This document shows, piece after piece, positions 1 to 64,000 of a stretch of DNA of 64,000 nt (within the stretch, counting starts at the first letter, position 1; the number at the start of each line of letters is the position of its first letter). The stretch is from Gracilibacillus ureilyticus (GTDB lineage: Bacteria > Bacillota > Bacilli > Bacillales > Amphibacillaceae). Below the pieces are notes generated by a model, which saw nothing but the letters and a program-made list of their open reading frames with translations, was not told the origin of the DNA and did no database searches. The stretch covers positions 1 through 64,000 of the forward strand of contig NZ_FOGL01000017.1 in assembly GCF_900111195.1 (NCBI RefSeq), written 5' to 3'. Both the position numbers and the translations under genes were made by a program.

Positions 1-141
1 GTTCTAGCATATGAAAAGCACCTCCTTAAATTGATACATTCATCATACCAGGAGGTGCTGCGTGTTTATATGCGTTATTTGATTGGGGGCTTACGGTTTA
101 CTAAAGAAAGGCATAAATACAAGGGAAAGAACAGGAAATAA
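1..141 (+). CDS. Possible 3' end of an unrecognised gene, cut by the window edge
   Basis: Frame 1 is open from the first base to a TAA at 139-141, giving 46 codons with no start needed. The visible tail ends in a strongly basic run rich in Lys, Arg and Gly. I do not recognise the family. An inverted repeat (10 bp, 17-26 with 50-59) lies inside the frame, which also fits non-coding sequence. A chance open frame of this length is quite possible, so this is a weak call. Confidence 0.3.
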   Translation, partial: VLAYEKHLLKLIHSSYQEVLRVYMRYLIGGLRFTKERHKYKGKNRK

Positions 142-362
142 TTTTTAAAAAGGGTTAAAAAGAGGCGATGTGAAAGATAGAATAATAGTGTAAGAACATT
201 TTTTATTTACTTTTTATCAAGCAAACAAATTAATAGAAGACCTATTGGGTCCGCATAAATTGATAAAAATCATCGGTGAGATGTGTGGCGATAAAACAAT
301 CGTTAACATTTTCTTATCGATGTTTTTTTATATAAAAAATCAGGGAAGGGAAGTGAAACAAA
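142..362. other. AT-rich intergenic stretch
   Basis: I see no convincing gene here. A weak 6-bp hairpin (289-294 with 314-319) is followed by a T-run at 321-327 and could be a feeble terminator. The Shine-Dalgarno of the next gene (GGGAAG type, about 346-353) lies at its end. Confidence 0.4.
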
Positions 363-620
363 ATGAATCAAATAGAAAAATTTCATGTGATAAAAAGAAC
401 AGCGGGGAAAGACGAACAATTTACAGTAATTGATGCAATGTCACTAGATGAAGCAGATGCAATTTTTCTTGTCCGACATGAAAGAGAAAAGGATACTGCT
501 GTGAATAAAGGAGAGGAATTCCTTATCTTTGAGTCGTATGGAGAGCTGGAATATGATGAGAACAATCGAGTGGTATTACCGGAAAGTGGAGAAATGATGA
601 TTCATCGAAATTCTTTGTGA
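363..620 (+). CDS. Small acidic hypothetical protein, copy 1 of a tandem pair
   Basis: This 85-residue protein is of unknown family. It is clearly paralogous to the next gene: both start MNQ-E, share a (K/R)RT--KDEQF-VIDAMSL-EA-AIF-VR core at about residues 10-38, and share a YDENNRV segment near the C-terminus. It has no signal peptide or membrane segment and is probably cytosolic. A purine-rich ribosome site lies just upstream of ATG 363. The core reads like a small mixed alpha/beta fold. Role unknown. The two copies have diverged mostly in the middle and at the C-terminus, as expected for an old local duplication. Confidence 0.7.
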   Translation: MNQIEKFHVIKRTAGKDEQFTVIDAMSLDEADAIFLVRHEREKDTAVNKGEEFLIFESYGELEYDENNRVVLPESGEMMIHRNSL

Positions 621-682
621 AAGAAGACCTTTCAGGTTCGACGAGTAAGGTTAATTAAAAAATCAGTATGGAGGGAAGCTGA

Positions 683-949
683 ATGAATCAAATGGAGCAG
701 TACTTCGTTGTAAGAAGAACCGAGGAGAAGGATGAACAATTTGCAGTGATTGATGCAATGTCATTAGCTGAGGCTAAGGCGATTTTCAAAGTCCGATATG
801 ATGAATTCGATATCACTAATGAAGAAATTAAGGAAGAAACTTTTTTCATATTTAAATTAGATGGAGACCTGAAATATGACGAAAATAATCGAGTGCTACT
901 TTCAGAAGTTGTAGGGGATATGGCAATTACTTCAAGGTGGCAGCAATAA
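683..949 (+). CDS. Small acidic hypothetical protein, copy 2 of a tandem pair
   Basis: This 88-residue paralogue of the preceding gene lies 62 bases downstream. It has a strong GGAGGG Shine-Dalgarno (671-676) before ATG 683. The shared KDEQF-VIDAMSL core and YDENNRV motif show that both reading frames are under protein-level constraint, which supports calling both genes real despite their size. It is soluble, with no recognisable catalytic motif. A good terminator follows directly, so the two copies probably form a short transcription unit. Function unknown. Confidence 0.72.
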   Translation: MNQMEQYFVVRRTEEKDEQFAVIDAMSLAEAKAIFKVRYDEFDITNEEIKEETFFIFKLDGDLKYDENNRVLLSEVVGDMAITSRWQQ

Positions 950-961
950 GGATGTATGACA

Positions 962-1004
962 AAGAGATGGCTCCTATTGGTTTCTAATTGGAGTCATCTT
1001 TTTT
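962..1004 (+). terminator. Rho-independent terminator after the paralogue pair
   Basis: Stem GATGGCTCC (966-974) pairs with GGAGTCATC (990-998) with one G-T wobble. It is followed by six T residues. Confidence 0.8.
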
Positions 1005-1306
1005 GTCTCTGTTATTAGTTACTGATAATGTTTAGCTATAGAAATCTTACAATCAATCTATTAAACGTTGGCTGTACTAAACGTCATGTATTAAAGCAAT
1101 ATGTGATTCGTGAAGGTTGATGTCTAGGAAGAAATGTCCTAGACATTCAGCAGATCTGTTATTATTTTAAATCTTCAGCACCGTGTTTTAATATATGGTA
1201 ACGATTAAAAGTAACTAATACTAGCAATGTAAAAGTGATTTATAAATTATTTTAGAGGTGTTTTTCCCCTCTAAAAGTTGTTCGTAGAATTATGATCCTA
1301 TGATTA
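1005..1306. repeat. Intergenic stretch with inverted and direct repeats before the broken recombinase
   Basis: No gene is seen. It contains a perfect 10-bp inverted repeat with a 7-base spacer (1120-1129 and 1137-1146, ATGTCTAGGA type). A second, 9-bp inverted repeat (1250-1258 and 1268-1276) also lies here. A 14-bp direct repeat, GTTCGTAGAATTAT, occurs at 1280-1293 and again at 1331-1344 inside the recombinase reading frame. The 51-base offset is a multiple of three. Neither hairpin has a T-tract, so these are not ordinary terminators. Recombinase binding sites are one possibility, by inference from position only. Confidence 0.5.
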
Positions 1307-2272
1307 ATGAATAAATTAAGACGGGTTACTGTTCGTAGAATTATTTTATTTTTGGATGGGAGAGTATGGAAAAAATATATCGATCAATTTATTCGTTATC
1401 TGTATGAAGAAGCTAAAGACGAAAAGACAATTATTGCTTATCGTACATCAGTTGCTCATTTCCTAAAATGGAAAGAAGAAAGGGATGGGGAGTATATTAT
1501 AGAAGAAACACGTCCTATTGACATCAAAGAATATACAAGTTTTTTAAAACATCAATGTAAACGGAAACCTGCAACCATAAGTAAATATATTGCTGCATTA
1601 AAGGTTTTCTTTGGATTTTTATTTGATCAAGGTCTGGTTAAGGACAATCCAATGACTCGTATCAAGATTGAAACATTGGAATATGTCATTAGTGCTAATG
1701 AAACAAAATGGTTAACTAAAGAGTAACAAGACCGCATCATCAGTTATGTTCAATTAGAGCCGAATGAATTTAAACTATTTCGGAATCTGGCTAATATTGA
1801 TCTAATGTTGTATTCAGGACTCAGGGTAAATGAAGTTTCCTCATTAGAGATAGAAGATATTATAACAAAGGAAAGAGATTTCCAAGTGATTATTCGGGAA
1901 GGGAAGAGGGATAAGTTTGCAATTGTTATGCTTGTTCAGAAACACGCTAAAAATTTACGAAAATGGTTAAAGTATCGAAAAGGTCTTGAAAAGAAAATAC
2001 ATAAGGAATCCACCCAATTATTTGTATCATAACGTTCCCCGTTTTTATCAGAAAGAGGAATTCAAAAGATGTTGAACAAATATGCAAAGCTGGCAAATAA
2101 GGAAAACATCACCCCGCACCGATTCCGCCACAGTTTTTGTAAAAACCTTGCTAATGCTGGAACACCAATTGAGATTATAAGAAAGTTGGCCCGTCACGAG
2201 AGCATTCAAACAACCGCTGTTTATGTTGATTCATCACAGGAGGAACAGATTGAAGCGTTGAGGAAGAGGTGA
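1307..2272 (+). pseudogene. Tyrosine recombinase (XerC/D-like phage integrase family), interrupted by two in-frame TAA codons
   Basis: A single frame of 321 sense or stop codons reads as one complete tyrosine recombinase. The N-terminal SAM-like core-binding domain covers about residues 15-115 and the catalytic domain about 140-321. All catalytic residues are encoded: R173 in SGLRVNEV, H271 and R274 in HRFRH, H297 in ARHES and Y306. TAA codons stand at 1724-1726 (codon 140) and 2030-2032 (codon 242), with no frameshift. The natural reading is inactivation by two nonsense changes. The true start is uncertain, because the first 20 codons overlap a direct repeat and no strong Shine-Dalgarno is visible. 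Confidence 0.8.
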
Positions 2273-2282
2273 ATATATTAAT

Positions 2283-4175
2283 TTGAGCATAGCAAAGCAC
2301 TATTTTCCCTTAATGATATATTCTATCCAATTTTATGTATTAAAAAAACAGTACACGCCAATAATAGTAAAAATAAAATTATTGGCGGTGGAAATCTTGG
2401 CATTAGTAACACATTATGGGGTATTGAATTGGACTAAATCTAATAAAGTATACTACGAGTCACTCGGCTACAAATATACAAATTTAGGTGATTGTTTTGA
2501 GGTGGCAGCACAACATCTTTCGGTTGATCAACCAAGATATCCTAAACACTACACTACAAAATGGATTGGTAAAAAACAATATAATGATCATTACAAAGAA
2601 AGAGGTTATATATTTACAAAACCCAATGAAAAATTTTTAGTAAGTCCATGTGATTTACTTCCAAATTCAAAAGTTGAGATCCTATGTATCTGTGATTCGT
2701 GCAATATAGTATTCGAATGTGGTTATTATTTGCATTATCAACGAAGAACTAGCAATAAATCTGATACTTGTGACAATTGCACACAGAATAAAGAAGTTAA
2801 TTTCATTAATTATCTAAATAAGTTAAAGAAGGCATATCTAGAAGGAATGTTTGTAATAAAAGATAATACAGTCAGTGTGAAGACAGAATCTGGTTACGTT
2901 GTGATGCATTCTAATAGAAAAAATCAAATATATTTACCGCTTTTCAATAAAAGTCGAATTTCAAAGGGTATTTTGTTATTTATTCCTAATCCGGAAAATA
3001 ATATAGTTTCTGAAGAAAATCTGGCAATCTATTGGTATGAAAATAAATTGCCTAATGTTAAATTGAACGGTTTTTGGACCATAAGTCAGTGTAAAGCCTG
3101 TTTACTTTTAGTTAAAAGTAAAGGGGAGTCTTTATCGACATTAAATCTTAGGAAAAAATATAATAATCTCTACACGGCAATAACAAAGCAAATGCCTTAT
3201 TATGATTTCTTGCTCTACTGTGGAGAGGATCCTATAGAGAGTTATTTTGATGAATTTGAAACGATTGAGGATAGAAGATTATTGGGGATTTATGTTGAGC
3301 ATAACATAAGGAACTTAATAACGAAGCATAGCAATTATTTTGATTTCCAACAAAAAGACCAGAATAATCGTCTAGACATTATAAATAAAATTGATAAAAG
3401 TGTAACAGAGTTTAAATTAAGTATCGATATGAGATTAAATAAGGAGAAAAGGAAATATGTAGAATATAACTTATCTATTGTATTCTTATTAGGAGAAGAA
3501 TATTTTTTTGACATAACTAAAGAAGGCTTTAAGGTTATGAGCATTTTCCAATGGATTGACCTCAATAAGAAATACTTAAAAAATACGGATTTATTGATCG
3601 ATAAAATTCGAAGGTTTAAAAATCTACTTCTTGATCCGGTAACTGCTTCTAAAGAAAGTCAAAATTATTATACTAACCTTTGTAAAAAAATCTTTGAATT
3701 AAGTAGAAAAGGTGAATCACATGAATCGATTGCTGAAAAGTTAGGACCTAGTAGAAGACAAATAGGAAGAATTTTGAATGGGCAAACCTTAAAGCCTTAT
3801 ATCGACAAGGATTTAAGCTTGGATTATAAAATTATGAAAAGGGAAGAAAAGGATATAAGGTCTGAGCGAAATAGATTAATTGTAGAATTAAGTAATTCAG
3901 GAAGAAAAACAGTTGAAATACAGATGCACATATCTAAAATATACGGTTCTATTTCAATAAATAGGATAGAACAAATCATTCATAAAAGTAATATAAAGAA
4001 GGTTACAAAAAAGGGTGAAATTGTAGCAACTGATATGGATGGAAATGTATTAGGTGTTTTTTCCACTTCTACTGAGGCAGCTAAAGAACTGGATTTACCG
4101 AATTACCGGAATATATGTACGGTTCTTAGAAATGAGAGACCGCATTACAAAAAGATTAAGTTCAGCTATGCCTAG
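2283..4175 (+). CDS. Putative nuclease with zinc ribbon, PD-(D/E)XK-like core, helix-turn-helix and NUMOD1-like C-terminus
   Basis: The protein has 630 residues if it starts at TTG 2283, ten bases after the recombinase stop and behind an AGAGGTGA Shine-Dalgarno. TTG 2397 is an in-frame alternative (592 residues). The N-terminal part has two copies of a 'YYE-GY-FT---E-F-V---DL' module, seen in phage and homing-endonuclease-associated proteins, then a treble-Cys zinc ribbon (C137-x2-C140 and C163-x2-C166). E339 in a helix, D365 in RLDII and E376-x-K378 in TEFKLS fit the E...D...ExK pattern of a PD-(D/E)XK nuclease. A helix-turn-helix spans about 472-500. Residues about 578-630 resemble NUMOD1 DNA-binding modules of homing endonucleases. 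It is AT-rich like its neighbours. The nuclease assignment is inference; the DNA-binding modules are better supported. Confidence 0.65.
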   Translation: MSIAKHYFPLMIYSIQFYVLKKQYTPIIVKIKLLAVEILALVTHYGVLNWTKSNKVYYESLGYKYTNLGDCFEVAAQHLSVDQPRYPKHYTTKWIGKKQYNDHYKERGYIFTKPNEKFLVSPCDLLPNSKVEILCICDSCNIVFECGYYLHYQRRTSNKSDTCDNCTQNKEVNFINYLNKLKKAYLEGMFVIKDNTVSVKTESGYVVMHSNRKNQIYLPLFNKSRISKGILLFIPNPENNIVSEENLAIYWYENKLPNVKLNGFWTISQCKACLLLVKSKGESLSTLNLRKKYNNLYTAITKQMPYYDFLLYCGEDPIESYFDEFETIEDRRLLGIYVEHNIRNLITKHSNYFDFQQKDQNNRLDIINKIDKSVTEFKLSIDMRLNKEKRKYVEYNLSIVFLLGEEYFFDITKEGFKVMSIFQWIDLNKKYLKNTDLLIDKIRRFKNLLLDPVTASKESQNYYTNLCKKIFELSRKGESHESIAEKLGPSRRQIGRILNGQTLKPYIDKDLSLDYKIMKREEKDIRSERNRLIVELSNSGRKTVEIQMHISKIYGSISINRIEQIIHKSNIKKVTKKGEIVATDMDGNVLGVFSTSTEAAKELDLPNYRNICTVLRNERPHYKKIKFSYA

Positions 4176-4278
4176 TTTTTAGAATTAATTAGTGTAAAGG
4201 TAGTTAAAACTTATTACACATGAGTTAATAAACTACTCGGACAAATGATGCAATCTTATTAAGTACGGAGGACAGGTA
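4176..4278. other. Short gap before the MNT relic
   Basis: No gene is seen. A GGAGGA Shine-Dalgarno (about 4266-4271) precedes the GTG at 4279, so the relic downstream once had a normal translation signal. Confidence 0.5.
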
Positions 4279-4446
4279 GTGTCGTACGATCTACTTAAAG
4301 AAAAATGGGACTTGGTTATAAAATTTGCAAATCAATATGGTATTCAAAATATACGTGTCATTGATGTATCAAAGATTCAGGTTCAAGCTACAAGTGACTT
4401 AGATTTACTTGTAGATGTCAAAAAAGAACGAAGCTTATTGTTTTAG
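4279..4446 (+). pseudogene. Relic of a minimal nucleotidyltransferase (MntA/MNT type)
   Basis: A 55-codon frame from GTG 4279 to TAG 4444-4446 has the N-terminal layout of MNT-family proteins: helix, NIRV strand, then SDLDLLVD and RSLL. MNT antitoxins pair with HepT (HEPN) toxins. In intact members the NIRVFGS(V/A)ARGE segment carries the Gly-Ser nucleotide-binding motif. Here that segment reads IDVSKIQ, so the motif is lost, while the SDLDLLVD acidic metal site survives. The frame ends at about half the usual length, and 4447-4617 holds only unrecognisable decayed sequence. No HepT partner is visible. I regard this as a dead toxin-antitoxin fragment. Confidence 0.65.
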
Positions 4447-4617
4447 ACATGGAATCGAAGTCTAGCCGCAGATTAGAGCGAAAGATTTAACAGAAAATTT
4501 GTTTTATTGAAGTAATAAAGCTATGAAAGACTTTTTAAGGTAACTAGTACGATGTGATTATATTAAAGTAGTGATAGAATCATCTTAATAAGTACTTTTA
4601 AAAAGGGGAGGATAGCA

Positions 4618-5700
4618 ATGCAAGATAATACATTTATTACATTAAAGTCAATTTCAGGGGATGTGGTTTTATCACAAGGAGGTTATGGTTTCCAATCTGT
4701 TATTGATGATTTTGAAAAGGCAAGTTATATAAATATTGTTACTTACAGCATTAGGCCTTTCGAAGATTCGGAGCTACTAAGTATAATTAAGAAAATTCCA
4801 TATAGTGTACCAGTAAATATAGTACTAAATATCCCTAAGAAATCTTATAATAGTCCAGATGCCTATAAACAAGTATATTGGTATCTAAGGACCTTAGAGA
4901 GACAAAAGTTTAATGACTTAAATGTTTATTTTAATTTTTCTAATCACGCCAAACTTATTATGACAAGTAACAAAGCATATATAGGTTCACAAAACTTTTC
5001 AGATGCTAGTTCCGACAAGGTTGAGCTTGGAATAATAGTTAAAGGTGCTAGTGATGTAGAAAGAATTAATAAAGAAATATTTGAAACCATTAGGACTAAT
5101 TCTATAAGATATGCGACATCCGATTATGTAATAAAAATGGAGGAAATACAAGGGATTATGGCTGGGGTTTTAGAAAACTTACGTTATGATATCTTTACAA
5201 TTGCAGGTGATCCTCCATATACACCTGAGATAGAAATTTTTGATATAAATCATGCACACTTCCCAAAAGAGGAGTGGTCAAAATTCAAGGATTTAGATGA
5301 AAGTTTATTTGATATTATCGATATTATAAGTGTGGAATATGAAGGGGTTTTTAATAATAATAGAGCAGAATTTCTAAAAGTAGAACTACAAACACATTTA
5401 AAAACATTTATATCTAAAGTTGATAAATTTGCCGAGTATTTATATTCTTGGGAGAGTAGAGTGTTTGATCGCTTTTATGAAGTCGACGATGGAGATACGG
5501 ATTCTACTATGAACTATGTACTTGGAAATTTAGAGGAAGAAAAGGCTGGGAAATTTGAACATCTAAATGGGGAGGAACTCCTTAACAATTTTGATCAAAT
5601 TAAACCAATAATAGAGAGTATACTTGATTTAGTTGAAGAAATTAAATATGAGATGTTAAAGCGAACTGTTTATGAAAATCAAGGCCAAATTGAGGATTAA
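4618..5700 (+). CDS. Phospholipase D-like protein with a single HKD-type motif
   Basis: This 360-residue protein has a good GGGGAGG Shine-Dalgarno before ATG 4618. Residues about 20-150 form a PLD-like fold. The motif has H110-x-K112 followed by G123-S124-x-N126, the H-x-K...GSxN pattern of the PLD superfamily. Only one such motif is present, as in Nuc/BfiI-type nucleases that dimerise to build one active site. Residues about 150-360 are acidic and helical and match nothing I recognise. No signal peptide or membrane segment is evident, so a cytosolic nuclease or phosphodiesterase is more likely than a lipase. Its own terminator follows, so it is probably monocistronic. A defence role is possible given the island setting, but not shown. 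Confidence 0.75.
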   Translation: MQDNTFITLKSISGDVVLSQGGYGFQSVIDDFEKASYINIVTYSIRPFEDSELLSIIKKIPYSVPVNIVLNIPKKSYNSPDAYKQVYWYLRTLERQKFNDLNVYFNFSNHAKLIMTSNKAYIGSQNFSDASSDKVELGIIVKGASDVERINKEIFETIRTNSIRYATSDYVIKMEEIQGIMAGVLENLRYDIFTIAGDPPYTPEIEIFDINHAHFPKEEWSKFKDLDESLFDIIDIISVEYEGVFNNNRAEFLKVELQTHLKTFISKVDKFAEYLYSWESRVFDRFYEVDDGDTDSTMNYVLGNLEEEKAGKFEHLNGEELLNNFDQIKPIIESILDLVEEIKYEMLKRTVYENQGQIED

Positions 5701-5746
5701 TCAAATCTAATTTTTACCTACGATAATTTCCTATCATTTATAAGAG

Positions 5747-5796
5747 TTTATAGACAAGTTATGGATTAAGCTTGTCTATAAATTCTTATTTTTTTG
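5747..5796 (+). terminator. Terminator of the PLD-like gene
   Basis: A perfect 12-bp stem (5747-5758 with 5771-5782) is followed by a T-rich tract ending in seven T residues. Confidence 0.85.
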
Positions 5797-6445
5797 TAGT
5801 TTACTAAACACGTATCGTCAGTTGTTAGGTGAAAACTATACAAAACATATATATAATAATGTAGCAGATGTTATTTTTAGGAATCTAACCTATTTCACAC
5901 AAATTTTTCACAAGCATTTAAAAAATCCTTCTATATCAAGGGTAAAGGGAGCATATTGTATCCCGACCATCGGTATCCTATATATGTTAGTATAGTAATT
6001 TGGTTGATATAAGGTTTAATTAGTAATTAGCATTGGGGAATATTCCAATGCTGCTTTTGCCATTCTATTGAATTCATATCCTTTATTTAAATAATGATTA
6101 CGGCCACTGAAATGTACCAACTTTGACATACTTTTTACTACGTAATGACGAGAAGTGTACCAATGAATGACAGACGGATTACCGTTTCATACTTTCTGGA
6201 TAATTAAAGTTAACAATCCATAGTTTTTGGAAGCGCAAATATTATACCAATTGTACAAATCTATGATTTTCAATTACAGGAGTCCTCCACAAATGGGCCA
6301 GTTTGTTAAATAAGAGAATTTAGATAAACTCTAATAAGGAGTATAAAATTTTCTGTATTTACAATAGCTGTCGATAAACAAGCAGTACAAATATATGCCC
6401 TCTAACGGTAAATAATAGTAAAATATACATTAAGGGGGAAGGAAA
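5797..6445. other. Gene-poor stretch with possible IS21-like end relics
   Basis: No credible open frame lies here. Two direct copies of TGTACCAA (6113-6120 and 6156-6163), with a GGCCACT block at 6102-6108, resemble the repeated terminal motifs next to istB in IS21-family elements. This is a resemblance only. A GGGGGAAGG Shine-Dalgarno lies at about 6434-6442 for the next reading frame. Confidence 0.35.
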
Positions 6446-7503
6446 ATGAATATTCAAGAGGTTTATGACATATATATCAAAAGTGATTTTATTAGAAATA
6501 AATCATCTCTAGGAGTTTATAAAGAGAAAATTAACAAGTATATTAGTGTTATGCATAATACTGATATTCGTGTTGCTTTTGAAGAAGAAAATTTACGAAC
6601 ATTTATATTTGATAATAAACAGTCACCTCAAGGAAAGTATGAAGCATTTAATAATTTTTATATGTTTTACCATGAACGAATTTTACATATTCCAAAACGA
6701 GATGTACCTGTATTTCCAATTGATAAACGAAAAGAAATACAGTCGCTAAAAAAAGACAAAGTACGGGAACCCATTTATTTTCCAAAAGAGTTTGATTTAA
6801 ATATATTATTTGATGATCATTTCTATGAACATCTTGCCCTAATGCAACCTTACTGGTAAAAGCAGCCATTGCTCTTGCCTTATCTGCTGGCTATGATAGT
6901 GGCGAAATGTTTCCAACGAATGTTCAAAACAAACCTAATACCATGAAAGTGGACGATTTATTTATTGAAGATAATTATATAAAAGTACGAAACAATTATA
7001 GTCAATCCTTTGTTCCATGGATTCTTGTTCGAGGAGAAAACGCGGAACATATTAAAGCATATATGAAAATTAGAAAAAATGCAGAAGTTCATTCCGGACA
7101 GGAAGAAAACTTTTTTGCAAATGTATGGAATGCAAAAGAATTGTTATATAAACAGGATTTAGTCAGTTCAAAACCATACACTCCCCATGCTTAGGTTTCT
7201 TATATGCTCAAATATATTTTCAATCAATTACAGTTTCCAATTCTAGTTATAAACGATCTACGTTCTAATATGGTTCTTCATGCTTTATATCGTTCAAAAG
7301 GAGCAGCATTAAAAGACATTATTGAATTATTTGGTTATCTTCCCTTTGTGCAATATGCTTTTGAAAAGTATTGCGAAGAGCTAAATACTGATGTAGATAG
7401 TTACTTTTCTCCGTTGTCTTTGGATGAAGTAGTAACAACAAATGAGGAATTAGAAGATGATGATAAGGAAAAAAACGCTAAAATCAATGGAGAGCATTAT
7501 TGA
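6446..7503 (+). pseudogene. Decayed tyrosine-recombinase-like gene (one frameshift, one in-frame stop)
   Basis: Three reading-frame pieces join into one protein of about 350 residues. Piece 1 starts at ATG 6446. Near 6830-6855 the frame shifts by one, after which the sequence reads LVKAAIALALSAGYDSGEM, an integrase-like helix. A TAG at 7192-7194 then interrupts that frame, which continues unbroken to 7503. The last part (INDLRSN-VLHALY-SKGA-LKDIIELFGY) matches the HxLRHT...GA-...LGH region of tyrosine recombinases with weakened catalytic positions, so the family may already have been non-catalytic. An alternative is the MrpR-like recombinase-fold repressor family of SPbeta-like phages. The Shine-Dalgarno before 6446 is strong. 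Confidence 0.6.
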
Positions 7504-7906
7504 ACGATTAGTTCGTGATTCTAAAAAGGTAACAATATTAAAAAAGATGTATGAAAATTGCTGTCAGATTTGTGGTGATTCAATAACCTTACTCAAAGAA
7601 ATACGTTATTCAGAAGTCCACCACATTCAACCTTTTAATAGAACGCACAAAGGTATTGATGATATTCCGAATATGCTTGTGTTATGTCCAAATCATCATC
7701 AATTATTTGATTTGGGAATTTTAGCACTAAATCCAGAGGATCACAAAACTCTATTACATCTCGATCCCAAGAATCCTTTGCATAATAAAGAATTAAATCT
7801 ATCTTTTCATAAATTATCATCTACTTGTGTTCGGTATCATTATGAAAAAGTCTTTTTAAAGCTAAAAAAAGAACTAACAACAACCACCAAAAAGGTTTCA
7901 AAATAA
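7457..7906 (+). CDS. HNH endonuclease
   Basis: This 149-residue protein starts at ATG 7457 behind GAGGA (7444-7448). In-frame ATGs at 7460 and 7487 are alternatives. It overlaps the end of the recombinase-like relic by 47 bases in another frame. A zinc-bound HNH fold is visible: C36-x2-C39 and C77-x2-H80 bracket the motif H55-H56, N72 and H81, in the order HHIQPF...IPNMLVLCPNHH. That is the complete HNH signature and the gene looks intact. The C-terminus is Lys/Thr-rich. The overlapping arrangement suggests it was co-expressed with the recombinase-like protein. Substrate unknown: restriction, phage or mobile-element functions are all possible. Confidence 0.85.
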   Translation: MMIRKKTLKSMESIIERLVRDSKKVTILKKMYENCCQICGDSITLLKEIRYSEVHHIQPFNRTHKGIDDIPNMLVLCPNHHQLFDLGILALNPEDHKTLLHLDPKNPLHNKELNLSFHKLSSTCVRYHYEKVFLKLKKELTTTTKKVSK

Positions 7907-7981
7907 AAGTCTAAATACATCATAACAATCGGTAAAAAATCCAATATCAATCTTCCACAGACTGGGTGATTTGTGGAACAT

Positions 7982-8030
7982 CAAAAGCCTAATTTCTAAT
8001 TAAAAGTTCGTAGAAATTAGGCTATTTTAT
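7982..8030 (+). terminator. Terminator after the HNH gene
   Basis: A perfect 12-bp stem (7986-7997 with 8012-8023) is followed by ATTTTATCTT. The T-tract is short. Confidence 0.6.
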
Positions 8031-8194
8031 CTTACAAAACCCATAAAAGTGTACTATCGCACTTCCTTGATGCTATCTCATTGGTAAATTTGATGGCATT
8101 AAGTGAGCCATCTTCTTATGGCGGACGCTGGTAAAAGACATGACAGACGTGGTATTCTGATGGCCGTAATCAAATAAAAGGTTAGTATGTTTTA
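8031..8194. other. Remainder of the gap between the HNH gene and rpsD
   Basis: No gene is seen. A 19-codon frame from ATG at about 8118 is rich in basic residues and has no Shine-Dalgarno, so I do not call it. Confidence 0.4.
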
Positions 8195-8272
8195 TTAATT
8201 TCTTTCCATTCCTTCACCCATGCTATTATTTTTTGGCCCCAGTTTGGGCCCAGTTGGCCCCAAATTAGTGCA
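8195..8272 (-). pseudogene. C-terminal relic of a phage-type integrase
   Basis: On the minus strand, 25 codons end in tandem TAA stops. They contain a Gly-Pro/Lys repeat, TNLGPTGPKLGPK, typical of the extreme C-terminus of Gram-positive phage and ICE integrases. An in-frame stop lies immediately upstream and no further integrase is found. The relic lies about 40 bases beyond the rpsD terminator. This makes the intergenic region downstream of rpsD a likely former insertion point and marks the right edge of the island. Confidence 0.4.
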
Positions 8273-8308
8273 TTATCCTGCTTTATTTTGCAAAATGAAT
8301 TAAAACGA

Positions 8309-8352
8309 AAAAACCCCTGAAACGTTGATATAACAACATTTCAAGGGTTTTT
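8309..8352 (-). terminator. Terminator of rpsD
   Basis: A long hairpin (8309-8326 with about 8334-8350, with wobbles) has a T-tract on the minus strand. A run of T on the plus strand makes it possibly bidirectional. Confidence 0.8.
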
Positions 8353-8379
8353 ATTGCATTAAAATGCATAATGCTAATA

Positions 8380-8982
8380 TTAACGAGAGTAGAACTCAAC
8401 GATTAACGCTTCATTAATCTCAGCTGGTAACTCAGAACGCTCTGGGAAGCGAGTGTAAGTTCCTTCTAGTTTGTCAGCATCGAATGTAACATATTCTGGT
8501 GTGAATGTGTTAGCTTCAACTGCTTCAGTAATGATGTCAAGCTTTTGTGATTTTTCACGAACACCAATCACTTGACCTGGTTTTACTTCGTATGAAGGAA
8601 TGTCTACACGACTTCCATCAACAGTAATGTGACCATGGTTTACTAATTGACGTGCCTGACGACGAGTTCTTGCAAGACCGAGGCGGTATACAAGGTTATC
8701 AAGACGAGATTCAAGAAGAATCATGAAGTTCTCACCATGGATACCTTTTTGTTTACCAGCACGATCAAATAAGTTACGGAATTGACGTTCGTTTACTCCG
8801 TACATAAAACGTAGCTTTTGTTTTTCTTGTAATTGTAAACCATATTCAGATAGTTTACGACGTTGATTAGGTCCGTGTTGACCTGGTGCGTAAGGACGTT
8901 TGTCTAACTCCTTACCAGTACCTGTTAATGAGATACCAAGACGACGAGACTTTTTCCATACAGATCCTGTATAGCGAGCCAT
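8380..8982 (-). CDS. rpsD: 30S ribosomal protein S4
   Basis: This 200-residue S4 is the usual length. It binds 16S rRNA first during assembly of the 30S body and, in Bacillus, represses its own mRNA. The N-terminal [19 protein letters not shown] segment and the S4 RNA-binding domain ([22 protein letters not shown], about residues 91-112) are unmistakable. ATG 8982 has an AAAGGAGAAG Shine-Dalgarno. It is expressed alone: a sigma-A promoter at 9204-9232, a leader of over 200 bases, then a terminator. In B. subtilis tyrS lies downstream; here the accessory island occupies that position. Confidence 0.98.
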
Positions 8983-9198
8983 TGTGCATCTTCTCCTTTA
9001 TATATGAATTTTGCATAAAATAAGACAGTGTGTTCCCAATTCGTCAGCCATTTTGTTTTTCATGCATCCTCGCCCTAGTAGCAGAGAGTTACTCGATGCA
9101 CCTTAATTTCACAGAATGTGGCGGTAATCAGTTAGTGATCCGCTTTAAGGAACAAAATGGTCAGCCGGTGGTCCACATAGGCTACCTTTTTTACACAA
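8983..9198 (-). promoter_or_regulatory. Long rpsD leader, probable S4 autoregulatory RNA
   Basis: About 215 bases separate the predicted transcription start (about 9197) from the rpsD start. No real gene lies here. In B. subtilis, S4 binds its own mRNA leader to repress translation. Position, length and GC-richer blocks fit a homologous leader, but I could not fold it. The match is by context rather than by motif. Confidence 0.6.
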
Positions 9199-9203
9199 AC
9201 TCC

Positions 9204-9232
9204 ATTATATGATTATTTAAGAATGAAGTCAA
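9204..9232 (-). promoter_or_regulatory. rpsD sigma-A promoter
   Basis: On the minus strand, TTGACT (9227-9232) and TATAAT (9204-9209) are separated by exactly 17 bases. Confidence 0.85.
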
Positions 9233-9237
9233 TAGAT

Positions 9238-9717
9238 TTATATATATAGTTCCAGTGTCTTAACAAATTGCTCGAGATGGTCTTGGTCTATTTCATCAAA
9301 ACGGTTAGTAATCGGGCTGTCAATATCCAACACACCAAAAAGTTCGCCATCTCTCATTACAGGCATCACAATTTCTGACTGACTTGCCGCGTCACATGCA
9401 ATATGGCCAGGAAACTGATGAACATCCGCAACGAGTTGTGTTTTCTGTTCTGCTGCAGCAGTACCGCAGACTCCTTTACCGCTTTTGATCCGGACACATG
9501 CTGGCAAGCCCTGAAATGGACCGAGTACTAATTCATTATCTTTCCACAAATAAAAGCCAACCCAATTTACTTTTTCCAAAAACTGATTTAATAATGCCGA
9601 AGCATTTGCAAGATTAGCGATTGTATCTGATTCACCATGAAGTAATGCATCCAGCTGTTTAATGACAGTCTGGTAATTTTGCACTCTGTTTTCACTATAT
9701 GTTAGATTTTTAAACAT
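9238..9717 (-). CDS. GAF-domain free methionine-(R)-sulfoxide reductase (YtsP-like)
   Basis: The protein has 159 residues when started at ATG 9717, which has a GGAGG Shine-Dalgarno nine bases upstream. A longer frame to 9795 lacks this signal and would run across the likely promoter. It is a single GAF domain of the fRMsr class, reducing free Met-R-sulfoxide in the cytosol. The three family cysteines are present as C74, C84 and C108 within ACVRI, GVCGTAA and HIACDAAS. In B. subtilis ytsP also sits beside rpsD. Adjacent divergent ezrA keeps the same order. Enzyme assignment is from the conserved cysteines. Confidence 0.9.
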   Translation of the reverse strand: MFKNLTYSENRVQNYQTVIKQLDALLHGESDTIANLANASALLNQFLEKVNWVGFYLWKDNELVLGPFQGLPACVRIKSGKGVCGTAAAEQKTQLVADVHQFPGHIACDAASQSEIVMPVMRDGELFGVLDIDSPITNRFDEIDQDHLEQFVKTLELYI

Positions 9718-9765
9718 TTTTAATTTTCCTCCTATCTCCATAAGACAGTAGCAATTGGTGCAACT

Positions 9766-9795
9766 ATCATATACTAAAACAACAGAATTTGACAA
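9766..9795 (-). promoter_or_regulatory. Candidate promoter of the fRMsr gene
   Basis: On the minus strand, TTGTCA (9790-9795) and TATGAT (9766-9771) are separated by 18 bases. The position supports the shorter start of the downstream gene. Confidence 0.5.
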
Positions 9796-9964
9796 ATATC
9801 ATGAATATCTGAAGGATTTTGCATGTATTATTCAATAAATATACAAAATTCATAGCAAAAAAGGCGTGAAACATGATATTATAACTTTACATACAAAAGT
9901 CGCATATATTTTCACAAAATGACAGATTTGAATATATATAGTTGTTTTAGTAGGAGGATATGAA

Positions 9965-11668
9965 ATGGAATTTGTGATCGGTGGAATATTAATCATTATC
10001 ACACTAATGATAGTTGGGCTGATTCTAAGACGAAAAGTCTATGACCAGGTTGATCGTCTGGAAGAATGGAAAATGAACATCATGAGTCGAAATGTGACAG
10101 CAGAATTAGGGAAAATAAAGCAGCTGAACTTATTAGGTGAAACGCAGGAGAAATTTGAAAAATGGAAAGAAGAATGGGATAACATTGTTACCAAAACACT
10201 TCCCGATATGGAAGAGGATTTGTTAGATGTTGAGGAATTGGCAAATCGATTCAATATTCCTGCGGCTAAAAAAAGACTAATATTAATCGAACAATCATTA
10301 CAAAGTATTGATGAAAGCATCGATCAAATATTTAAAGATTTGGAACATTTATTAGACTCTGAAAAATATACAAAGGAACAGATTGACATAATTGGTCCGC
10401 AATTAAAGGATTTGAAGAAATATCTTTTACATAATCGAACACAATTCGGAAAAGCGGAGTTATTCTTTGAACAGAAATTAACAAAGCTGGAAAAGAAACT
10501 GGAATCTCATCATGAACTGGAAGAAGGCGGGAATTACCTTGCGGCACAGCAAATGATTGATGAATTAAAAGAAGAGATGCGTGGGTTAGATGAAGAGCTT
10601 AGTGTATTTCCTGAACTTTATCGTAAATGTAAAAAAACACTCCCGGAACAAATGAAAGAACTGCTGCGTGAAATGTCAGAAATGGCGGAAGAAGGACTCC
10701 GTGTGGAACAGTTTGGGTTTGAGAAAGAATTAAAACAATATGAAAACATGCTGAAAGAAACGATATTTAACCTGGAGAACGGTGAGATGTCAGATGCTGA
10801 TGAAACATTGGAGCAAATGGAGATTCGATTAAATGAAATGGTGGTATTGTTAGAAAAAGAAGAAACTTCTAAATCAATTGTAGAAAATGAACTTCCAAAG
10901 CTGAAAAATAAAACAGATGAACTAAATAATGCATATTTGCTATTAAAACAGGAGATTAATGAATTACAAAAAACTTATTATATTGAGTCAGCAGATTTAG
11001 AAATGTTTTTAAGTATTGAAAAGTGGCTGGATAAACTTGACAGCCAGTTTGATCAGATGGAAAGAGATTATGAAATGAGAACAAGCCATCATTTGGATAT
11101 AAAGGAAAGATTAGATAACTTCCTGGAGGATGTTAAGAAACTGGAGCAGGCACAGACAGAATTCTACGAAAAAGTCCGTGATTTAAGAAAAGATGAAGTG
11201 GAAGCAGTAGAAATGATCACTGATTTAAAACGTGATCTAAGCAATACGAATAAACAGCTAATGAAAAGTAATATTCCAGGTGTACCTTCTTCTTTGTTAA
11301 ACTTATTGGATGAATCAACCGATAAATGTGAGGTAGTATTAAGCAGCCTGCAAAAACATCCACTGGATATGGCAAAAGTACAGCACAGTTTAGATGAAGC
11401 AAGAAAATCTGTCTCCAACTTCGTGAATCAGACAACTATGTTATTAGATCAGGCAAGACTTGTAGAGGTAGCGATTCAGTATGGTAATCGGTACAGAAGA
11501 AACCATCCTGTTCTTGCAGCCCAATTAAGAGAAGCAGAGGCCTTATTCCGTAATTATAAATATGAAGCAGCACTTGAAATGGCTGTCAGAGCAATAGAAG
11601 AAATTGATGACCAGGCAATGAAAAAAATTGAACAGCTTGATGAACACTATCAAGAGATGTTAAGTTAA
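9965..11668 (+). CDS. ezrA: Septation ring formation regulator EzrA
   Basis: This 567-residue protein is close to the usual 562-570. One N-terminal transmembrane helix (about residues 3-21) anchors it, and the rest is long spectrin-like coiled coil in the cytosol. EzrA restrains FtsZ assembly at inappropriate sites and recruits division and cell-wall proteins at midcell. Characteristic repeats of acidic heptads and the C-terminal AIQYGNRYRR...AAQLREAE patch (the QNR-like region) are visible at about 500-530. ATG 9965 follows a GGAGGATAT site. It is divergent from the fRMsr gene, as in Bacillus. Confidence 0.97.
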   Translation: MEFVIGGILIIITLMIVGLILRRKVYDQVDRLEEWKMNIMSRNVTAELGKIKQLNLLGETQEKFEKWKEEWDNIVTKTLPDMEEDLLDVEELANRFNIPAAKKRLILIEQSLQSIDESIDQIFKDLEHLLDSEKYTKEQIDIIGPQLKDLKKYLLHNRTQFGKAELFFEQKLTKLEKKLESHHELEEGGNYLAAQQMIDELKEEMRGLDEELSVFPELYRKCKKTLPEQMKELLREMSEMAEEGLRVEQFGFEKELKQYENMLKETIFNLENGEMSDADETLEQMEIRLNEMVVLLEKEETSKSIVENELPKLKNKTDELNNAYLLLKQEINELQKTYYIESADLEMFLSIEKWLDKLDSQFDQMERDYEMRTSHHLDIKERLDNFLEDVKKLEQAQTEFYEKVRDLRKDEVEAVEMITDLKRDLSNTNKQLMKSNIPGVPSSLLNLLDESTDKCEVVLSSLQKHPLDMAKVQHSLDEARKSVSNFVNQTTMLLDQARLVEVAIQYGNRYRRNHPVLAAQLREAEALFRNYKYEAALEMAVRAIEEIDDQAMKKIEQLDEHYQEMLS

Positions 11669-11686
11669 AGGAAGGTATTAGACATC

Positions 11687-12031
11687 ATGAAATGGTTGGC
11701 AGGAGTATTATGTATAATTACTTTAACTGTGTGGGGCGGAGTTATATGGACAATTGCCGGAATGACAGCAACAGCTTCTGATCCGGCAGCTAATCATGTC
11801 TCCATTGATATGGAAATGACGCGAAAAGTAACGGTGAGCAATTACTTTCGACTTCCTCCGGTGCATGAGGAAGAAAGTCAGTTCGCGTCCGATAATAATG
11901 AAAATACTAAGCAGGAGCGAACTGCAGGCAATACATTGGAACAGTATATCGGACAAGTAAATCCGGACGAATCTGTTTCGATTGACACACTATTAGAAGA
12001 ATTAGGGATTGAAACTGTTGCTGTAAAATAA
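11687..12031 (+). CDS. Hypothetical membrane-anchored or secreted small protein
   Basis: This 114-residue protein lies 18 bases after ezrA and is probably co-transcribed with it. An N-terminal hydrophobic helix (about residues 4-26) is a signal anchor or an uncleaved signal peptide. The remainder is acidic and low in complexity, and probably sits outside the membrane. I do not recognise the family. Its position next to ezrA makes a cell-envelope or division link possible, but that is only context. A strong terminator follows. Confidence 0.7.
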   Translation: MKWLAGVLCIITLTVWGGVIWTIAGMTATASDPAANHVSIDMEMTRKVTVSNYFRLPPVHEEESQFASDNNENTKQERTAGNTLEQYIGQVNPDESVSIDTLLEELGIETVAVK

Positions 12032-12049
12032 TTTGATATGAAAATAACT

Positions 12050-12094
12050 ATAACACCCTGTTTTAATTTTTTTTAAACAGGGTGTTATCTTTTG
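12050..12094 (+). terminator. Terminator of the ezrA unit
   Basis: A perfect 14-bp stem (12050-12063 with 12075-12088), with T-rich sequence both in the loop and after the stem. Confidence 0.85.
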
Positions 12095-12110
12095 AAATAA
12101 TAAAACTGGT

Positions 12111-12138
12111 TTGCAGTATGATAAAAATATGATACGAT
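12111..12138 (+). promoter_or_regulatory. Candidate sigma-A promoter of the cysteine desulfurase-thiI operon
   Basis: TTGCAG (12111-12116) and TACGAT (12133-12138) are separated by 16 bases, about 30 bases upstream of the ATG. Confidence 0.6.
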
Positions 12139-12170
12139 ATTTCGGATGGTAAAGGAAAAAGAGGGATAGT

Positions 12171-13313
12171 ATGATTTATTTAGACAATAGCGCAACTACG
12201 AAACCAGACCCAGATGTCTTGCACAGTTTCCAGCAAGTTGCTACACATTATTTTGGTAATCCGTCATCACTTCATAGTTTAGGGATGGATGCTGAACGAT
12301 TGTTAAGAAAGGCTCGGGAACAAGCTGGTGGAATATTACATGTAAATCCGACTGAAATTGTTTTTACTTCAGGAGGAACAGAGGGGAATAATTTAGCGAT
12401 TAAGGGTATTGCACTTGCCCATCAAAATAGAGGGAAACATATTATTACAACATCTGTAGAACATCCATCAGTGATTGAAGCATGTGAAGGATTAAAGCAA
12501 TTAGGCTTTGAGATCACTTATTTACCTGTTGACAGTGATGGAAGAGTTCATGTGAAAGATGTAAAAAATGCCATCACAGAGAAAACTATTCTGGTCTCTG
12601 TTATGCATGTTAATAATGAGATTGGGACAATTCAACCAATTCAGGAAATTGGTCAATTGTTAAGCGATTATCCTAAAATTTTCTTTCACGTTGACCATGT
12701 GCAAGGTTTTGCAAAAGTACCATTAAATATGAATGAGGCCAAAATTGATCTATGCACGATTTCGGGCCATAAAATACATGGACTTAAAGGAACAGGATTA
12801 CTGTATGTGAAGCATGGAATCAAATTGTTCTCTTTAGCACATGGCGGTGGTCAGGAAGCGGATATTCGTTCTGGAACAGAAAATGTTCCGGGAATTGTTG
12901 GCTTAGTAAAAGCAATGCGTCTTGCTAATGATAGATATTACAAGGAAATTGATAAATTATTTGATCTGAAACATTATTTAATGAAAGCACTTAGTAAGAA
13001 CAGGAGAATAGAGATTAATACACCTGAAAGGGAAAGTGCACCACATATTGTGCATTTTTCAGTTCCTGGATTCAAACCGGAAGTTGTCATACATGCATTA
13101 GAAGAAAAAGATATCTATATATCGACAAAATCAGCATGCTCTTCTAAAAGTGCTGACGAAAGCCAAGTTCTGGCAGCGTGTGGAAAAAGTTACGATAATG
13201 CTGCATCAGGTTTAAGGGTTAGCATGTCTTTTGATACAACAGCCTATGAAATTGACAAATTTATAACAGAACTTACGACAGTATTAGATAAATTAAGTAA
13301 AGTAATGGGGTAG
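12171..13313 (+). CDS. nifZ: Cysteine desulfurase paired with ThiI (NifZ-type)
   Basis: This 380-residue PLP enzyme converts cysteine to alanine and passes persulfide sulfur to ThiI for 4-thiouridine synthesis in tRNA, as shown for the B. subtilis nifZ-thiI pair. The PLP lysine is K201 in SGHKIHGLKG and the catalytic cysteine is C323 in STKSACSSKS, on a short mobile loop. The N-terminal MIYLDNSATTKP is the standard class V aminotransferase start. It lies 7 bases upstream of thiI, so the two form an operon. The NifS/IscS group assignment is certain; the specific nifZ label rests on the pairing. Confidence 0.95.
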   Translation: MIYLDNSATTKPDPDVLHSFQQVATHYFGNPSSLHSLGMDAERLLRKAREQAGGILHVNPTEIVFTSGGTEGNNLAIKGIALAHQNRGKHIITTSVEHPSVIEACEGLKQLGFEITYLPVDSDGRVHVKDVKNAITEKTILVSVMHVNNEIGTIQPIQEIGQLLSDYPKIFFHVDHVQGFAKVPLNMNEAKIDLCTISGHKIHGLKGTGLLYVKHGIKLFSLAHGGGQEADIRSGTENVPGIVGLVKAMRLANDRYYKEIDKLFDLKHYLMKALSKNRRIEINTPERESAPHIVHFSVPGFKPEVVIHALEEKDIYISTKSACSSKSADESQVLAACGKSYDNAASGLRVSMSFDTTAYEIDKFITELTTVLDKLSKVMG

Positions 13314-13320
13314 ATAAATT

Positions 13321-14520
13321 ATGCAGTACGATCATATAGTTATACGCTACGGGGAATTATCCTTAAAAGGAAGAAATCGCAAGCTTTTCACCACACAGCT
13401 CCAGCAAAATGTAATTTCAGCAATTAGAGAATTTCCGAATACACGGGTACAAAAGAAGCGAGATCGAATGTATATCGTGCTAAATGGTGAAAATCCTGAG
13501 CCAATTATGGAAAGATGCCGGTATATCTTTGGTATACAGAGTTTAAGTCTTGCCATAAAAGTAGAGAATGATGAAGAGAAGATTAAAGAAAATGCATTAG
13601 CACTTTTGAAGCAAGCCAATCCAACTACATTTAAGGTGACAACAAGAAGATCTTTTAAAGATTTTCCGATAGGGTCCCAGCAGTTTAATCAAGTACTTGG
13701 TGGTTATCTGTTAGTCAACACGGAAAATATTACGGTAGATGTCCACAATCCTGATCTGGAAATTGTCGTCGATATACGTGAGGATGCGACTTATCTAACT
13801 TCTGCTAAAATACTTGGAGCAGGAGGGCTGCCTGTTGGTTCATCAGGTAAGTCTCTATTATTATTGTCAGGCGGGATTGACAGTCCCGTAGCTGGATATC
13901 AGGCAATGAAGCGCGGTGTGGAATTAGAAGCAATTCATTTCCACTCACCTCCATATACAAGTGAAAGAGCGAAGGAAAAGGTACTGGACCTTGCAGAGAA
14001 GCTTACCTATTACGGGAAAAGTATTAAAGTCCATATCATTCCTTTTACTGCATTACAGCAAAAAATTCATCGTGAAGTTCCACATGGTTACTCGATGACA
14101 GTGATGAGAAGAATGATGATGAGAATTAGTGAAGCAGTAGCTCAGAAAGAAAATATCTTATCGTTAATTACAGGAGAGAGTCTTGGGCAAGTGGCGAGTC
14201 AGACAATGGAGAGTATGCATGCAATTAATGCTGTAACGAACTATCCTGTTATTCGTCCGCTTGTTGCAATGAATAAAGATGAAATTATTGCCATTTCTCA
14301 ACAAATTAACATGTATTCTATTTCAATTCGGCCATATGAGGATTGCTGTACGGTTTTTGTTCCGCGATCACCTAAAACTAAGCCTAGATTAGAGAAAGTG
14401 GAACAATTTGAAAATGCAATAGATTTCAGCCAGGACATTGAAGATATATTAAATAATATAGAAACTGTTACAATATCAGCTGATAATCAATCATCTGATC
14501 AGTTAGATGATTTACTGTAA
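13321..14520 (+). CDS. thiI: tRNA 4-thiouridine synthetase ThiI
   Basis: This 399-residue protein has an N-terminal ferredoxin-like and THUMP RNA-binding region (about 1-165) and a PP-loop adenylation domain with SGGIDS at residues 183-188. There is no C-terminal rhodanese domain, which is normal for Bacillus-type ThiI and explains the need for the dedicated desulfurase upstream. It adenylates U8 of tRNA for sulfur transfer. The start at ATG 13321 gives MQYDHIVIRYGELSLKGRNR, the family N-terminus. Confidence 0.97.
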   Translation: MQYDHIVIRYGELSLKGRNRKLFTTQLQQNVISAIREFPNTRVQKKRDRMYIVLNGENPEPIMERCRYIFGIQSLSLAIKVENDEEKIKENALALLKQANPTTFKVTTRRSFKDFPIGSQQFNQVLGGYLLVNTENITVDVHNPDLEIVVDIREDATYLTSAKILGAGGLPVGSSGKSLLLLSGGIDSPVAGYQAMKRGVELEAIHFHSPPYTSERAKEKVLDLAEKLTYYGKSIKVHIIPFTALQQKIHREVPHGYSMTVMRRMMMRISEAVAQKENILSLITGESLGQVASQTMESMHAINAVTNYPVIRPLVAMNKDEIIAISQQINMYSISIRPYEDCCTVFVPRSPKTKPRLEKVEQFENAIDFSQDIEDILNNIETVTISADNQSSDQLDDLL

Positions 14521-14638
14521 GTAGTTAAACACTTATAACACGATTTTGGTTTTATTAACAAGAACTACCATTGTTTTATATGCATGTTATCACTGACTTT
14601 CGAGCAAGATACTATTGTACGAAGAGGAGGTGAATATC

Positions 14639-14854
14639 ATGGCAAATAACAACAGCTCAAACTCAAATCAACTATTAGTTCCTGGAGCAAATCAAGCATT
14701 AGATCAAATGAAAGTTGAGATCGCACAAGAATTTGGCGTAAACTTAGGTGCTGATACTACTTCTCGTGCAAATGGTTCAGTTGGTGGAGAGATTACTAAA
14801 CGTCTAGTACAAGTAGCTCAACAACAACTAAGCGGTACACAAGTAAACCAATAA
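14639..14854 (+). CDS. Alpha/beta-type small acid-soluble spore protein
   Basis: This 71-residue SASP coats and protects spore DNA. Start ATG 14639 has a textbook GAGGAGGTGA Shine-Dalgarno. The GPR protease site region ([10 protein letters not shown]) and the second conserved block ([16 protein letters not shown]) are both intact. An Asn/Ser/Gln-rich N-terminus is typical. Transcription in the forespore by sigma-G is expected; CATGTTA at 14583-14589 could be the -10, but I could not find a clear -35. As in B. subtilis sspA, it lies directly downstream of thiI. A terminator follows closely. Confidence 0.96.
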
Positions 14855-14868
14855 TAATGAAATAAACC

Positions 14869-14903
14869 AAAAGGGTAGTGTGTAAAAGCACTATCCTTTT
14901 CTT
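14869..14903 (+). terminator. Terminator of the SASP gene
   Basis: A 12-bp stem (14869-14880 with 14889-14900, one G-T wobble) ends in TTTTCTTT. Confidence 0.85.
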
Positions 14904-14967
14904 TGTGATCTGTTTCTGCTATCTTATTAACAACTTCAATATTATAGTACTAGAAGGGTGAAAACAG

Positions 14968-16557
14968 ATGGGGACATTGTGGTTCGGTGGAAAAATATAT
15001 ACAATGAAACATGCTTCAGATACAGTAGAAGCTGTTTATACTGAAAAAGGAATGATCATTGCTGCAGGGAGCATGTCAGAATTAAAAAGTATTTATCATG
15101 ATAAGATAGACGAAACTTGTGATTTAAAAGGAAATGTAATGTACCCTGGCTTTGTAGACAGTCATTTACATATCATTGGTCACGGGGAAAAACTTTTACA
15201 TGTAGATTTATCCGCGATGAAGTCAGCAGATGAAGTACTGGGAGCTATATCATATAAAGTAAATGAACTTGAGAATGGTGAATGGCTGGTTGCAGAGGGA
15301 TGGAATGAAAATAACTGGACAGATAAACGGATTATAGATAAAAGAGAATTAGATGAATTGTCAAAAGACATTCCAATTATCCTGACGAGAATATGCCGTC
15401 ATGCTGTGATTGTTAATTCGAAGGCATTGGAAATAGCCAACATTAGCAATTCTTCCAAAGACCCTCAGGGAGGAAGAATTATTCGTGATAAAGAGGGAGC
15501 CCCTACTGGATACTTGCTTGACCAGGCACAGGAACTTGTTAAGGACGTGATGCCAACAATATCCCAGAGAATGCTGGAGAAAACAACGGAAACGGCAATA
15601 AAGGATCTTCTCAGCAAAGGATTAGTCGGCGGCCATACAGAAGACTTGGCATATTACAATGGATTTGAGCCGACTTTAAAAGCTTATCAAGCAATTTTAC
15701 CTGACAAATATAAATTCCGTGCCCATTTATTAGTCCATCATTCAGTTTTTGATTGCATGAAGGAAGCAGGCTTAAGTTACGGTGATGGAGGAGAATATAC
15801 GACATTAGGTGCAATGAAAATATTTTCTGATGGAGCGTTGGGTGGGAGAACTGCATGGTTAAGTGAGCCTTATGAGGACGACCCGGATAATTTCGGAATT
15901 CCGATCCATTCCGAAGCTGGATTAGAGGCATTAATCAACCAGGCCAGGGAGTTAAATCATCCAGTAGCTGTTCATGCAATTGGTGATAAAGCAGTCTGGC
16001 AAGTTGCTGAATTACTGAAGAAATATCCACTTAACAATAATCTGCGCGACCGGATTATCCATGCACAGATTGTGAATGATAAGGTATTAGATCTATTAAA
16101 GGAAATTGATGCTGTCCTTGATATACAACCAACATTTGTTTCTTCAGATTTCCCTTGGGTAATTGATCGGATTGGAGAAAAACGTGCCATCAGATCCTAT
16201 CCGTGGAAAACTTTTTTACGTGAAAATATTAAGTGTGCAGCCGGATCGGACGCACCGATTGAAGAAGTCAGCCCGTTAAAAGGCATCCACTCCTTTGTTA
16301 CCAGACAATCATATATAGATGGGGACGTTTACGGTCAGGATGAGCAGCTGACGATGTATGAGGCAATTTCCCTTTACACAAAAGGCAGTGCCTATGTCAT
16401 AAACCATGAACATGACCGGGGAGTTATTGATAAGGGATATGTGGCAGACTTCACTATACTGGAAGAAGATCTTTTTACAACAGAACATGACAAAATAGAT
16501 CAGATCAAGGTCACAGGAACCATTGTGGCAGGTGAATGGATGTATGATAACAGATAG
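14968..16557 (+). CDS. Metal-dependent amidohydrolase (YtcJ-like)
   Basis: This 529-residue member of the amidohydrolase superfamily is in the YtcJ/amidohydrolase-3 group. The metal-binding DSHLHIIGHG motif lies near residue 64. Other pieces are GDKAVWQ with its preceding His, HAQIV, and GSDAPIEEVSPLKGI near residue 420, where the catalytic Asp is expected. The final strand region VADFTILEEDLF is the usual closing beta-sandwich. It is cytosolic with no signal peptide. Substrate unknown. It stands alone between terminators. Shine-Dalgarno GAAGGGTG precedes ATG 14968. Confidence 0.92.
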   Translation: MGTLWFGGKIYTMKHASDTVEAVYTEKGMIIAAGSMSELKSIYHDKIDETCDLKGNVMYPGFVDSHLHIIGHGEKLLHVDLSAMKSADEVLGAISYKVNELENGEWLVAEGWNENNWTDKRIIDKRELDELSKDIPIILTRICRHAVIVNSKALEIANISNSSKDPQGGRIIRDKEGAPTGYLLDQAQELVKDVMPTISQRMLEKTTETAIKDLLSKGLVGGHTEDLAYYNGFEPTLKAYQAILPDKYKFRAHLLVHHSVFDCMKEAGLSYGDGGEYTTLGAMKIFSDGALGGRTAWLSEPYEDDPDNFGIPIHSEAGLEALINQARELNHPVAVHAIGDKAVWQVAELLKKYPLNNNLRDRIIHAQIVNDKVLDLLKEIDAVLDIQPTFVSSDFPWVIDRIGEKRAIRSYPWKTFLRENIKCAAGSDAPIEEVSPLKGIHSFVTRQSYIDGDVYGQDEQLTMYEAISLYTKGSAYVINHEHDRGVIDKGYVADFTILEEDLFTTEHDKIDQIKVTGTIVAGEWMYDNR

Positions 16558-16608
16558 AGCCAAAAGACAGCAATTACGATACGAAGTTTCAAATAACAAA
16601 AACATAAT

Positions 16609-16648
16609 AAAATTCTCATGAACGGGATGTTCATGAGAATTTTATTTT
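16609..16648. terminator. Bidirectional terminator between the amidohydrolase and NAD kinase genes
   Basis: A perfect 15-bp stem (16609-16623 with 16629-16643) has T-rich sequence on both strands, serving two convergent genes. Confidence 0.9.
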
Positions 16649-16700
16649 ACTAATTATCAGTTTTTATCTTTCCGGGCTGTAAGGAGGTTCTGGTTACAGT

Positions 16701-17501
16701 TTATAAGAATGTTCGTTTCACTCTGTCCCAGAACGAGTTATTTTTAAGCTTCACTGTTTTAATCCGTTTATCACTAAGTTGTATAGTAATGGTCTTAATG
16801 TTCCTGATGGAATACGCTTCATTATCTAAGCCAATAATCGGGTAATCATTTCCATCCTGAATTACTTCAATTCGAAGTGTCCGATCCTGATTCAGTATAA
16901 AAGAAGACCCTAATGTCCGGTAACGGTTATTATTAATGGAAGCAAGCTCAGATACTTGGAAACATGGTATTTTCGGATCAATAACAGCACCGGTAGTTGA
17001 CTTGTTATAACCTGTACTGCCAGTAGGTGTAGCGACAATTAAGCCATCTCCACGGAACCTTTCAAAATGGTCTCCATCTATGTATACATCCATCACGATC
17101 GTTTTAATAATTGCAGAACGGATAGCTGCTTCATTTAAACAATGAAAAGTAGATTCACCGTTAATGGTAACATCAACCATAGGAAAGCGGCGAACTTCAA
17201 GTGAGTTGTCTTCCATAGCATTAATCATGTCTACATAGCGGTCCAGTTGGAAGTCACAGTATAATCCTGCTTCATCTTCTTTCGTAATACCTACATACAG
17301 ACAATCCTGTCTAAACTCTGTATGACGTACCGCTTGTAAGAATTCCCCATCACCACCAACACTTACAATGATGTTAGCATCTTTAAAGTCATCAACAATT
17401 CGGAATCCACTTTTCTCAATATCTTCAAATACTGTCGAAAGCTTATCTTCTAGTTCATCACTTTTTGCATAGTAAAAAAACACATTTTTTCGATTACTCA
17501 T
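16701..17501 (-). CDS. ppnK: NAD kinase (YtdI/NadK2-like)
   Basis: This 266-residue enzyme phosphorylates NAD to NADP with ATP or polyphosphate. The GGDG signature is at residues 49-52 followed by EFLQAVR, and the NE...AIR and GDGLIVATPTGSTGYN blocks complete the family fold. Bacilli usually carry two NAD kinases; position beside ytfI and the amidohydrolase points to the YtdI one. ATG 17501 has a GGAGG site. It is divergent from ytfI-gerW. Confidence 0.95.
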   Translation of the reverse strand: MSNRKNVFFYYAKSDELEDKLSTVFEDIEKSGFRIVDDFKDANIIVSVGGDGEFLQAVRHTEFRQDCLYVGITKEDEAGLYCDFQLDRYVDMINAMEDNSLEVRRFPMVDVTINGESTFHCLNEAAIRSAIIKTIVMDVYIDGDHFERFRGDGLIVATPTGSTGYNKSTTGAVIDPKIPCFQVSELASINNNRYRTLGSSFILNQDRTLRIEVIQDGNDYPIIGLDNEAYSIRNIKTITIQLSDKRIKTVKLKNNSFWDRVKRTFL

Positions 17502-17638
17502 AGACAGTCCCTCCTACATTTTATATTCTCCATCTTATCATGATTGACTGGATTGTCCTATTGGTATGATTCCAATTAAATACTTCCATTGATTAATATA
17601 CCCAAAATTAGTAAAGAATAAAGATGGTGGTGATCATT

Positions 17639-18145
17639 ATGCTAATCATTGGTTTTATTATTATCATTTTCCTTCTTATCACTTTCGTTCTTTTAGGGGT
17701 ATTGAGAATATATACATCGATTCAGTGGACATACACTGAGGAGAAACAGCAAGTAATCATAATAATGAGAATTTTAGGATTTACTATTTTTAAAAAAGAT
17801 CTGTCACAAGTAGGAAATGGGGCACCTTCATTAACTAAGGATATAAAATTGAGTGATCTTAAACATTTAAGGCATTTTGTTATTGACAATGTGCGGCTGG
17901 AGTTACTTCGGACAAAAACGGTAGTTGGGACAGGAGAACCAGATATGACGGCGATTTTGTATGGGTTGCTGCAGTCTGCCGTTTCAGTAATAAGTGCACG
18001 GTTGCAGGATAAAGGGGTAATAGACTGTCAGTTGTCTGCGAACTTTGAGGAAGCAGTTATTCAAAGTCGCGGTCAATGTATGATTTCATGGAAACTGCGA
18101 AAAACTATGCGTGTATGGAAAAATTGGAAAACGAAAGGAGAATAA
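17639..18145 (+). CDS. ytfI: DUF2953 membrane protein (YtfI-like)
   Basis: The protein has 168 residues from ATG 17639, which has GGTGGTGATC just upstream. The earlier in-frame ATG at 17624 would bury that site. One N-terminal membrane helix (about 1-24) leads into a mixed domain with the family's basic C-terminus. It lies two bases upstream of gerW and is presumably co-transcribed; in B. subtilis ytfI and ytfJ are linked sporulation genes. Biochemical function unknown. Confidence 0.88.
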   Translation: MLIIGFIIIIFLLITFVLLGVLRIYTSIQWTYTEEKQQVIIIMRILGFTIFKKDLSQVGNGAPSLTKDIKLSDLKHLRHFVIDNVRLELLRTKTVVGTGEPDMTAILYGLLQSAVSVISARLQDKGVIDCQLSANFEEAVIQSRGQCMISWKLRKTMRVWKNWKTKGE

Positions 18146-18147
18146 TC

Positions 18148-18600
18148 ATGGAAGAGAATGTGCATCCATTAGAAGGATTTATGTCCTTAACAATGGAGAA
18201 TTTAAAGCAAATGATTGAAGTAGATACAGCGATAGGAAAACCCATTGATGCACCTGACGGGAGTTTGATTATCCCATTGTCGAAGGTGAAATTCGGCTTT
18301 GCTTCAGGAGGCAGTGAATTTCTGGGGAAAGATCAGAAATCACAGGATCAGAATTCAGACATGATCATACCATTTGGCGGGGGAAGCGGCGGAGGTGTTT
18401 CTATCACACCAGCAGCATTTCTTGTTGCCAATAAATCCGGGGTTGAATTAATTACATTAAATGAGTCCACACACGTTTATGAAAAAATGTTAGAGAAAGG
18501 TCCGCAATTTATAGACCAGATCATGGGGATGATAAAGCAGGATAGTGACAGAAATTCAGATAATGAGAAAGACAGCGATAAGGGTAGAAGTTCCCGATAA
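18148..18600 (+). CDS. gerW: Sporulation/germination protein GerW (YtfJ)
   Basis: The protein has 150 residues from ATG 18148 behind AAAGGAG. The family core (HPLEGFM...TIG-PI-A-DGS-IIPLSKV-FGFA-GGSEF) and a Gly-rich segment near residues 70-80 (PFGGGSGGGVSITP) are plain. The C-terminal 25 residues are a charged Asp/Lys/Ser tail. In B. subtilis the protein is made in the forespore and is needed for normal germination in alanine. It forms an operon with ytfI and is followed by a strong hairpin. Confidence 0.93.
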   Translation: MEENVHPLEGFMSLTMENLKQMIEVDTAIGKPIDAPDGSLIIPLSKVKFGFASGGSEFLGKDQKSQDQNSDMIIPFGGGSGGGVSITPAAFLVANKSGVELITLNESTHVYEKMLEKGPQFIDQIMGMIKQDSDRNSDNEKDSDKGRSSR

Positions 18601-18620
18601 AAAACGTGTAAGTAGACTTT

Positions 18621-18664
18621 GAAATCCACTGCCTTCATAATATAATAGGCAGTGGATTTCATTT
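18621..18664 (+). terminator. Hairpin after gerW
   Basis: A perfect 14-bp stem (18621-18634 with 18647-18660) has only a short T-run after it. It is probably a terminator. Confidence 0.7.
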
Positions 18665-18701
18665 ACTGATGAAAAAGGCAAGAAAAGGTGGAGGAGAAAT
18701 T

Positions 18702-19682
18702 ATGGAATTTTCAGTAGAAAAAGCTTTTGAACAATTAGATTCATTAACAATAGATGTCCAGAACTCACATGATCTAACATACTTAGAAGGTTTAGCAATA
18801 GTAATGCATCAAATGAACGGCGGGCAAAATGAGGGTATAACAGATAAGCAGAAAAATAAAATAAATGATCTGGCAGAGATGATGGATAAGGAAAAGGGTA
18901 CAAGTGAACAGATCCGTAAAACGATTCAATTAGCACTTATTAAGGGGATGAAAGGCTCTACACAACCGCAGCACACTATTACACCAGATTCTGTAGCGAT
19001 GTTTATTGGCTACTTTATCCAGAAATTAATGGAAAATAAAAAACAATTTCGACTGTTTGATCCTGCGAGTGGTTCAGCGAATTTACTTACAGCTGTTATG
19101 AATCAGGTGGAAGCAGATGTAGAAGGGTACGGAAGTGAAATTGATTCAACGTTAATTCGGTTAGCGGTAGAAAGTGCTAACCTGCAAGAGCAATCAATTG
19201 AATTTTTCCACCAGGATAGTTTAACACCACTTTTATTGGAACCGGTAGATGTAACAATCGGAGATTTACCTGTTGGCTATTATCCGGACGATGTTCAGGC
19301 GATGAAATATGAACTGAAAGCGGAAGAAGGTCACTCTTATTCACACCATCTGTTTATTGAGCAAAGTTTAACTTACACAAAGGATGGTGGGTATTTACTG
19401 TTTCTGATCCCAAATTTTTTATTTACCAGTGATCAGAGTGAACAACTGCATAATTTTTTACACAAGCATACACATATTGTTAGTTTATTGCAGCTGCCAT
19501 TATCCATGTTTGCATCAGAAAAACATGCAAAAAGTATTTTTATTCTTCAGAAGAAAGGTCCGGATACAAAAGCGCCGAAGCAGGCATTAATGGCACAATT
19601 GCCATCATTTAAAGATGCGGATAAAACTTATCATATGTTAAGAAAGATTGATGCGTGGTTTAAGTCTGAAAGTAAAGAATAA
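18702..19682 (+). CDS. ytxK: Class I SAM-dependent DNA methyltransferase-like protein (YtxK)
   Basis: The protein has 326 residues from ATG 18702 with GGAGGAG upstream; an earlier ATG at 18669 lacks a site. It resembles N6-adenine methylases: the SAM loop is DPASGSANLLTAV (about residues 118-130). The catalytic motif, normally NPPY/F, reads GDLPVGYY, which casts doubt on real DNA methylation. In B. subtilis ytxK also precedes ackA. There is no restriction partner or specificity subunit nearby. Function unproven. Confidence 0.9.
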   Translation: MEFSVEKAFEQLDSLTIDVQNSHDLTYLEGLAIVMHQMNGGQNEGITDKQKNKINDLAEMMDKEKGTSEQIRKTIQLALIKGMKGSTQPQHTITPDSVAMFIGYFIQKLMENKKQFRLFDPASGSANLLTAVMNQVEADVEGYGSEIDSTLIRLAVESANLQEQSIEFFHQDSLTPLLLEPVDVTIGDLPVGYYPDDVQAMKYELKAEEGHSYSHHLFIEQSLTYTKDGGYLLFLIPNFLFTSDQSEQLHNFLHKHTHIVSLLQLPLSMFASEKHAKSIFILQKKGPDTKAPKQALMAQLPSFKDADKTYHMLRKIDAWFKSESKE

Positions 19683-19705
19683 TCTGAAAATATAAATTTT
19701 TAGGA

Positions 19706-19719
19706 AGGAAACGGTATCA
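19706..19719 (+). promoter_or_regulatory. Weak cre-like (CcpA) site upstream of ackA
   Basis: AGGAAACGGTATCA matches 11 of 14 cre consensus positions. CcpA activates ackA in B. subtilis from an upstream cre, so the location is right. The match is modest. Confidence 0.3.
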
Positions 19720-19827
19720 TCATAGATCTCTGTTGCAAACTTGATCTGACGATGTTTAAATGGAATTGGGAATGTTTATTTTCATTAATCATATAAAGGA
19801 AAAAGAGGAACGAAAGGATGGAATATA

Positions 19828-21012
19828 TTGCGTAAAATATTAGCAATAAACGCTGGTAGTTCATCATTAAAATTTCAATTGATGGAGATGCCGGAGGAAA
19901 AAGTACTGGCGATAGGATTAATAGAGAGAATAGGGATCAACGATTCTATCTTTACAATTGAATTCAATGAAACGAAGGACCAGGTAACAGAGGATATACC
20001 AAATCATGAACAGGCAGTAAAACTGCTGTTGGACAAACTTACACAGACTGGAGTAATCAAAAGTCTTGATGAAATTGATGGCGTGGGTCACCGTGTGGTT
20101 CATGGTGGAGAAAAATTCAATGACTCTGTAAAAATAGATGAAAAAGTTATTGAAGAAATTGAGGAAGTATCAGAACTAGCACCGTTACACAATCCTGCTA
20201 ACTTAACAGGGATTCGTGCATTCCTTGATGTATTTCCAGAAGTACCAGCGGTAGCAGTTTTTGATACGGCATTCCACCAGACAATGCCGGAAGAGTCATA
20301 TCTTTACAGCCTGCCATATGAATATTATGAAAAGTATGGAATCCGGAAATATGGATTTCATGGGACATCACATAAATATGTATCAGAGCGTGCAGCTGAA
20401 TTAATGGGTGTACCACTTAATCAGTTACGCTTATTATCATGTCACCTTGGTAATGGAGCGAGTATTGCAGCAATTGAAGGTGGAAAGTCGATTGATACAT
20501 CCATGGGATTCACACCATTAGCTGGTGTAACGATGGGTACCCGATCAGGGAATATCGACCCTGCATTAATTCCATATATTATGGAGAAGACAGGCCAGTC
20601 AGCTGGTGAAGTAATGAATGTATTGAATAAGAAGAGCGGGATGCTTGCGCTGTCTGGTTTCTCCAGTGACCTTCGCGATATTCAGGAAAAAGCAGATGCA
20701 GGAGATCACCGTGCGGAATTAGCATTAGAAGTATTTGCGGAACGTATTCATAAATATATCGGTTCTTATGCGGCAAGGATGCATGGTGTAGATGCCATTA
20801 TTTTTACAGCCGGAGTAGGAGAAAACAGTATCACGATAAGAGAACGTGTATTAAAAGGATTAGAATTTATGGGTGTGTATTGGGATCCAAAACTCAATAA
20901 CATTCGCGGTAAAGAAACTTTTATTAATTACCCGCATTCACCAGTAAAAGTAATTATTATTCCTACAAATGAAGAAGTAATGATTGCAAGAGACGTTATC
21001 AGGTTAACATAA
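19828..21012 (+). CDS. ackA: Acetate kinase
   Basis: This 394-residue enzyme makes acetate and ATP from acetyl phosphate and ADP in overflow metabolism. It starts at TTG 19828 with AAAGGATGG upstream. Family signatures are intact: [15 protein letters not shown] at the N-terminus, [35 protein letters not shown] and [11 protein letters not shown]. The gene order after ytxK matches B. subtilis. Convergent with the universal stress gene, sharing a bidirectional terminator. Confidence 0.98.
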
Positions 21013-21019
21013 TAGCTGG

Positions 21020-21062
21020 AAAAAAAGGCTTTCTCCTAATAAATGGAGAAAGCCTTTTTTTA
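21020..21062. terminator. Bidirectional terminator between ackA and the usp gene
   Basis: A stem of about 15 bp (AAGGCTTTCTCC with GGAGAAAGCCTT) is flanked by A- and T-runs, so it works on both strands. Confidence 0.92.
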
Positions 21063-21503
21063 ACTGCGTACTACAAGTACATCACATTTAGCGTAACGGG
21101 TAATGCTCTCTGAAACACTTCCTATCAAAAATCGTTCTACTGCATTCATCCCGGTAGCACCGCATATAATTAAATCAGCATCAAATTTTTTTGCTAAATC
21201 CTTTGGTATTTTTATTTTAGGGGAACCTATTTCAACATGTGTCTCAATATTCGCTACACCATTTTTACTCGCTTTTGTTTTATATTCCTGCAACAGTGTC
21301 TGTGCATAATTTTCTGAACGTGCTGCCAGAGTCTGGTCATACACTTCCGGTGCTACAGTTGTAATCGTTCGTGTATCAATTACATGAACGAGAAACAGTT
21401 TAGCGTTGTTCCTTAAGACAATATCCACAGCTTTTTTAAAAGCTAATTCTGATGCATCTGAACCATCGACAGCAACAAGAATACGATGATATTCGAATGC
21501 CAT
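21060..21503 (-). CDS. Universal stress protein (UspA family)
   Basis: The protein has 147 residues from ATG 21503, which follows GAGAGGAGTGATC; three codons further upstream there is no site. Single Usp domain: LVAVDGSDAS at the N-terminus and GATGMNAVERFLIGSVSESI (the G-x2-G-x9-G(S/T) ATP-binding motif) near residues 115-134. ATP-binding type; probably a cytosolic stress dimer. No operon partner. Confidence 0.93.
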   Translation of the reverse strand: MAFEYHRILVAVDGSDASELAFKKAVDIVLRNNAKLFLVHVIDTRTITTVAPEVYDQTLAARSENYAQTLLQEYKTKASKNGVANIETHVEIGSPKIKIPKDLAKKFDADLIICGATGMNAVERFLIGSVSESITRYAKCDVLVVRS

Positions 21504-21739
21504 GATGATCACTCCTCTCTTATAATTCCATTATAACATGTATCCGTTTACATTACCTTTGTTTTCACAAAAATCTCCCTTGATTTTTATATTCCACAAC
21601 TTTGATTTTTAAAAACAACATGGAGATGGAAGGATGTTTACAATAATTTTTCATTTTCCCTACTGCTAATTATAGAAAAAAAAGTAACCTTATTGTACGA
21701 TAGATAGGTAGTTATTTCTTTTAGTCAGGAGGTATAAAG

Positions 21740-22492
21740 ATGGGTCATGCATTTATCACAGCCGGAACAAAAGGACTTGGCAAAAAGGTTACTGAAGCAA
21801 TGCTGGAAAAAGGTCATTCTGTTACGGTCACATACTTTCGCGATGAACAAAGAGCGAAACAGCTGAAAGATAATTACGAAAGTTACCCGCTGCATATCGT
21901 GCAGGCAGATGTCTGTAATAAACATTCACTGGAAAATGCTCTCGACGAGGCTGTTGCTGCATATGGAACGATTGATTATCTTATCAACAATGCGGGGCCA
22001 TTTATTTTTGACAGGAAAAAATTATTGGACCATACAGAAGAAGAATGGGAAGAAATGGTGCATGGCAACTTGAGCAGTGTCTTTTATTTACTAAAACGTA
22101 CAATCCCGATGATGCGCAAAAAAAAGTTTGGCAGGATTATTACATATGGATTTCAAGGTGCAGCGAATGCCAGCGGATGGATAAAGCGGTCTGCATTTGC
22201 AGCGGCAAAAGTAGGGCTGGTTTCTTTAACCAAATCAATAGCATATGAAGAAGCAGAAAACGGGATAACAGCAAATATGATTTCACCTGGTGATATTACG
22301 GGAAAAATGAAAGAAGCAACGATTGATGAAAGCCGTAAAGCAGATGATTCCCAGACACCTATTGGTCGTTCTGGCACAGGGGAGGATATCGCAAGGACTG
22401 TAGTATTCTTATGTGAGGATAACTCAGACATGATTACAGGTACTGTGATTGATGTAAATGGCGGGCTGGATGTGATCCATCAAAATCGTTAA
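21740..22492 (+). CDS. ytkK: SDR-family protein lacking catalytic Ser and Tyr (YtkK-like)
   Basis: This 250-residue classical short-chain dehydrogenase fold has a nucleotide-binding loop TAGTKGLG and the structural NNAG motif near residue 78. In the YxxxK motif the Tyr is Phe: F153-A-A-A-K157. The position where Ser is expected, 13 residues earlier, is G140. Only the Lys remains of the Ser-Tyr-Lys triad. The rest, including the C-terminal GxxxDVNGG, is normal. It could be a non-catalytic NAD(P)-binding protein or use other chemistry. CAGGAGGT precedes ATG 21740. YtkK naming is by position and similarity. Confidence 0.85.
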   Translation: MGHAFITAGTKGLGKKVTEAMLEKGHSVTVTYFRDEQRAKQLKDNYESYPLHIVQADVCNKHSLENALDEAVAAYGTIDYLINNAGPFIFDRKKLLDHTEEEWEEMVHGNLSSVFYLLKRTIPMMRKKKFGRIITYGFQGAANASGWIKRSAFAAAKVGLVSLTKSIAYEEAENGITANMISPGDITGKMKEATIDESRKADDSQTPIGRSGTGEDIARTVVFLCEDNSDMITGTVIDVNGGLDVIHQNR

Positions 22493-22615
22493 TATAATTT
22501 TTTTAAAAGATTTTGAAACCTTTGTTGAATCATGATCGTACATAATAGTAACAACTCGTTTATATGGAGATTACTTCGATAATTGGAATCAAATGAAAGA
22601 AAAGAGGTGCACCAA

Positions 22616-23125
22616 TTGGGGTTTTTTTCAAGACTTTTCTCTAAAAAGAAAGAGAAGCCAACTGTGGCAAAACGTGACCCGCTGTCCATCAAGGTAGGTG
22701 ATATAATCGAATATGATCTCTCCGATTACGAGGTAGTTGGGAAAATTGTCTATAGACAAGGTAATTATGAATGGATTAGCTACCAATTACTAGGTGAGAG
22801 TGATACGCTATGGTTAGCAGTAGAAATGGATGATGAACTTGAGTTAGGTATTTACAAACGAATTCAGTTGCCTGAAGCCAGTTCTTATCCAAAGCGTTTT
22901 GAATATGAGGGCATCACCTATTACTTAGATGAGAGCGGGCAGGCGAACATTCGCGGAGAAGGCCGAAGCAGCAACCTGACAGGCCAGGTAATGAAGTATA
23001 CTGAGTACTGTGATGACAGTGAAGAACATTTTATCAGTTTGGAAGATTGGGGAAGTGAAGTCGAAGCAAGTTACGGCTATCCGATCCAATCATTTGAAAT
23101 AAAAATTATTGCAGGTACAAATTAA
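22616..23125 (+). CDS. DUF4178 protein
   Basis: The protein has 169 residues, starting at TTG 22616 behind AAAGAGGTG; the frame is open further upstream but lacks a site. The N-terminus GFFSRLFSKKK is a short amphipathic basic stretch, perhaps a membrane-surface anchor. The rest is the beta-rich DUF4178 domain (VGDII-YDL-DYEVVG...). It lies 14 bases upstream of pspA and heads the cluster DUF4178-PspA-DUF4247-DUF350-spermidine synthase-like. That grouping recurs in Bacilli and has a proteobacterial counterpart around the PspA-like YjfJ gene. Role is not established. Confidence 0.85.
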   Translation: MGFFSRLFSKKKEKPTVAKRDPLSIKVGDIIEYDLSDYEVVGKIVYRQGNYEWISYQLLGESDTLWLAVEMDDELELGIYKRIQLPEASSYPKRFEYEGITYYLDESGQANIRGEGRSSNLTGQVMKYTEYCDDSEEHFISLEDWGSEVEASYGYPIQSFEIKIIAGTN

Positions 23126-23139
23126 GGAGGAATATAAAA

Positions 23140-23811
23140 ATGTTTCAATTTTTTAAAAGAGTAAAAACAGTTGTGAGTTCAGAGCTTAATTCAATGTTGG
23201 ACAAAGCGGAAGATCCAGTAAAAATGCTAGATCAGTTTATGCGTGAGATGGAGTCAGATATCCGTGAAGCGGAAACAGCAGTAGCAAAACAAATTGCCAA
23301 TGAAAAAATGTTAAAGCGTAAAGCAGATGATGCGAAAGCTCTTGTTGATAAACGTCAGGCACAAGCTGAAAAAGCGATCGAAGCAGGAAATGATGAATTG
23401 GCAAGACGTGCATTAGAAGATAAGAAAAGCCAGGAACAACAGGCAAATATGTTACTGGAATCATGGGAACGTGCAAAAAATGATGCAGATCAGCTGCGTG
23501 AAAAGTTAGATGAGATGAAGAAAGAATACCAGGAAATGCAGTTGAAGAAAGATGCATTAAAAGCACGTGCGGAGTCTGCTAAAACGAGAACCAAAATGAA
23601 TCGTGCTATGTCCAATATTGGAAATGATGATTCCAAGCGTGGATTTGAGCGTATGGAGGAAAAAGTTCTTCGATTTGAGGCAGAAGCAGAAACGAGTGAA
23701 GACTTATCATCTGCAAGCAAAAGTCTTGATGATGAATTTGAAGAATTGGATAAAAGCAGCGGTGTAGATGATGAACTGGCTGCACTGAAAAAGAAAATGG
23801 GCAAAGAATAA
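23140..23811 (+). CDS. pspA: Phage shock protein A / IM30 family
   Basis: This 223-residue protein is almost entirely alpha-helical coiled coil. It starts MFQFFKRVKTVVSSELNSML, an amphipathic membrane-binding helix, followed by the family motif DPVKMLDQFMREME. PspA proteins are ESCRT-III-like and form rods and rings on stressed membranes. Start ATG 23140 has AAGGAGGA. Operon context with DUF350 and a polyamine-synthase-like protein suggests a membrane or polyamine stress module. This is not the sigma-W/LiaH context. Confidence 0.95.
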   Translation: MFQFFKRVKTVVSSELNSMLDKAEDPVKMLDQFMREMESDIREAETAVAKQIANEKMLKRKADDAKALVDKRQAQAEKAIEAGNDELARRALEDKKSQEQQANMLLESWERAKNDADQLREKLDEMKKEYQEMQLKKDALKARAESAKTRTKMNRAMSNIGNDDSKRGFERMEEKVLRFEAEAETSEDLSSASKSLDDEFEELDKSSGVDDELAALKKKMGKE

Positions 23812-23834
23812 CACACAATGAGTAAAACACTTAG

Positions 23835-23870
23835 GAAAGAGCCTTCCATTTTATGAGGTTCTTTCTTTTG
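23835..23870 (+). terminator. Internal terminator between pspA and the DUF4247 gene
   Basis: A 10-bp stem (23835-23844 with 23856-23865, one wobble) is followed by TTTTG. It would reduce, not abolish, read-through into the rest of the cluster. Confidence 0.7.
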
Positions 23871-23904
23871 TTTACATAGCATATGAAATAGAGGAGGTGA
23901 GTTA

Positions 23905-24579
23905 GTGAGACAACATCTACTGATTTTTAGCAGCTTATTTCTTTGCATTTTGTTAGCTGGGTGTGGCCAGGATCAGTTTGACAATTTATCTGCATTTGAC
24001 GGATCTTCTTCGGTTAGCATAGAAGATGTGCAAACAGAAGAATCGAAAGAAGAAATAATTTCTCAGTTGAAAACTGGTAATACAACAGAAGTTGATAAAT
24101 TAATTGCAAACAATTTTCCTTTTGTAGACACTGCAAATGGTGAAAATACTACAGCTAATATTTATGCAACGGATAAATTTGAAGTTAAGGAGCTTGCAGG
24201 CCTGCTAGAAGAAATAGACAGACCGGATGAGATAAGTGATTATATAGATAATCAGCAAATAATGATTTATCCTGATTACTTTGTGATCTTAAAAGAAAGT
24301 GAAGAATTAAATGATGTCGTATTTATTGAGGTTGCGACAGATGAATTTGTCCGCAATAACTATTCTCCTAATTTTCTTTCAACATATTTTGCAATCAGGA
24401 TATTAGACGATGTGCTGGATGTGGATGATTGGGGGAAAAAGAGACGATCAGCCTGTCAATCAGGCGGTTGTTACGGGGGGTATACTTCAAGTCAGTCTTA
24501 TAATAAAGGCAAAACAACGAATTCAACAAGCAGGGGTATGTCTTCATTCCGTGGGGGCGGAACAAGTAGTGGTAAGTAA
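23905..24579 (+). CDS. DUF4247 lipoprotein
   Basis: This 224-residue protein starts at GTG 23905 behind GAGGAGGTGA. A type II signal peptide with lipobox LLAGC puts the lipidated cysteine at C20, so the protein sits on the outer face of the membrane. The C-terminus is unusual: a Cys pair (about C185 and C190, CQSGGC) and then a low-complexity Gly/Ser/Thr tail ending RGGGTSSGK. Member of the PspA cluster by position. Function unknown. Confidence 0.85.
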   Translation: MRQHLLIFSSLFLCILLAGCGQDQFDNLSAFDGSSSVSIEDVQTEESKEEIISQLKTGNTTEVDKLIANNFPFVDTANGENTTANIYATDKFEVKELAGLLEEIDRPDEISDYIDNQQIMIYPDYFVILKESEELNDVVFIEVATDEFVRNNYSPNFLSTYFAIRILDDVLDVDDWGKKRRSACQSGGCYGGYTSSQSYNKGKTTNSTSRGMSSFRGGGTSSGK

Positions 24580-24601
24580 TTAAAGGAGGGATTTATTAAT
24601 A

Positions 24602-24997
24602 ATGGACGCTTTTATATCAACATTTATTTATTTTATTGCAGCAATTATTATTGTTCTGATAGGCTTAGTGATTTTTGAATGGTTAACTACAAAGTATAAA
24701 GACTGGGATGAGATTAAGAAAGGGAATCAGGCAATTGCTCTGTCTATTGCAGGTAAGATCATTGGTATCTGTATTATCCTGGCTTTTGCGATCTATAACA
24801 GTATAACAGTTTGGGAGACGTTGATCTGGGGGGCATATGGTGTCATTCTGCAAATGATTGCATACCTGATCTTTGAATTAGTCACAAGAAAGTTTTCAGT
24901 GGAAGAGCAGCTGAAGGAGAAAAATATCGCTGTGGGGATTATCTCATTCGGTGTTTCCGTAGGGCTTGCTTTTGTGATCGGTGCTTCGATCACATGA
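24602..24997 (+). CDS. DUF350 membrane protein
   Basis: This 131-residue protein has four predicted membrane helices (about 7-26, 47-67, 74-94, 106-128). DUF350 proteins occur beside PspA-like and polyamine-ligase or synthase-like genes in many bacteria. The start ATG 24602/24603 region has AAAGGAGGG upstream. Probably the membrane component of the cluster. Confidence 0.88.
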   Translation: MDAFISTFIYFIAAIIIVLIGLVIFEWLTTKYKDWDEIKKGNQAIALSIAGKIIGICIILAFAIYNSITVWETLIWGAYGVILQMIAYLIFELVTRKFSVEEQLKEKNIAVGIISFGVSVGLAFVIGASIT

Positions 24998-25003
24998 TAC
25001 CTC

Positions 25004-25040
25004 TTGAACCTGGTCAGGCTTATTGACCAGGTTCTTCTTA
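25004..25040 (+). terminator. Hairpin terminator after DUF350 and before the spermidine synthase-like gene
   Basis: An 11-bp stem (25006-25016 with 25024-25034) is followed by TTCTTAT. The next gene starts only 50 bases later, so it may act as an attenuator within the cluster. Confidence 0.65.
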
Positions 25041-25092
25041 TATTGAAGCCTGATTAATAAAAAATTTGCGAAAGAAACTTGGAGTGGCAAAA

Positions 25093-26625
25093 ATGGACAA
25101 ACTGAAAGAAAGGCAGAGTTATTTTATCTATTGGGCATCCGGAATTGTTTCCATTTGCGGAATAGTTTTCGAAGTATTATTCGGTGCATTAGGTTCCTAC
25201 ATCTTAGGTGATGGGGTAAAACAGTACACATTAACCATTTCTTTGTTTTTAACAGGGATGGGGATTGGCGCCAGCCTTAGTGAAAAAGTTACGAAAAAAT
25301 TGATTTTATCATTTATTTACATTGAGTTTTTTGTTGCCTTGATTGGCGGCTTTTCAAGCTTTCTAATGTTTGGGATGACCGCTTTTGGATCACCGGGTGC
25401 AGATGCGGTATTTCTTTACTTTATCACACTGGTGGTTGGTGCTCTGACAGGGGTAGAACTTCCTATATTAATCCGTAAAGCGAATGAAATTGGTGTAACT
25501 CTCGAGAAGAGTACAGCAAGGGTTTTGTTCTCTGACTATGCAGGCGGGTTGATTGGTGGTCTGTTATTTGTTTTTTTTCTAAGACCTCAGCTTGGCATTG
25601 TTAAAAGTGCATTCTTCGTCGGATTGATTAACTTAACTGTCGCATTAATTGTACTCTATTTGTTTAGAAAAGAATTGAAGAATGTGATGCTTCACGGTTT
25701 AGCCGGTATTGCTATTGCCTTACTGCTAGTATTTGGATTATTTTTTGGTGAAAGAATGGCAAACGGGTTTGAACAGAAAATATATACAGATCCAATTATC
25801 TATTATGAACAAACCCAGTATCAGAAAATGGTTGTAACAAAGCAGGAGGATGATGTGCGCCTTTACCTTGATGGAGGTTTACAATTCAGCTCAGTTGATG
25901 AGCACAGGTACCACGAGTTGCTCGTACACATTCCGATGGCACAAGCGGCTGATCCGGAATCTGTATTAGTGTTGGGTGGAGGTGACGGTTTAGGGGCTAG
26001 AGAATTACTAAAATATGAGGAAGTCGAGCAGGTCACGCTCGTTGATTTAGACCCTGCTGTCATTGAGTTCGCGAACACAAACCCGCACATACTGGCATTA
26101 AATGAAGGCGCATTGAAGGATGAACGGGTACAAGTTATTAACAGAGATGCCTTTGAATATTTGGAAAATAATGATACATGGTATGATGTTATTATTGTTG
26201 ACCTTCCTGACCCGAATAATGAAAGTTTAAACAAGCTGTATACCAAAGAATTTTATTCTCTAGTCCGCAATCATCTGGAACCTGATGGTGCAGCAATGAT
26301 TCAAGCAACGAGTCCTGTTTTTGCCCGGGAAGTATATTGGACAATTTCCAATACAGTAGAAGCAACAGGAATGAATGTTGAGAATTTCCATGTGGACATC
26401 CCGAGTTTTGGAAATTGGGGATTTGTGTTAGCAAGTCGGGAGGAAATTAATGTGGACGGACTGGAGATCAAAAACGTGGATACAGAATATTTGGAAACAG
26501 ATATGTTGGGCAGTTTAACATATTTCGGCAAAGATGAGGGTGACAGTGGATTAAACGCTGAGGTTAATACATTGATCGACCCTATTCTCATTCCAATCTA
26601 TGAGAATTCCTGGAAATATTATTAA
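25093..26625 (+). CDS. Membrane-linked spermidine synthase-like protein (polyamine aminopropyltransferase fold)
   Basis: The protein has 510 residues from ATG 25093 with GGAGTGG upstream; the earlier TTG lacks a site. About seven transmembrane helices span residues 10-225. A cytosolic spermidine-synthase domain follows: LDGGLQFSS-DEHRYHELLVH, then VLVLGGGDGLGARELLKY (decarboxylated-SAM/SAM loop), VDLDP and IIVDLPDPNN. The usual DxxD-type 'DSSDP' is DLPDP, so the amine specificity may differ from ordinary SpeE. It is the last gene of the PspA cluster. Window neighbour speD would supply decarboxylated SAM, if that is the substrate. Confidence 0.9.
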   Translation: MDKLKERQSYFIYWASGIVSICGIVFEVLFGALGSYILGDGVKQYTLTISLFLTGMGIGASLSEKVTKKLILSFIYIEFFVALIGGFSSFLMFGMTAFGSPGADAVFLYFITLVVGALTGVELPILIRKANEIGVTLEKSTARVLFSDYAGGLIGGLLFVFFLRPQLGIVKSAFFVGLINLTVALIVLYLFRKELKNVMLHGLAGIAIALLLVFGLFFGERMANGFEQKIYTDPIIYYEQTQYQKMVVTKQEDDVRLYLDGGLQFSSVDEHRYHELLVHIPMAQAADPESVLVLGGGDGLGARELLKYEEVEQVTLVDLDPAVIEFANTNPHILALNEGALKDERVQVINRDAFEYLENNDTWYDVIIVDLPDPNNESLNKLYTKEFYSLVRNHLEPDGAAMIQATSPVFAREVYWTISNTVEATGMNVENFHVDIPSFGNWGFVLASREEINVDGLEIKNVDTEYLETDMLGSLTYFGKDEGDSGLNAEVNTLIDPILIPIYENSWKYY

Positions 26626-26701
26626 ACAGATGACGTTTTAACTCCCGTGGATAATGGGTATAAATGAGATAGATCATATTAAAATGTAGGAGTGTTTTTT
26701 T

Positions 26702-27382
26702 ATGAAAATTTCTTATCATGGTCAATCTGTCGTTAAAATTGTTACAGAAGAATATACGATTCTAATCGATCCTTTTATTACGGACAACAGTTTGTGTGAT
26801 TTAAAAGCAGAAGATGAAAATCCTGATGTAATCCTGCTTACTCATGGTCATAATGATCATGTCGGAGATACAATCAGTATTGCAGAACGAAGCAATTGTT
26901 TAATAGTTGCACCGAATGAGTTAGCGGTATATATGGAATCAAGGGGACTTAATGCCCATCCGATGCATATCGGCGGAGCACACGAGTTTGATTTCGGCAA
27001 AGTAAAGTACACACCGGCGTTTCATGGCTCCGTGTTTACTGATGAAAATGGTGAAAAAATATACGGAGGTATGCCTGGCGGGATATTATTCTATGCCGAG
27101 GAGAAAACTGTTTACCATGCAGGAGATACAGCGCTTTTCTCGGATTTAAAGCTGATTGGCGATATGAATGATATTGACCTTGCTTTTCTGCCAATTGGTG
27201 ATAATTTCACAATGGGCCCTGATGATGCATTATTGGCAGCTGAATGGGTAAAAGCTAAGAAGGTTGTACCGATCCACTATAATACTTTTCCGCTCATTGA
27301 ACAGGACGGAGATGCTTTCGCACGGAATGTAAAACCAGGAGAAGGAATAGCTCTCCAACCAGGTGAATCCATAACTTTATAG
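26702..27382 (+). CDS. ytkL: UPF0173 metal-dependent hydrolase (YtkL)
   Basis: This 226-residue protein has a metallo-beta-lactamase fold. The dinuclear metal motif is THGHNDH at residues 47-53 (H48, H50, D52, H53), with [10 protein letters not shown] and a final HYNTFP completing the ligands. Cytosolic; substrate unknown. It matches the ytkK-ytkL-ytoI order of B. subtilis except for the inserted PspA cluster. Confidence 0.93.
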
Positions 27383-27707
27383 TAATTAATGAGGGTGGGA
27401 CATATCAATGTGTTCCACCCTAAAATAGAACCAATAAAATACATAATCGATATTATTTTTAATACTGACTTTTATTAGAGGTTGGAGATACATAGTAATT
27501 GGCACATAAACATTCGAAGTCAGCAATTCTGTCCCTGTGTCCATAAATTCATATTGATACAGTGCTTTCATTTAATATAAAACAGTATGATTATTAAATG
27601 CAATATTCCATATTATTGTAACAATAAATTGAATATTACTGCCTGTAACTGTATAATAACAATATATATATATTTATTAGTACAGATGAAAGAATGGTGA
27701 GCTACTA
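27383..27707. repeat. Intergenic stretch with a GGGTGGGACA hairpin, possible interspersed repeat
   Basis: AGGGTGGGACA (27392-27402) pairs with TGTTCCACCCT (27411-27421). There is no T-tract, so this is not an ordinary terminator. Hairpins of this type recur between genes in many Bacilli and staphylococci. A 61-codon minus-strand frame downstream (27386-27571) has no Shine-Dalgarno and I do not call it. The rest is AT-rich and includes the promoter zone of ytoI. Confidence 0.45.
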
Positions 27708-29021
27708 TTGGCTACAAAACATGAACAAATATTGTCTTTTATCGAATCTTTAAAAGTAGGCAACAAAATATCTGTTAGACAAATTGCTAAAGAACTGCAT
27801 GTTAGTGAAGGTACCGCATACAGAGCAATTAAAGAAGCAGAGAATAAAGGTTTGGTTAGTACAATAGAGCGTGTGGGGACAATCAGAATTGAACGAAAAC
27901 AAAAAGAGAACTTTGAAAATTTAACATTTGCAGAAATTGTCAGTATTGTTGATGGGCAAGTTTTAGGCGGAAGAGAGGGACTCTACAAGACCTTAAATAA
28001 GTTCGTAATAGGAGCAATGAAGCTTGATGCCATGATGCGTTATACCGAGAAAGATTCCTTATTAATTGTCGGTAACAGAACAGAAGCCCATGAGTTAGCT
28101 TTAAAAGAAGGGGCTGCTGTGTTAATCACAGGTGGTTTCGATACAGATGAGAACGCCAAGAGGTTAGCAGATGAAAAGAAACTGCCGATAATTTCAACCA
28201 GTTATGATACTTTTACCGTTGCTGCTATGATTAACAGGGCAATCTATGACCAGTTAATTAAAAAGGAAATCGTCCTTGTTGGGGATATTTATACAAAAGA
28301 TGAGGAAACTTACTATTTATCAACAAAAGATACCGTATCTAAATGGCACGAATGGGAAGAAAAAACAACACATAGCAGATACCCTGTTGTGGATGATAAG
28401 AAAAAAGTGGTAGGTATTGTAACATCGAAAGACGTGATTGGTAAAAAAGAAGAAATGCGGATAGAGAAGGTAATGACAAAAAATCCGCTGACTGTTATGA
28501 AGGAAACTTCGCTTGCATATGCCGCACATATGATGGTATGGGAAGGGATCGAAATTATGCCGGTTGTTGACCAGCATCATCATTTAGAAGGATTAATTTC
28601 AAGACAGGATGTTTTGAAAGCACTGCAGCATATCCAAAAGCAGCCACAGGTTGGTGAAACGATTGATGATATTGTTTCCAATTACTTCGAACATACAACC
28701 AATGATCCTCATAAAACAACATTTGAGGCAGAAATTACACCCCAAATGACGAATCAGTTAGGAACATTGTCAAATGGTGTCTTCGTATCATTTGTAATTG
28801 AAGCAGCAAGCAGTTTGCTGCGCCAACAGAAAAAAGGCGACTTAGTCGTAGAAAATATTACTGTCTATTTTATTAAACCAATTCAACTGGAAACAAAAGT
28901 TGTTTTTCAGCCAAAGATAATTGATATTGGCAGAAAATCTGCGAAGATAGATGTGGAAGTTTACCATGAACGGAAAATGGTTGGTAAAGCAATGTTGATG
29001 GCGCAGTTAATCGACCGTTAA
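27708..29021 (+). CDS. ytoI: HTH-DRTGG-CBS-hotdog protein (YtoI)
   Basis: This 437-residue protein starts at TTG 27708 behind GGTGAGC. Four domains are visible in order: a winged-helix (residues 1-60, KISVRQIAKELHVSEGTAYRAIKEAE), a DRTGG domain (about 75-190), a pair of CBS domains (about 190-310) and a hotdog thioesterase-like domain (about 320-437). The CBS pair suggests adenine-nucleotide sensing, and the hotdog domain suggests acyl-CoA binding. DNA-binding regulator by inference. Same architecture and position as B. subtilis YtoI. Confidence 0.92.
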   Translation: MATKHEQILSFIESLKVGNKISVRQIAKELHVSEGTAYRAIKEAENKGLVSTIERVGTIRIERKQKENFENLTFAEIVSIVDGQVLGGREGLYKTLNKFVIGAMKLDAMMRYTEKDSLLIVGNRTEAHELALKEGAAVLITGGFDTDENAKRLADEKKLPIISTSYDTFTVAAMINRAIYDQLIKKEIVLVGDIYTKDEETYYLSTKDTVSKWHEWEEKTTHSRYPVVDDKKKVVGIVTSKDVIGKKEEMRIEKVMTKNPLTVMKETSLAYAAHMMVWEGIEIMPVVDQHHHLEGLISRQDVLKALQHIQKQPQVGETIDDIVSNYFEHTTNDPHKTTFEAEITPQMTNQLGTLSNGVFVSFVIEAASSLLRQQKKGDLVVENITVYFIKPIQLETKVVFQPKIIDIGRKSAKIDVEVYHERKMVGKAMLMAQLIDR

Positions 29022-29056
29022 AATAATTTTTGCTGAAAACGAAAAACTGCCAGTAA

Positions 29057-29356
29057 TTATACACTGGCAGTTTCTCTCTTATTAAATTCTGACTTATAAT
29101 GGTGATATCGTTTCCAGCCGGCATATCCTTGAAGTCCGCCAATAATAAAGAAAAGAATCGCAATAAATAAAGCTAACTGTGTCTCATAAAATAAGTATTG
29201 ATTCACACCAAAGAAACTAATACAAAAACCAAGTGATAGACGTGCCTTCGCATTGGTAATCTCCTGAATTAACGGATCTGCACTTCGAATAATCATTACT
29301 TTATAATACACATATAATATAAAGGAAACGACGATAACTATTGGAAAAATAACCAA
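29057..29356 (-). CDS. ytpI: YtpI-like small membrane protein
   Basis: The protein has 99 residues when started at TTG 29356, which has TTAGGAGGTC five bases upstream. A longer ATG frame to 29407 lacks a site and reads through it. Three hydrophobic helices (about 2-18, 42-60, 63-84) and a basic Tyr/His-rich C-terminus match B. subtilis YtpI (100 residues). Function unknown. Lies between ytoI and nrnA as in Bacillus. Confidence 0.88.
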   Translation of the reverse strand: MVIFPIVIVVSFILYVYYKVMIIRSADPLIQEITNAKARLSLGFCISFFGVNQYLFYETQLALFIAILFFIIGGLQGYAGWKRYHHYKSEFNKRETASV

Positions 29357-29485
29357 TCGTTGACCTCCTAACCGTGCTATAATAAGATTGGATAATCTGA
29401 AACTCATTGTACCTTTTTGTAAGATGAAATGCTAGTAAAATATTTAGTAAATGATGTTGAAAATGAATACAATTGGAGGATTATG

Positions 29486-30427
29486 ATGAACACGAGAGCA
29501 ATTATGGAAAAAATTAAAACATATGATAAGATTATCATCCACCGCCATGTTCGCCCGGATCCGGATGCTTACGGTTCACAAAACGGCCTGGCAGAAATCA
29601 TTAAAGCTTCTTTTCCATCTAAGAAAGTTTATGTGGTAGGGGAAGAAGAAGAATGGTTAACATATTTCGCCGTTATGGATCAGGTTGCTGATTCTGTGTT
29701 TGAAGATGCATTAGTAATAGTCTGCGATACAGCCAATCAGGAGCGTGTATCAGATCAACGCTTTCAAAATGGAAAAGAAATCGTTAAAATTGATCATCAT
29801 CCGAACAACGACGCTTATGGAGATGTTTTATGGGTAGATACTTCTGCAAGCTCAACAAGTGAAATGATCTATACGTTATATCAGGAAGAAAAAGATCAAG
29901 GACTGGTATTAACTGACAGGGGTGCATTTTTATTATATGCAGGGATAGTCGGTGATACTGGAAGATTTTTATATCCAAGTGCATCCAACCGCACTTTTCA
30001 AATCGCCTCAGAATTAGTTGAATACAATTTTGACCGGACCGCAATGTATCGGCATATGTATAAAACAAACCTGAAGATGGCCAGATTAAAAGGCTATGTG
30101 CTGCAAAATGTGGAAGTGACAGAAGCTGGAGTTAGCCATGTAAAGTTATCAAAAGATATCTTGCAGAGATTTGATGTCACTGCGAATGAAACAAGTGCCA
30201 TTGTTGGTGTGTTAGGAGATATTGAAGGGATGAAGGCATGGGCAATTTTTGTGGAGGAAGATGATGTAATCCGTGTCAGACTTCGTTCTAATGGGCCTGT
30301 CATTAATGAAATTGCTGCAAAATATGAGGGCGGAGGACATCCGCTCGCATCAGGAGCCAAAATACATAGCTGGGATACTGTAGAGGATTTACTAAATGAT
30401 CTTGAGCATGTTTGTGCACAAAAATAA
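29486..30427 (+). CDS. nrnA: Oligoribonuclease NrnA / pAp phosphatase (DHH family)
   Basis: The protein has 313 residues from ATG 29486 with GGAGGA five bases upstream, exactly the length of B. subtilis NrnA. It degrades nanoRNA and hydrolyses pAp. DHH motifs are HRHVRPDPDAYGS, VCDTANQERV, IDHHPNND, then the DHHA1 domain with GGGHPLASG near the end. Convergent with ytrI across a shared terminator. Divergent from ytpI. Confidence 0.96.
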   Translation: MNTRAIMEKIKTYDKIIIHRHVRPDPDAYGSQNGLAEIIKASFPSKKVYVVGEEEEWLTYFAVMDQVADSVFEDALVIVCDTANQERVSDQRFQNGKEIVKIDHHPNNDAYGDVLWVDTSASSTSEMIYTLYQEEKDQGLVLTDRGAFLLYAGIVGDTGRFLYPSASNRTFQIASELVEYNFDRTAMYRHMYKTNLKMARLKGYVLQNVEVTEAGVSHVKLSKDILQRFDVTANETSAIVGVLGDIEGMKAWAIFVEEDDVIRVRLRSNGPVINEIAAKYEGGGHPLASGAKIHSWDTVEDLLNDLEHVCAQK

Positions 30428-30429
30428 TA

Positions 30430-30470
30430 AAAGAAGCACACCTGAAAAGAGATGGTGTGCTTCCTTCTAA
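30430..30470. terminator. Terminator between nrnA and ytrI
   Basis: A perfect 10-bp stem (30433-30442 with 30454-30463). The T-tract is better on the minus strand, for ytrI, but it may serve both. Confidence 0.75.
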
Positions 30471-30976
30471 TCGCCCTTACTCAGTTCAATTGATAACTGC
30501 AATGTTTCCGTAACAATCATTTTTCTTACTTTTGCTCGAAACTTAAAATCATCTATAATAATTGTTTTATTTTCTATTGCGCGTATAAGTAAATCTGTAC
30601 TGTTGGATATTTGGTCTAAATTTAACCCAATCATCTGATTTGCCTCTTGTTTTACAGCTTCATTCAGCTGCTGGATCATAATCCGGTCATGCTCTATTTT
30701 AAATGTTTCTAAATTTGTAAACTGGATAGTGATTTCTTTTATTTCTATTCCTTCTTTCGCCTGTTCATCAAGGAGGCGGTGATTCTCTACCAGTGCATTA
30801 TGAGTTTCCTTCAATTCGAGAAGCTCTCCACGTAATGCAAGGTTTTCTTCAATCCATTTTTCCTGCATTTCACCATACATAAAAACAAAGATAAAATAGG
30901 CAATAAAAGCACCTATTACTGAACCTGCTAAAAACCGCTGCCATCCAGGTCGTTTATATAATGGAGGAATGTGCAT
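30467..30976 (-). CDS. ytrI: Sporulation membrane protein YtrI
   Basis: This 169-residue protein has one membrane helix (about residues 15-34) and then a coiled-coil and beta-rich extracytoplasmic part. It overlaps ytrH by one base (TAATG), so the two are translationally coupled. In B. subtilis ytrHI are sigma-E genes of the mother cell, needed for normal spores. Confidence 0.92.
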   Translation of the reverse strand: MHIPPLYKRPGWQRFLAGSVIGAFIAYFIFVFMYGEMQEKWIEENLALRGELLELKETHNALVENHRLLDEQAKEGIEIKEITIQFTNLETFKIEHDRIMIQQLNEAVKQEANQMIGLNLDQISNSTDLLIRAIENKTIIIDDFKFRAKVRKMIVTETLQLSIELSKGD

Positions 30977-31308
30977 TATTCAATTTCCTCCTGGATTAAC
31001 CATTCTATAATTAAAAGCGCGGTTTGTGCACCACCCATTGCTATGACTATCAATATAATTTGTTTAACCATATCAATTGTCGAGCCGTCCAAGAGCCCTC
31101 TTTCCAGATTGGAGATCGCATCAAACGTTCCGCCGATTGCAGCTACGATTGCCCAAATATGCAATCCTCTAGCGATTCTGTTCATTTGTGTGAAAGGCGG
31201 TTCTCCTGTTGCAAATGAGCCGACACTGCCTATTAATGAACCGCCAATCATCACTCCAAATGCTATAAAATAACATTGAATCATTGTTGCAAAGAACCGT
31301 TCCTCCAT
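30976..31308 (-). CDS. ytrH: Sporulation membrane protein YtrH
   Basis: The protein has 110 residues from ATG 31308, preceded by AAGGAGG. A longer start at 31341 has no site. Three membrane helices are visible (about 10-32, 46-62, 80-101). Acts in the mother cell of the sporulating cell in B. subtilis. Upstream member of the two-gene operon with ytrI. Confidence 0.93.
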   Translation of the reverse strand: MEERFFATMIQCYFIAFGVMIGGSLIGSVGSFATGEPPFTQMNRIARGLHIWAIVAAIGGTFDAISNLERGLLDGSTIDMVKQIILIVIAMGGAQTALLIIEWLIQEEIE

Positions 31309-31485
31309 GAAAATCCTCCTTATCTCGGCGTGCTTGTACATTGTTATGGAAAAACATTGAGTTTTGGAAACTTATTATTCTATTAAAATATATGGCTGTG
31401 TCTTGCTGTATATGTTTCTTAATTTCATAAGAGCACATATTCGGGTATAATATAAAAGAGAAGAAAGATCGGTAGGTGAAGAAAC

Positions 31486-34400
31486 ATGCCTTTCACGCAA
31501 TTGCACATTAAAAGTGGCTACAGTTTGCTTAAAAGTATGGTTCAAATTGATGAATTAGTCCAGCAAGCGAAAAAATTAGGGTACACGCACTTAGCCTTAA
31601 CAGATGAAGGTGTGTTACATGGTGCTATTTCTTTTTATAATGCATGTAAAAAAGCTGGAATTGTACCAATAATCGGACTGGAAATTCCCATAAGAACAAA
31701 TAGCGAAGAGCCCCCTGTTATGATGATTATTCTTGCACGTAATGAAGAAGGATATCACCATCTGTTAAGAATAAGTACAGCGGTCCAGCAGGGAGAAGCT
31801 CAAACATTTTCAGAACTGGCAATGACAGAGGGGCTTTTTTTTATTGTAAAAACAGAGTCACTTATTAGTGGAAATGAATTTCATATAAATCGATTGACCC
31901 CTTTTAAGAGGGTAATGGAGCAACTGCCCATTTTCTTTGGGGTCACTGCAAAACAGCAACATTTATGGCCGGTAGTGAGAGAAAGCTTGCAGCAATTCCC
32001 GGCGCGGCCAGTGGCCATTTCAGATGTCAGGTATATCTATCATCAGGATTCACTGGCTTTCAGCTACTTCCAGGCAATGGCTCATGGGGAAAAGCGGAAT
32101 GACCAACATTCCGATAAGTTTGATGGTTTACATTTGGAAACAGGGGCGGAACATCAGTACGCCTTTAGGGAATGGCCGGAATTGATTGATCAGGCGAATC
32201 AAATAGCAATCAAATGCAAACTGAATTTACCGGAGAATCAGCGCTTATTACCTAAATTCCCTCTCCCTGGTAATAAAAATGCAGATGATTATTTAGAAAA
32301 TCTATGTCAAGAATTACTGAAGGATAAATATGAGAGTATTACAGATAAAGTTTATGACCGGTTAAATTACGAATTAGATGTGATACATTCGATGGGATTC
32401 AGCGATTACTTCTTAATTGTTGCAGATTTTATCCAATATGCTAAGAAAGAAAAGATTATGGTTGGACCAGGCCGTGGTTCGGCTGCAGGCTCACTCGTTG
32501 CATATATTCTCGGAATTACCAATGTGGACCCACTGGAATATGATTTGTTATTTGAAAGATTTCTTAATCCTGAGCGTGTAACAATGCCCGATATTGATAT
32601 AGATTTTTCTGATGAAAAACGGGATCAAGTCATTCAATATGTTGCAAATAAATATGGAAGGGAACATGTTGCCCAAATTGTTACATTTGGAACATTTGCA
32701 GCAAGGTCTGTTTTAAGAGAACTGGCAAAGTCAATGGATATACCAGATAGTGACTTACAATATATTTTGAAAATTTTACCAAAAGATTCAAATGTTAAAC
32801 TGGCGACACTAGTCAATCAATCCGGAGAATTGATTGATTATGTCAAGCAGTCCGAAAAACTGAAACAATATTTTAAAATTGCCAACAGGCTGGAAGGTTT
32901 GCCGAGACATATCTCTACACACGCTGCTGGTGTAATTATCAGTGATCAGGAACTTGTACAGCACGTACCAATTATGCCTTCACAGAATGAGATTAACTTA
33001 ACGCAATATGCAATGAAAGAATTGGAACAAGTCGGATTATTGAAAATGGATTTTCTTGGACTTCGGAATTTGACATTAATTGAACGGATTGTTGAACAAT
33101 TAAGGAAACAGAAAATATCCATTGATATGGGAAAAATCCCGTTAAATGATGAGAATACTTTTACATTACTGAGAAATGGAAGAACAAATGGGGTGTTCCA
33201 ACTAGAATCACAAGGGATGAAACAAGTGTTAAGGGAAATGCAGCCGAGTCATTTTGAGGATATCGTTGCAGTTAATGCTCTGTACCGCCCGGGACCAATG
33301 CAATTTATCTCCACATATAATAATAGGAAAAATGGTTATGAAGAAGTGGAATACATTCATTCTGACCTTAAGCCGATCCTGGAGAAAACATATGGGGTGT
33401 TAATCTATCAGGAACAAATTATGCAAATAGCGAATAAGTTAGCTGGATTCTCATATGGAGAAGCAGATTTATTAAGACGAGCTGTAAGCAAGAAAGAAAA
33501 GGATGCGATTCTCGCCCAAAAAGAAAAGTTTATAAAAGGGTGTATGGAAAATGGATATGAAGCAACTCTTGCAGATAAAGTTTTTGATTGGATTATCCGG
33601 TTTTCCAACTATGGTTTTAACCGCAGCCATGCAGTTGCGTACAGTATGATCGCCTACCAGCTTGCTTATTTAAAAGCAAATCATCCTTTGGTTTTCTTTG
33701 CTGAAGTACTCAGCATGCATACAGGAAATGTCGAGAAGTTGCAAATGTATATGAGAGAAGCAAAGAATCAGGGGATTCCCATATTACCCCCATCTATTAA
33801 CAATAGTATTGGTAAATTCAGAGTAGAAGGTAATGCGATTCGAATCGGTTTTAGTGTGATTAAAGGAATTGGATATACGGTAGCCCGTGACATACTTACT
33901 ACAAGGAAAAATGCTCCGTTTAAAAATATATTCGATTTTTGCCTGCGTATCCCTGGTCAACTGAAACGAAATGTTATTGAATCCCTTATTCTTGCAGGGG
34001 CATTTGACGAAACATACTCCAATCGTGCCACCCTGCTTGCAAGTCTGGATGATGCGATTGAACAGGGAGAATTATTTGGAGATTTCAGTGACCAGTTCTC
34101 CTTGTTTGATGATGATTTATCATTGGATGTTTCCTATGTTGAGAAAGAGCCATTTCCTCCAATAAAGCAACTGATGATGGAACAGGAAGTGATTGGTTTC
34201 TTTGTCTCCAATCACCCGCTGCAAACCATTCGCCAAAATGTTAGAGAACTTGGATACCTTACGATAGATGAGGCATTCTCAGCAAAATTGAGAAAGATTA
34301 AACTCGCTGCAGTTGTTCAGGCAATTCGAGTTATTCGGACAAAAAAAGGAGAATCGATGGCATTCGTGACGATTGCTGATGAAACGAATGAGTTGGATGC

Positions 34401-34785
34401 CGTTATTTTTCCGAACATTTTCAGGCAAGTTAACCATTGGCTTCAGGAAGAAACTTTTATTTTTGTTGAAGGCCGTCTGGAAGAACGGAACGGGAAACAG
34501 CAAATAATCGTAGAAAAGGCTGAACAACTAGACATGGATAAGCAAAAAACAAATAGCAGGAAAATATTTATTAACTGGAAAGATAATCATGATACGAAAA
34601 TGATGGAGCAGATAAGCATTATCGCGAAGAAATATCCTGGATCAATCCCGATCTATTTATATAAAAAAGAAGAAAAAAAATTGTTTAAACTGGATCATTC
34701 TTATCATCTGGATGGAAGCTGGAATGTGATCAAAGAACTGAAAGAACTGTTGGGAGTAGAGAATGTCGTCCTCCGGAAAGAATAA
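31486..34785 (+). CDS. dnaE: DNA polymerase III alpha subunit DnaE
   Basis: This 1099-residue C-family replicative polymerase is close to the 1115 of B. subtilis DnaE, the enzyme that extends RNA primers before handing over to PolC. The order is N-terminal PHP (about 1-200), palm/thumb/fingers (about 250-800), tandem HhH, OB fold (about 960-1040). The catalytic PDIDIDF block near residue 370 and GPGRGSAAGSLVAYILGIT are intact. PHP metal residues are degenerate: H7-I-K9 replaces HxH and D40-E41 replaces DH, so no proofreading is expected. GGTAGGTGA precedes ATG 31486. Confidence 0.98.
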   Translation: MPFTQLHIKSGYSLLKSMVQIDELVQQAKKLGYTHLALTDEGVLHGAISFYNACKKAGIVPIIGLEIPIRTNSEEPPVMMIILARNEEGYHHLLRISTAVQQGEAQTFSELAMTEGLFFIVKTESLISGNEFHINRLTPFKRVMEQLPIFFGVTAKQQHLWPVVRESLQQFPARPVAISDVRYIYHQDSLAFSYFQAMAHGEKRNDQHSDKFDGLHLETGAEHQYAFREWPELIDQANQIAIKCKLNLPENQRLLPKFPLPGNKNADDYLENLCQELLKDKYESITDKVYDRLNYELDVIHSMGFSDYFLIVADFIQYAKKEKIMVGPGRGSAAGSLVAYILGITNVDPLEYDLLFERFLNPERVTMPDIDIDFSDEKRDQVIQYVANKYGREHVAQIVTFGTFAARSVLRELAKSMDIPDSDLQYILKILPKDSNVKLATLVNQSGELIDYVKQSEKLKQYFKIANRLEGLPRHISTHAAGVIISDQELVQHVPIMPSQNEINLTQYAMKELEQVGLLKMDFLGLRNLTLIERIVEQLRKQKISIDMGKIPLNDENTFTLLRNGRTNGVFQLESQGMKQVLREMQPSHFEDIVAVNALYRPGPMQFISTYNNRKNGYEEVEYIHSDLKPILEKTYGVLIYQEQIMQIANKLAGFSYGEADLLRRAVSKKEKDAILAQKEKFIKGCMENGYEATLADKVFDWIIRFSNYGFNRSHAVAYSMIAYQLAYLKANHPLVFFAEVLSMHTGNVEKLQMYMREAKNQGIPILPPSINNSIGKFRVEGNAIRIGFSVIKGIGYTVARDILTTRKNAPFKNIFDFCLRIPGQLKRNVIESLILAGAFDETYSNRATLLASLDDAIEQGELFGDFSDQFSLFDDDLSLDVSYVEKEPFPPIKQLMMEQEVIGFFVSNHPLQTIRQNVRELGYLTIDEAFSAKLRKIKLAAVVQAIRVIRTKKGESMAFVTIADETNELDAVIFPNIFRQVNHWLQEETFIFVEGRLEERNGKQQIIVEKAEQLDMDKQKTNSRKIFINWKDNHDTKMMEQISIIAKKYPGSIPIYLYKKEEKKLFKLDHSYHLDGSWNVIKELKELLGVENVVLRKE

Positions 34786-34963
34786 TGGCAGGATAACACT
34801 CTTCTCACTCTACTTTACATAAAGAAGCCTTCTGATATAATATAGTAGTTAATGTTCAATTGTGTTTTTTTGAAAGATTATTCATATACATAAGTATGAC
34901 TTTCGATGTTTACATGACTGTCTTAATCGTACAAGCTATGTACTCAAAAAGGAGGAATATTCC

Positions 34964-35845
34964 TTGCAATTGAAAGATTTGTTTGCGAAAAAGAGAAAAT
35001 ATGCAACAATCCCCAGTGAAAACTCAAAAAAAGATGTACCTGAGGGATTAATGCAAAAATGTAATCATTGCCAGAAAATATATTATCAGAAAGAATGGCA
35101 AAAACACTTGTATGTCTGCCCTGATTGCGGGCATCATCATCAAATCACTGCCCATGAAAGAATTAACCACTTATTCGATGAAAATTCTTTTACGGAGTGG
35201 GATAAGGAATTAATCTCTGGTAATCCACTGGATTTTCCCCAATATGATGAAAAGTTAGAAAAAGACCGCGTGAAAACAGGTTTAAATGAAGCAGTTGTAA
35301 CAGGAGAAGGAACAGTGAAAGGGAACAGAGCAGCAATAGCTGTAATGGATTCCCGATTCCGGATGGGAAGTATGGGTTCGGTTGTAGGTGAGAAGATTAC
35401 TAGAGCAATTGAAAATGCCCGGGAGAAACAGATACCGATTATTGTATTCACTGCTTCAGGTGGTGCCAGAATGCAGGAAGGGATATTAAGCCTTATGCAA
35501 ATGGCGAAAACATCCATTGCTATTCAGCGTCTGCATCAGGAAAATGGTTTATTTATCTCTGTAATGACCAATCCTACAACTGGAGGTGTGTCGGCAAGCT
35601 TTGCATCCATCGGTGACTATAATTTTGCTGAACCTGGTGCACTGATTGGATTTGCTGGTCGAAGAATTATCGAACAAACGATAAGGGAAAAGCTGCCGGA
35701 TGATTTTCAAACAGCAGAATTTCAATTAGCACATGGACAAATTGATAAAGTTATACCGCGTTCTGAAATGCGTGACACCCTTGCAACGATTTTGGATATC
35801 CATCAGTTGGGAGGTGCAATAGATGAAGCAAGTACTGGAATTTGA
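34964..35845 (+). CDS. accD: Acetyl-CoA carboxylase carboxyltransferase beta subunit
   Basis: This 293-residue protein starts at TTG 34964 with AAAGGAGGAAT upstream. The N-terminal zinc ribbon uses C33, C36, C52 and C55. The carboxyltransferase half follows, with [22 protein letters not shown] and [12 protein letters not shown] forming the oxyanion holes. It transfers carboxyl from biotin to acetyl-CoA together with AccA, the first committed step of fatty acid synthesis. It overlaps accA by 23 bases. Confidence 0.98.
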
Positions 35846-36788
35846 GAAGCCGGTAGTTGAGTTACGGGAAAAGATAGAAGAATTAAAACGGATTACAAAA
35901 GACAGTGAAATTGATTTATCTGAGGAAATTGAGAAGATGGAAGCAAGACTCGCCAAGCTTGAAAATGATATTTACGGAAAATTAAAACCGTGGGACCGTG
36001 TGCAGATTGCCCGTCATACCGATAGACCTACATGCCTTGATTATGTTTCGCAATTATTTACTGATTTTATTGAATTCCATGGTGATCGTTATTTCGGCGA
36101 TGATGAAGCAGTAGTTGCAGGTATTGCGAAGTTCGAAGGCCAACCTGTAACTGTTATTGGTCAACAGCGCGGGAAAAACACGAAAGAAAACATTGACCGT
36201 AATTTCGGAATGCCGCACCCTGAAGGATACCGGAAAGCATTGCGTCATATGAAACAAGCCGAGAAGTTTAATAGACCTGTTATTACGTTTATTGATACAA
36301 AAGGCGCATATCCAGGTAAAGCGGCAGAAGAGCGGGGTCAAAGTGAAGCGATCGCCCGTAATTTAATGGAGATGGCCGGTCTACAAGTACCGGTTGTCTG
36401 TATTGTAATTGGTGAAGGAGGAAGCGGAGGAGCGCTTGGTATAGGTGTAGGTGACCATATTCATATGCTGGAAAATTCTACATACTCTGTTATTTCTCCT
36501 GAAGGTGCTGCTGCCTTATTATGGAAGGATGCAAAGCAGGCAGAGCGTGCAGCAAGGTCGCTTAAAATTACCGCACCGGACTTAAAGGACTTAGGAGTAA
36601 TTGATGAAGTAATTGAAGAACCTTTAGGTGGTGCTCACCGTAACATTGAATTGCAGGCAGAGAACATCCGTAAAGTACTGAGCAATTCTTTAGAGGAATT
36701 GGCTGCACTTGATTCAGCCGGTTTACTTGAACAGCGCTGGATAAAATATAAAAAAATCGGCGAAGTTAATGAATCAGTAAAAGCATAA
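35823..36788 (+). CDS. accA: Acetyl-CoA carboxylase carboxyltransferase alpha subunit
   Basis: This 321-residue partner of AccD starts at ATG 35823 inside accD behind GGAGGTGCAA, so the two subunits are coupled for equal synthesis. The crotonase-like core includes [32 protein letters not shown] and [10 protein letters not shown]. An N-terminal coiled coil (about 1-50) is usual. A terminator follows, separating it from pfkA. Confidence 0.98.
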
Positions 36789-36791
36789 AAG

Positions 36792-36829
36792 AAAAAGCAT
36801 CTTCTAATATGCTGGAAGGTGCTTTTTTC
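36792..36829 (+). terminator. Terminator of accDA
   Basis: A 12-bp stem (AAAAGCATCTTC with GAAGGTGCTTTT, one wobble) is followed by six T residues. Confidence 0.85.
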
Positions 36830-36997
36830 TGTGACTAAAAGAATTTGGCGGGTTAAATTGTCCGCATTCAGCGAAATATACAAATTAATAAGGAAAAACG
36901 TGAGATTAACTTGCATTTCATGTATAATCATTATTGGATACACTTGTTTAAAATACAAGTAAAATGGGGAGAAATGAATAGGGACATTTTATTTTGA

Positions 36998-37972
<975 letters not shown>

Positions 37973-38032
37973 CTCTTATGCTAGATTGGTATGCAATACA
38001 TACATGCAAGAAAACCGAAGGAGGAAGTAGTA

Positions 38033-39796
38033 ATGAGAAGAACAAAAATAGTATGTACAATTGGACCTGCATCTGAAGCAATTGATAAACTGGAACAATT
38101 AATAGAAGCAGGTATGAATGTAGCGAGACTAAATTTTTCCCATGGTGATTTTGAAGAACATGGTGCCAGAATTGAAAATATTCGTAAAGCAGCAAAGAAA
38201 CTAGGTAAGACAGTAGCAATTTTACTAGATACAAAAGGTCCTGAAATTAGAACAGGGGTATTGAAAGACGGAAAAGCAGAAATTATTAAAGGAAACACTG
38301 TTTATGTTTCGATGGATGAAACAATTGAAGGAAGTGCGGAAAGAATCAGTGTTACTTATCCTGAATTGATTCATGATGTAGAACCAGGCTCCAAATTGTT
38401 ATTGGACGATGGCCTGATTGCTCTGGAAGTAGTTGAAGTACTGAAAGATCAAAATGAGTTAAAAACAGTTGCATTAAATTCTGGTCTGTTAAAAAACAAA
38501 AAAGGTGTTAATGTACCGAATGTTAGTGTGAAATTACCGGGAATCACTGACAAAGATGCTGCTGATATAAAATTTGGTATCGAGCAAGGGGTAGACTTTA
38601 TCGCTGCTTCTTTCGTGCGCCGTGCATCAGATGTATTGGAAATACGCGGATTATTAGAAGAAAACAATGCAACACATATTCAGATTATCCCTAAAATTGA
38701 AAACCAGGAAGGTGTCGATAATCTTGATGCTATCCTGCAGGTAAGTGATGGATTAATGGTAGCACGTGGTGACTTAGGTGTGGAAATTCCTCCTGAAGAT
38801 GTGCCATTAGTACAAAAAGAAATGATCCAAAAATGTAACAATGCAGGTAAGCCTGTTATTACAGCGACTCAGATGCTTGATTCTATGCAGCGCAATCCTC
38901 GTCCAACAAGAGCGGAAGCATCAGATGTTGCGAATGCCATATTTGATGGAACAGATGCTATCATGCTTTCAGGAGAAACAGCAGCAGGAGACTATCCAAT
39001 TGAAGCAGTATTGACGATGAGTAATATTGCGAAAAAAGCAGAGACAGCAATTAATCATAAAGCAGTATTGGATGCACGTTCCAAAGCTACCGATATGACA
39101 ATTACGGATGCGATTAGTCAATCTGTCAATCACTCTGCAATGAACCTGAACGTTGATGCAATTCTGACACCAACTGTCAGCGGATTTACTGCACGTATGA
39201 TTTCTAAATACCGCCCGGAAGCTTCAATCATTGCAATGACATTTAATGAACAAGTAAGCAGAAGACTTGCTCTTGTATGGGGTGTAGAAACAATCGTCGG
39301 CAACTTACTTCATACAACAGATGATGTGTTAGAGGAAGCAATCGAAAGAGGCTTGGAGACTGGACATTTTAAACGTGGAAACCGTGTCATCATAACTGCT
39401 GGTGTACCTGTAGGCGAAAGCGGGACAACCAACCTAATGAAAATTCATGTTATTGGGGATGTGCTTGCTAAAGGTCAGGGTGTTGGAAAAGGCAGTGCAT
39501 ATGGACGAGCAGTGATCGTAAAAGATGCAGAAGAAGCGAAATTAAAAGTTCAGCAGGATGATATTATTGTCACATATGGCACTGATAAAGACATGATACC
39601 GGCAATCGAAAAAGCTGCCGGGATTATTACAGAAGAAGGCGGCTTAACATCGCATGCAGCGGTTGTTGGTCTAAGTCTTGGTATCCCTGTAATTGTAGGG
39701 GTAGAAAAGGCACTTGAACTTATAGAGGATGGTCAGGATATTACAATAGATGCACATAAAGGTGATATCTACTCAGGGCATGCCAGCGTACTTTAA
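38033..39796 (+). CDS. pyk: Pyruvate kinase with C-terminal PEP-utilising domain
   Basis: The protein has 587 residues from ATG 38033, which has AAGGAGGAAG upstream; an earlier ATG at 37991 lies in the leader with no site. The TIM-barrel catalytic part (about 1-350) holds [30 protein letters not shown] and the MLSGETAAG motif. The extra C-terminal PEPut domain (about 500-587), with the family's TSHAAVV His motif, is the usual Bacillus extension of about 110 residues. It converts PEP to pyruvate. Second gene of the operon. Confidence 0.97.
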
Positions 39797-39804
39797 TGTT
39801 ATAA

Positions 39805-39842
39805 TTGAGAAGCAGGAAAATTCATCTCCTGCTTCTCTTTTG
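39805..39842 (+). terminator. Terminator of pfkA-pyk
   Basis: A perfect 11-bp stem (39807-39817 with 39827-39837) is followed by a T-rich tail. Confidence 0.85.
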
Positions 39843-39957
39843 CTTATTAGGGATTAAGTTAACATGGTATACTGTTAATCCTCACATAAAGCAATCTTCT
39901 CTGTAGCATATACTGCCAGGGTGTAAGTTGGTTATAAAAGGAAGGGAGAGGTGTTAC

Positions 39958-40350
39958 ATGTTTCGATGGATCTTTTTAGCAATTTTGATTATGCCTGCAT
40001 TAGAGATTGGTGTAATGATCTGGGCTGGCGGGCAAATTGGTCCATGGTGGGTTGTCCTGTTAATTATATTTACAGGAATTATAGGTGCGTGGTTAGCTAA
40101 GAGACAAGGGCTTGATACTTTTAGAAAAGCACAGCATGCTATGCAAGCCGGCAGGGCTCCTCAAGAGGAGATTTTTGATGGTATTTGCATCCTGATCGGA
40201 GGCATAGTTTTGTTGACACCAGGGTTTATAACAGATGCAATTGGCTTTGTTCTGTTAATCCCTAGTACGAGACGGCCGATAAAAGAGCTCATTAAAAAGA
40301 CTCTTCACCAAATGATGAAAAATGGGCGGTTTATGATTTATCGACGTTAA
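39958..40350 (+). CDS. fxsA: FxsA-family membrane protein (YtzA-like)
   Basis: The protein has 130 residues from ATG 39958 behind GGGAGAGGTG; a longer frame upstream lacks a site. Three to four hydrophobic helices lie in residues 3-105, with the family signature LIIFTGIIGAWLAKRQGLDT near 40-60 and LLTPGFITDAIGF near 85-97. FxsA overproduction relieves phage T7 exclusion by F PifA in E. coli; the native role is unclear. The 3' end overlaps ytvI's 3' end by 20 bases on the other strand. Confidence 0.92.
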   Translation: MFRWIFLAILIMPALEIGVMIWAGGQIGPWWVVLLIIFTGIIGAWLAKRQGLDTFRKAQHAMQAGRAPQEEIFDGICILIGGIVLLTPGFITDAIGFVLLIPSTRRPIKELIKKTLHQMMKNGRFMIYRR

Positions 40351-41458
40351 CCTTTCCTGTTTTTAAAAAATGTATTACCGTTAAAAATAGCTTTGCCTGA
40401 TGGGTTGCATTACCCAGAAAAAGGATAAGTGGTCCAGCCCAGAGCCCATTCATACCAAAAAGCTGATAACCTAAATAGACGGCTAATATTGTTAATAGCG
40501 GATGAATTCCAAGTGCATCTGAGATCAGTTTTGGTTCCAGAATTTGCCGCTGAATTATTATAAGTAAATACAATCCAGCCAGGAAAAGTGCTAAGATGTC
40601 CTGCCCGCTTAAAAATAAGTAAAAAGCCCAGGGAATGAAAACAACTCCTGTACCAAGTATCGGTAAAAGGTCCAAAGCGGATATAATCACAGAAATCGTA
40701 AGGGCATGCTCCATCCTTAACAGCATCAGTCCGATTAATATCGTAATAAAAGAGATACTTACAAGAAGAAACTGAGCTTTAATATATTTTAATAAAGTAA
40801 TTTTTAATTGATCGTATATTTTCAATGGAAGAAGATATACAGAGGAACCCATCCTGCTTTTGGCCCAAAGGGTAAACTTCGGCCAGTCTTTACAAATGAA
40901 AAAGGTGCATAGTAAAGAAAATATGATAATAGTCATTGTGCCAGGCAATGCAGTTAATTGCTCACCAATTGAACTAAGCAATTTTTCCAAAAAGGCAGCA
41001 AACTGATCTGCAAAACTAATACTGATCTCATCAAGCTGCTCCTTCATAAGTGCATTCTGTTCAGGGGTTAAACTGTCCATATAACTGTTCATTTTATTTA
41101 GTAAAGGCAGCAACCAATCATTTATCTTTCCTGACAGCTCTACCAGAAATGCTTGAAATGGACCAGGCAGCCACTTCGCTAAATAGATGATTCCGTCAAT
41201 AATTTCAAAGACGATAAAGGCAAATAATAAAACAATCGAACAGATAGTAAATAGAAGAACAGTCACACATGCTGCTGTATGGTTAAAATGAAAAGTGGAT
41301 TTTACTAATTGTATGAACGGATAAAGCAGAAGGGAAAAAAAGCATGCTAGCAGAAACGGAAATAAAAATTGAACAGAAGTGTAGATAAGTAGGAAAAAAG
41401 TAATAAATATAGCTAATAAAACTGTAAACCGAATGATTGTTTCCTTAGAAAAGTTCAT
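40331..41458 (-). CDS. ytvI: Sporulation membrane protein YtvI, AI-2E transporter family
   Basis: This 375-residue polytopic protein has paired helices near 9-45 and 60-90, a polar middle section, then four to five helices from about 150 to 350. It belongs to the AI-2E/PerM family. In B. subtilis ytvI is a sigma-E sporulation gene. The convergent 20-base overlap with fxsA leaves no room for a terminator between them. Confidence 0.93.
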   Translation of the reverse strand: MNFSKETIIRFTVLLAIFITFFLLIYTSVQFLFPFLLACFFSLLLYPFIQLVKSTFHFNHTAACVTVLLFTICSIVLLFAFIVFEIIDGIIYLAKWLPGPFQAFLVELSGKINDWLLPLLNKMNSYMDSLTPEQNALMKEQLDEISISFADQFAAFLEKLLSSIGEQLTALPGTMTIIIFSLLCTFFICKDWPKFTLWAKSRMGSSVYLLPLKIYDQLKITLLKYIKAQFLLVSISFITILIGLMLLRMEHALTISVIISALDLLPILGTGVVFIPWAFYLFLSGQDILALFLAGLYLLIIIQRQILEPKLISDALGIHPLLTILAVYLGYQLFGMNGLWAGPLILFLGNATHQAKLFLTVIHFLKTGKVNVDKS

Positions 41459-41753
41459 CTTATATATCCTCTCATGAAAGTAACTTAGATATTTTTCAAA
41501 TAGTAATAGATTATGTTAAGATGGTTATGGGGAAAAGCTTTCCTTATGGTGTATACATACTATATGTGTTCCTGTTGCCTTGTTAGTACAAGCTATGCAA
41601 ATAGAAAGATTATATGCTTAAATTTAATCGTTTTCATTTACTATCTAATTTTCTTTGTTTATAATAAGCATGGGGATGTTCAAGAGCACCTAAGGTGAAA
41701 GCTTTTGAGGATAAGAAAATATTGAAAATGGATATGAAAAGGAGAGAGATGTT
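41459..41753. other. Intergenic region upstream of citZ
   Basis: This 295-base region separates divergent ytvI and citZ and must hold both promoters. GGAAAAGCTTTCC (41531-41543) is a near-palindrome, and TGAAAGCTTTTG (41697-41708) is weakly cre-like. In B. subtilis citZ is repressed by CcpA and CcpC, but I found no clear ATAA-N7-TTAT CcpC box. A 61-codon frame here has no Shine-Dalgarno. Confidence 0.45.
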
Positions 41754-42869
41754 ATGTCAACAACGAAAGGACTTGAAGGGGTAGTTGCAGCAGACACAAA
41801 GATAAGTTCGATTATTGATGATCAGCTTACATATGTAGGTTATACGATTGATGACCTTGCTGAGAATGCTAGTTTTGAAGAAGTTGTTTTTTTATTATGG
41901 AATAAACGTCTTCCAAATAAAGAAGAATTAGCACAGCTTGAACAAGACTTATATAATAATATGGCTATTCCATCTGGAATTATTGACCATTTTAAGTCAT
42001 ATGAAATACATAAAGTACACCCAATGGGTGCATTACGTACTGCCATTTCGTTACTTGGACTTTACGATGAAGAAGCAGATAACATGAGTGAAGAAGCAAA
42101 CAAGCGAAAGGCCATCCGGCTGCAAGCGAAAGTTGCTTCAGTCGTTACAGCATTCTCAAGAGTACGTGATGGAAAAGATCCGATTCAACCAAAAGAAGGA
42201 CTGAGTTATGCAGCAAATTTCCTTTATATGCTGAATGGTGAGGTGCCATCAGAATTGGAAGAAGAGGCAATTAATAAAGCATTGGTACTTCACGCTGACC
42301 ATGAATTAAATGCATCTACATTTACTTCACGCGTATGTGTCGCAACATTATCTGATATGTACTCAGGAATTACAGCGGCAATCAGTGCATTGAAAGGCCC
42401 TCTTCATGGAGGTGCGAATGAGGCAGTTATGAAAATGCTGCTTGAAATTGGTGAAGTTGAAAACGCCATTCCATATGTAAAAGATAAAATGTCTAAAAAA
42501 GAAAAGGTTATGGGGATGGGACACCGTGTCTATAAAACAGGCGACCCGCGTGCAAAACACTTAAAGAAAATGTCGAAAGAATTAACCGAACTTCATGGTA
42601 TGGAAAAATGGTATGAAATGTCGGTACAAATCGAGGAGTATATTAAGGCGGAAAAAGGGTTGCCGGCAAATGTTGATTTTTATTCTGCTTCTGTCTACCA
42701 TTGTTTAGGAATTAAGCATGATCTATATACACCGATGTTTGCAATGAGCCGTTTCTCCGGCTGGATCGCACACATATTGGAACAATACGAGAACAATCGT
42801 TTAATTCGTCCGCGCGCTGAATATGTTGGCCCGCAAAAACAGGAATATGTAGACATTAACGAGCGTTAA
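41754..42869 (+). CDS. citZ: Citrate synthase
   Basis: This 371-residue enzyme condenses acetyl-CoA with oxaloacetate. Catalytic regions are GPLHGGANEAVM (about residue 220), MGHRVYKTGDPRA (about 260) and the C-terminal FYSASVYHCLGI with its Asp. AAAGGAGAGAGATG precedes the start at 41754. Operon with icd, 106 bases apart. The mdh gene that usually closes this operon is not here. Confidence 0.97.
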   Translation: MSTTKGLEGVVAADTKISSIIDDQLTYVGYTIDDLAENASFEEVVFLLWNKRLPNKEELAQLEQDLYNNMAIPSGIIDHFKSYEIHKVHPMGALRTAISLLGLYDEEADNMSEEANKRKAIRLQAKVASVVTAFSRVRDGKDPIQPKEGLSYAANFLYMLNGEVPSELEEEAINKALVLHADHELNASTFTSRVCVATLSDMYSGITAAISALKGPLHGGANEAVMKMLLEIGEVENAIPYVKDKMSKKEKVMGMGHRVYKTGDPRAKHLKKMSKELTELHGMEKWYEMSVQIEEYIKAEKGLPANVDFYSASVYHCLGIKHDLYTPMFAMSRFSGWIAHILEQYENNRLIRPRAEYVGPQKQEYVDINER

Positions 42870-42975
42870 TCTGGAGTGAAAACGATGACGGATCACTTTG
42901 TCTACTTTCTGATTCGTCTAGTTTTGCTATACATGCTATAATGTTATTGAATTTGAAATTAGGAGGAATTGAAGA

Positions 42976-44241
42976 ATGGGAGAAAAAATCACAGTAGAAA
43001 ATGGTAAGGTGCAGACACCTAATAAACCAATTATTCCATTTATCGAAGGAGACGGAACAGGTCCGGATATTTGGGCAGCTGCAAGCCGCGTGTTAGAAGC
43101 AGCGGTTGAAAAAGCGTATAATGGTGAAAAAGGTATTGAATGGAAAGAAGTCCTTGCTGGTGAAAAAGCATATAACCAAACAGGAGAATGGCTTCCGGAA
43201 GAGACATTAGACGCTATTCGCGAATATAAAATTGCTATTAAAGGACCTCTTACAACTCCAATCGGTGGCGGTATCCGCTCTTTAAACGTAGCATTACGCC
43301 AAAAACTTGATTTATTTACATGTCTTCGTCCAGTGCGCTGGTTTGAAGGTGTTCCTTCTCCGGTTAAACGCCCTGAAGATACTGATATGGTTATCTTCCG
43401 TGAAAACACAGAGGATATCTATGCAGGTATCGAATGGCAAAAAGGTTCTGACGAAGTGAAAAAAGTAATTGACTTCTTACAAAACGAAATGGGTGTAACG
43501 AATATCCGTTTCCCTGAAACTTCCGGTATCGGTGTGAAACCAGTATCCGAAGAAGGAACAAGTAGACTTGTTCGTGCAGCAATCGATTATGCGATTAAAG
43601 AAGGCCGTAAGAGTGTTACTTTAGTACATAAAGGTAATATTATGAAATTTACTGAAGGTGCATTCAAAAACTGGGGTTATGAGCTAGCAGAAAAAGAATA
43701 CGGTGATAAAGTATTTACTTGGGCTGAATATGACAAGATTGTTGAAGATAAAGGGCGCGAGGCAGCTGACAAGGCGCAATCTGAAGCAGAAGCAGCTGGC
43801 AAAATCATCGTGAAAGATGCAATTGCAGATATTTTCCTTCAACAGATTCTTACACGTCCAAAAGAATTTGACGTAGTAGCAACAATGAACTTAAACGGTG
43901 ATTATGTTTCTGATGCATTAGCAGCACAGGTTGGTGGAATTGGTATTGCGCCAGGTGCGAACATTAACTACGAATCTGGACATGCGATTTTTGAAGCAAC
44001 TCACGGAACTGCACCTAAATATGCTGGTCTTGATAAGGTAAATCCATCTTCAGTAATCCTTTCTGGTGTATTAATGCTTGAACACCTTGGCTGGAGAGAA
44101 GCAGCAGACTTAATCGTTCAATCAATGGACAAAACAATTGGTTCCAAAGTTGTAACATATGACTTTGCTCGTCTCATGGATGGAGCAACAGAAGTAAAAA
44201 CTTCTCAGTTTGCAGATGAATTAATTAAAAATATGGGTTAA
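42976..44241 (+). CDS. icd: NADP-dependent isocitrate dehydrogenase
   Basis: This 421-residue enzyme is close to the B. subtilis 423. The substrate loop [12 protein letters not shown] (about 98-109), the [11 protein letters not shown] block and [23 protein letters not shown] are intact. It oxidises isocitrate to 2-oxoglutarate. An AGGAGGAATT site precedes ATG 42976. A TATAAT-like box (42936-42941) suggests some independent transcription. Terminator immediately after. Confidence 0.97.
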
Positions 44242-44247
44242 TAATAT

Positions 44248-44281
44248 GAAAAACCTCCCTGAGTTTAGGGAGGTTTTTTCA
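44248..44281 (+). terminator. Terminator after icd
   Basis: A perfect stem of about 12 bp (AAAACCTCCCT with AGGGAGGTTTT) and six T residues closes the operon before phoP. Confidence 0.92.
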
Positions 44282-44300
44282 TATCTTTCTATATATTTTG

Positions 44301-44337
44301 TTAAGGGAATATTAAGAAATGTAAATAAAAATTAACA
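44301..44337 (+). promoter_or_regulatory. Candidate Pho box upstream of phoP
   Basis: TTAAGG (44301), TTAAGA (44312) and TTAACA (44332) lie on the same strand, the first two 11 bases apart, as in PhoP TT-A-C-A direct repeats. The third is 20 bases on. B. subtilis phoPR is autoregulated. Weak evidence. Confidence 0.3.
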
Positions 44338-44429
44338 GTAATTTTGCTTTTTTACTTGTATAAGCTATTCACATTCGTTTCTCCTCAATGTATGATAAGA
44401 GTAATATAGATAATAGATGGGGTGCTTGA

Positions 44430-45125
44430 ATGGAAGAGAAAGTCTTAATCGTTGATGATGAACAATCAATTGTGACACTTTTACAATATAATATTGAGAA
44501 ATCAGGATTTCAAACAGATGTAGCTTACGATGGGATGGAAGGCTTAGAGAAAGCATCGACTGGAGAATTCGATTTGATTGTGCTTGATCTGATGCTTCCC
44601 GGTATGGAAGGTACAGAGGTTTGCAAAGCATTAAGACAAAAACAAGTGGATACACCAATTCTGATGCTGACAGCAAAAGATGATGAATTTGATAAAGTTC
44701 TGGGATTGGAGTTAGGTGCAGATGATTATTTAACAAAACCATTCAGTCCCAAAGAAGTGGTGGCGAGGATAAAAGCAATCTTACGTCGGACAAGACAGAG
44801 AAATACACCATCTGATCAGAACTTCATTAAAATATCGGATTTAATTATTTATCCTCAACAATATGAAGCAACAATCAATGGGGATACATTGAGCTTTACA
44901 AGAAAAGAGTTTGAATTACTGCACTACCTGGCAAAACATAAAGGAAAAGTATTATCAAGAGATCAGTTGCTTAGTGCTGTATGGAATTATGATTTTGTTG
45001 GAGATACGAGAATTGTTGATGTTCATGTCAGTCATTTGCGGGAAAAAATAGAACCAGACACCAAGCATCCCGTATACATAAAAACAATCAGAGGATTAGG
45101 TTACAAAATGGAGGAACCGTCTTAA
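44430..45125 (+). CDS. phoP: Response regulator PhoP
   Basis: This 231-residue OmpR-family regulator has a receiver domain (1-120, acidic D9/D10, phosphoacceptor D53 in VLDLMLPG, K about 104) and a winged-helix DNA-binding domain (about 135-230, ending TIRGLGYKMEE). It directs the phosphate starvation response in Bacillus. Its stop overlaps phoR by one base (TAATG). Assignment to PhoP rests on its place after citZ-icd and on the phoR partner. Confidence 0.92.
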   Translation: MEEKVLIVDDEQSIVTLLQYNIEKSGFQTDVAYDGMEGLEKASTGEFDLIVLDLMLPGMEGTEVCKALRQKQVDTPILMLTAKDDEFDKVLGLELGADDYLTKPFSPKEVVARIKAILRRTRQRNTPSDQNFIKISDLIIYPQQYEATINGDTLSFTRKEFELLHYLAKHKGKVLSRDQLLSAVWNYDFVGDTRIVDVHVSHLREKIEPDTKHPVYIKTIRGLGYKMEEPS

Positions 45126-46504
45126 TGGGGGATGAGAATAAAGGCAATCTGTTTTTACGATACATAGTAATGATGACTTCTGTCTTTATTTTGATCGGCA
45201 TTGTCGTCGTACCTTTTACTACAGGCGATGACCGGTTTTTTGTTATTTTCGCACTAGCTATCGGTTATATTATTGTACTTGTTTTAATGTATCATTTGTT
45301 TGAAAATTATGTAAAGCCAATACGTGCTTCCATTAATGTAACAAACGAATTAGTTAAAGGAAACTATAATGTTCGTACATATGTAAAACCAGCTGGAGAA
45401 GCTCAGCAATTAAGTGAATTAATTAATCAGCTTGCACGTAACTTACAGGAAATGTACATACAGGAAAAAATGCAGGGCAGTCAATGGAAAACAGTAATCA
45501 ATAACATGGAAAGCGGCTTGATGTTAATTGATGAACGCGGATATGTCCATCTCGTAAATCGTAAGTTCTTGCAAATGTTTGGGGAAAATTCCTTACATTA
45601 TATCGGTTATCTATATTACGATGTTTTGGCTCAAAAAAGTATCCATAGAGTGGTTCAGGAAACTTTCCTTTACGAAGAAAAAATGACCGGTGCGATTACA
45701 AGGTTAATTGATGGGCAGAAACACCATATAGAAGTTGTCGGGGCACCGGTAATTAATGATGTAAAAGAACTAAAAGGCGCTGTGCTTGTATTTCATGATA
45801 TCACTGATTTGAAAAGAGTCGAACAAATGCGTAAAGACTTTGTTGCAAATGTGTCCCATGAATTGAAGACACCAATTACTTCCATTAGAGGATTTTCGGA
45901 AACATTGCTTGATGGAGCGATGGAAGATGAACAACTATCCAGACAATTTATTGATATTATTTTAAAGGAAAGTACGAGATTACAAGCATTAGTGCAAGAT
46001 TTATTAGAACTTTCCAAGTTAGAAAAAGAAGAGTTGCAACTATCGAAAAAATTAATTGAAGTAGATGAGTGGATCACAAATATTACCACATTAATTGAAC
46101 AACAGGTAATAAATAAATCGATCATATTTTCAGTAGAGGTCGAAGAGGGAATTACTTTTTATGGTGATCCAGACAGACTCCAGCAGGTTGTCCTTAATCT
46201 TCTTTATAATGGGATTAATTATACACCGGAAAAAGGGAAGATCGCTTTATTGATGAGCAGTGAAGAGGAAGTGATAAAAGTGAAGGTTTCTGATACAGGC
46301 ATCGGCATACCTGAAGATTCGATTCACCGTATTTTTGAACGGTTTTACCGTGTCGATCGTGCCAGAAGCAGAAATACAGGCGGAACAGGGTTAGGATTGG
46401 CAATTGTCAAGCACATTGTGGAGGCACATAAGGGAAAAATTGAAGTGGAGAGTGAAGTGAATAAAGGTACTACTTTCACTGTTACACTTCCAAAAGAGTG
46501 GTAG
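45125..46504 (+). CDS. phoR: Sensor histidine kinase PhoR without the large extracytoplasmic domain
   Basis: This 459-residue protein is about 120 residues shorter than B. subtilis PhoR (579). Two membrane helices (about 11-30 and 37-60) are joined by a loop of only about six residues (TTGDDR), so the usual extracellular PDC-like domain is missing. HAMP (about 60-115), PAS (about 120-230), HisKA with H245 in VSHELKTP and HATPase with the DTGIGI and GTGLGLAI boxes are all present. It signals to PhoP. The missing domain implies that signal input comes through the PAS domain, HAMP or membrane. Confidence 0.9.
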   Translation: MGDENKGNLFLRYIVMMTSVFILIGIVVVPFTTGDDRFFVIFALAIGYIIVLVLMYHLFENYVKPIRASINVTNELVKGNYNVRTYVKPAGEAQQLSELINQLARNLQEMYIQEKMQGSQWKTVINNMESGLMLIDERGYVHLVNRKFLQMFGENSLHYIGYLYYDVLAQKSIHRVVQETFLYEEKMTGAITRLIDGQKHHIEVVGAPVINDVKELKGAVLVFHDITDLKRVEQMRKDFVANVSHELKTPITSIRGFSETLLDGAMEDEQLSRQFIDIILKESTRLQALVQDLLELSKLEKEELQLSKKLIEVDEWITNITTLIEQQVINKSIIFSVEVEEGITFYGDPDRLQQVVLNLLYNGINYTPEKGKIALLMSSEEEVIKVKVSDTGIGIPEDSIHRIFERFYRVDRARSRNTGGTGLGLAIVKHIVEAHKGKIEVESEVNKGTTFTVTLPKEW

Positions 46505-46645
46505 GATTATTCCTGCTGCTTTTTTTGTTGGCTTAGGCAAATAGTCGTGACAAGCTGTAACCAATTTTTTTAAATGATGAAACCTTTTTACTAATATATC
46601 CGTACATATATTAGAATCATTTTATATTATACAGGGGGAATATGA

Positions 46646-47638
46646 ATGACGTTAAAGCAAATATACAGTTGGATTGGAATTGTGATTGCTGCTGTAGTAC
46701 TCGCTATTGTTGGATTGACAAGCTGGTATACGGTGGATGAATCAGATCAGGCGGTTGTCATAACATTTGGTAAAGCAGATGAAGGGATAACAGAACCCGG
46801 ACTTCATTTTAAGCTGCCATGGCCAATACAGACCGTAGAGAAATTATCAAAAGAGACATTTAGTTTGAATTTTGGTTATGATCAGGAGAATGCGGAAAAT
46901 GCGGATATTGTCCGTATGATTACAGGGGATGAGAATATCTTACAGGCAGACTTAGTTGTTCAGTGGAAAATCATTGATCCTGCTAAATATTTATTTCATG
47001 CTGACGATCCCGAACAAGTTTTATACAATGCCACTTCAGCTTCATTACGGAGCATTATTGGATCCTCCACAGTTGATGAAGCATTAACAGATGGAAAAGC
47101 TGAAATAGAGAATCAGGTGTTAGACCTGTTAGTTTCCGTGATGGAAGATTATGAAGTTGGGATAGCTATTCAAGATGTGAAATTACAGGAAGTAGACTTG
47201 CCAAATGAGGAAGTAAGACAGGCATTTATGAAAGTAACCGATGCGAGAGAAACAATGAATACAAAGAAAAATGAAGCAGATAAATATCGTAATGAGATAA
47301 TAGAAGAAGCACAAGGGGAGAAAGACGCTATAATTTCCCGTGCAGAAGGTGATAAGGTAGAACGGATTGAAACAGCAAGGGGTAATGTTGCAGGGTTTGA
47401 TGCGTTATATAATGCATATCAGAGTAACCCTGATATTACGCGTCAGCGGTTAGTGTTGGAAACGTTAGATGAAGTATTACCAGATGCGAATATCTATATT
47501 ATGAATGATGATGGCAATACGATTAAATATTTGCCACTTGGCCAGAATGGATCGGCAGCAACGATACCGCCGGCAGAGGATGCAGAAGGGAATACAGAGG
47601 AAGCTAGTAAGGAGGGGTCTGCTAATGACAACCAATAA
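46646..47638 (+). CDS. hflK: FtsH protease modulator HflK
   Basis: This 330-residue protein has one N-terminal membrane helix (about 9-28) and a band-7/SPFH domain (about 33-230). A coiled coil (DARETMNTKKNEADKYRNEI...) and an acidic low-complexity tail follow. HflK and HflC form a membrane complex that adjusts FtsH proteolysis. Operon with hflC, overlapping by 14 bases. Starts at ATG 46646 with GGGGGAA. Confidence 0.93.
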   Translation: MTLKQIYSWIGIVIAAVVLAIVGLTSWYTVDESDQAVVITFGKADEGITEPGLHFKLPWPIQTVEKLSKETFSLNFGYDQENAENADIVRMITGDENILQADLVVQWKIIDPAKYLFHADDPEQVLYNATSASLRSIIGSSTVDEALTDGKAEIENQVLDLLVSVMEDYEVGIAIQDVKLQEVDLPNEEVRQAFMKVTDARETMNTKKNEADKYRNEIIEEAQGEKDAIISRAEGDKVERIETARGNVAGFDALYNAYQSNPDITRQRLVLETLDEVLPDANIYIMNDDGNTIKYLPLGQNGSAATIPPAEDAEGNTEEASKEGSANDNQ

Positions 47639-48560
47639 TGATAATGTTTATGAGATGAAGAAATTGTCTCCAAAAGAAATTAAACGATATGTAAAGATCG
47701 GTTTATCGCTCCTGTTACTGCTTATCATTGCTATTGTTGCAGTTAGCAGTATGTTTGTTGTTAAAGAGGGCGAGTATAAGGTTGTACGTCAATTTGGCGA
47801 AGTGGTTCGGATTGAGAGTGAACCAGGGCTTAATTTCAGAATTCCGTTGTTCCAGTCGATTACTACTCTGCCAAATAAGAAGCTTGTATATGATGTTAAT
47901 GAGCGTGAAATTAATACATTGGATAAGAAAAGAATGATTATTGATAATTATGCGATATGGGAAATTACTGATCCTGCATTAATGATTGCGAATGCCCGTA
48001 CTGAAATTGGAGCAGAAGCGAGGATGGGAGAGTTTATTTTTTCAGTGATCCGTTCAGAATTAGGGGCAATGAATTATGAGGAAATAATTAATGATGAAGG
48101 AAGTACGAGAGGTGACTTGAACCAGCGGATTACCGAAAGGGTGAATGAGTTACTTGTTCGTGATAATTATGGTATCCAGGTAGATGATGTAAGAATCAAG
48201 CGGACAGATTTACCTGAAGAAAACGAACAGTCTATTTATAACCGGATGATCTCTGAACGTGAATCACAGGCACAGCGTTATTTATCACAGGGAGAGGCAG
48301 AGAAAAAGAGAATTATTGCCCAGGCTGATCGTGAAGTGACAGAAATGCTTTCTAAAGCAAATGCAGAAGCGGAGCAGATACGTGCAGAAGGGGAATTGGA
48401 AGCAGCTGAAATGTATAACAGCTCCTTCTCCCGTGACCCGGATTTCTACCAATTATATAGAACACTCGAATCTTATAAACAAACAATTGATGGGGAAACA
48501 ACGATCATTATTCCGCAAGGCTCACCATATGCCGATATATTATTAGGATATACAGAGTAG
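47625..48560 (+). CDS. hflC: FtsH protease modulator HflC
   Basis: The protein has 311 residues from ATG 47625 inside hflK, behind AAGGAGGGG. A longer in-frame start at 47505 is inside hflK with no site. One membrane helix (about 26-48), then a band-7 domain, then a coiled coil with SQGEAEKKRIIAQADREV. It partners HflK. Bacteria of the B. subtilis type often lack hflKC, so their presence here is worth noting. Confidence 0.93.
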   Translation: MTTNNDNVYEMKKLSPKEIKRYVKIGLSLLLLLIIAIVAVSSMFVVKEGEYKVVRQFGEVVRIESEPGLNFRIPLFQSITTLPNKKLVYDVNEREINTLDKKRMIIDNYAIWEITDPALMIANARTEIGAEARMGEFIFSVIRSELGAMNYEEIINDEGSTRGDLNQRITERVNELLVRDNYGIQVDDVRIKRTDLPEENEQSIYNRMISERESQAQRYLSQGEAEKKRIIAQADREVTEMLSKANAEAEQIRAEGELEAAEMYNSSFSRDPDFYQLYRTLESYKQTIDGETTIIIPQGSPYADILLGYTE

Positions 48561-48835
48561 CTGAAAAGAAGGCTGAAGACGAGCTACATTAGAGAAATTA
48601 CTCCTCAAGTGACCTTTACTTGAGGAGGTACAGCTTGTGCACTTGGGGGAATACGGCCGGAATACTTGCATAGCCTTCAATATAAAAAGGACCGTTAATT
48701 GCACATAATTCATATTATGTGTTTTTTTTATTCCGCTATTCTTCTTTTCTTTTACAGCTCCCTATAACATGATAATGGACAAGATTAATGGTAAAATAAA
48801 CTCAAGATCAGATTAGGTAAAGGAGACTTTAAAAT
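48561..48835. other. Intergenic region with two hairpins before polA
   Basis: The first hairpin, CTCCTCAAGT (48601-48610) with ACTTGAGGAG (48618-48627), is perfect but has no T-tract and also exposes a GGAGG. The second (CACATAAT 48702-48709 with ATTATGTG 48714-48721, then eight T residues) is a clear terminator for hflKC. The polA promoter must lie after it. Confidence 0.6.
48700..48729 (+). terminator. Terminator of hflKC
   Basis: An 8-bp perfect stem with a 4-base loop is followed by eight T residues. Confidence 0.85.
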
Positions 48836-51478
48836 ATGTCCAATAAATTAATCTTAATTGATGGAAATAGTATTGCCTATCGTGCGTTCTTTGCATTGCC
48901 GTTACTAAATAATGATAAAGGTGTATATACAAATGCGGTGTACGGTTTTACCACAATGCTTTTGAGAATTTTAGAAGAAGAAAAACCGACTCATTTACTT
49001 GTAGCATTTGATGCAGGGAAAACGACATTTCGCCATGAAACCTACAAGGAATATAAAGGAGGCAGGGAAAAGACCCCATCTGAACTGAGTGAACAGTTTT
49101 CTTTACTTCGTGAACTGCTGGATGCATTCCAGATTAAGCATTACCAGCTGGAAAACTATGAAGCGGATGATATTATTGGAACGATCTCAAATCAGGCGAA
49201 AGCGGAAGACTGGAAAGTAAAGGTGATATCTGGTGATAAAGACTTGCTTCAACTCGTTGCAGATCAGGTCGATGTCAGTCTGACGAAAAAAGGAATTAGT
49301 GATGTAATGACATATACACCTGACACGTTAAAAGAGGAAATGGAGATTTCATCAGACCAAATCATTGATTTAAAGGCATTGATGGGAGATAAATCAGACA
49401 ATATTCCCGGTGTACCAGGTGTCGGACAAAAAACAGCTGTCAAACTGCTAAAGCAATATAAAACATTGGAGAATTTGTATGAACATTTAGATGAAGTTTC
49501 AGGTAAAAAGTTAAAAGAGAACTTAACAAATCACAGAGAAGATGCATTTATGAGCAAAGAGCTCGTTACAATCAATCAATCATCTCCCTTGGAGATAGGG
49601 TTATCGGATATAGCGTATGAAGGTTATGATCCTTCGCAAGTACGGGCATTATTCAGTGAACTGGGCTTTCAGTCATTAACAGGCAGAATCTCCGGAGATG
49701 ACAACGAAGAAATAGAAACAAGCAAACCGATGAAAGAAATTACATTTAAAAAAATGGATGAGATCACGGAAGATCTTTTTACAGGGTATGATTCAATTGA
49801 GATTGAGATTCTTGATGAAAGTTATCATACTGAAAAAATGATTGGTGCAGCAATAGTGAATGAGAACGGTAATTTTTATATACCAATTGAATTAATAGAA
49901 AAATCAGCAGTTTTCAAGAAATGGGCGGAAGATGAATCGAAAATAAAATATGTGTTTGATGCGAAGAAAATAACAGTGCTGCTGAACAGGTTAAATATTG
50001 CAATAAGAGGCATTCAATTTGATTTCCTTTTAGCATCTTATTTAATCAATCCATCAGAAAATAATCATGACATTCCATCGATTAGCCACAGATTCGGGAA
50101 AACAGATATCAAACTTGATGAAGAAGTTTACGGTAAAGGTGCCAAAAAAGGACTGCCAGATGATGAGGAACAATATCAAGAACATATCGTAAGAAAAACA
50201 TCTATGATTCACTTGCTGAAAGACGAGATGGAAGAGGCACTGTCTGACAATAAGCAGCTTGATTTATTAATGGAACTGGAACTGCCTTTAGCTTTAGTGT
50301 TAGGTGAAATGGAAGCGACTGGCGTGAAAGTAGACAGGCAGCGATTGAAGGATATGGGGAAAGAACTGTCAGAGCGGCTCAGTGTTTTAGAAAAGGACAT
50401 TCAGGAATTAGCGGGTGAGCCGTTTAATGTGAATTCACCGAAACAGCTAGGGCCAATTTTGTTTGAGAAGCTCGGACTTCCTGTAGTGAAGAAAACGAAA
50501 ACAGGGTATTCTACTTCTGCGGACGTATTAGAACAGTTAGAGGGCAGACACCCAATTATTGAGAAATTACTTTTATATCGTCAGTTGAAAAAGCTTGACT
50601 CCACTTATATTGCAGGATTGCTTCGGGTCATTCATGAGGAGTCAGAAAAAATCCATACACGTTTTAATCAGGCTTTAACACAAACAGGACGACTAAGCTC
50701 CATTGATCCTAATTTGCAAAACATTCCGATCAGGATTGAAGAAGGGCGCAAAATTCGCCAGGCATTTATCCCTTCCGAAAAAGGCTGGAAGATTTTCGCT
50801 GCTGACTATTCACAAATTGAATTACGGGTGCTTGCACATATTGCTAAGGATGAGAAGCTGCAGTCAGCATTTATTAATGATAAAGATATCCATACACAGA
50901 CGGCAATGGACGTATTCCATGTGAAGGAAGATGAAGTGACAAGCAATATGCGCCGCCATGCGAAGGCAGTTAACTTCGGTATTGTTTACGGAATTAGTGA
51001 TTATGGTTTATCTCAGAGCCTTGGTATTACAAGAAAAGAAGCAAAGCAGTTTATTGAACGTTATTTAGAGAGTTATCCTGCTGTCAGAGAGTATATGAAA
51101 GACATTGTTCAGGAAGCAAAACAGGATGGCTATGTCACAACCATTATGAACCGCAGACGTTACTTGCCGGATATTTCGAGCAGGAATTTCAATCTTAGAA
51201 GCTTTGCTGAACGTACAGCGATGAATACCCCGATTCAGGGTAGTGCTGCTGACATTATTAAATTGGCAATGATTGAACTAGATAAAAGGCTAAAGAAAGA
51301 GAGTCTGCAGGCAAGACTTTTATTACAGGTACACGATGAACTGATTCTGGAAGTTCCGGAAGATGAACTGGATACTGTAGAAAAGCTTGTTACAGAAGTC
51401 ATGGAAAACGCCATCGAGTTAAGTGTTCCGTTAAAGGTGGACGCCTCTTATGGCGAAACATGGTATGATGCAAAATAA
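48836..51478 (+). CDS. polA: DNA polymerase I
   Basis: This 880-residue enzyme matches the Bacillus size. The 5'-nuclease/FEN domain is at about 1-290 (HLLVAFDAGKTTFRHE, NYEADDIIG, SGDKDLLQLV, GDKSDNIPGVPGVG). A degenerate 3'-5' exonuclease domain follows at about 300-465: the DxE metal motif is replaced, so proofreading is absent as in B. subtilis PolI. The polymerase domain (about 470-880) has DYSQIELR, RRHAKAVNFGIVYG and QVHDELILEVP. It fills gaps after Okazaki primer removal and in repair. Confidence 0.98.
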   Translation: MSNKLILIDGNSIAYRAFFALPLLNNDKGVYTNAVYGFTTMLLRILEEEKPTHLLVAFDAGKTTFRHETYKEYKGGREKTPSELSEQFSLLRELLDAFQIKHYQLENYEADDIIGTISNQAKAEDWKVKVISGDKDLLQLVADQVDVSLTKKGISDVMTYTPDTLKEEMEISSDQIIDLKALMGDKSDNIPGVPGVGQKTAVKLLKQYKTLENLYEHLDEVSGKKLKENLTNHREDAFMSKELVTINQSSPLEIGLSDIAYEGYDPSQVRALFSELGFQSLTGRISGDDNEEIETSKPMKEITFKKMDEITEDLFTGYDSIEIEILDESYHTEKMIGAAIVNENGNFYIPIELIEKSAVFKKWAEDESKIKYVFDAKKITVLLNRLNIAIRGIQFDFLLASYLINPSENNHDIPSISHRFGKTDIKLDEEVYGKGAKKGLPDDEEQYQEHIVRKTSMIHLLKDEMEEALSDNKQLDLLMELELPLALVLGEMEATGVKVDRQRLKDMGKELSERLSVLEKDIQELAGEPFNVNSPKQLGPILFEKLGLPVVKKTKTGYSTSADVLEQLEGRHPIIEKLLLYRQLKKLDSTYIAGLLRVIHEESEKIHTRFNQALTQTGRLSSIDPNLQNIPIRIEEGRKIRQAFIPSEKGWKIFAADYSQIELRVLAHIAKDEKLQSAFINDKDIHTQTAMDVFHVKEDEVTSNMRRHAKAVNFGIVYGISDYGLSQSLGITRKEAKQFIERYLESYPAVREYMKDIVQEAKQDGYVTTIMNRRRYLPDISSRNFNLRSFAERTAMNTPIQGSAADIIKLAMIELDKRLKKESLQARLLLQVHDELILEVPEDELDTVEKLVTEVMENAIELSVPLKVDASYGETWYDAK

Positions 51479-51496
51479 CAGTTAGGAGAAAGAGAA

Positions 51497-52321
51497 ATGC
51501 CAGAGTTACCGGAAGTGGAGACAATTAGACAAACATTAAGACAGCTAGTAATTGGAAAAACCGTGGAGAGTGTTACAGTCCATTGGCCAAAGATTATACA
51601 GAAACCTGATGATGTAGAGCACTTTAAGCAGCTGATGAAAAACCAGACGATAACAGAAATCCGCCGCAAAGGCAAATTTCTATTGTTTGATTTGACAGAT
51701 TATGTAATGGTTTCTCATTTGCGTATGGAAGGGAAATATGGGGTGCATCCGAAAACAGAGGAACATCAGCCGCATACTCATGTCATTTTTTCTTTTACAG
51801 ACGGTTCTGAAATGCGTTACAGGGATGTTCGCAAATTCGGAACAATGCACCTTTTTAAAAAAGGTGAGGAATTACTGGGTAAGCCGCTGGTCCAGCTTGC
51901 TAAAGATCCGCTTGAAACAGACTTTGCTCAGGAAGTGTTCAATGAAAAAGTGAAGAAAAGCAGCCGTGTTATTAAAAATATTTTATTAGATCAGACAGTG
52001 ATAGCAGGGCTTGGCAATATATATGTTGATGAGACATTATTTCTTGCGGGTATTCACCCGTTAACAAAAGGAACAGAACTGTCTGAAAAAAAACTTGAAG
52101 AAATATTACAGGCAGCTATTGTTACATTACAAAAAGCTGTCGCACAGGGTGGGACAACGATCCGCTCCTATGTAAATTCGCAGGGGCAGATCGGGATGTT
52201 TCAGCAAGAGTTAAACGTCTATGGTCAGACAGATAAACCTTGTAAAAAATGTGGTACGCCTGTTGAGAAGATAAAGGTAAGCGGCAGGGGAACACATTAT
52301 TGTCCGAACTGCCAAGTTTAA
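51497..52321 (+). CDS. mutM: Formamidopyrimidine-DNA glycosylase
   Basis: This 274-residue enzyme excises 8-oxoguanine and formamidopyrimidines. The N-terminal P2-E3 (MPELPEVET) is the catalytic nucleophile region. The helix-two-turns-helix (IAGLGNIYVDE) and a C-terminal zinc finger (CKKCG...YCPNC, then V) complete the family. It follows polA by 18 bases, linking repair glycosylase and polymerase as in Bacillus. Confidence 0.98.
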   Translation: MPELPEVETIRQTLRQLVIGKTVESVTVHWPKIIQKPDDVEHFKQLMKNQTITEIRRKGKFLLFDLTDYVMVSHLRMEGKYGVHPKTEEHQPHTHVIFSFTDGSEMRYRDVRKFGTMHLFKKGEELLGKPLVQLAKDPLETDFAQEVFNEKVKKSSRVIKNILLDQTVIAGLGNIYVDETLFLAGIHPLTKGTELSEKKLEEILQAAIVTLQKAVAQGGTTIRSYVNSQGQIGMFQQELNVYGQTDKPCKKCGTPVEKIKVSGRGTHYCPNCQV

Positions 52322-52383
52322 TTGCACCGAAAATCGTTTGTGCCCATATACTACAGATATCTTTCTGTAGAGGAGCGTAAACG

Positions 52384-52995
52384 GTGATTATACTTATTCT
52401 TGTAGCATTTGCCATCAGTATGGACAGTTTCTTTATTGCTTTCACATATGGATTAAAGAAAATGGAGCTGTCCATTTGGCAAATGATGAAGATCGCTGTA
52501 ATTGTTGGCAGTGTTTTTATTAGTTCGTTATCTGTTGGAAAGCTGATTGTTCAGTATTTATCGGAGAGTCAGGCAGAGATCATCGCTGGAGGTATTCTGA
52601 TTTTAATCGGGATTGTCTTTCTGTTATCGAATGTGCAGATACCATTCCATCTCCTTCCTAATTGGAAGAAGCTCTTCTTTTTCTTTGATATACTGAAGAA
52701 ACCGATGAAAGCAGACCTTGACCGTTCAGGGAAAATAAATGGACTGGAGGCACTTGTATTAGGGATCGCTTTATCATTAGATTCCTTTGGTGCTGGTGTG
52801 GCGATATCCATGCTGCATCTATCTATTCCTCTTGCAGCAATATTAGTAACGGTGATTACATTTTTATTTCTGAAAGCGGGTATCGAGACAGGGAAATATT
52901 TCGCTCAATTAAAGAAGATGGAACGTTTAAATTTTATCCCAGGGTGTATATTAATTGTAATTGGGGTGACGAAAATAATTCTCGCACCCCTGTAG
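52384..52995 (+). CDS. ytaF: Sporulation membrane protein YtaF
   Basis: This 203-residue protein starts at GTG 52384 behind GAGGAGCG. Six membrane helices are seen, in two copies of the family motif: FAISMDSFFIAFTYG at the N-terminus and GIALSLDSFGAGVAISM in the middle, resembling MntP manganese exporters. In B. subtilis ytaF is a sporulation gene. Between mutM and coaE as in Bacillus. Confidence 0.93.
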   Translation: MIILILVAFAISMDSFFIAFTYGLKKMELSIWQMMKIAVIVGSVFISSLSVGKLIVQYLSESQAEIIAGGILILIGIVFLLSNVQIPFHLLPNWKKLFFFFDILKKPMKADLDRSGKINGLEALVLGIALSLDSFGAGVAISMLHLSIPLAAILVTVITFLFLKAGIETGKYFAQLKKMERLNFIPGCILIVIGVTKIILAPL

Positions 52996-53009
52996 ATGGT
53001 GGTGATGTA

Positions 53010-53624
53010 GTGATTATCGGACTTACAGGCAATATTGCAAGTGGTAAAAGTACTGTAAGCAGAATACTGGCAGAAGATTATTATCTGCCTGTCATTGATG
53101 CTGATGTCGTCTCACGAAAAGTGGTAGAACCAGGTGAGGCGGCACTTGCCCGGATTTCCGAAGTGTTTGGTTCGGAAGTGTTACAGGAAGATGGGACGTT
53201 AGACAGGAAAAAACTTGGACAAATTGTCTTTTCGGATGCTGGGAAGCGGAAACAGCTGGACGCGATTGTTCACCCGGCTGTGAGGGAACAGATGCAATTA
53301 GAAAAAGAACGGCTAATTGCAGAAGGATATGAAGTGATTGTGATGGATATTCCTCTGCTGTTTGAAAATAATCTAACATATCTTGTCGACAAAACGATTG
53401 TTGTGTACACTAAAGAGTCCATTCAACTGAAACGTTTAATGGACAGGAATGGGCTTTCCGAAACGGAAGCAAGGCAACGGATGGACGCACAAATGGACGC
53501 CCGGAAGAAAAAGGAACTGGCTGACGAAGTGGTGGATAACAGCGGCACACTGGAAGCATCGAAACAGCAGATTGAACGGATTATATCTAAATGGGGATTA
53601 AAAGCAGAAACAGGGAAAAAATAA
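53010..53624 (+). CDS. coaE: Dephospho-CoA kinase
   Basis: The protein has 204 residues from GTG 53010, with GGTGGTGAT upstream. An earlier in-frame ATG lies inside ytaF and lacks the family N-terminus. MIIGLTGNIASGKST carries the Walker A loop; the DADVVSR and VMDIPLLFEN motifs follow. It performs the last step of coenzyme A synthesis, phosphorylating the 3' position of dephospho-CoA. Only 14 bases from ytaF. Confidence 0.97.
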   Translation: MIIGLTGNIASGKSTVSRILAEDYYLPVIDADVVSRKVVEPGEAALARISEVFGSEVLQEDGTLDRKKLGQIVFSDAGKRKQLDAIVHPAVREQMQLEKERLIAEGYEVIVMDIPLLFENNLTYLVDKTIVVYTKESIQLKRLMDRNGLSETEARQRMDAQMDARKKKELADEVVDNSGTLEASKQQIERIISKWGLKAETGKK

Positions 53625-53690
53625 ATCACGTCAGTTTTTGTGTGTGTGGGGAAAGAAAAAAGATTTATTACAAAATCTCGACAAAATAAC

Positions 53691-53719
53691 TTGTAAAATT
53701 GGCCAAAACTAGATATAAT
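53691..53719 (+). promoter_or_regulatory. speD sigma-A promoter
   Basis: TTGTAA (53691-53696) and TATAAT (53714-53719) are separated by exactly 17 bases. It predicts a transcript start near 53726 and a leader of about 175 bases. Confidence 0.85.
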
Positions 53720-53725
53720 TCTTTT

Positions 53726-53900
53726 GCATATCTTTTATGGGCACAGCATAGTAAATATGTTAAGCTTGTAAAAAGATCTTTTGAATAAATGCATAAAAAT
53801 GAAGACTTAAAGGGTTAGGACCTCTCTGGACTAACTTTCCCCCGTGGTCGTTCATGCATTAATTTCGAAAGAAACTTATGAATTAAGGGGGAATAACAAA
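53726..53900 (+). promoter_or_regulatory. Structured speD leader, candidate cis-regulatory RNA
   Basis: Nested complementarity is visible by eye: AATGC near 53788 with GCATT near 53856, then ATGAA-GAC with GTC-G-TTCAT, enclosing a GGGTTAG/CTAAC hairpin with a pyrimidine-rich loop and a run of C. The arms bracket about 75 bases, ending some 40 bases before the start codon. There is no T-run terminator, so any control would act on translation or stability. I know no named riboswitch class with this layout. Confidence 0.45.
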
Positions 53901-54278
53901 ATGGATACAATGGGAAGACATGTTATTGCAGAATTATGGGAATGTAATCTTGACATATTAAACGATATGGAACGGTTAGAAAAAACGTTTGTTAATGCAG
54001 CCTTGAAAGCCGGAGCTGAAGTGCGGGAAGTTGCATTTCATAAATTTGCTCCATTCGGCGTGAGTGGCGTTGTTATAATATCAGAATCACATTTGACGAT
54101 TCACAGTTTTCCAGAGCACGGGTATGCTAGCATTGATGTCTACACATGTGGTGATATTATTGATCCGCACGTTGCTGTACAATTTATCGAAGATGAGTTA
54201 GAAGCAAAAACATCAGAGAAAATTGAAGTACCACGAGGTATGGGAGCCGTTCAGATCCAGAATATAAAGGCACAGTAA
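53901..54278 (+). CDS. speD: S-adenosylmethionine decarboxylase proenzyme
   Basis: The protein has 125 residues from ATG 53901 with AAGGGGGAAT upstream. A longer GTG frame at 53844 lies in the leader. It self-cleaves to a pyruvoyl enzyme between E62 and S63 in [12 protein letters not shown]. His and Cys (H68, C about 83 in VYTCGD) are the other family active-site residues. It makes decarboxylated SAM for spermidine synthesis. In B. subtilis gapB precedes it; here it stands alone behind its own promoter. Confidence 0.96.
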
Positions 54279-54438
54279 AATAATGAAACAGATAAGCGCT
54301 AATCCATTGCGGATAGCGCTTCGTTTATTTTCAGCATACAACTGTATCTCTGTTTTATTATAGTTCTTCGTCGTTTTCTACATGAAAACGTGTTAAAATA
54401 GGAATAACTATAAATACATATTGGGGTGTGATCGAGAA

Positions 54439-54828
54439 ATGTCATTTCGTAATACGTTAAATAAAAATTTTAATAATCACTCGGAAACAAGAGATAAACA
54501 TTGGGATCCTGCATTGCAGACTCATTACTTTAAGACGACAAAAGATAAAGCGTTTGAAAAATTAGAACCACTTTTCCGTAATATGAAGGAATGTGAAATT
54601 GTTGGAGTTTCAAAAGATCATGGTGAGATGAGTTTTAATTATAAAGCTGGTCGTAAGGTATTCGTCATAATGACAATTATTATGGTAAAACCGTACCGTA
54701 CGGCGATCGATATTTCTGCGACAACTGAGTCAGCCATTCCGTTTGATTTCGGTTACAGCCATAAATTAATTCCCAAGTTATATGATACAATAAAAAAAGA
54801 ATTAGATTTTGTAGGAACGACAGAATAA
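54439..54828 (+). CDS. Conserved small cytosolic protein of unknown function
   Basis: The protein has 129 residues from ATG 54439; the upstream TTG or GTG frame has poor signals. It is soluble, basic at the N-terminus, with a mixed alpha/beta pattern and aromatic-rich strands (THYFKTT, MSFNYKAGRKVF). I do not recognise a named domain; similar proteins are annotated only as cytosolic proteins in Bacillaceae. It lies between speD and nrdR. Confidence 0.75.
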   Translation: MSFRNTLNKNFNNHSETRDKHWDPALQTHYFKTTKDKAFEKLEPLFRNMKECEIVGVSKDHGEMSFNYKAGRKVFVIMTIIMVKPYRTAIDISATTESAIPFDFGYSHKLIPKLYDTIKKELDFVGTTE

Positions 54829-54846
54829 AAGTTAGGATGATCTACT

Positions 54847-55314
54847 GTGCGATGTCCACATTGTCATTACAAAAACACGAAAGTTTTAGATTCGCGGCCG
54901 ATTGAGGAAGGACGTTCTATTCGCCGCCGCAGAGAATGCGAATCTTGTCAATTTCGTTTTACCACATTTGAACGAATAGAAGAAGTTCCATTAATTGTTG
55001 TAAAAAAAGAAGGAACAAGAGAGGAATTCAGCCGTGATAAACTAATGCGCGGCTTAATTAGAGCGTGTGAGAAACGCCCTGTTGCATTAGAACAAATAGA
55101 GAATATAGCTATTGATATTGAGAAAGAATTACGAAATCGAGGTACATCAGAGATACAGAGTAATGATATTGGTGAGATGGTAATGGATCGGCTTGTACAT
55201 ATTGATGAAGTCGCCTATGTCCGATTCGCATCAGTATACCGCCAGTTTAAAGATATTAACGTATTTCTCGATGAATTGAAAGATTTGATTCGATCTGACA
55301 ATGATAAGAAGTAA
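54847..55314 (+). CDS. nrdR: Ribonucleotide reductase repressor NrdR
   Basis: This 155-residue protein starts at GTG 54847. Zinc ribbon C3-x2-C6 and C31-x2-C34 ([13 protein letters not shown]...[12 protein letters not shown]) and an ATP-cone domain (about 46-136) are complete. It senses ATP/dATP and represses nrd operons. It leads the nrdR-dnaB-dnaI set as in Bacillus. Confidence 0.97.
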
Positions 55315-55326
55315 GGAGCGGACGAA

Positions 55327-56703
55327 ATGAGCTTAGGTGACCTGGGAAAAATATTGCCATCAGATCGTTATATCGTTGAATTGTCACGTGATGTACCAAG
55401 TTCGTTTACTAAGGTGTTAACACACTTATACCAGCCGCTAATTGGCATCGATGCATTGTGCTTATATCAGACATTGCATACAGAATGCATGCTATTCTTT
55501 TCATCAGATAATTATCAGACACATCACATGTTGATGAACTATATTGGTTTACCGTTAGACAGGATATACCGTGCCAGAAGAAAGCTGGAAGCGATTGGTT
55601 TATTAAAGACATATGAATTCAGTCAGCCGGATGACAAGATTTTTCGTTACCTTCTGTACCCGCCATATTCTGCATCGTCCTTTTTTGACAATGATTTTCT
55701 CAGTCAGCTGCTGCTCCATGAAATAGGAAAAGAGAAGTTTGATAAGTTACAGGAAGCTTTTGTAAAGAAAAGTAATGTCGATGAATCACATATGGTTGAA
55801 ACAACTGCTCATTTTAAAGATGTTTTTCAAGTGAAAAATGCAGCAGAGGTAAATCTTGCTGAAGAAGAGCATGAGGAAGAAGAAGAACGAATTTTCACAG
55901 GTGCAAAAATTGATTTTGACTGGATTGGTCAGTTACTGGAACAGCGCATGCTGCCGAAAAAAGCAATTTTAACGGCCAGTAATCAGAAGTTAATCGAGCA
56001 GATGGCCGGGTTATACAATTTAACCAATCAGGAAATTGAAAAAGCGTTAATATGGGCAATAGCTGAGGATAACCGTTTCAATCGCCAGGAATTTAAGGAA
56101 GCTTGTTTTGATTTCGCAAAATCATCTAACCAGAAAGTATCCCTGAAAGTAGTGGATGATCGTGAAAAAATTGCTTCTAAAGATAAGGACAGTGAAAATA
56201 AATCAAAAGAAGAGCAATTTATTGAGATGCTGGAACATATTTCTCCTAAGGAACTGTTGCAGGATTTAACTGACGGTGCGACTGCTTCGAATCAGGACTT
56301 AAAGGTGATAAGCGAGGTAATGACACAGCAAGGATTGAATCCTGGTGTAATGAATGTGCTGATTCATTATGTTATGCTGAAAACAGATATGAAGCTGACG
56401 AAAAGTTACTTAGAAAAAATTGCGAGCCACTGGGCAAGAAAAAATGTAAAAACAGTTAGGCAGGCAATGACATTAGCGAAATCAGAGAATAAAAAGTATC
56501 AACAGTGGACTTTTTCCACATCACAGAATCGGACAAGCTATTCATCCAATAAAAAGGATATCGTCCCGGATTGGTATAAGAAGCAAAAAGATGAACAGAA
56601 ACAGACGAAACTAACAGAGACAGAGGAAGAAAAGGCGAAGAAAGCGAAGGAAGCAGATGCAATGCTTGCAGAATATTTACGCCAACATGCAAATGATGAG
56701 TAA
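55327..56703 (+). CDS. dnaB: Replication initiation and membrane attachment protein DnaB
   Basis: This 458-residue Firmicute DnaB is not the helicase. It loads the replicative helicase at oriC and PriA sites together with DnaD and DnaI. The DDBH1-like N-terminal part (about 1-150) and the DDBH2 part (about 320-430) are seen, with a charged linker between. AAGGAGCGG precedes ATG 55327. It is directly followed by dnaI. Confidence 0.95.
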   Translation: MSLGDLGKILPSDRYIVELSRDVPSSFTKVLTHLYQPLIGIDALCLYQTLHTECMLFFSSDNYQTHHMLMNYIGLPLDRIYRARRKLEAIGLLKTYEFSQPDDKIFRYLLYPPYSASSFFDNDFLSQLLLHEIGKEKFDKLQEAFVKKSNVDESHMVETTAHFKDVFQVKNAAEVNLAEEEHEEEEERIFTGAKIDFDWIGQLLEQRMLPKKAILTASNQKLIEQMAGLYNLTNQEIEKALIWAIAEDNRFNRQEFKEACFDFAKSSNQKVSLKVVDDREKIASKDKDSENKSKEEQFIEMLEHISPKELLQDLTDGATASNQDLKVISEVMTQQGLNPGVMNVLIHYVMLKTDMKLTKSYLEKIASHWARKNVKTVRQAMTLAKSENKKYQQWTFSTSQNRTSYSSNKKDIVPDWYKKQKDEQKQTKLTETEEEKAKKAKEADAMLAEYLRQHANDE

Positions 56704-56714
56704 GGATGATAGAG

Positions 56715-57647
56715 ATGGAACCAATTCAATCCGCAATGAAACGATGGATGAATTCAAATAAAAAAATAGAACAAACTTATCAGGCAATCAGTGAAGAGGT
56801 CCTGAATGATCCCAAAATCCAGGCAATTTTAAGCGAGCATATTGAACTTGATGAGAAAGACATTAACCGTAATTTGATGAAATTATATGAATATCATCAA
56901 GCATCTAAAGACTGCGAAAATTGTCCTAATTTAGCGGGTTGTGTGAATATTTTAAAAGGGTATACCCCTCACGTGGAACTAGAAGGGAAGGAAATTTCTT
57001 TACGCTATGAAAGGTGTTCCAATAAAGTGCAGGATGACTTGAGAAAAGAGAAAGAGTCCCTCGTTCAAAGCTTGTATATGCCGAAACAAATCAGAATGGC
57101 AGAATTAACAGAGTTAAAGACGGACACTTATGAAAGAAAAGCGCTTGTAACAGAAGTGATTGATTTTGTGAAAAATTACAGCAGGGAAAATTTTCATAAA
57201 GGTCTATATATTCACGGGCCGTTTGGAACTGGTAAATCCTATATATTAGGTGTTATTGCAAATGAACTGAAAAAACGGAATGTCAGGGCTGCAATGATCT
57301 ATATGCCTGAATTTGTCCGTGTAATGAAATCATCAATCCAGGATGATTCCTTACAGTCAAAAATGGATCATTTTAAAAATGTTGATGTGCTCATGTTTGA
57401 TGATATAGGGGCAGAAACTATTTCTCCATGGTTCCGTGACGAAGTATTAGGTGCGATTCTTCAATACCGGATGACAGAGGAATTACCTGTATTTTTTACA
57501 TCGAATTTTAATCTTGATCAGCTTGAAAAACATCTGGCCACATCGAACCGTGGTGATGTGGAGACAATTAAAGCGGGAAGAATTGTAGAGCGTATCAAAC
57601 AATTGAGTAAGCCAATAGAGCTTGAAGAAAGATACCGGACGAATTAA
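56715..57647 (+). CDS. dnaI: Primosomal helicase loader DnaI
   Basis: The protein has 310 residues from ATG 56715; the ATG at 56706 overlaps the Shine-Dalgarno. The N-terminal zinc-binding domain carries C-x2-C...C (CENCPNLAGC). The AAA+ domain has Walker A G168-P-F-G-T-G-K174-S175 and Walker B MFDDIG. It loads the replicative helicase onto DNA. Length matches B. subtilis DnaI (311). Confidence 0.97.
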   Translation: MEPIQSAMKRWMNSNKKIEQTYQAISEEVLNDPKIQAILSEHIELDEKDINRNLMKLYEYHQASKDCENCPNLAGCVNILKGYTPHVELEGKEISLRYERCSNKVQDDLRKEKESLVQSLYMPKQIRMAELTELKTDTYERKALVTEVIDFVKNYSRENFHKGLYIHGPFGTGKSYILGVIANELKKRNVRAAMIYMPEFVRVMKSSIQDDSLQSKMDHFKNVDVLMFDDIGAETISPWFRDEVLGAILQYRMTEELPVFFTSNFNLDQLEKHLATSNRGDVETIKAGRIVERIKQLSKPIELEERYRTN

Positions 57648-57705
57648 GGCGAGACTGAGACAATTCAATATTCAATCAGTTGAAGTTACCAGATTGCAGT
57701 AATAC

Positions 57706-57738
57706 AAATACATCTTATCCAATAGGGTGTATTTTTTT
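57706..57738 (+). terminator. Terminator of the nrdR-dnaB-dnaI operon
   Basis: A 9-bp stem (57706-57714 with 57726-57734) is followed by seven T residues. The remainder of the gap to 57937 shows no gene. Confidence 0.8.
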
Positions 57739-57937
57739 GCCTTTCCCTCTAATGTATTTTCTAGGCAGTCTCGTTTTAACATAAGGTTCCTGCTTTATAC
57801 ACAGTTAGCAGCAATCCTCTAATTATTCCTTGTTTTTTAATAACTGGTTAAAAATTTGTTAATCGATTTCTCTGGTTATTTTTTCACTTTTTCACCCATA
57901 TAATATACCAGTTTGATGCTGATGAGGGTGATGAGAA

Positions 57938-58789
57938 TTGTTAGAAGTGTATTTTGAGAGAGTGCATGAAGCGGAATCATTTTATCAAATACTAAGAGAA
58001 AGTTGCTCGGATTGGAAAGCTTTCCGAAGACGTGGTGATATTCATACGATCCATATTGTACCAGAGGATGAGTTGGATTGGGAGAATTGCAAACAGAAGT
58101 TATCGCAATTACTAAGTAATATTTATATAAAACATAGAGAAATCCCGGCGATTCAAACCATTCTGGAAAAAACATACCGGTTTACGAATGCGGAAGAGAT
58201 TGAAAGAATAACGAGCTTGGCAATGTCATTAATTGAAAAAGATGAAGACATTTATGAGCACCGCATCCATCAGCATGAGTTACATGATATTTTACAGACA
58301 ATCTTTATGCTTCACATGGAAAAAGGTTTAATTCGATTTGATTCGATTGTTCACTTCAGGTTCCATCATTATATAGAACAACTGTCAGAACTTGTAGGAT
58401 TAGCAATTGATGAATTCAAAAGAGAGGAAGATTATCAGTCATTTATCCATTCTGTCAGAGAATTTATTGCCAGAAAGGAACCGGAAATTGATGTCATCTA
58501 TGTGTTGGAAGGTGAGCAGTATTATTTTTTTCGGGAGGATGGCAGCCAATATACAGAAACAGATCTCGAAGAGTTGATGAGCAGGTTTCCGCTTTATATT
58601 TTTGCCTTACAGGAAGAAGAGTGGAATATTTCCCCGCTGATTATGCTTGCACCTAATCATGTATATTTGTTCGGAGATGATCCAACAGAACCAAGAATGA
58701 CAACAGTGATTAATATCTTCCAGGAACACTGCACTTTTTTTCCAACGGCAGAATTCCCTTTTCCAGCTGAAGAAGAAAAAGGCTCTTGA
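57938..58789 (+). CDS. ytxC: Sporulation protein YtxC
   Basis: This 283-residue protein starts at TTG 57938 behind GAGGGTGATG. Length and position between dnaI and thrS match B. subtilis ytxC (281). No membrane helix; mostly helical and acidic. Function unknown. The thrS promoter's -35 box overlaps its stop codon. Confidence 0.9.
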   Translation: MLEVYFERVHEAESFYQILRESCSDWKAFRRRGDIHTIHIVPEDELDWENCKQKLSQLLSNIYIKHREIPAIQTILEKTYRFTNAEEIERITSLAMSLIEKDEDIYEHRIHQHELHDILQTIFMLHMEKGLIRFDSIVHFRFHHYIEQLSELVGLAIDEFKREEDYQSFIHSVREFIARKEPEIDVIYVLEGEQYYFFREDGSQYTETDLEELMSRFPLYIFALQEEEWNISPLIMLAPNHVYLFGDDPTEPRMTTVINIFQEHCTFFPTAEFPFPAEEEKGS

Positions 58790-58814
58790 TTTTTTCGAAA
58801 AGTGTGGTTATAAT
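58786..58814 (+). promoter_or_regulatory. thrS sigma-A promoter
   Basis: TTGATT (58786-58791) and TATAAT (58809-58814) are separated by exactly 17 bases. The -35 box overlaps the end of ytxC. Confidence 0.85.
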
Positions 58815-58821
58815 ATAGCGC

Positions 58822-59093
58822 ATAGATCAATATTTATTGTTATGAAGAGGACAAGACATTTTGTACGGGTATCTATAAGAGAGGGGAGCCTTGGCTGAAA
58901 GCTTTCTGTTACACCGCCATTTTGTTACCACCTCTGAACTCTGCTTATGAAAACTTTTACGTTAATAGTGAGCAGCGATTCATCATCGTTACCGATTAGA
59001 TTGAGCCATACAGTGTTATGGAAAATTGGGTGGAACCACGGGTATAACAACGCTCGTCCCTTTACTACTGGAGTAGAGGGATGGGCGTTTTTT
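58822..59093 (+). promoter_or_regulatory. T-box leader of thrS
   Basis: It ends in the conserved T-box GGGTGGAACCACGGG (59028-59042) and a terminator (CGCTCGTCCCT near 59051 with AGGGATGGGCG near 59078, then six T residues). Threonine ACC codons occur in the specifier region (58928-58933, ACCACC before TCTGAAC). Uncharged tRNA-Thr would stabilise the antiterminator and allow thrS expression. This 337-base gap holds no other gene. Confidence 0.92.
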
Positions 59094-59126
59094 AGTACAA
59101 TCGAAAAAGAAGGAGCGTTTTCTACA

Positions 59127-61070
59127 ATGAGTCAAATTCAAATAACTTTTCCGGATGGATCTGTTAAACCTTTTGATCAGGGAACTACTGGTGAACAGAT
59201 TGCACAATCAATCTCGCCAGGGCTAAAAAAGCAAGCAGTAGCTATAAAGCTTAATGGTGTTTTTTATGATTTACGAACACCACTTGAACAGGATGGTTCA
59301 ATAGAAATTGTTACATTAAAAAATGAAGAAGGATTGGATGTCCTTCGTCATTCAACTGCACACTTAATGGCACAGGCAATAAAACGTCTGTTTAAAGATG
59401 TGAAATTGGGAGTTGGCCCAACAATTGAAAATGGTTTTTATTATGATATTGATATGGAAGAAAGTTTAACACCGGAAGACCTTCCGCGTATTGAAAAAGA
59501 AATGAAACGAATCGTCGATGAAAACCTGGAAGTTGTCCGTAAAGAAGTTAGCCGTGAGGAAGCGAAAGCAATGTTTGAAGAAATCGGTGATGAACTGAAG
59601 CTTGAATTGCTGGAAGCTATTCCGGAAGATGAGACAGTAACAATATACGAGCAGGGTGAATTTTTTGACCTTTGTCGCGGTGTTCATGTGCCACAAACAA
59701 GTAAAATCAAAATTTTTAAACTATTAAGTATTTCAGGGGCATACTGGCGTGGGGACAGCAAAAATAAAATGCTGCAGCGAATTTATGGTACAGCTTTTGA
59801 AAAACAAGGTCAGCTTGATGAATATTTACGTCTGCGCGAGGAAGCGAAAGAACGTGACCACCGTAAACTTGGAAAAGAACTAGGTATTTTTACTATTTCC
59901 CAAAAAGTCGGTCAAGGTTTGCCGCTATGGCTGCCAAAAGGTGCTACGATAAGAAGAACGATTGAACGATATATTGTCGATTTAGAAGAACGGTTAGGCT
60001 ACAACCATGTTTATACACCAGTTCTTGGCAGTGTGGAATTGTATAAAACTAGTGGACACTGGGATCACTATCAGGACGATATTTTCCCGCCAATGGAAAT
60101 GGACAATGAGGATCTTATCTTACGTCCAATGAACTGCCCACACCATATGATGGTATATAAAAATGAACTGCACAGTTATCGTGAATTACCTATCCGTATT
60201 GCGGAATTAGGAACAATGCACCGTCATGAAATGTCCGGAGCACTTGCAGGACTGCAGCGTGTCCGCGGAATGACGTTAAATGATGCACATATTTTTGCCC
60301 GTCCTGATCAGTTAAAAGATGAATTCAGCCGAGTAGTAGAACTTGTGCAAAACGTATACAAAGATTTCGGTATTGAAGATTATTACTTCCGTTTATCTTA
60401 TCGTGATCCTCAAGATACGGAGAAGTATATCGACAATGACGAAATGTGGGAAAAAGCCCAGGGAATGCTGAAAGAAACAATGGAAGACTTAAATCTGGAA
60501 TATGTGGAAGCCGAAGGAGAAGCAGCATTCTATGGTCCGAAATTGGATGTTCAGGTAAAAACGGCACTAGGGAAAGATGAGACATTATCTACTGTTCAAC
60601 TTGACTTTTTACTACCTGAGCGTTTTGACTTAACATACATTGGTGAAGATGGAAAAGAGCACAGACCTGTCGTTATCCACCGCGGGGTTGTATCAACGAT
60701 GGAACGATTTGTCGCTTTCTTACTAGAAGAATATAAAGGTGCTTTTCCAACATGGTTAGCACCAGTACAGGCAAGAATTATTCCAGTTTCCAATGAAGTG
60801 CATTTAGACTATGCGAAAAAAGTAGAAGAGGCATTGCGTTTTGCTGGTGTTCGTGTGGAACTTGACGAACGTGATGAGAAAATTGGTTACAAAATCAGGG
60901 AAGCACAGACTGAAAAAATCCCGTTTGCACTAGTTGTCGGTGACAAGGAAGTCGAAGCGGAAGCTGTCAATGTCCGCCGCTATGGAGAAAAAGATTCAGA
61001 AACCATTAATTTCAGTGATTTCAAACAGCTAATTCAAACTGAAATTCAGGAAAGATCTCTTAGAAATTAA
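59127..61070 (+). CDS. thrS: Threonyl-tRNA synthetase
   Basis: The protein has 647 residues from ATG 59127, with AGAAGGAGCG upstream. A longer ATG at 58947 lies in the T-box and must be rejected. TGS domain (about 1-65), editing domain with HSTAHLMA (about 70-230), class II catalytic core (about 270-535) with MNCPHHM zinc Cys and HRHEMSGAL, then anticodon domain (about 545-647). It charges tRNA-Thr. Confidence 0.98.
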
Positions 61071-61078
61071 TAAAAAGT

Positions 61079-61124
61079 AGTAATAACTCCCTATACTTTA
61101 CATGGATAGGGAGTTATTATTTTG
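61079..61124 (+). terminator. Terminator of thrS
   Basis: A perfect 14-bp stem (61081-61094 with 61106-61119) is followed by TTTTG. Confidence 0.85.
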
Positions 61125-61236
61125 TTACTATAAAGTTATAGGGTAATTTTTTGAAGATTTTTATCATTTCTTGTTTACATTTGATTATTTTTTGTGTAAG
61201 TTTGATTAAGTGTTATTCGTAGAGAGAGGGAAAAAC

Positions 61237-62277
61237 ATGGCTGAAGGCAAAAGAGTAATAATCAAAAGAAAACGAAAAAAGAAGCGTAAGCGAAAGTTGT
61301 TTCTTTTTGTCATCCTGTTATTATTTGCGGTAGCAGTTGCATACTCGGTTTTTCAATACTGGGAGGGGAAAAAAGCCGCAGAGGACAAGATAAATAATCC
61401 TGAACGAGATCAGGAAATGGAAGAATATGCAAACGACTTTGAGGCTTCCGAACCAGTTGACGGTAAAGTAAACGTACTATTGCTTGGTGAAGATTCAGAT
61501 GAATATGGAATATCACGTACCGATACTATTATGATCGCGCAATACGATGCCGACAACGACAGGGCGAAGTTAGTTTCTATTATGCGGGACACTTATGTCA
61601 ATATCCCGGACTATGGGTATAATAAAATAAATGTTGCTTATGCAAACGGTGGACCAGAACTTTTAAGAAAAACCATCAAAGAGAACTTTGATATAGATAT
61701 TCACAACTATGCGATTGTAAATTTTGAAGGATTTGCACATATTGTTGATACGATTGCGCCAGACGGAATAGAAATCGATGTGGAAAAACAGATGAATTAT
61801 ACTGACAATGCTGGCGGTTTACGGATTGACCTCGAGCCAGGTGTTCAAAACCTGACTGGAGAAGAATTACTCGGTTATGCACGCTTCCGCCATGACGGAG
61901 AAAGTGATTTTGGCCGGGTAAGGCGACAGCAGCAAGTAATGAGTGTGTTGAAGGATGAACTACTTTCATTCTCAAGTATTATTAAAATACCTAAAGTTGT
62001 CGGAACGTTAATTCCGTATGTAAACACAAATATGTCAGAAACTGATATTGGCAGATATGCGGTATCCTTCTTAACCGATACACCTAAAGAAATTGAAACA
62101 TTGCGAATACCAGTTGAATTACCGAATTCCTACTGGCCTGTCACCCATAGCCATGCTGGTGAGGTATTGGAGATAGATGAAGCAATGAATAGACAGGCAC
62201 TTGAAGATTTTCTTGAAAGAGGGATCAATCCATTAGAAGAACAAAGTGGTGAAACGGAATCCGGAGAACAGCAATGA
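61237..62277 (+). CDS. LCP-family cell wall polymer ligase (LytR-CpsA-Psr)
   Basis: The protein has 346 residues from ATG 61237 with GAGAGAGGG upstream. A very basic N-terminus (KRVIIKRKRKKKRKRK) is followed by one membrane helix (about residues 21-41) and an outward LCP domain (about 70-330). Family motifs GEDSDEYGISRTDTIMIAQ, RDTYVNIP, YARFRHD and DFGRVRRQQQVM hold the Arg and Asp residues that bind polyprenyl diphosphate. It attaches teichoic acids or similar polymers to peptidoglycan. Acidic C-terminus. Which polymer is unknown. Confidence 0.94.
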   Translation: MAEGKRVIIKRKRKKKRKRKLFLFVILLLFAVAVAYSVFQYWEGKKAAEDKINNPERDQEMEEYANDFEASEPVDGKVNVLLLGEDSDEYGISRTDTIMIAQYDADNDRAKLVSIMRDTYVNIPDYGYNKINVAYANGGPELLRKTIKENFDIDIHNYAIVNFEGFAHIVDTIAPDGIEIDVEKQMNYTDNAGGLRIDLEPGVQNLTGEELLGYARFRHDGESDFGRVRRQQQVMSVLKDELLSFSSIIKIPKVVGTLIPYVNTNMSETDIGRYAVSFLTDTPKEIETLRIPVELPNSYWPVTHSHAGEVLEIDEAMNRQALEDFLERGINPLEEQSGETESGEQQ

Positions 62278-62286
62278 TTGAAATAA

Positions 62287-62319
62287 GGCTCCAGCCAAAA
62301 TTGGTGAGGAGTCTTTTTC
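62287..62319 (+). terminator. Terminator after the LCP gene
   Basis: The hairpin GGCTCC-A-GCCA with TGGT-GA-GGAGTC, with one wobble, is followed by five T residues. Confidence 0.7.
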
Positions 62320-62394
62320 TATTAATCGGTCAAATTAAGTGAAAAACTTGTTGAAAGCGTTTATGATGAGTATAAGGTTAAGGAGGGAGAAATA

Positions 62395-63369
62395 ATGGAA
62401 TATCGATATCTTGGTAACAGTGGATTAAAAGTAAGTGAGATCGCACTTGGCAGCTGGTTAACATACGGGAAAGCAGTAGAGGACCAGACAGCAGAAGCAT
62501 GTATACATAAAGCATATGAGCTTGGCATTAACTTTTTTGATACGGCAAACGCCTATGAAGGCGGGCAGGCGGAAAAAGTTCTCGGCAAAGCTTTAAAATC
62601 GTATGACAGAAGCAGCCTTGTAGTTGCTACGAAAGTGTTTTTCCCGATGGGAGCAGGTCCTAATGACAGCGGCCTTTCCAGAAAGCACATTATTGAACAA
62701 TGTGATGCGAGTCTGAAACGGTTAGGAATGGATTACATTGATCTGTACCAATGTCACCGGTTTGATGAAAATGTCCCTGTGGAAGAAACTCTGTTAGCAT
62801 TAGATGATTTAGTTAAACAAGGCAAAATTCTTTATGCTGGTGTCAGTGAGTGGACAGGGGCGCAAATCGAAAAAGCGGCAGGATTTGCGAAGGAATGGCG
62901 CCTTCATCCACTAATCTCCAATCAGCCAATTTACAATATGATTGAGCGTTATATTGAAGAAGAAGTAATTGCTGTATCCGAACAAAATGGGCTTGGCCAA
63001 ATTGTTTTCTCACCACTTGCTCAAGGTGTATTAACAGGGAAATATAAACCGAATACAGACATCCCAGCTAACAGCAGAGCTGCCAATGACTGCACGAATA
63101 TGGTGATTAACAGTTATTTTGATGAGCGGGTGTTAATGACTGTATCTCGCTTAAATGATTTTGCCCTTGACCATGGCATGAAGTTATCCCAATTAGCTCT
63201 CGCATGGATCCTAAGACAGCCAAATGTAAGTTCAGCAATAATTGGTGCGAGTCGTCCTGATCAAATTGAAGAGAATGTGAAAGCAGTTGAAATAGAACTG
63301 ACAGAGAATATGCTTAATGAAATAGAATCAATATTGGAGCCGATCAAAGACTTTCATCCTGCTCGGTAG
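62395..63369 (+). CDS. Aldo/keto reductase, potassium-channel beta-subunit-like
   Basis: This 324-residue protein has an AKR (alpha/beta)8 barrel. D49 and Y54 (FFDTANAYEGG), Lys near 80 (VATKVFF) and His near 122 (LYQCHRF) form the catalytic tetrad. The C-terminal IIGASRPDQIEENVKAVE binds NADP. Likely a monocistronic NADPH-dependent carbonyl reductase; substrate not deducible. Shine-Dalgarno AAGGAGGGAG. Confidence 0.93.
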   Translation: MEYRYLGNSGLKVSEIALGSWLTYGKAVEDQTAEACIHKAYELGINFFDTANAYEGGQAEKVLGKALKSYDRSSLVVATKVFFPMGAGPNDSGLSRKHIIEQCDASLKRLGMDYIDLYQCHRFDENVPVEETLLALDDLVKQGKILYAGVSEWTGAQIEKAAGFAKEWRLHPLISNQPIYNMIERYIEEEVIAVSEQNGLGQIVFSPLAQGVLTGKYKPNTDIPANSRAANDCTNMVINSYFDERVLMTVSRLNDFALDHGMKLSQLALAWILRQPNVSSAIIGASRPDQIEENVKAVEIELTENMLNEIESILEPIKDFHPAR

Positions 63370-63378
63370 ATATTAAGG

Positions 63379-63407
63379 TTGACAATATAACGGGTGCGTG
63401 TTAAGAT
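63379..63407 (+). promoter_or_regulatory. infC operon sigma-A promoter
   Basis: TTGACA (63379-63384) and TAAGAT (63402-63407) are 17 bases apart. The transcript would start near 63414. Confidence 0.85.
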
Positions 63408-63413
63408 ACTAAG

Positions 63414-63650
63414 AGTGAATTAAATATGATCTCAAAGACAAGTAGAAGCACCCGCTTCTCACCTGATTGACACATCAGTAGTAGTTAACAGGTATTTATC
63501 CGATGTTATTTGTAATGAAATCAAGGATGTGTGGGTGCCGTATGCGTACCGACACTTTTTTTATGGAGCAAAAAATGTGAATAGACATTTTTTAGTTGAT
63601 AGACTTGTCTCATATAATGATCATGTTTCATTACGCTTTTATTAAATTTC
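63414..63650 (+). promoter_or_regulatory. L20-type leader of the infC-rpmI-rplT operon
   Basis: About 240 bases separate the predicted transcript start from infC, and they contain no gene. The AGAAGCACCCGCTTCTCACC block (63445-63464) resembles the helix of the Bacillus L20 leader. A terminator-like hairpin (63529-63538 with 63546-63555) is followed by seven T residues at 63556-63562. In B. subtilis, L20 binding promotes termination here. Class assignment is from layout and recognised blocks. Confidence 0.75.
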
Positions 63651-63661
63651 GGAGGTGGCTG

Positions 63662-64000
63662 ATTATTAGCAAAGATATGAATGTCAATGAGAGTATTCGA
63701 GCACGTGAGGTTCGTCTCATTGATTCTAATGGGGATCAATTAGGAGTTAAATCTCGTCAAGAAGCTTTAGAAATTGCTCAAACCAGAAACCTTGATCTTG
63801 TATTGGTGGCACCAAATGCAAAACCGCCAGTATGCCGTATTATGGATTATGGTAAATTCCGTTTTGAGCAGCAGAAGAAAGATAAGGAAGCACGGAAGAA
63901 ACAGAAAATAATTAACGTGAAAGAAGTAAGATTGAGTCCTGGGATTGAAGAACATGATTTCAATACAAAACTTCGGAATGCACGTAAATTCCTCGAAAAG
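63662..64000 (+). CDS. infC: Translation initiation factor IF-3, 3' part beyond the window
   Basis: The frame is open from AUU 63662 to the last base (113 codons). A Shine-Dalgarno GGAGGTGG (63651-63658) precedes tandem ATT codons. Reading from 63662 gives (M)[18 protein letters not shown], matching Bacillus IF-3, whose rare AUU start is itself IF-3-controlled. AUU 63665 is the alternative. [24 protein letters not shown] and the basic linker ([13 protein letters not shown]) are IF-3 signatures. The gene continues off the edge, presumably followed by rpmI and rplT. Confidence 0.95.

Follow-up and report, generated by a model that had tools for sequence, protein, structure and literature searches.

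The window analysed here, the first 64,000 nucleotides of contig NZ_FOGL01000017.1 of Gracilibacillus ureilyticus, carries near its start a gene for what is probably a freestanding, modular homing-type endonuclease, in which a PD-(D/E)XK core would be tethered to several DNA-reading modules, as judged from sequence comparison. The original prediction had left three options for this gene, namely a freestanding homing endonuclease, a target-site nuclease of a mobile element and a defence nuclease, and the first of these emerged as the best supported on account of a conserved catalytic quartet, kinship to EcoRII-C, homing-type modules and relatives at phage sites. The mechanism that we infer for cleavage, target and homing has three steps: the N-terminal modules with their zinc ribbon, the repeat unit, the helix-turn-helix and the NUMOD1-like tail would jointly bind one long DNA site, the core (E339, D365, E376 and K378) would cut that site by metal-dependent hydrolysis in DNA without the gene, and repair of the break would then copy the gene and its flanks into the gene-free DNA. 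For the window copy, a recombinase or attachment region is one possible target. The features discussed below are collected in Table 1.

Table 1. Features of the modular nuclease gene and its immediate upstream region (positions within the window).
Feature	Position	Strand	Remarks
Tyrosine recombinase pseudogene	1307..2272	+	two in-frame TAA codons; ends 10 bases before the nuclease ORF
Modular nuclease ORF	2283..4175	+	630 aa read from TTG 2283; start maybe GTG 2388 or TTG 2397
Perfect 10-bp inverted repeat	2356..2387 (2356-2365 / 2378-2387)		just before the likely start
N-module 1, residues 47-82, GY-YT type	2421..2528	+	no zinc ligands
N-module 2 with zinc ribbon, residues 93-176	2559..2810	+	C137, C140, C163, C166; phrog_12131
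Homing-endonuclease-associated-repeat-like module, residues 263-318	3069..3236	+	directly before the core
PD-(D/E)XK-type nuclease core, residues 330-430	3270..3572	+	E339, D365, E376, K378, with G335 and Y392
Helix-turn-helix, residues about 470-500	3690..3782	+	phrog_664, PF13384; clearer in relatives
NUMOD1-like tail, residues 580-625	4020..4157	+	PF07453 below curated cut-off

Conservation and kinship of the nuclease core

The quartet E339, D365, E376 and K378 had been proposed as a putative active site, to be given up should homologues not conserve it. All four residues are present at these numbers in the window protein, and the homologues do conserve them: all 19 rows of an alignment agree at G335, D365, K378 and Y392, 18 of the 19 have E339 (the other has Q), and position 376 is acidic throughout, as D in 18 rows and as E in the window copy only. 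A proline stands before D365 in 18 of the 19 rows, the window copy alone having L. The rows were picked by profile searches seeded with the window protein and the earliest relatives found; matches with internal stops (G638 and G315), two fragments of G181, two EcoRII proteins of G1080, L021 (the same protein as L015) and repeat fetches were left out, and the close tandem paralogues L077 and L086 were both retained. In a smaller alignment of 11 rows, five of the 111 positions of the nuclease part are invariant (G335, E339, D365, K378 and Y392); three of these are the preset E339, D365 and K378, an outcome with a chance of about 5e-5 for three preset positions. Comparison of the window branch (4 rows) with the other members (7 rows) by hhalign gave 95.8% (E 7e-9). 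Membership of the window core in the PD-(D/E)XK nucleases is, by these comparisons, well supported. A Vsr-like or HNH core was also considered for the window protein and rejected, as the motif does not fit.

L364 and E376, which set the window copy apart from all other rows, were counted against its reading as a homing nuclease. Such departures from the family, together with the broken state of neighbouring genes in the island, would suit a homing-type protein that has lost catalysis or is in decay, whether retained as a regulator that binds DNA or no longer retained. We regard this as rather unlikely, as all 630 codons of 2283-4175 are open and E at the (D/E)xK position is a catalytically usual motif variant, established for the PD-(D/E)XK superfamily.

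The kinship of the core came from a search of genome G1080 with the family profile, which matched two ORFs unprompted (E 2.4e-5 and 2e-4). Both are EcoRII-type restriction enzymes (PF09019 at 198 and 194 bits, cut-off 25), and one of them follows an ORF that by eye resembles a cytosine methyltransferase. When seven family members were compared with these two proteins by hhalign (87.6%, E 3.5e-6), the G and E of the family were paired with the G and E of EcoRII, and PDF with PDF, so that the profile similarity to EcoRII-C lies over the E helix and the PD strand; this match was obtained with the family and not with the window protein on its own, and it is confined to the domain's first half. Pfam also gave a weak EcoRII-C match over the same stretch in the G416 member (E 0.061). 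By computation, then, the family core is shown to be kin of EcoRII-C at the level of aligned profiles; the structure of EcoRII has been solved. EcoRII differs in having its own N-terminal domain and a partner methylase, whereas beside the window gene no methyltransferase was found among the eight ORFs or ORF pieces of window 1-9000 scanned with Pfam. An annotated methyltransferase lies 1.2 kb from the relative in Priestia aryabhattai.

Direct sequence searches of the PDB returned chance matches only, with no nuclease and no I-Ssp6803I among them, which counts against the homing reading. In an AlphaFold model of the window protein built on a 2-row alignment, the nuclease part was all-helical (block pLDDT 31-52) rather than in the restriction-endonuclease-like alpha/beta fold whose absence the original prediction would have taken as refuting and the repeat module formed four helices (about 73-86); a model of the relative P0013, likewise from two rows, had three short strands with the active-site stretch under 50. 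The (D/E)xK strand was misplaced in the alignment behind AlphaFold, and both low-confidence models were excluded from claims about the fold.

Modules around the core and the start of the gene

A Pfam scan of the window protein gave no match over cut-off, and such proteins are therefore probably missed in annotation. Two GY-FT modules had been predicted at its N-terminus, with a zinc ribbon formed by C137/C140 and C163/C166. Indeed, the four cysteines are in place at these numbers, and each of the tandem modules matches three outside proteins, ORF186 of phage Perkons, an ORF of G031 and an ORF of G155, better than all 1000 shuffles (for N-module 1, scores of 84, 80 and 64, with 0 of 1000 shuffles as good in each case). 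Compared with each other alone, the two modules are a borderline match, with 121 of 2000 shuffles scoring as well. The zinc module matches phrog_12131, named 'homing endonuclease' (E 6e-5), and recurs in proteins with other C-terminal parts: in Perkons ORF186, which has an annotated tail protein on one side and a tail-fibre gene on the other and which may have a Vsr look; in the G031 ORF, whose C-terminal half matches HNH-endonuclease phrogs; and in the short ORF of G155.

The module directly before the core resembles the repeat of PF18780 (HNH_repeat), in whose proteins a repeat-type module likewise stands directly before the core and of which the relatives carry several copies. By its Pfam name this repeat belongs with HNH enzymes; in the window protein a single divergent unit stands before a PD-(D/E)XK core instead. 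On its own, the repeat module of the window protein fails to reach PF18780, which counts against the homing reading. Aligned as a family of four rows, it pairs with nine repeats taken from two relatives that are positive for PF18780 (hhalign probability 96.1, E 3e-9), and PF18780 scores above the Pfam cut-off in six relatives (L023, L025, L078, L079, L080 and L082). By eye, some five to six repeats precede the PD-(D/E)XK core at L053:6746-8269, L091:6701-8266, L089:5178-6677 and L090:6213-7535, and these rows could possibly form a repeat-based DNA-reading array. A bolder proposal, to which we give little credence, is a homing-type architecture in which an EcoRII-C-like core is aimed by one to about six repeats of 55 residues, each reading a short stretch of DNA in TALEN-like fashion; in the window copy most of that array would have been replaced by the zinc, helix-turn-helix and NUMOD modules.

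For the two C-terminal modules the original prediction stood in part. The helix-turn-helix placed at about residues 472-500 is weak in the window protein itself (phrog_664 'DNA binding protein', E 0.006; PF13384, E 0.21) but gains support from the matching place in relatives, where HTH_23 is found in P0002 (E 4.5e-4), another helix-turn-helix model in P0005 (E 0.003) and a weaker match in P0003 (E 0.045); P0003 and P0005 carry a second helix-turn-helix further on (E 9e-5 to 2e-4). The tail does show the predicted likeness to NUMOD1, as PF07453 scores 17.0 bits over the full length and 19.8 bits (E 9e-4) with the tail alone, yet both values are under the cut-off of 22.8, which again counts against the homing reading; an I-HmuI_NUMOD-like match overlaps it (E 0.02). 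Overall, computation shows the homing-type modules of the window protein to be kin of homing-endonuclease modules.

Two Priestia plasmid proteins, WP_252288712.1 and WP_301863058.1, were found by tblastn among 72,556 plasmid records. They align with residues about 168-630 of the window protein at about 25% identity, keep the quartet, and share with it the repeat-like module, the core and the helix-turn-helix. Unlike the window protein, they have neither the N-terminal zinc modules nor a NUMOD match, and both ends of the window protein therefore look like later additions.

The true start of the window protein may lie downstream of TTG 2283, at 2388 or 2397, which is plausible because the first N-module begins near residue 47 and because a GGTGG ends five bases before the candidate start TTG 2397. 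The inverted repeat that precedes these codons is a possible leader hairpin or operator. It forms a hairpin in the predicted fold, and the whole segment is no more stable than shuffles (z -1.24); given this value, we dropped the hairpin as a case of proven regulation.

Genomic surroundings of the gene and its relatives

The family is scattered over phages, plasmids and islands, as shown by computation. A whole-protein search of the 4.07 Mb home genome (G000) matched only the window ORF itself, and a profile search later gave a distant paralogue on contig C32. Besides the window protein, the same whole-protein search of 159 genomes of its taxonomic family found two proteins whose likeness is confined to the N module. 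Matches to the first profile occurred in 3 of 397 genomes of the order; profile searches elsewhere gave 3 of 398 genomes for the phylum, 7 of 193 for another family and 6 of 61 for relatives of G1091; and a sharper core profile reached 11 of the 397 genomes of the order, the window genome included, one match being a fragment with a stop. These counts include the window genome or earlier finds, the EcoRII-type matches of G1080 and some fragments with stops. Scans of the contig collection with the whole protein, P0005 or early alignments found no relative, the relatives having come from whole-genome searches and tblastn; P0006 as query of that collection gave one phage locus, which was found again with a neighbouring ORF and with another alignment. 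Searches of phage records by tblastn gave nothing for one multi-repeat relative, and nothing for P0002 and P0006 either.

Neighbourhoods were compared at 18 loci, 16 of them in whole genomes (two in G000 and one each in G193, G241, G245, G265, G276, G414, G416, G470, G508, G968, G969, G976, G995 and G1091) and two on the Priestia plasmids. At 4 of the 18 (G241, G969, G976 and G416) the gene precedes a large terminase gene by 1.0-3.2 kb, although these may represent one inherited position, because three of them are close relatives sharing a neighbouring ORF. At one further locus (G470) it sits between the tail chaperone and tape measure genes, 32 bases before the latter. According to a phage survey, neighbourhoods by terminase and tail genes are common for homing genes, but homing genes are not the only nucleases beside terminases, and some nucleases in such places serve packaging (PMC10448857). 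When an empty allele of the tape-measure site was sought, the alignments to 4 other genomes (of 80) and to 5 phage records covered nothing but tape-measure DNA, and no clean gene-free allele emerged.

The original prediction had the ORF directly following a recombinase gene and suggested checking whether homologues sit beside the same recombinase. The adjacency is real and the upstream reading frame has Phage_integrase and SAM-like domains in Pfam, but it is a pseudogene (Table 1). A target-site nuclease working with the tyrosine recombinase of the same mobile element would find some encouragement at 4 of the 18 loci (the window, G416, G508 and G995), where a gene for a tyrosine recombinase, or a piece of one, lies no more than 0.2 kb away. 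However, the four differ in size, orientation and type, one being a pseudogene and one a fragment, and none is that close among the matches listed at the other 14 loci, the two plasmids being judged by annotation. Moreover, tyrosine recombinases cut by themselves, and clustering of mobile genes can account for the adjacency. Because the neighbour is broken and unlike those beside the relatives, such a partnership is weakly supported, and we hold it to be very improbable.

The main rival to the homing reading is use of the protein in defence or in conflict between elements, with homing-type modules reused against invading phages or rival plasmids and no homing involved. Members of one branch (P0008), in G265 and as the C32 paralogue, lie within about 7 kb of restriction- or defence-type genes, comprising GmrSD_N, ResIII helicase and HNH_2 genes in the former and HNH_2 and AAA_5 genes in the latter. 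Downstream of one Priestia plasmid member, an annotated AAA ATPase begins at a distance of 2.7 kb and a UvrD helicase comes next; both plasmid members are within about 1.2 kb of an FtsK-domain gene block that is common to many Priestia plasmids (matching 158 and 95 plasmid records). Downstream of the window gene itself lies a PLD-domain ORF weakly similar to DrmC. Against defence, PADLOC gave no family for the window protein even with E allowed up to 1, inspection of loci by eye revealed no conserved partner, and several relatives have structural genes of phages around them, not defence islands. On balance a defence role appears unlikely, and a freestanding homing-type endonuclease remains our preferred reading.

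Some of these loci have further features of their own. The paralogue on C32 (L058:9369-10184) is a PD-(D/E)XK protein of 271 aa, 4.6 kb from the HNH_2 gene and 6.7 kb from the AAA_5 gene, a pair that resembles a restriction locus. In G265 (L092:5814-7916), two closely similar nuclease copies stand in tandem around a 96-aa ORF and adjoin the GmrSD_N, ResIII helicase and HNH_2 genes. On one plasmid (L004), similarity of the FtsK block, among the listed single-piece matches, breaks off some 0.25 kb short of the nuclease gene; on the Priestia aryabhattai plasmid (L005:5400-6743) it starts abruptly at about 5390-5408, as if the gene had been cut short near the nuclease locus.

The island that holds the window gene is in decay and adjoins rpsD, recognised by eye at 8380-8982. 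Downstream of the nuclease gene come a remnant at 4276-4450 that by eye resembles a decayed nucleotidyltransferase gene, the PLD-domain ORF at 4618-5700 (PF13091, 26.8 bits against a cut-off of 27, with weak NgoFVII as well as DrmC similarity), which is possibly a nuclease in its own right, and an HNH ORF at 7457-7906 (PF13391, 43.6 bits), among whose preceding ORFs two, at 6446-6859 and 7204-7503, have no Pfam match at E 1e-4. Upstream, two small ORFs at 363-620 and 683-949 appear by eye to be tandem paralogues. Since window base 1 is also the first base of the contig, the far edge of the island falls outside view; the opening 101 bases are found again, at 98%, on contig C15, and window 1-107 is perhaps the end of an insertion sequence. 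Within the genus, window 1-2282 was matched in 2 of 16 other genomes, over 104 and 37 bases only. In window 4176-8982, the rpsD end is common to all 17 genomes of the genus (own included), and the other matches, found in several of these genomes, are short (<140 bases). No empty site for the window gene was found among the 16 other genomes of the genus, and this counts against the homing reading. Rfam gave no family at gathering score in window 1-9000; an intron-encoded enzyme was dropped on that account, and the nuclease would therefore be freestanding.

Relation to known homing endonucleases

The modular homing endonucleases of phages carry the catalytic motifs HNH, GIY-YIG and EDxHD, and unlike these enzymes the window protein has the motif E...(P)D...(D/E)xK. 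A review counts six homing families and sets the elongated, NUMOD-bearing HNH, GIY-YIG and EDxHD enzymes against the compact PD-(D/E)xK type (PMC3943268); another paper restates the six and adds an Endo VII-type family (PMC6083498), and a GIY-YIG survey describes NUMODs fused to a GIY-YIG core (PMC1564403). According to the review, I-HmuI (HNH), I-TevI (GIY-YIG) and I-Bth0305I (EDxHD) have their nuclease tethered to NUMOD-type modules (PMC3943268), as the window protein appears to have. I-Ssp6803I, by the same review, belongs to the catalytic superfamily of the window core and is used for homing, but its type is described as compact and multimerising (PMC3943268), a description that sets it apart from a protein of 630 aa with several modules. 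The window protein would thus be a variant of the homing-type endonucleases that works in the manner of the modular group with a PD-(D/E)XK core.

A family that joins PD-(D/E)XK cores to homing modules is apparently undescribed. No description of it was found in the open-access literature, where the motif name PD-(D/E)XK itself is not searchable; the phrase 'homing endonuclease associated repeat' likewise returned nothing there, and PF18780 came up only in a table row on repeat modelling (PMC8078820).

To conclude, we describe a nuclease gene of G. ureilyticus whose PD-(D/E)XK core, if truly coupled to homing modules, would break the divide between compact and modular enzymes as drawn in the review (PMC3943268). 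If so, homing modules would move between unrelated cutting cores, and the relatives with tandem repeats offer an accessible set for asking how a repeat of 55 residues reads DNA.
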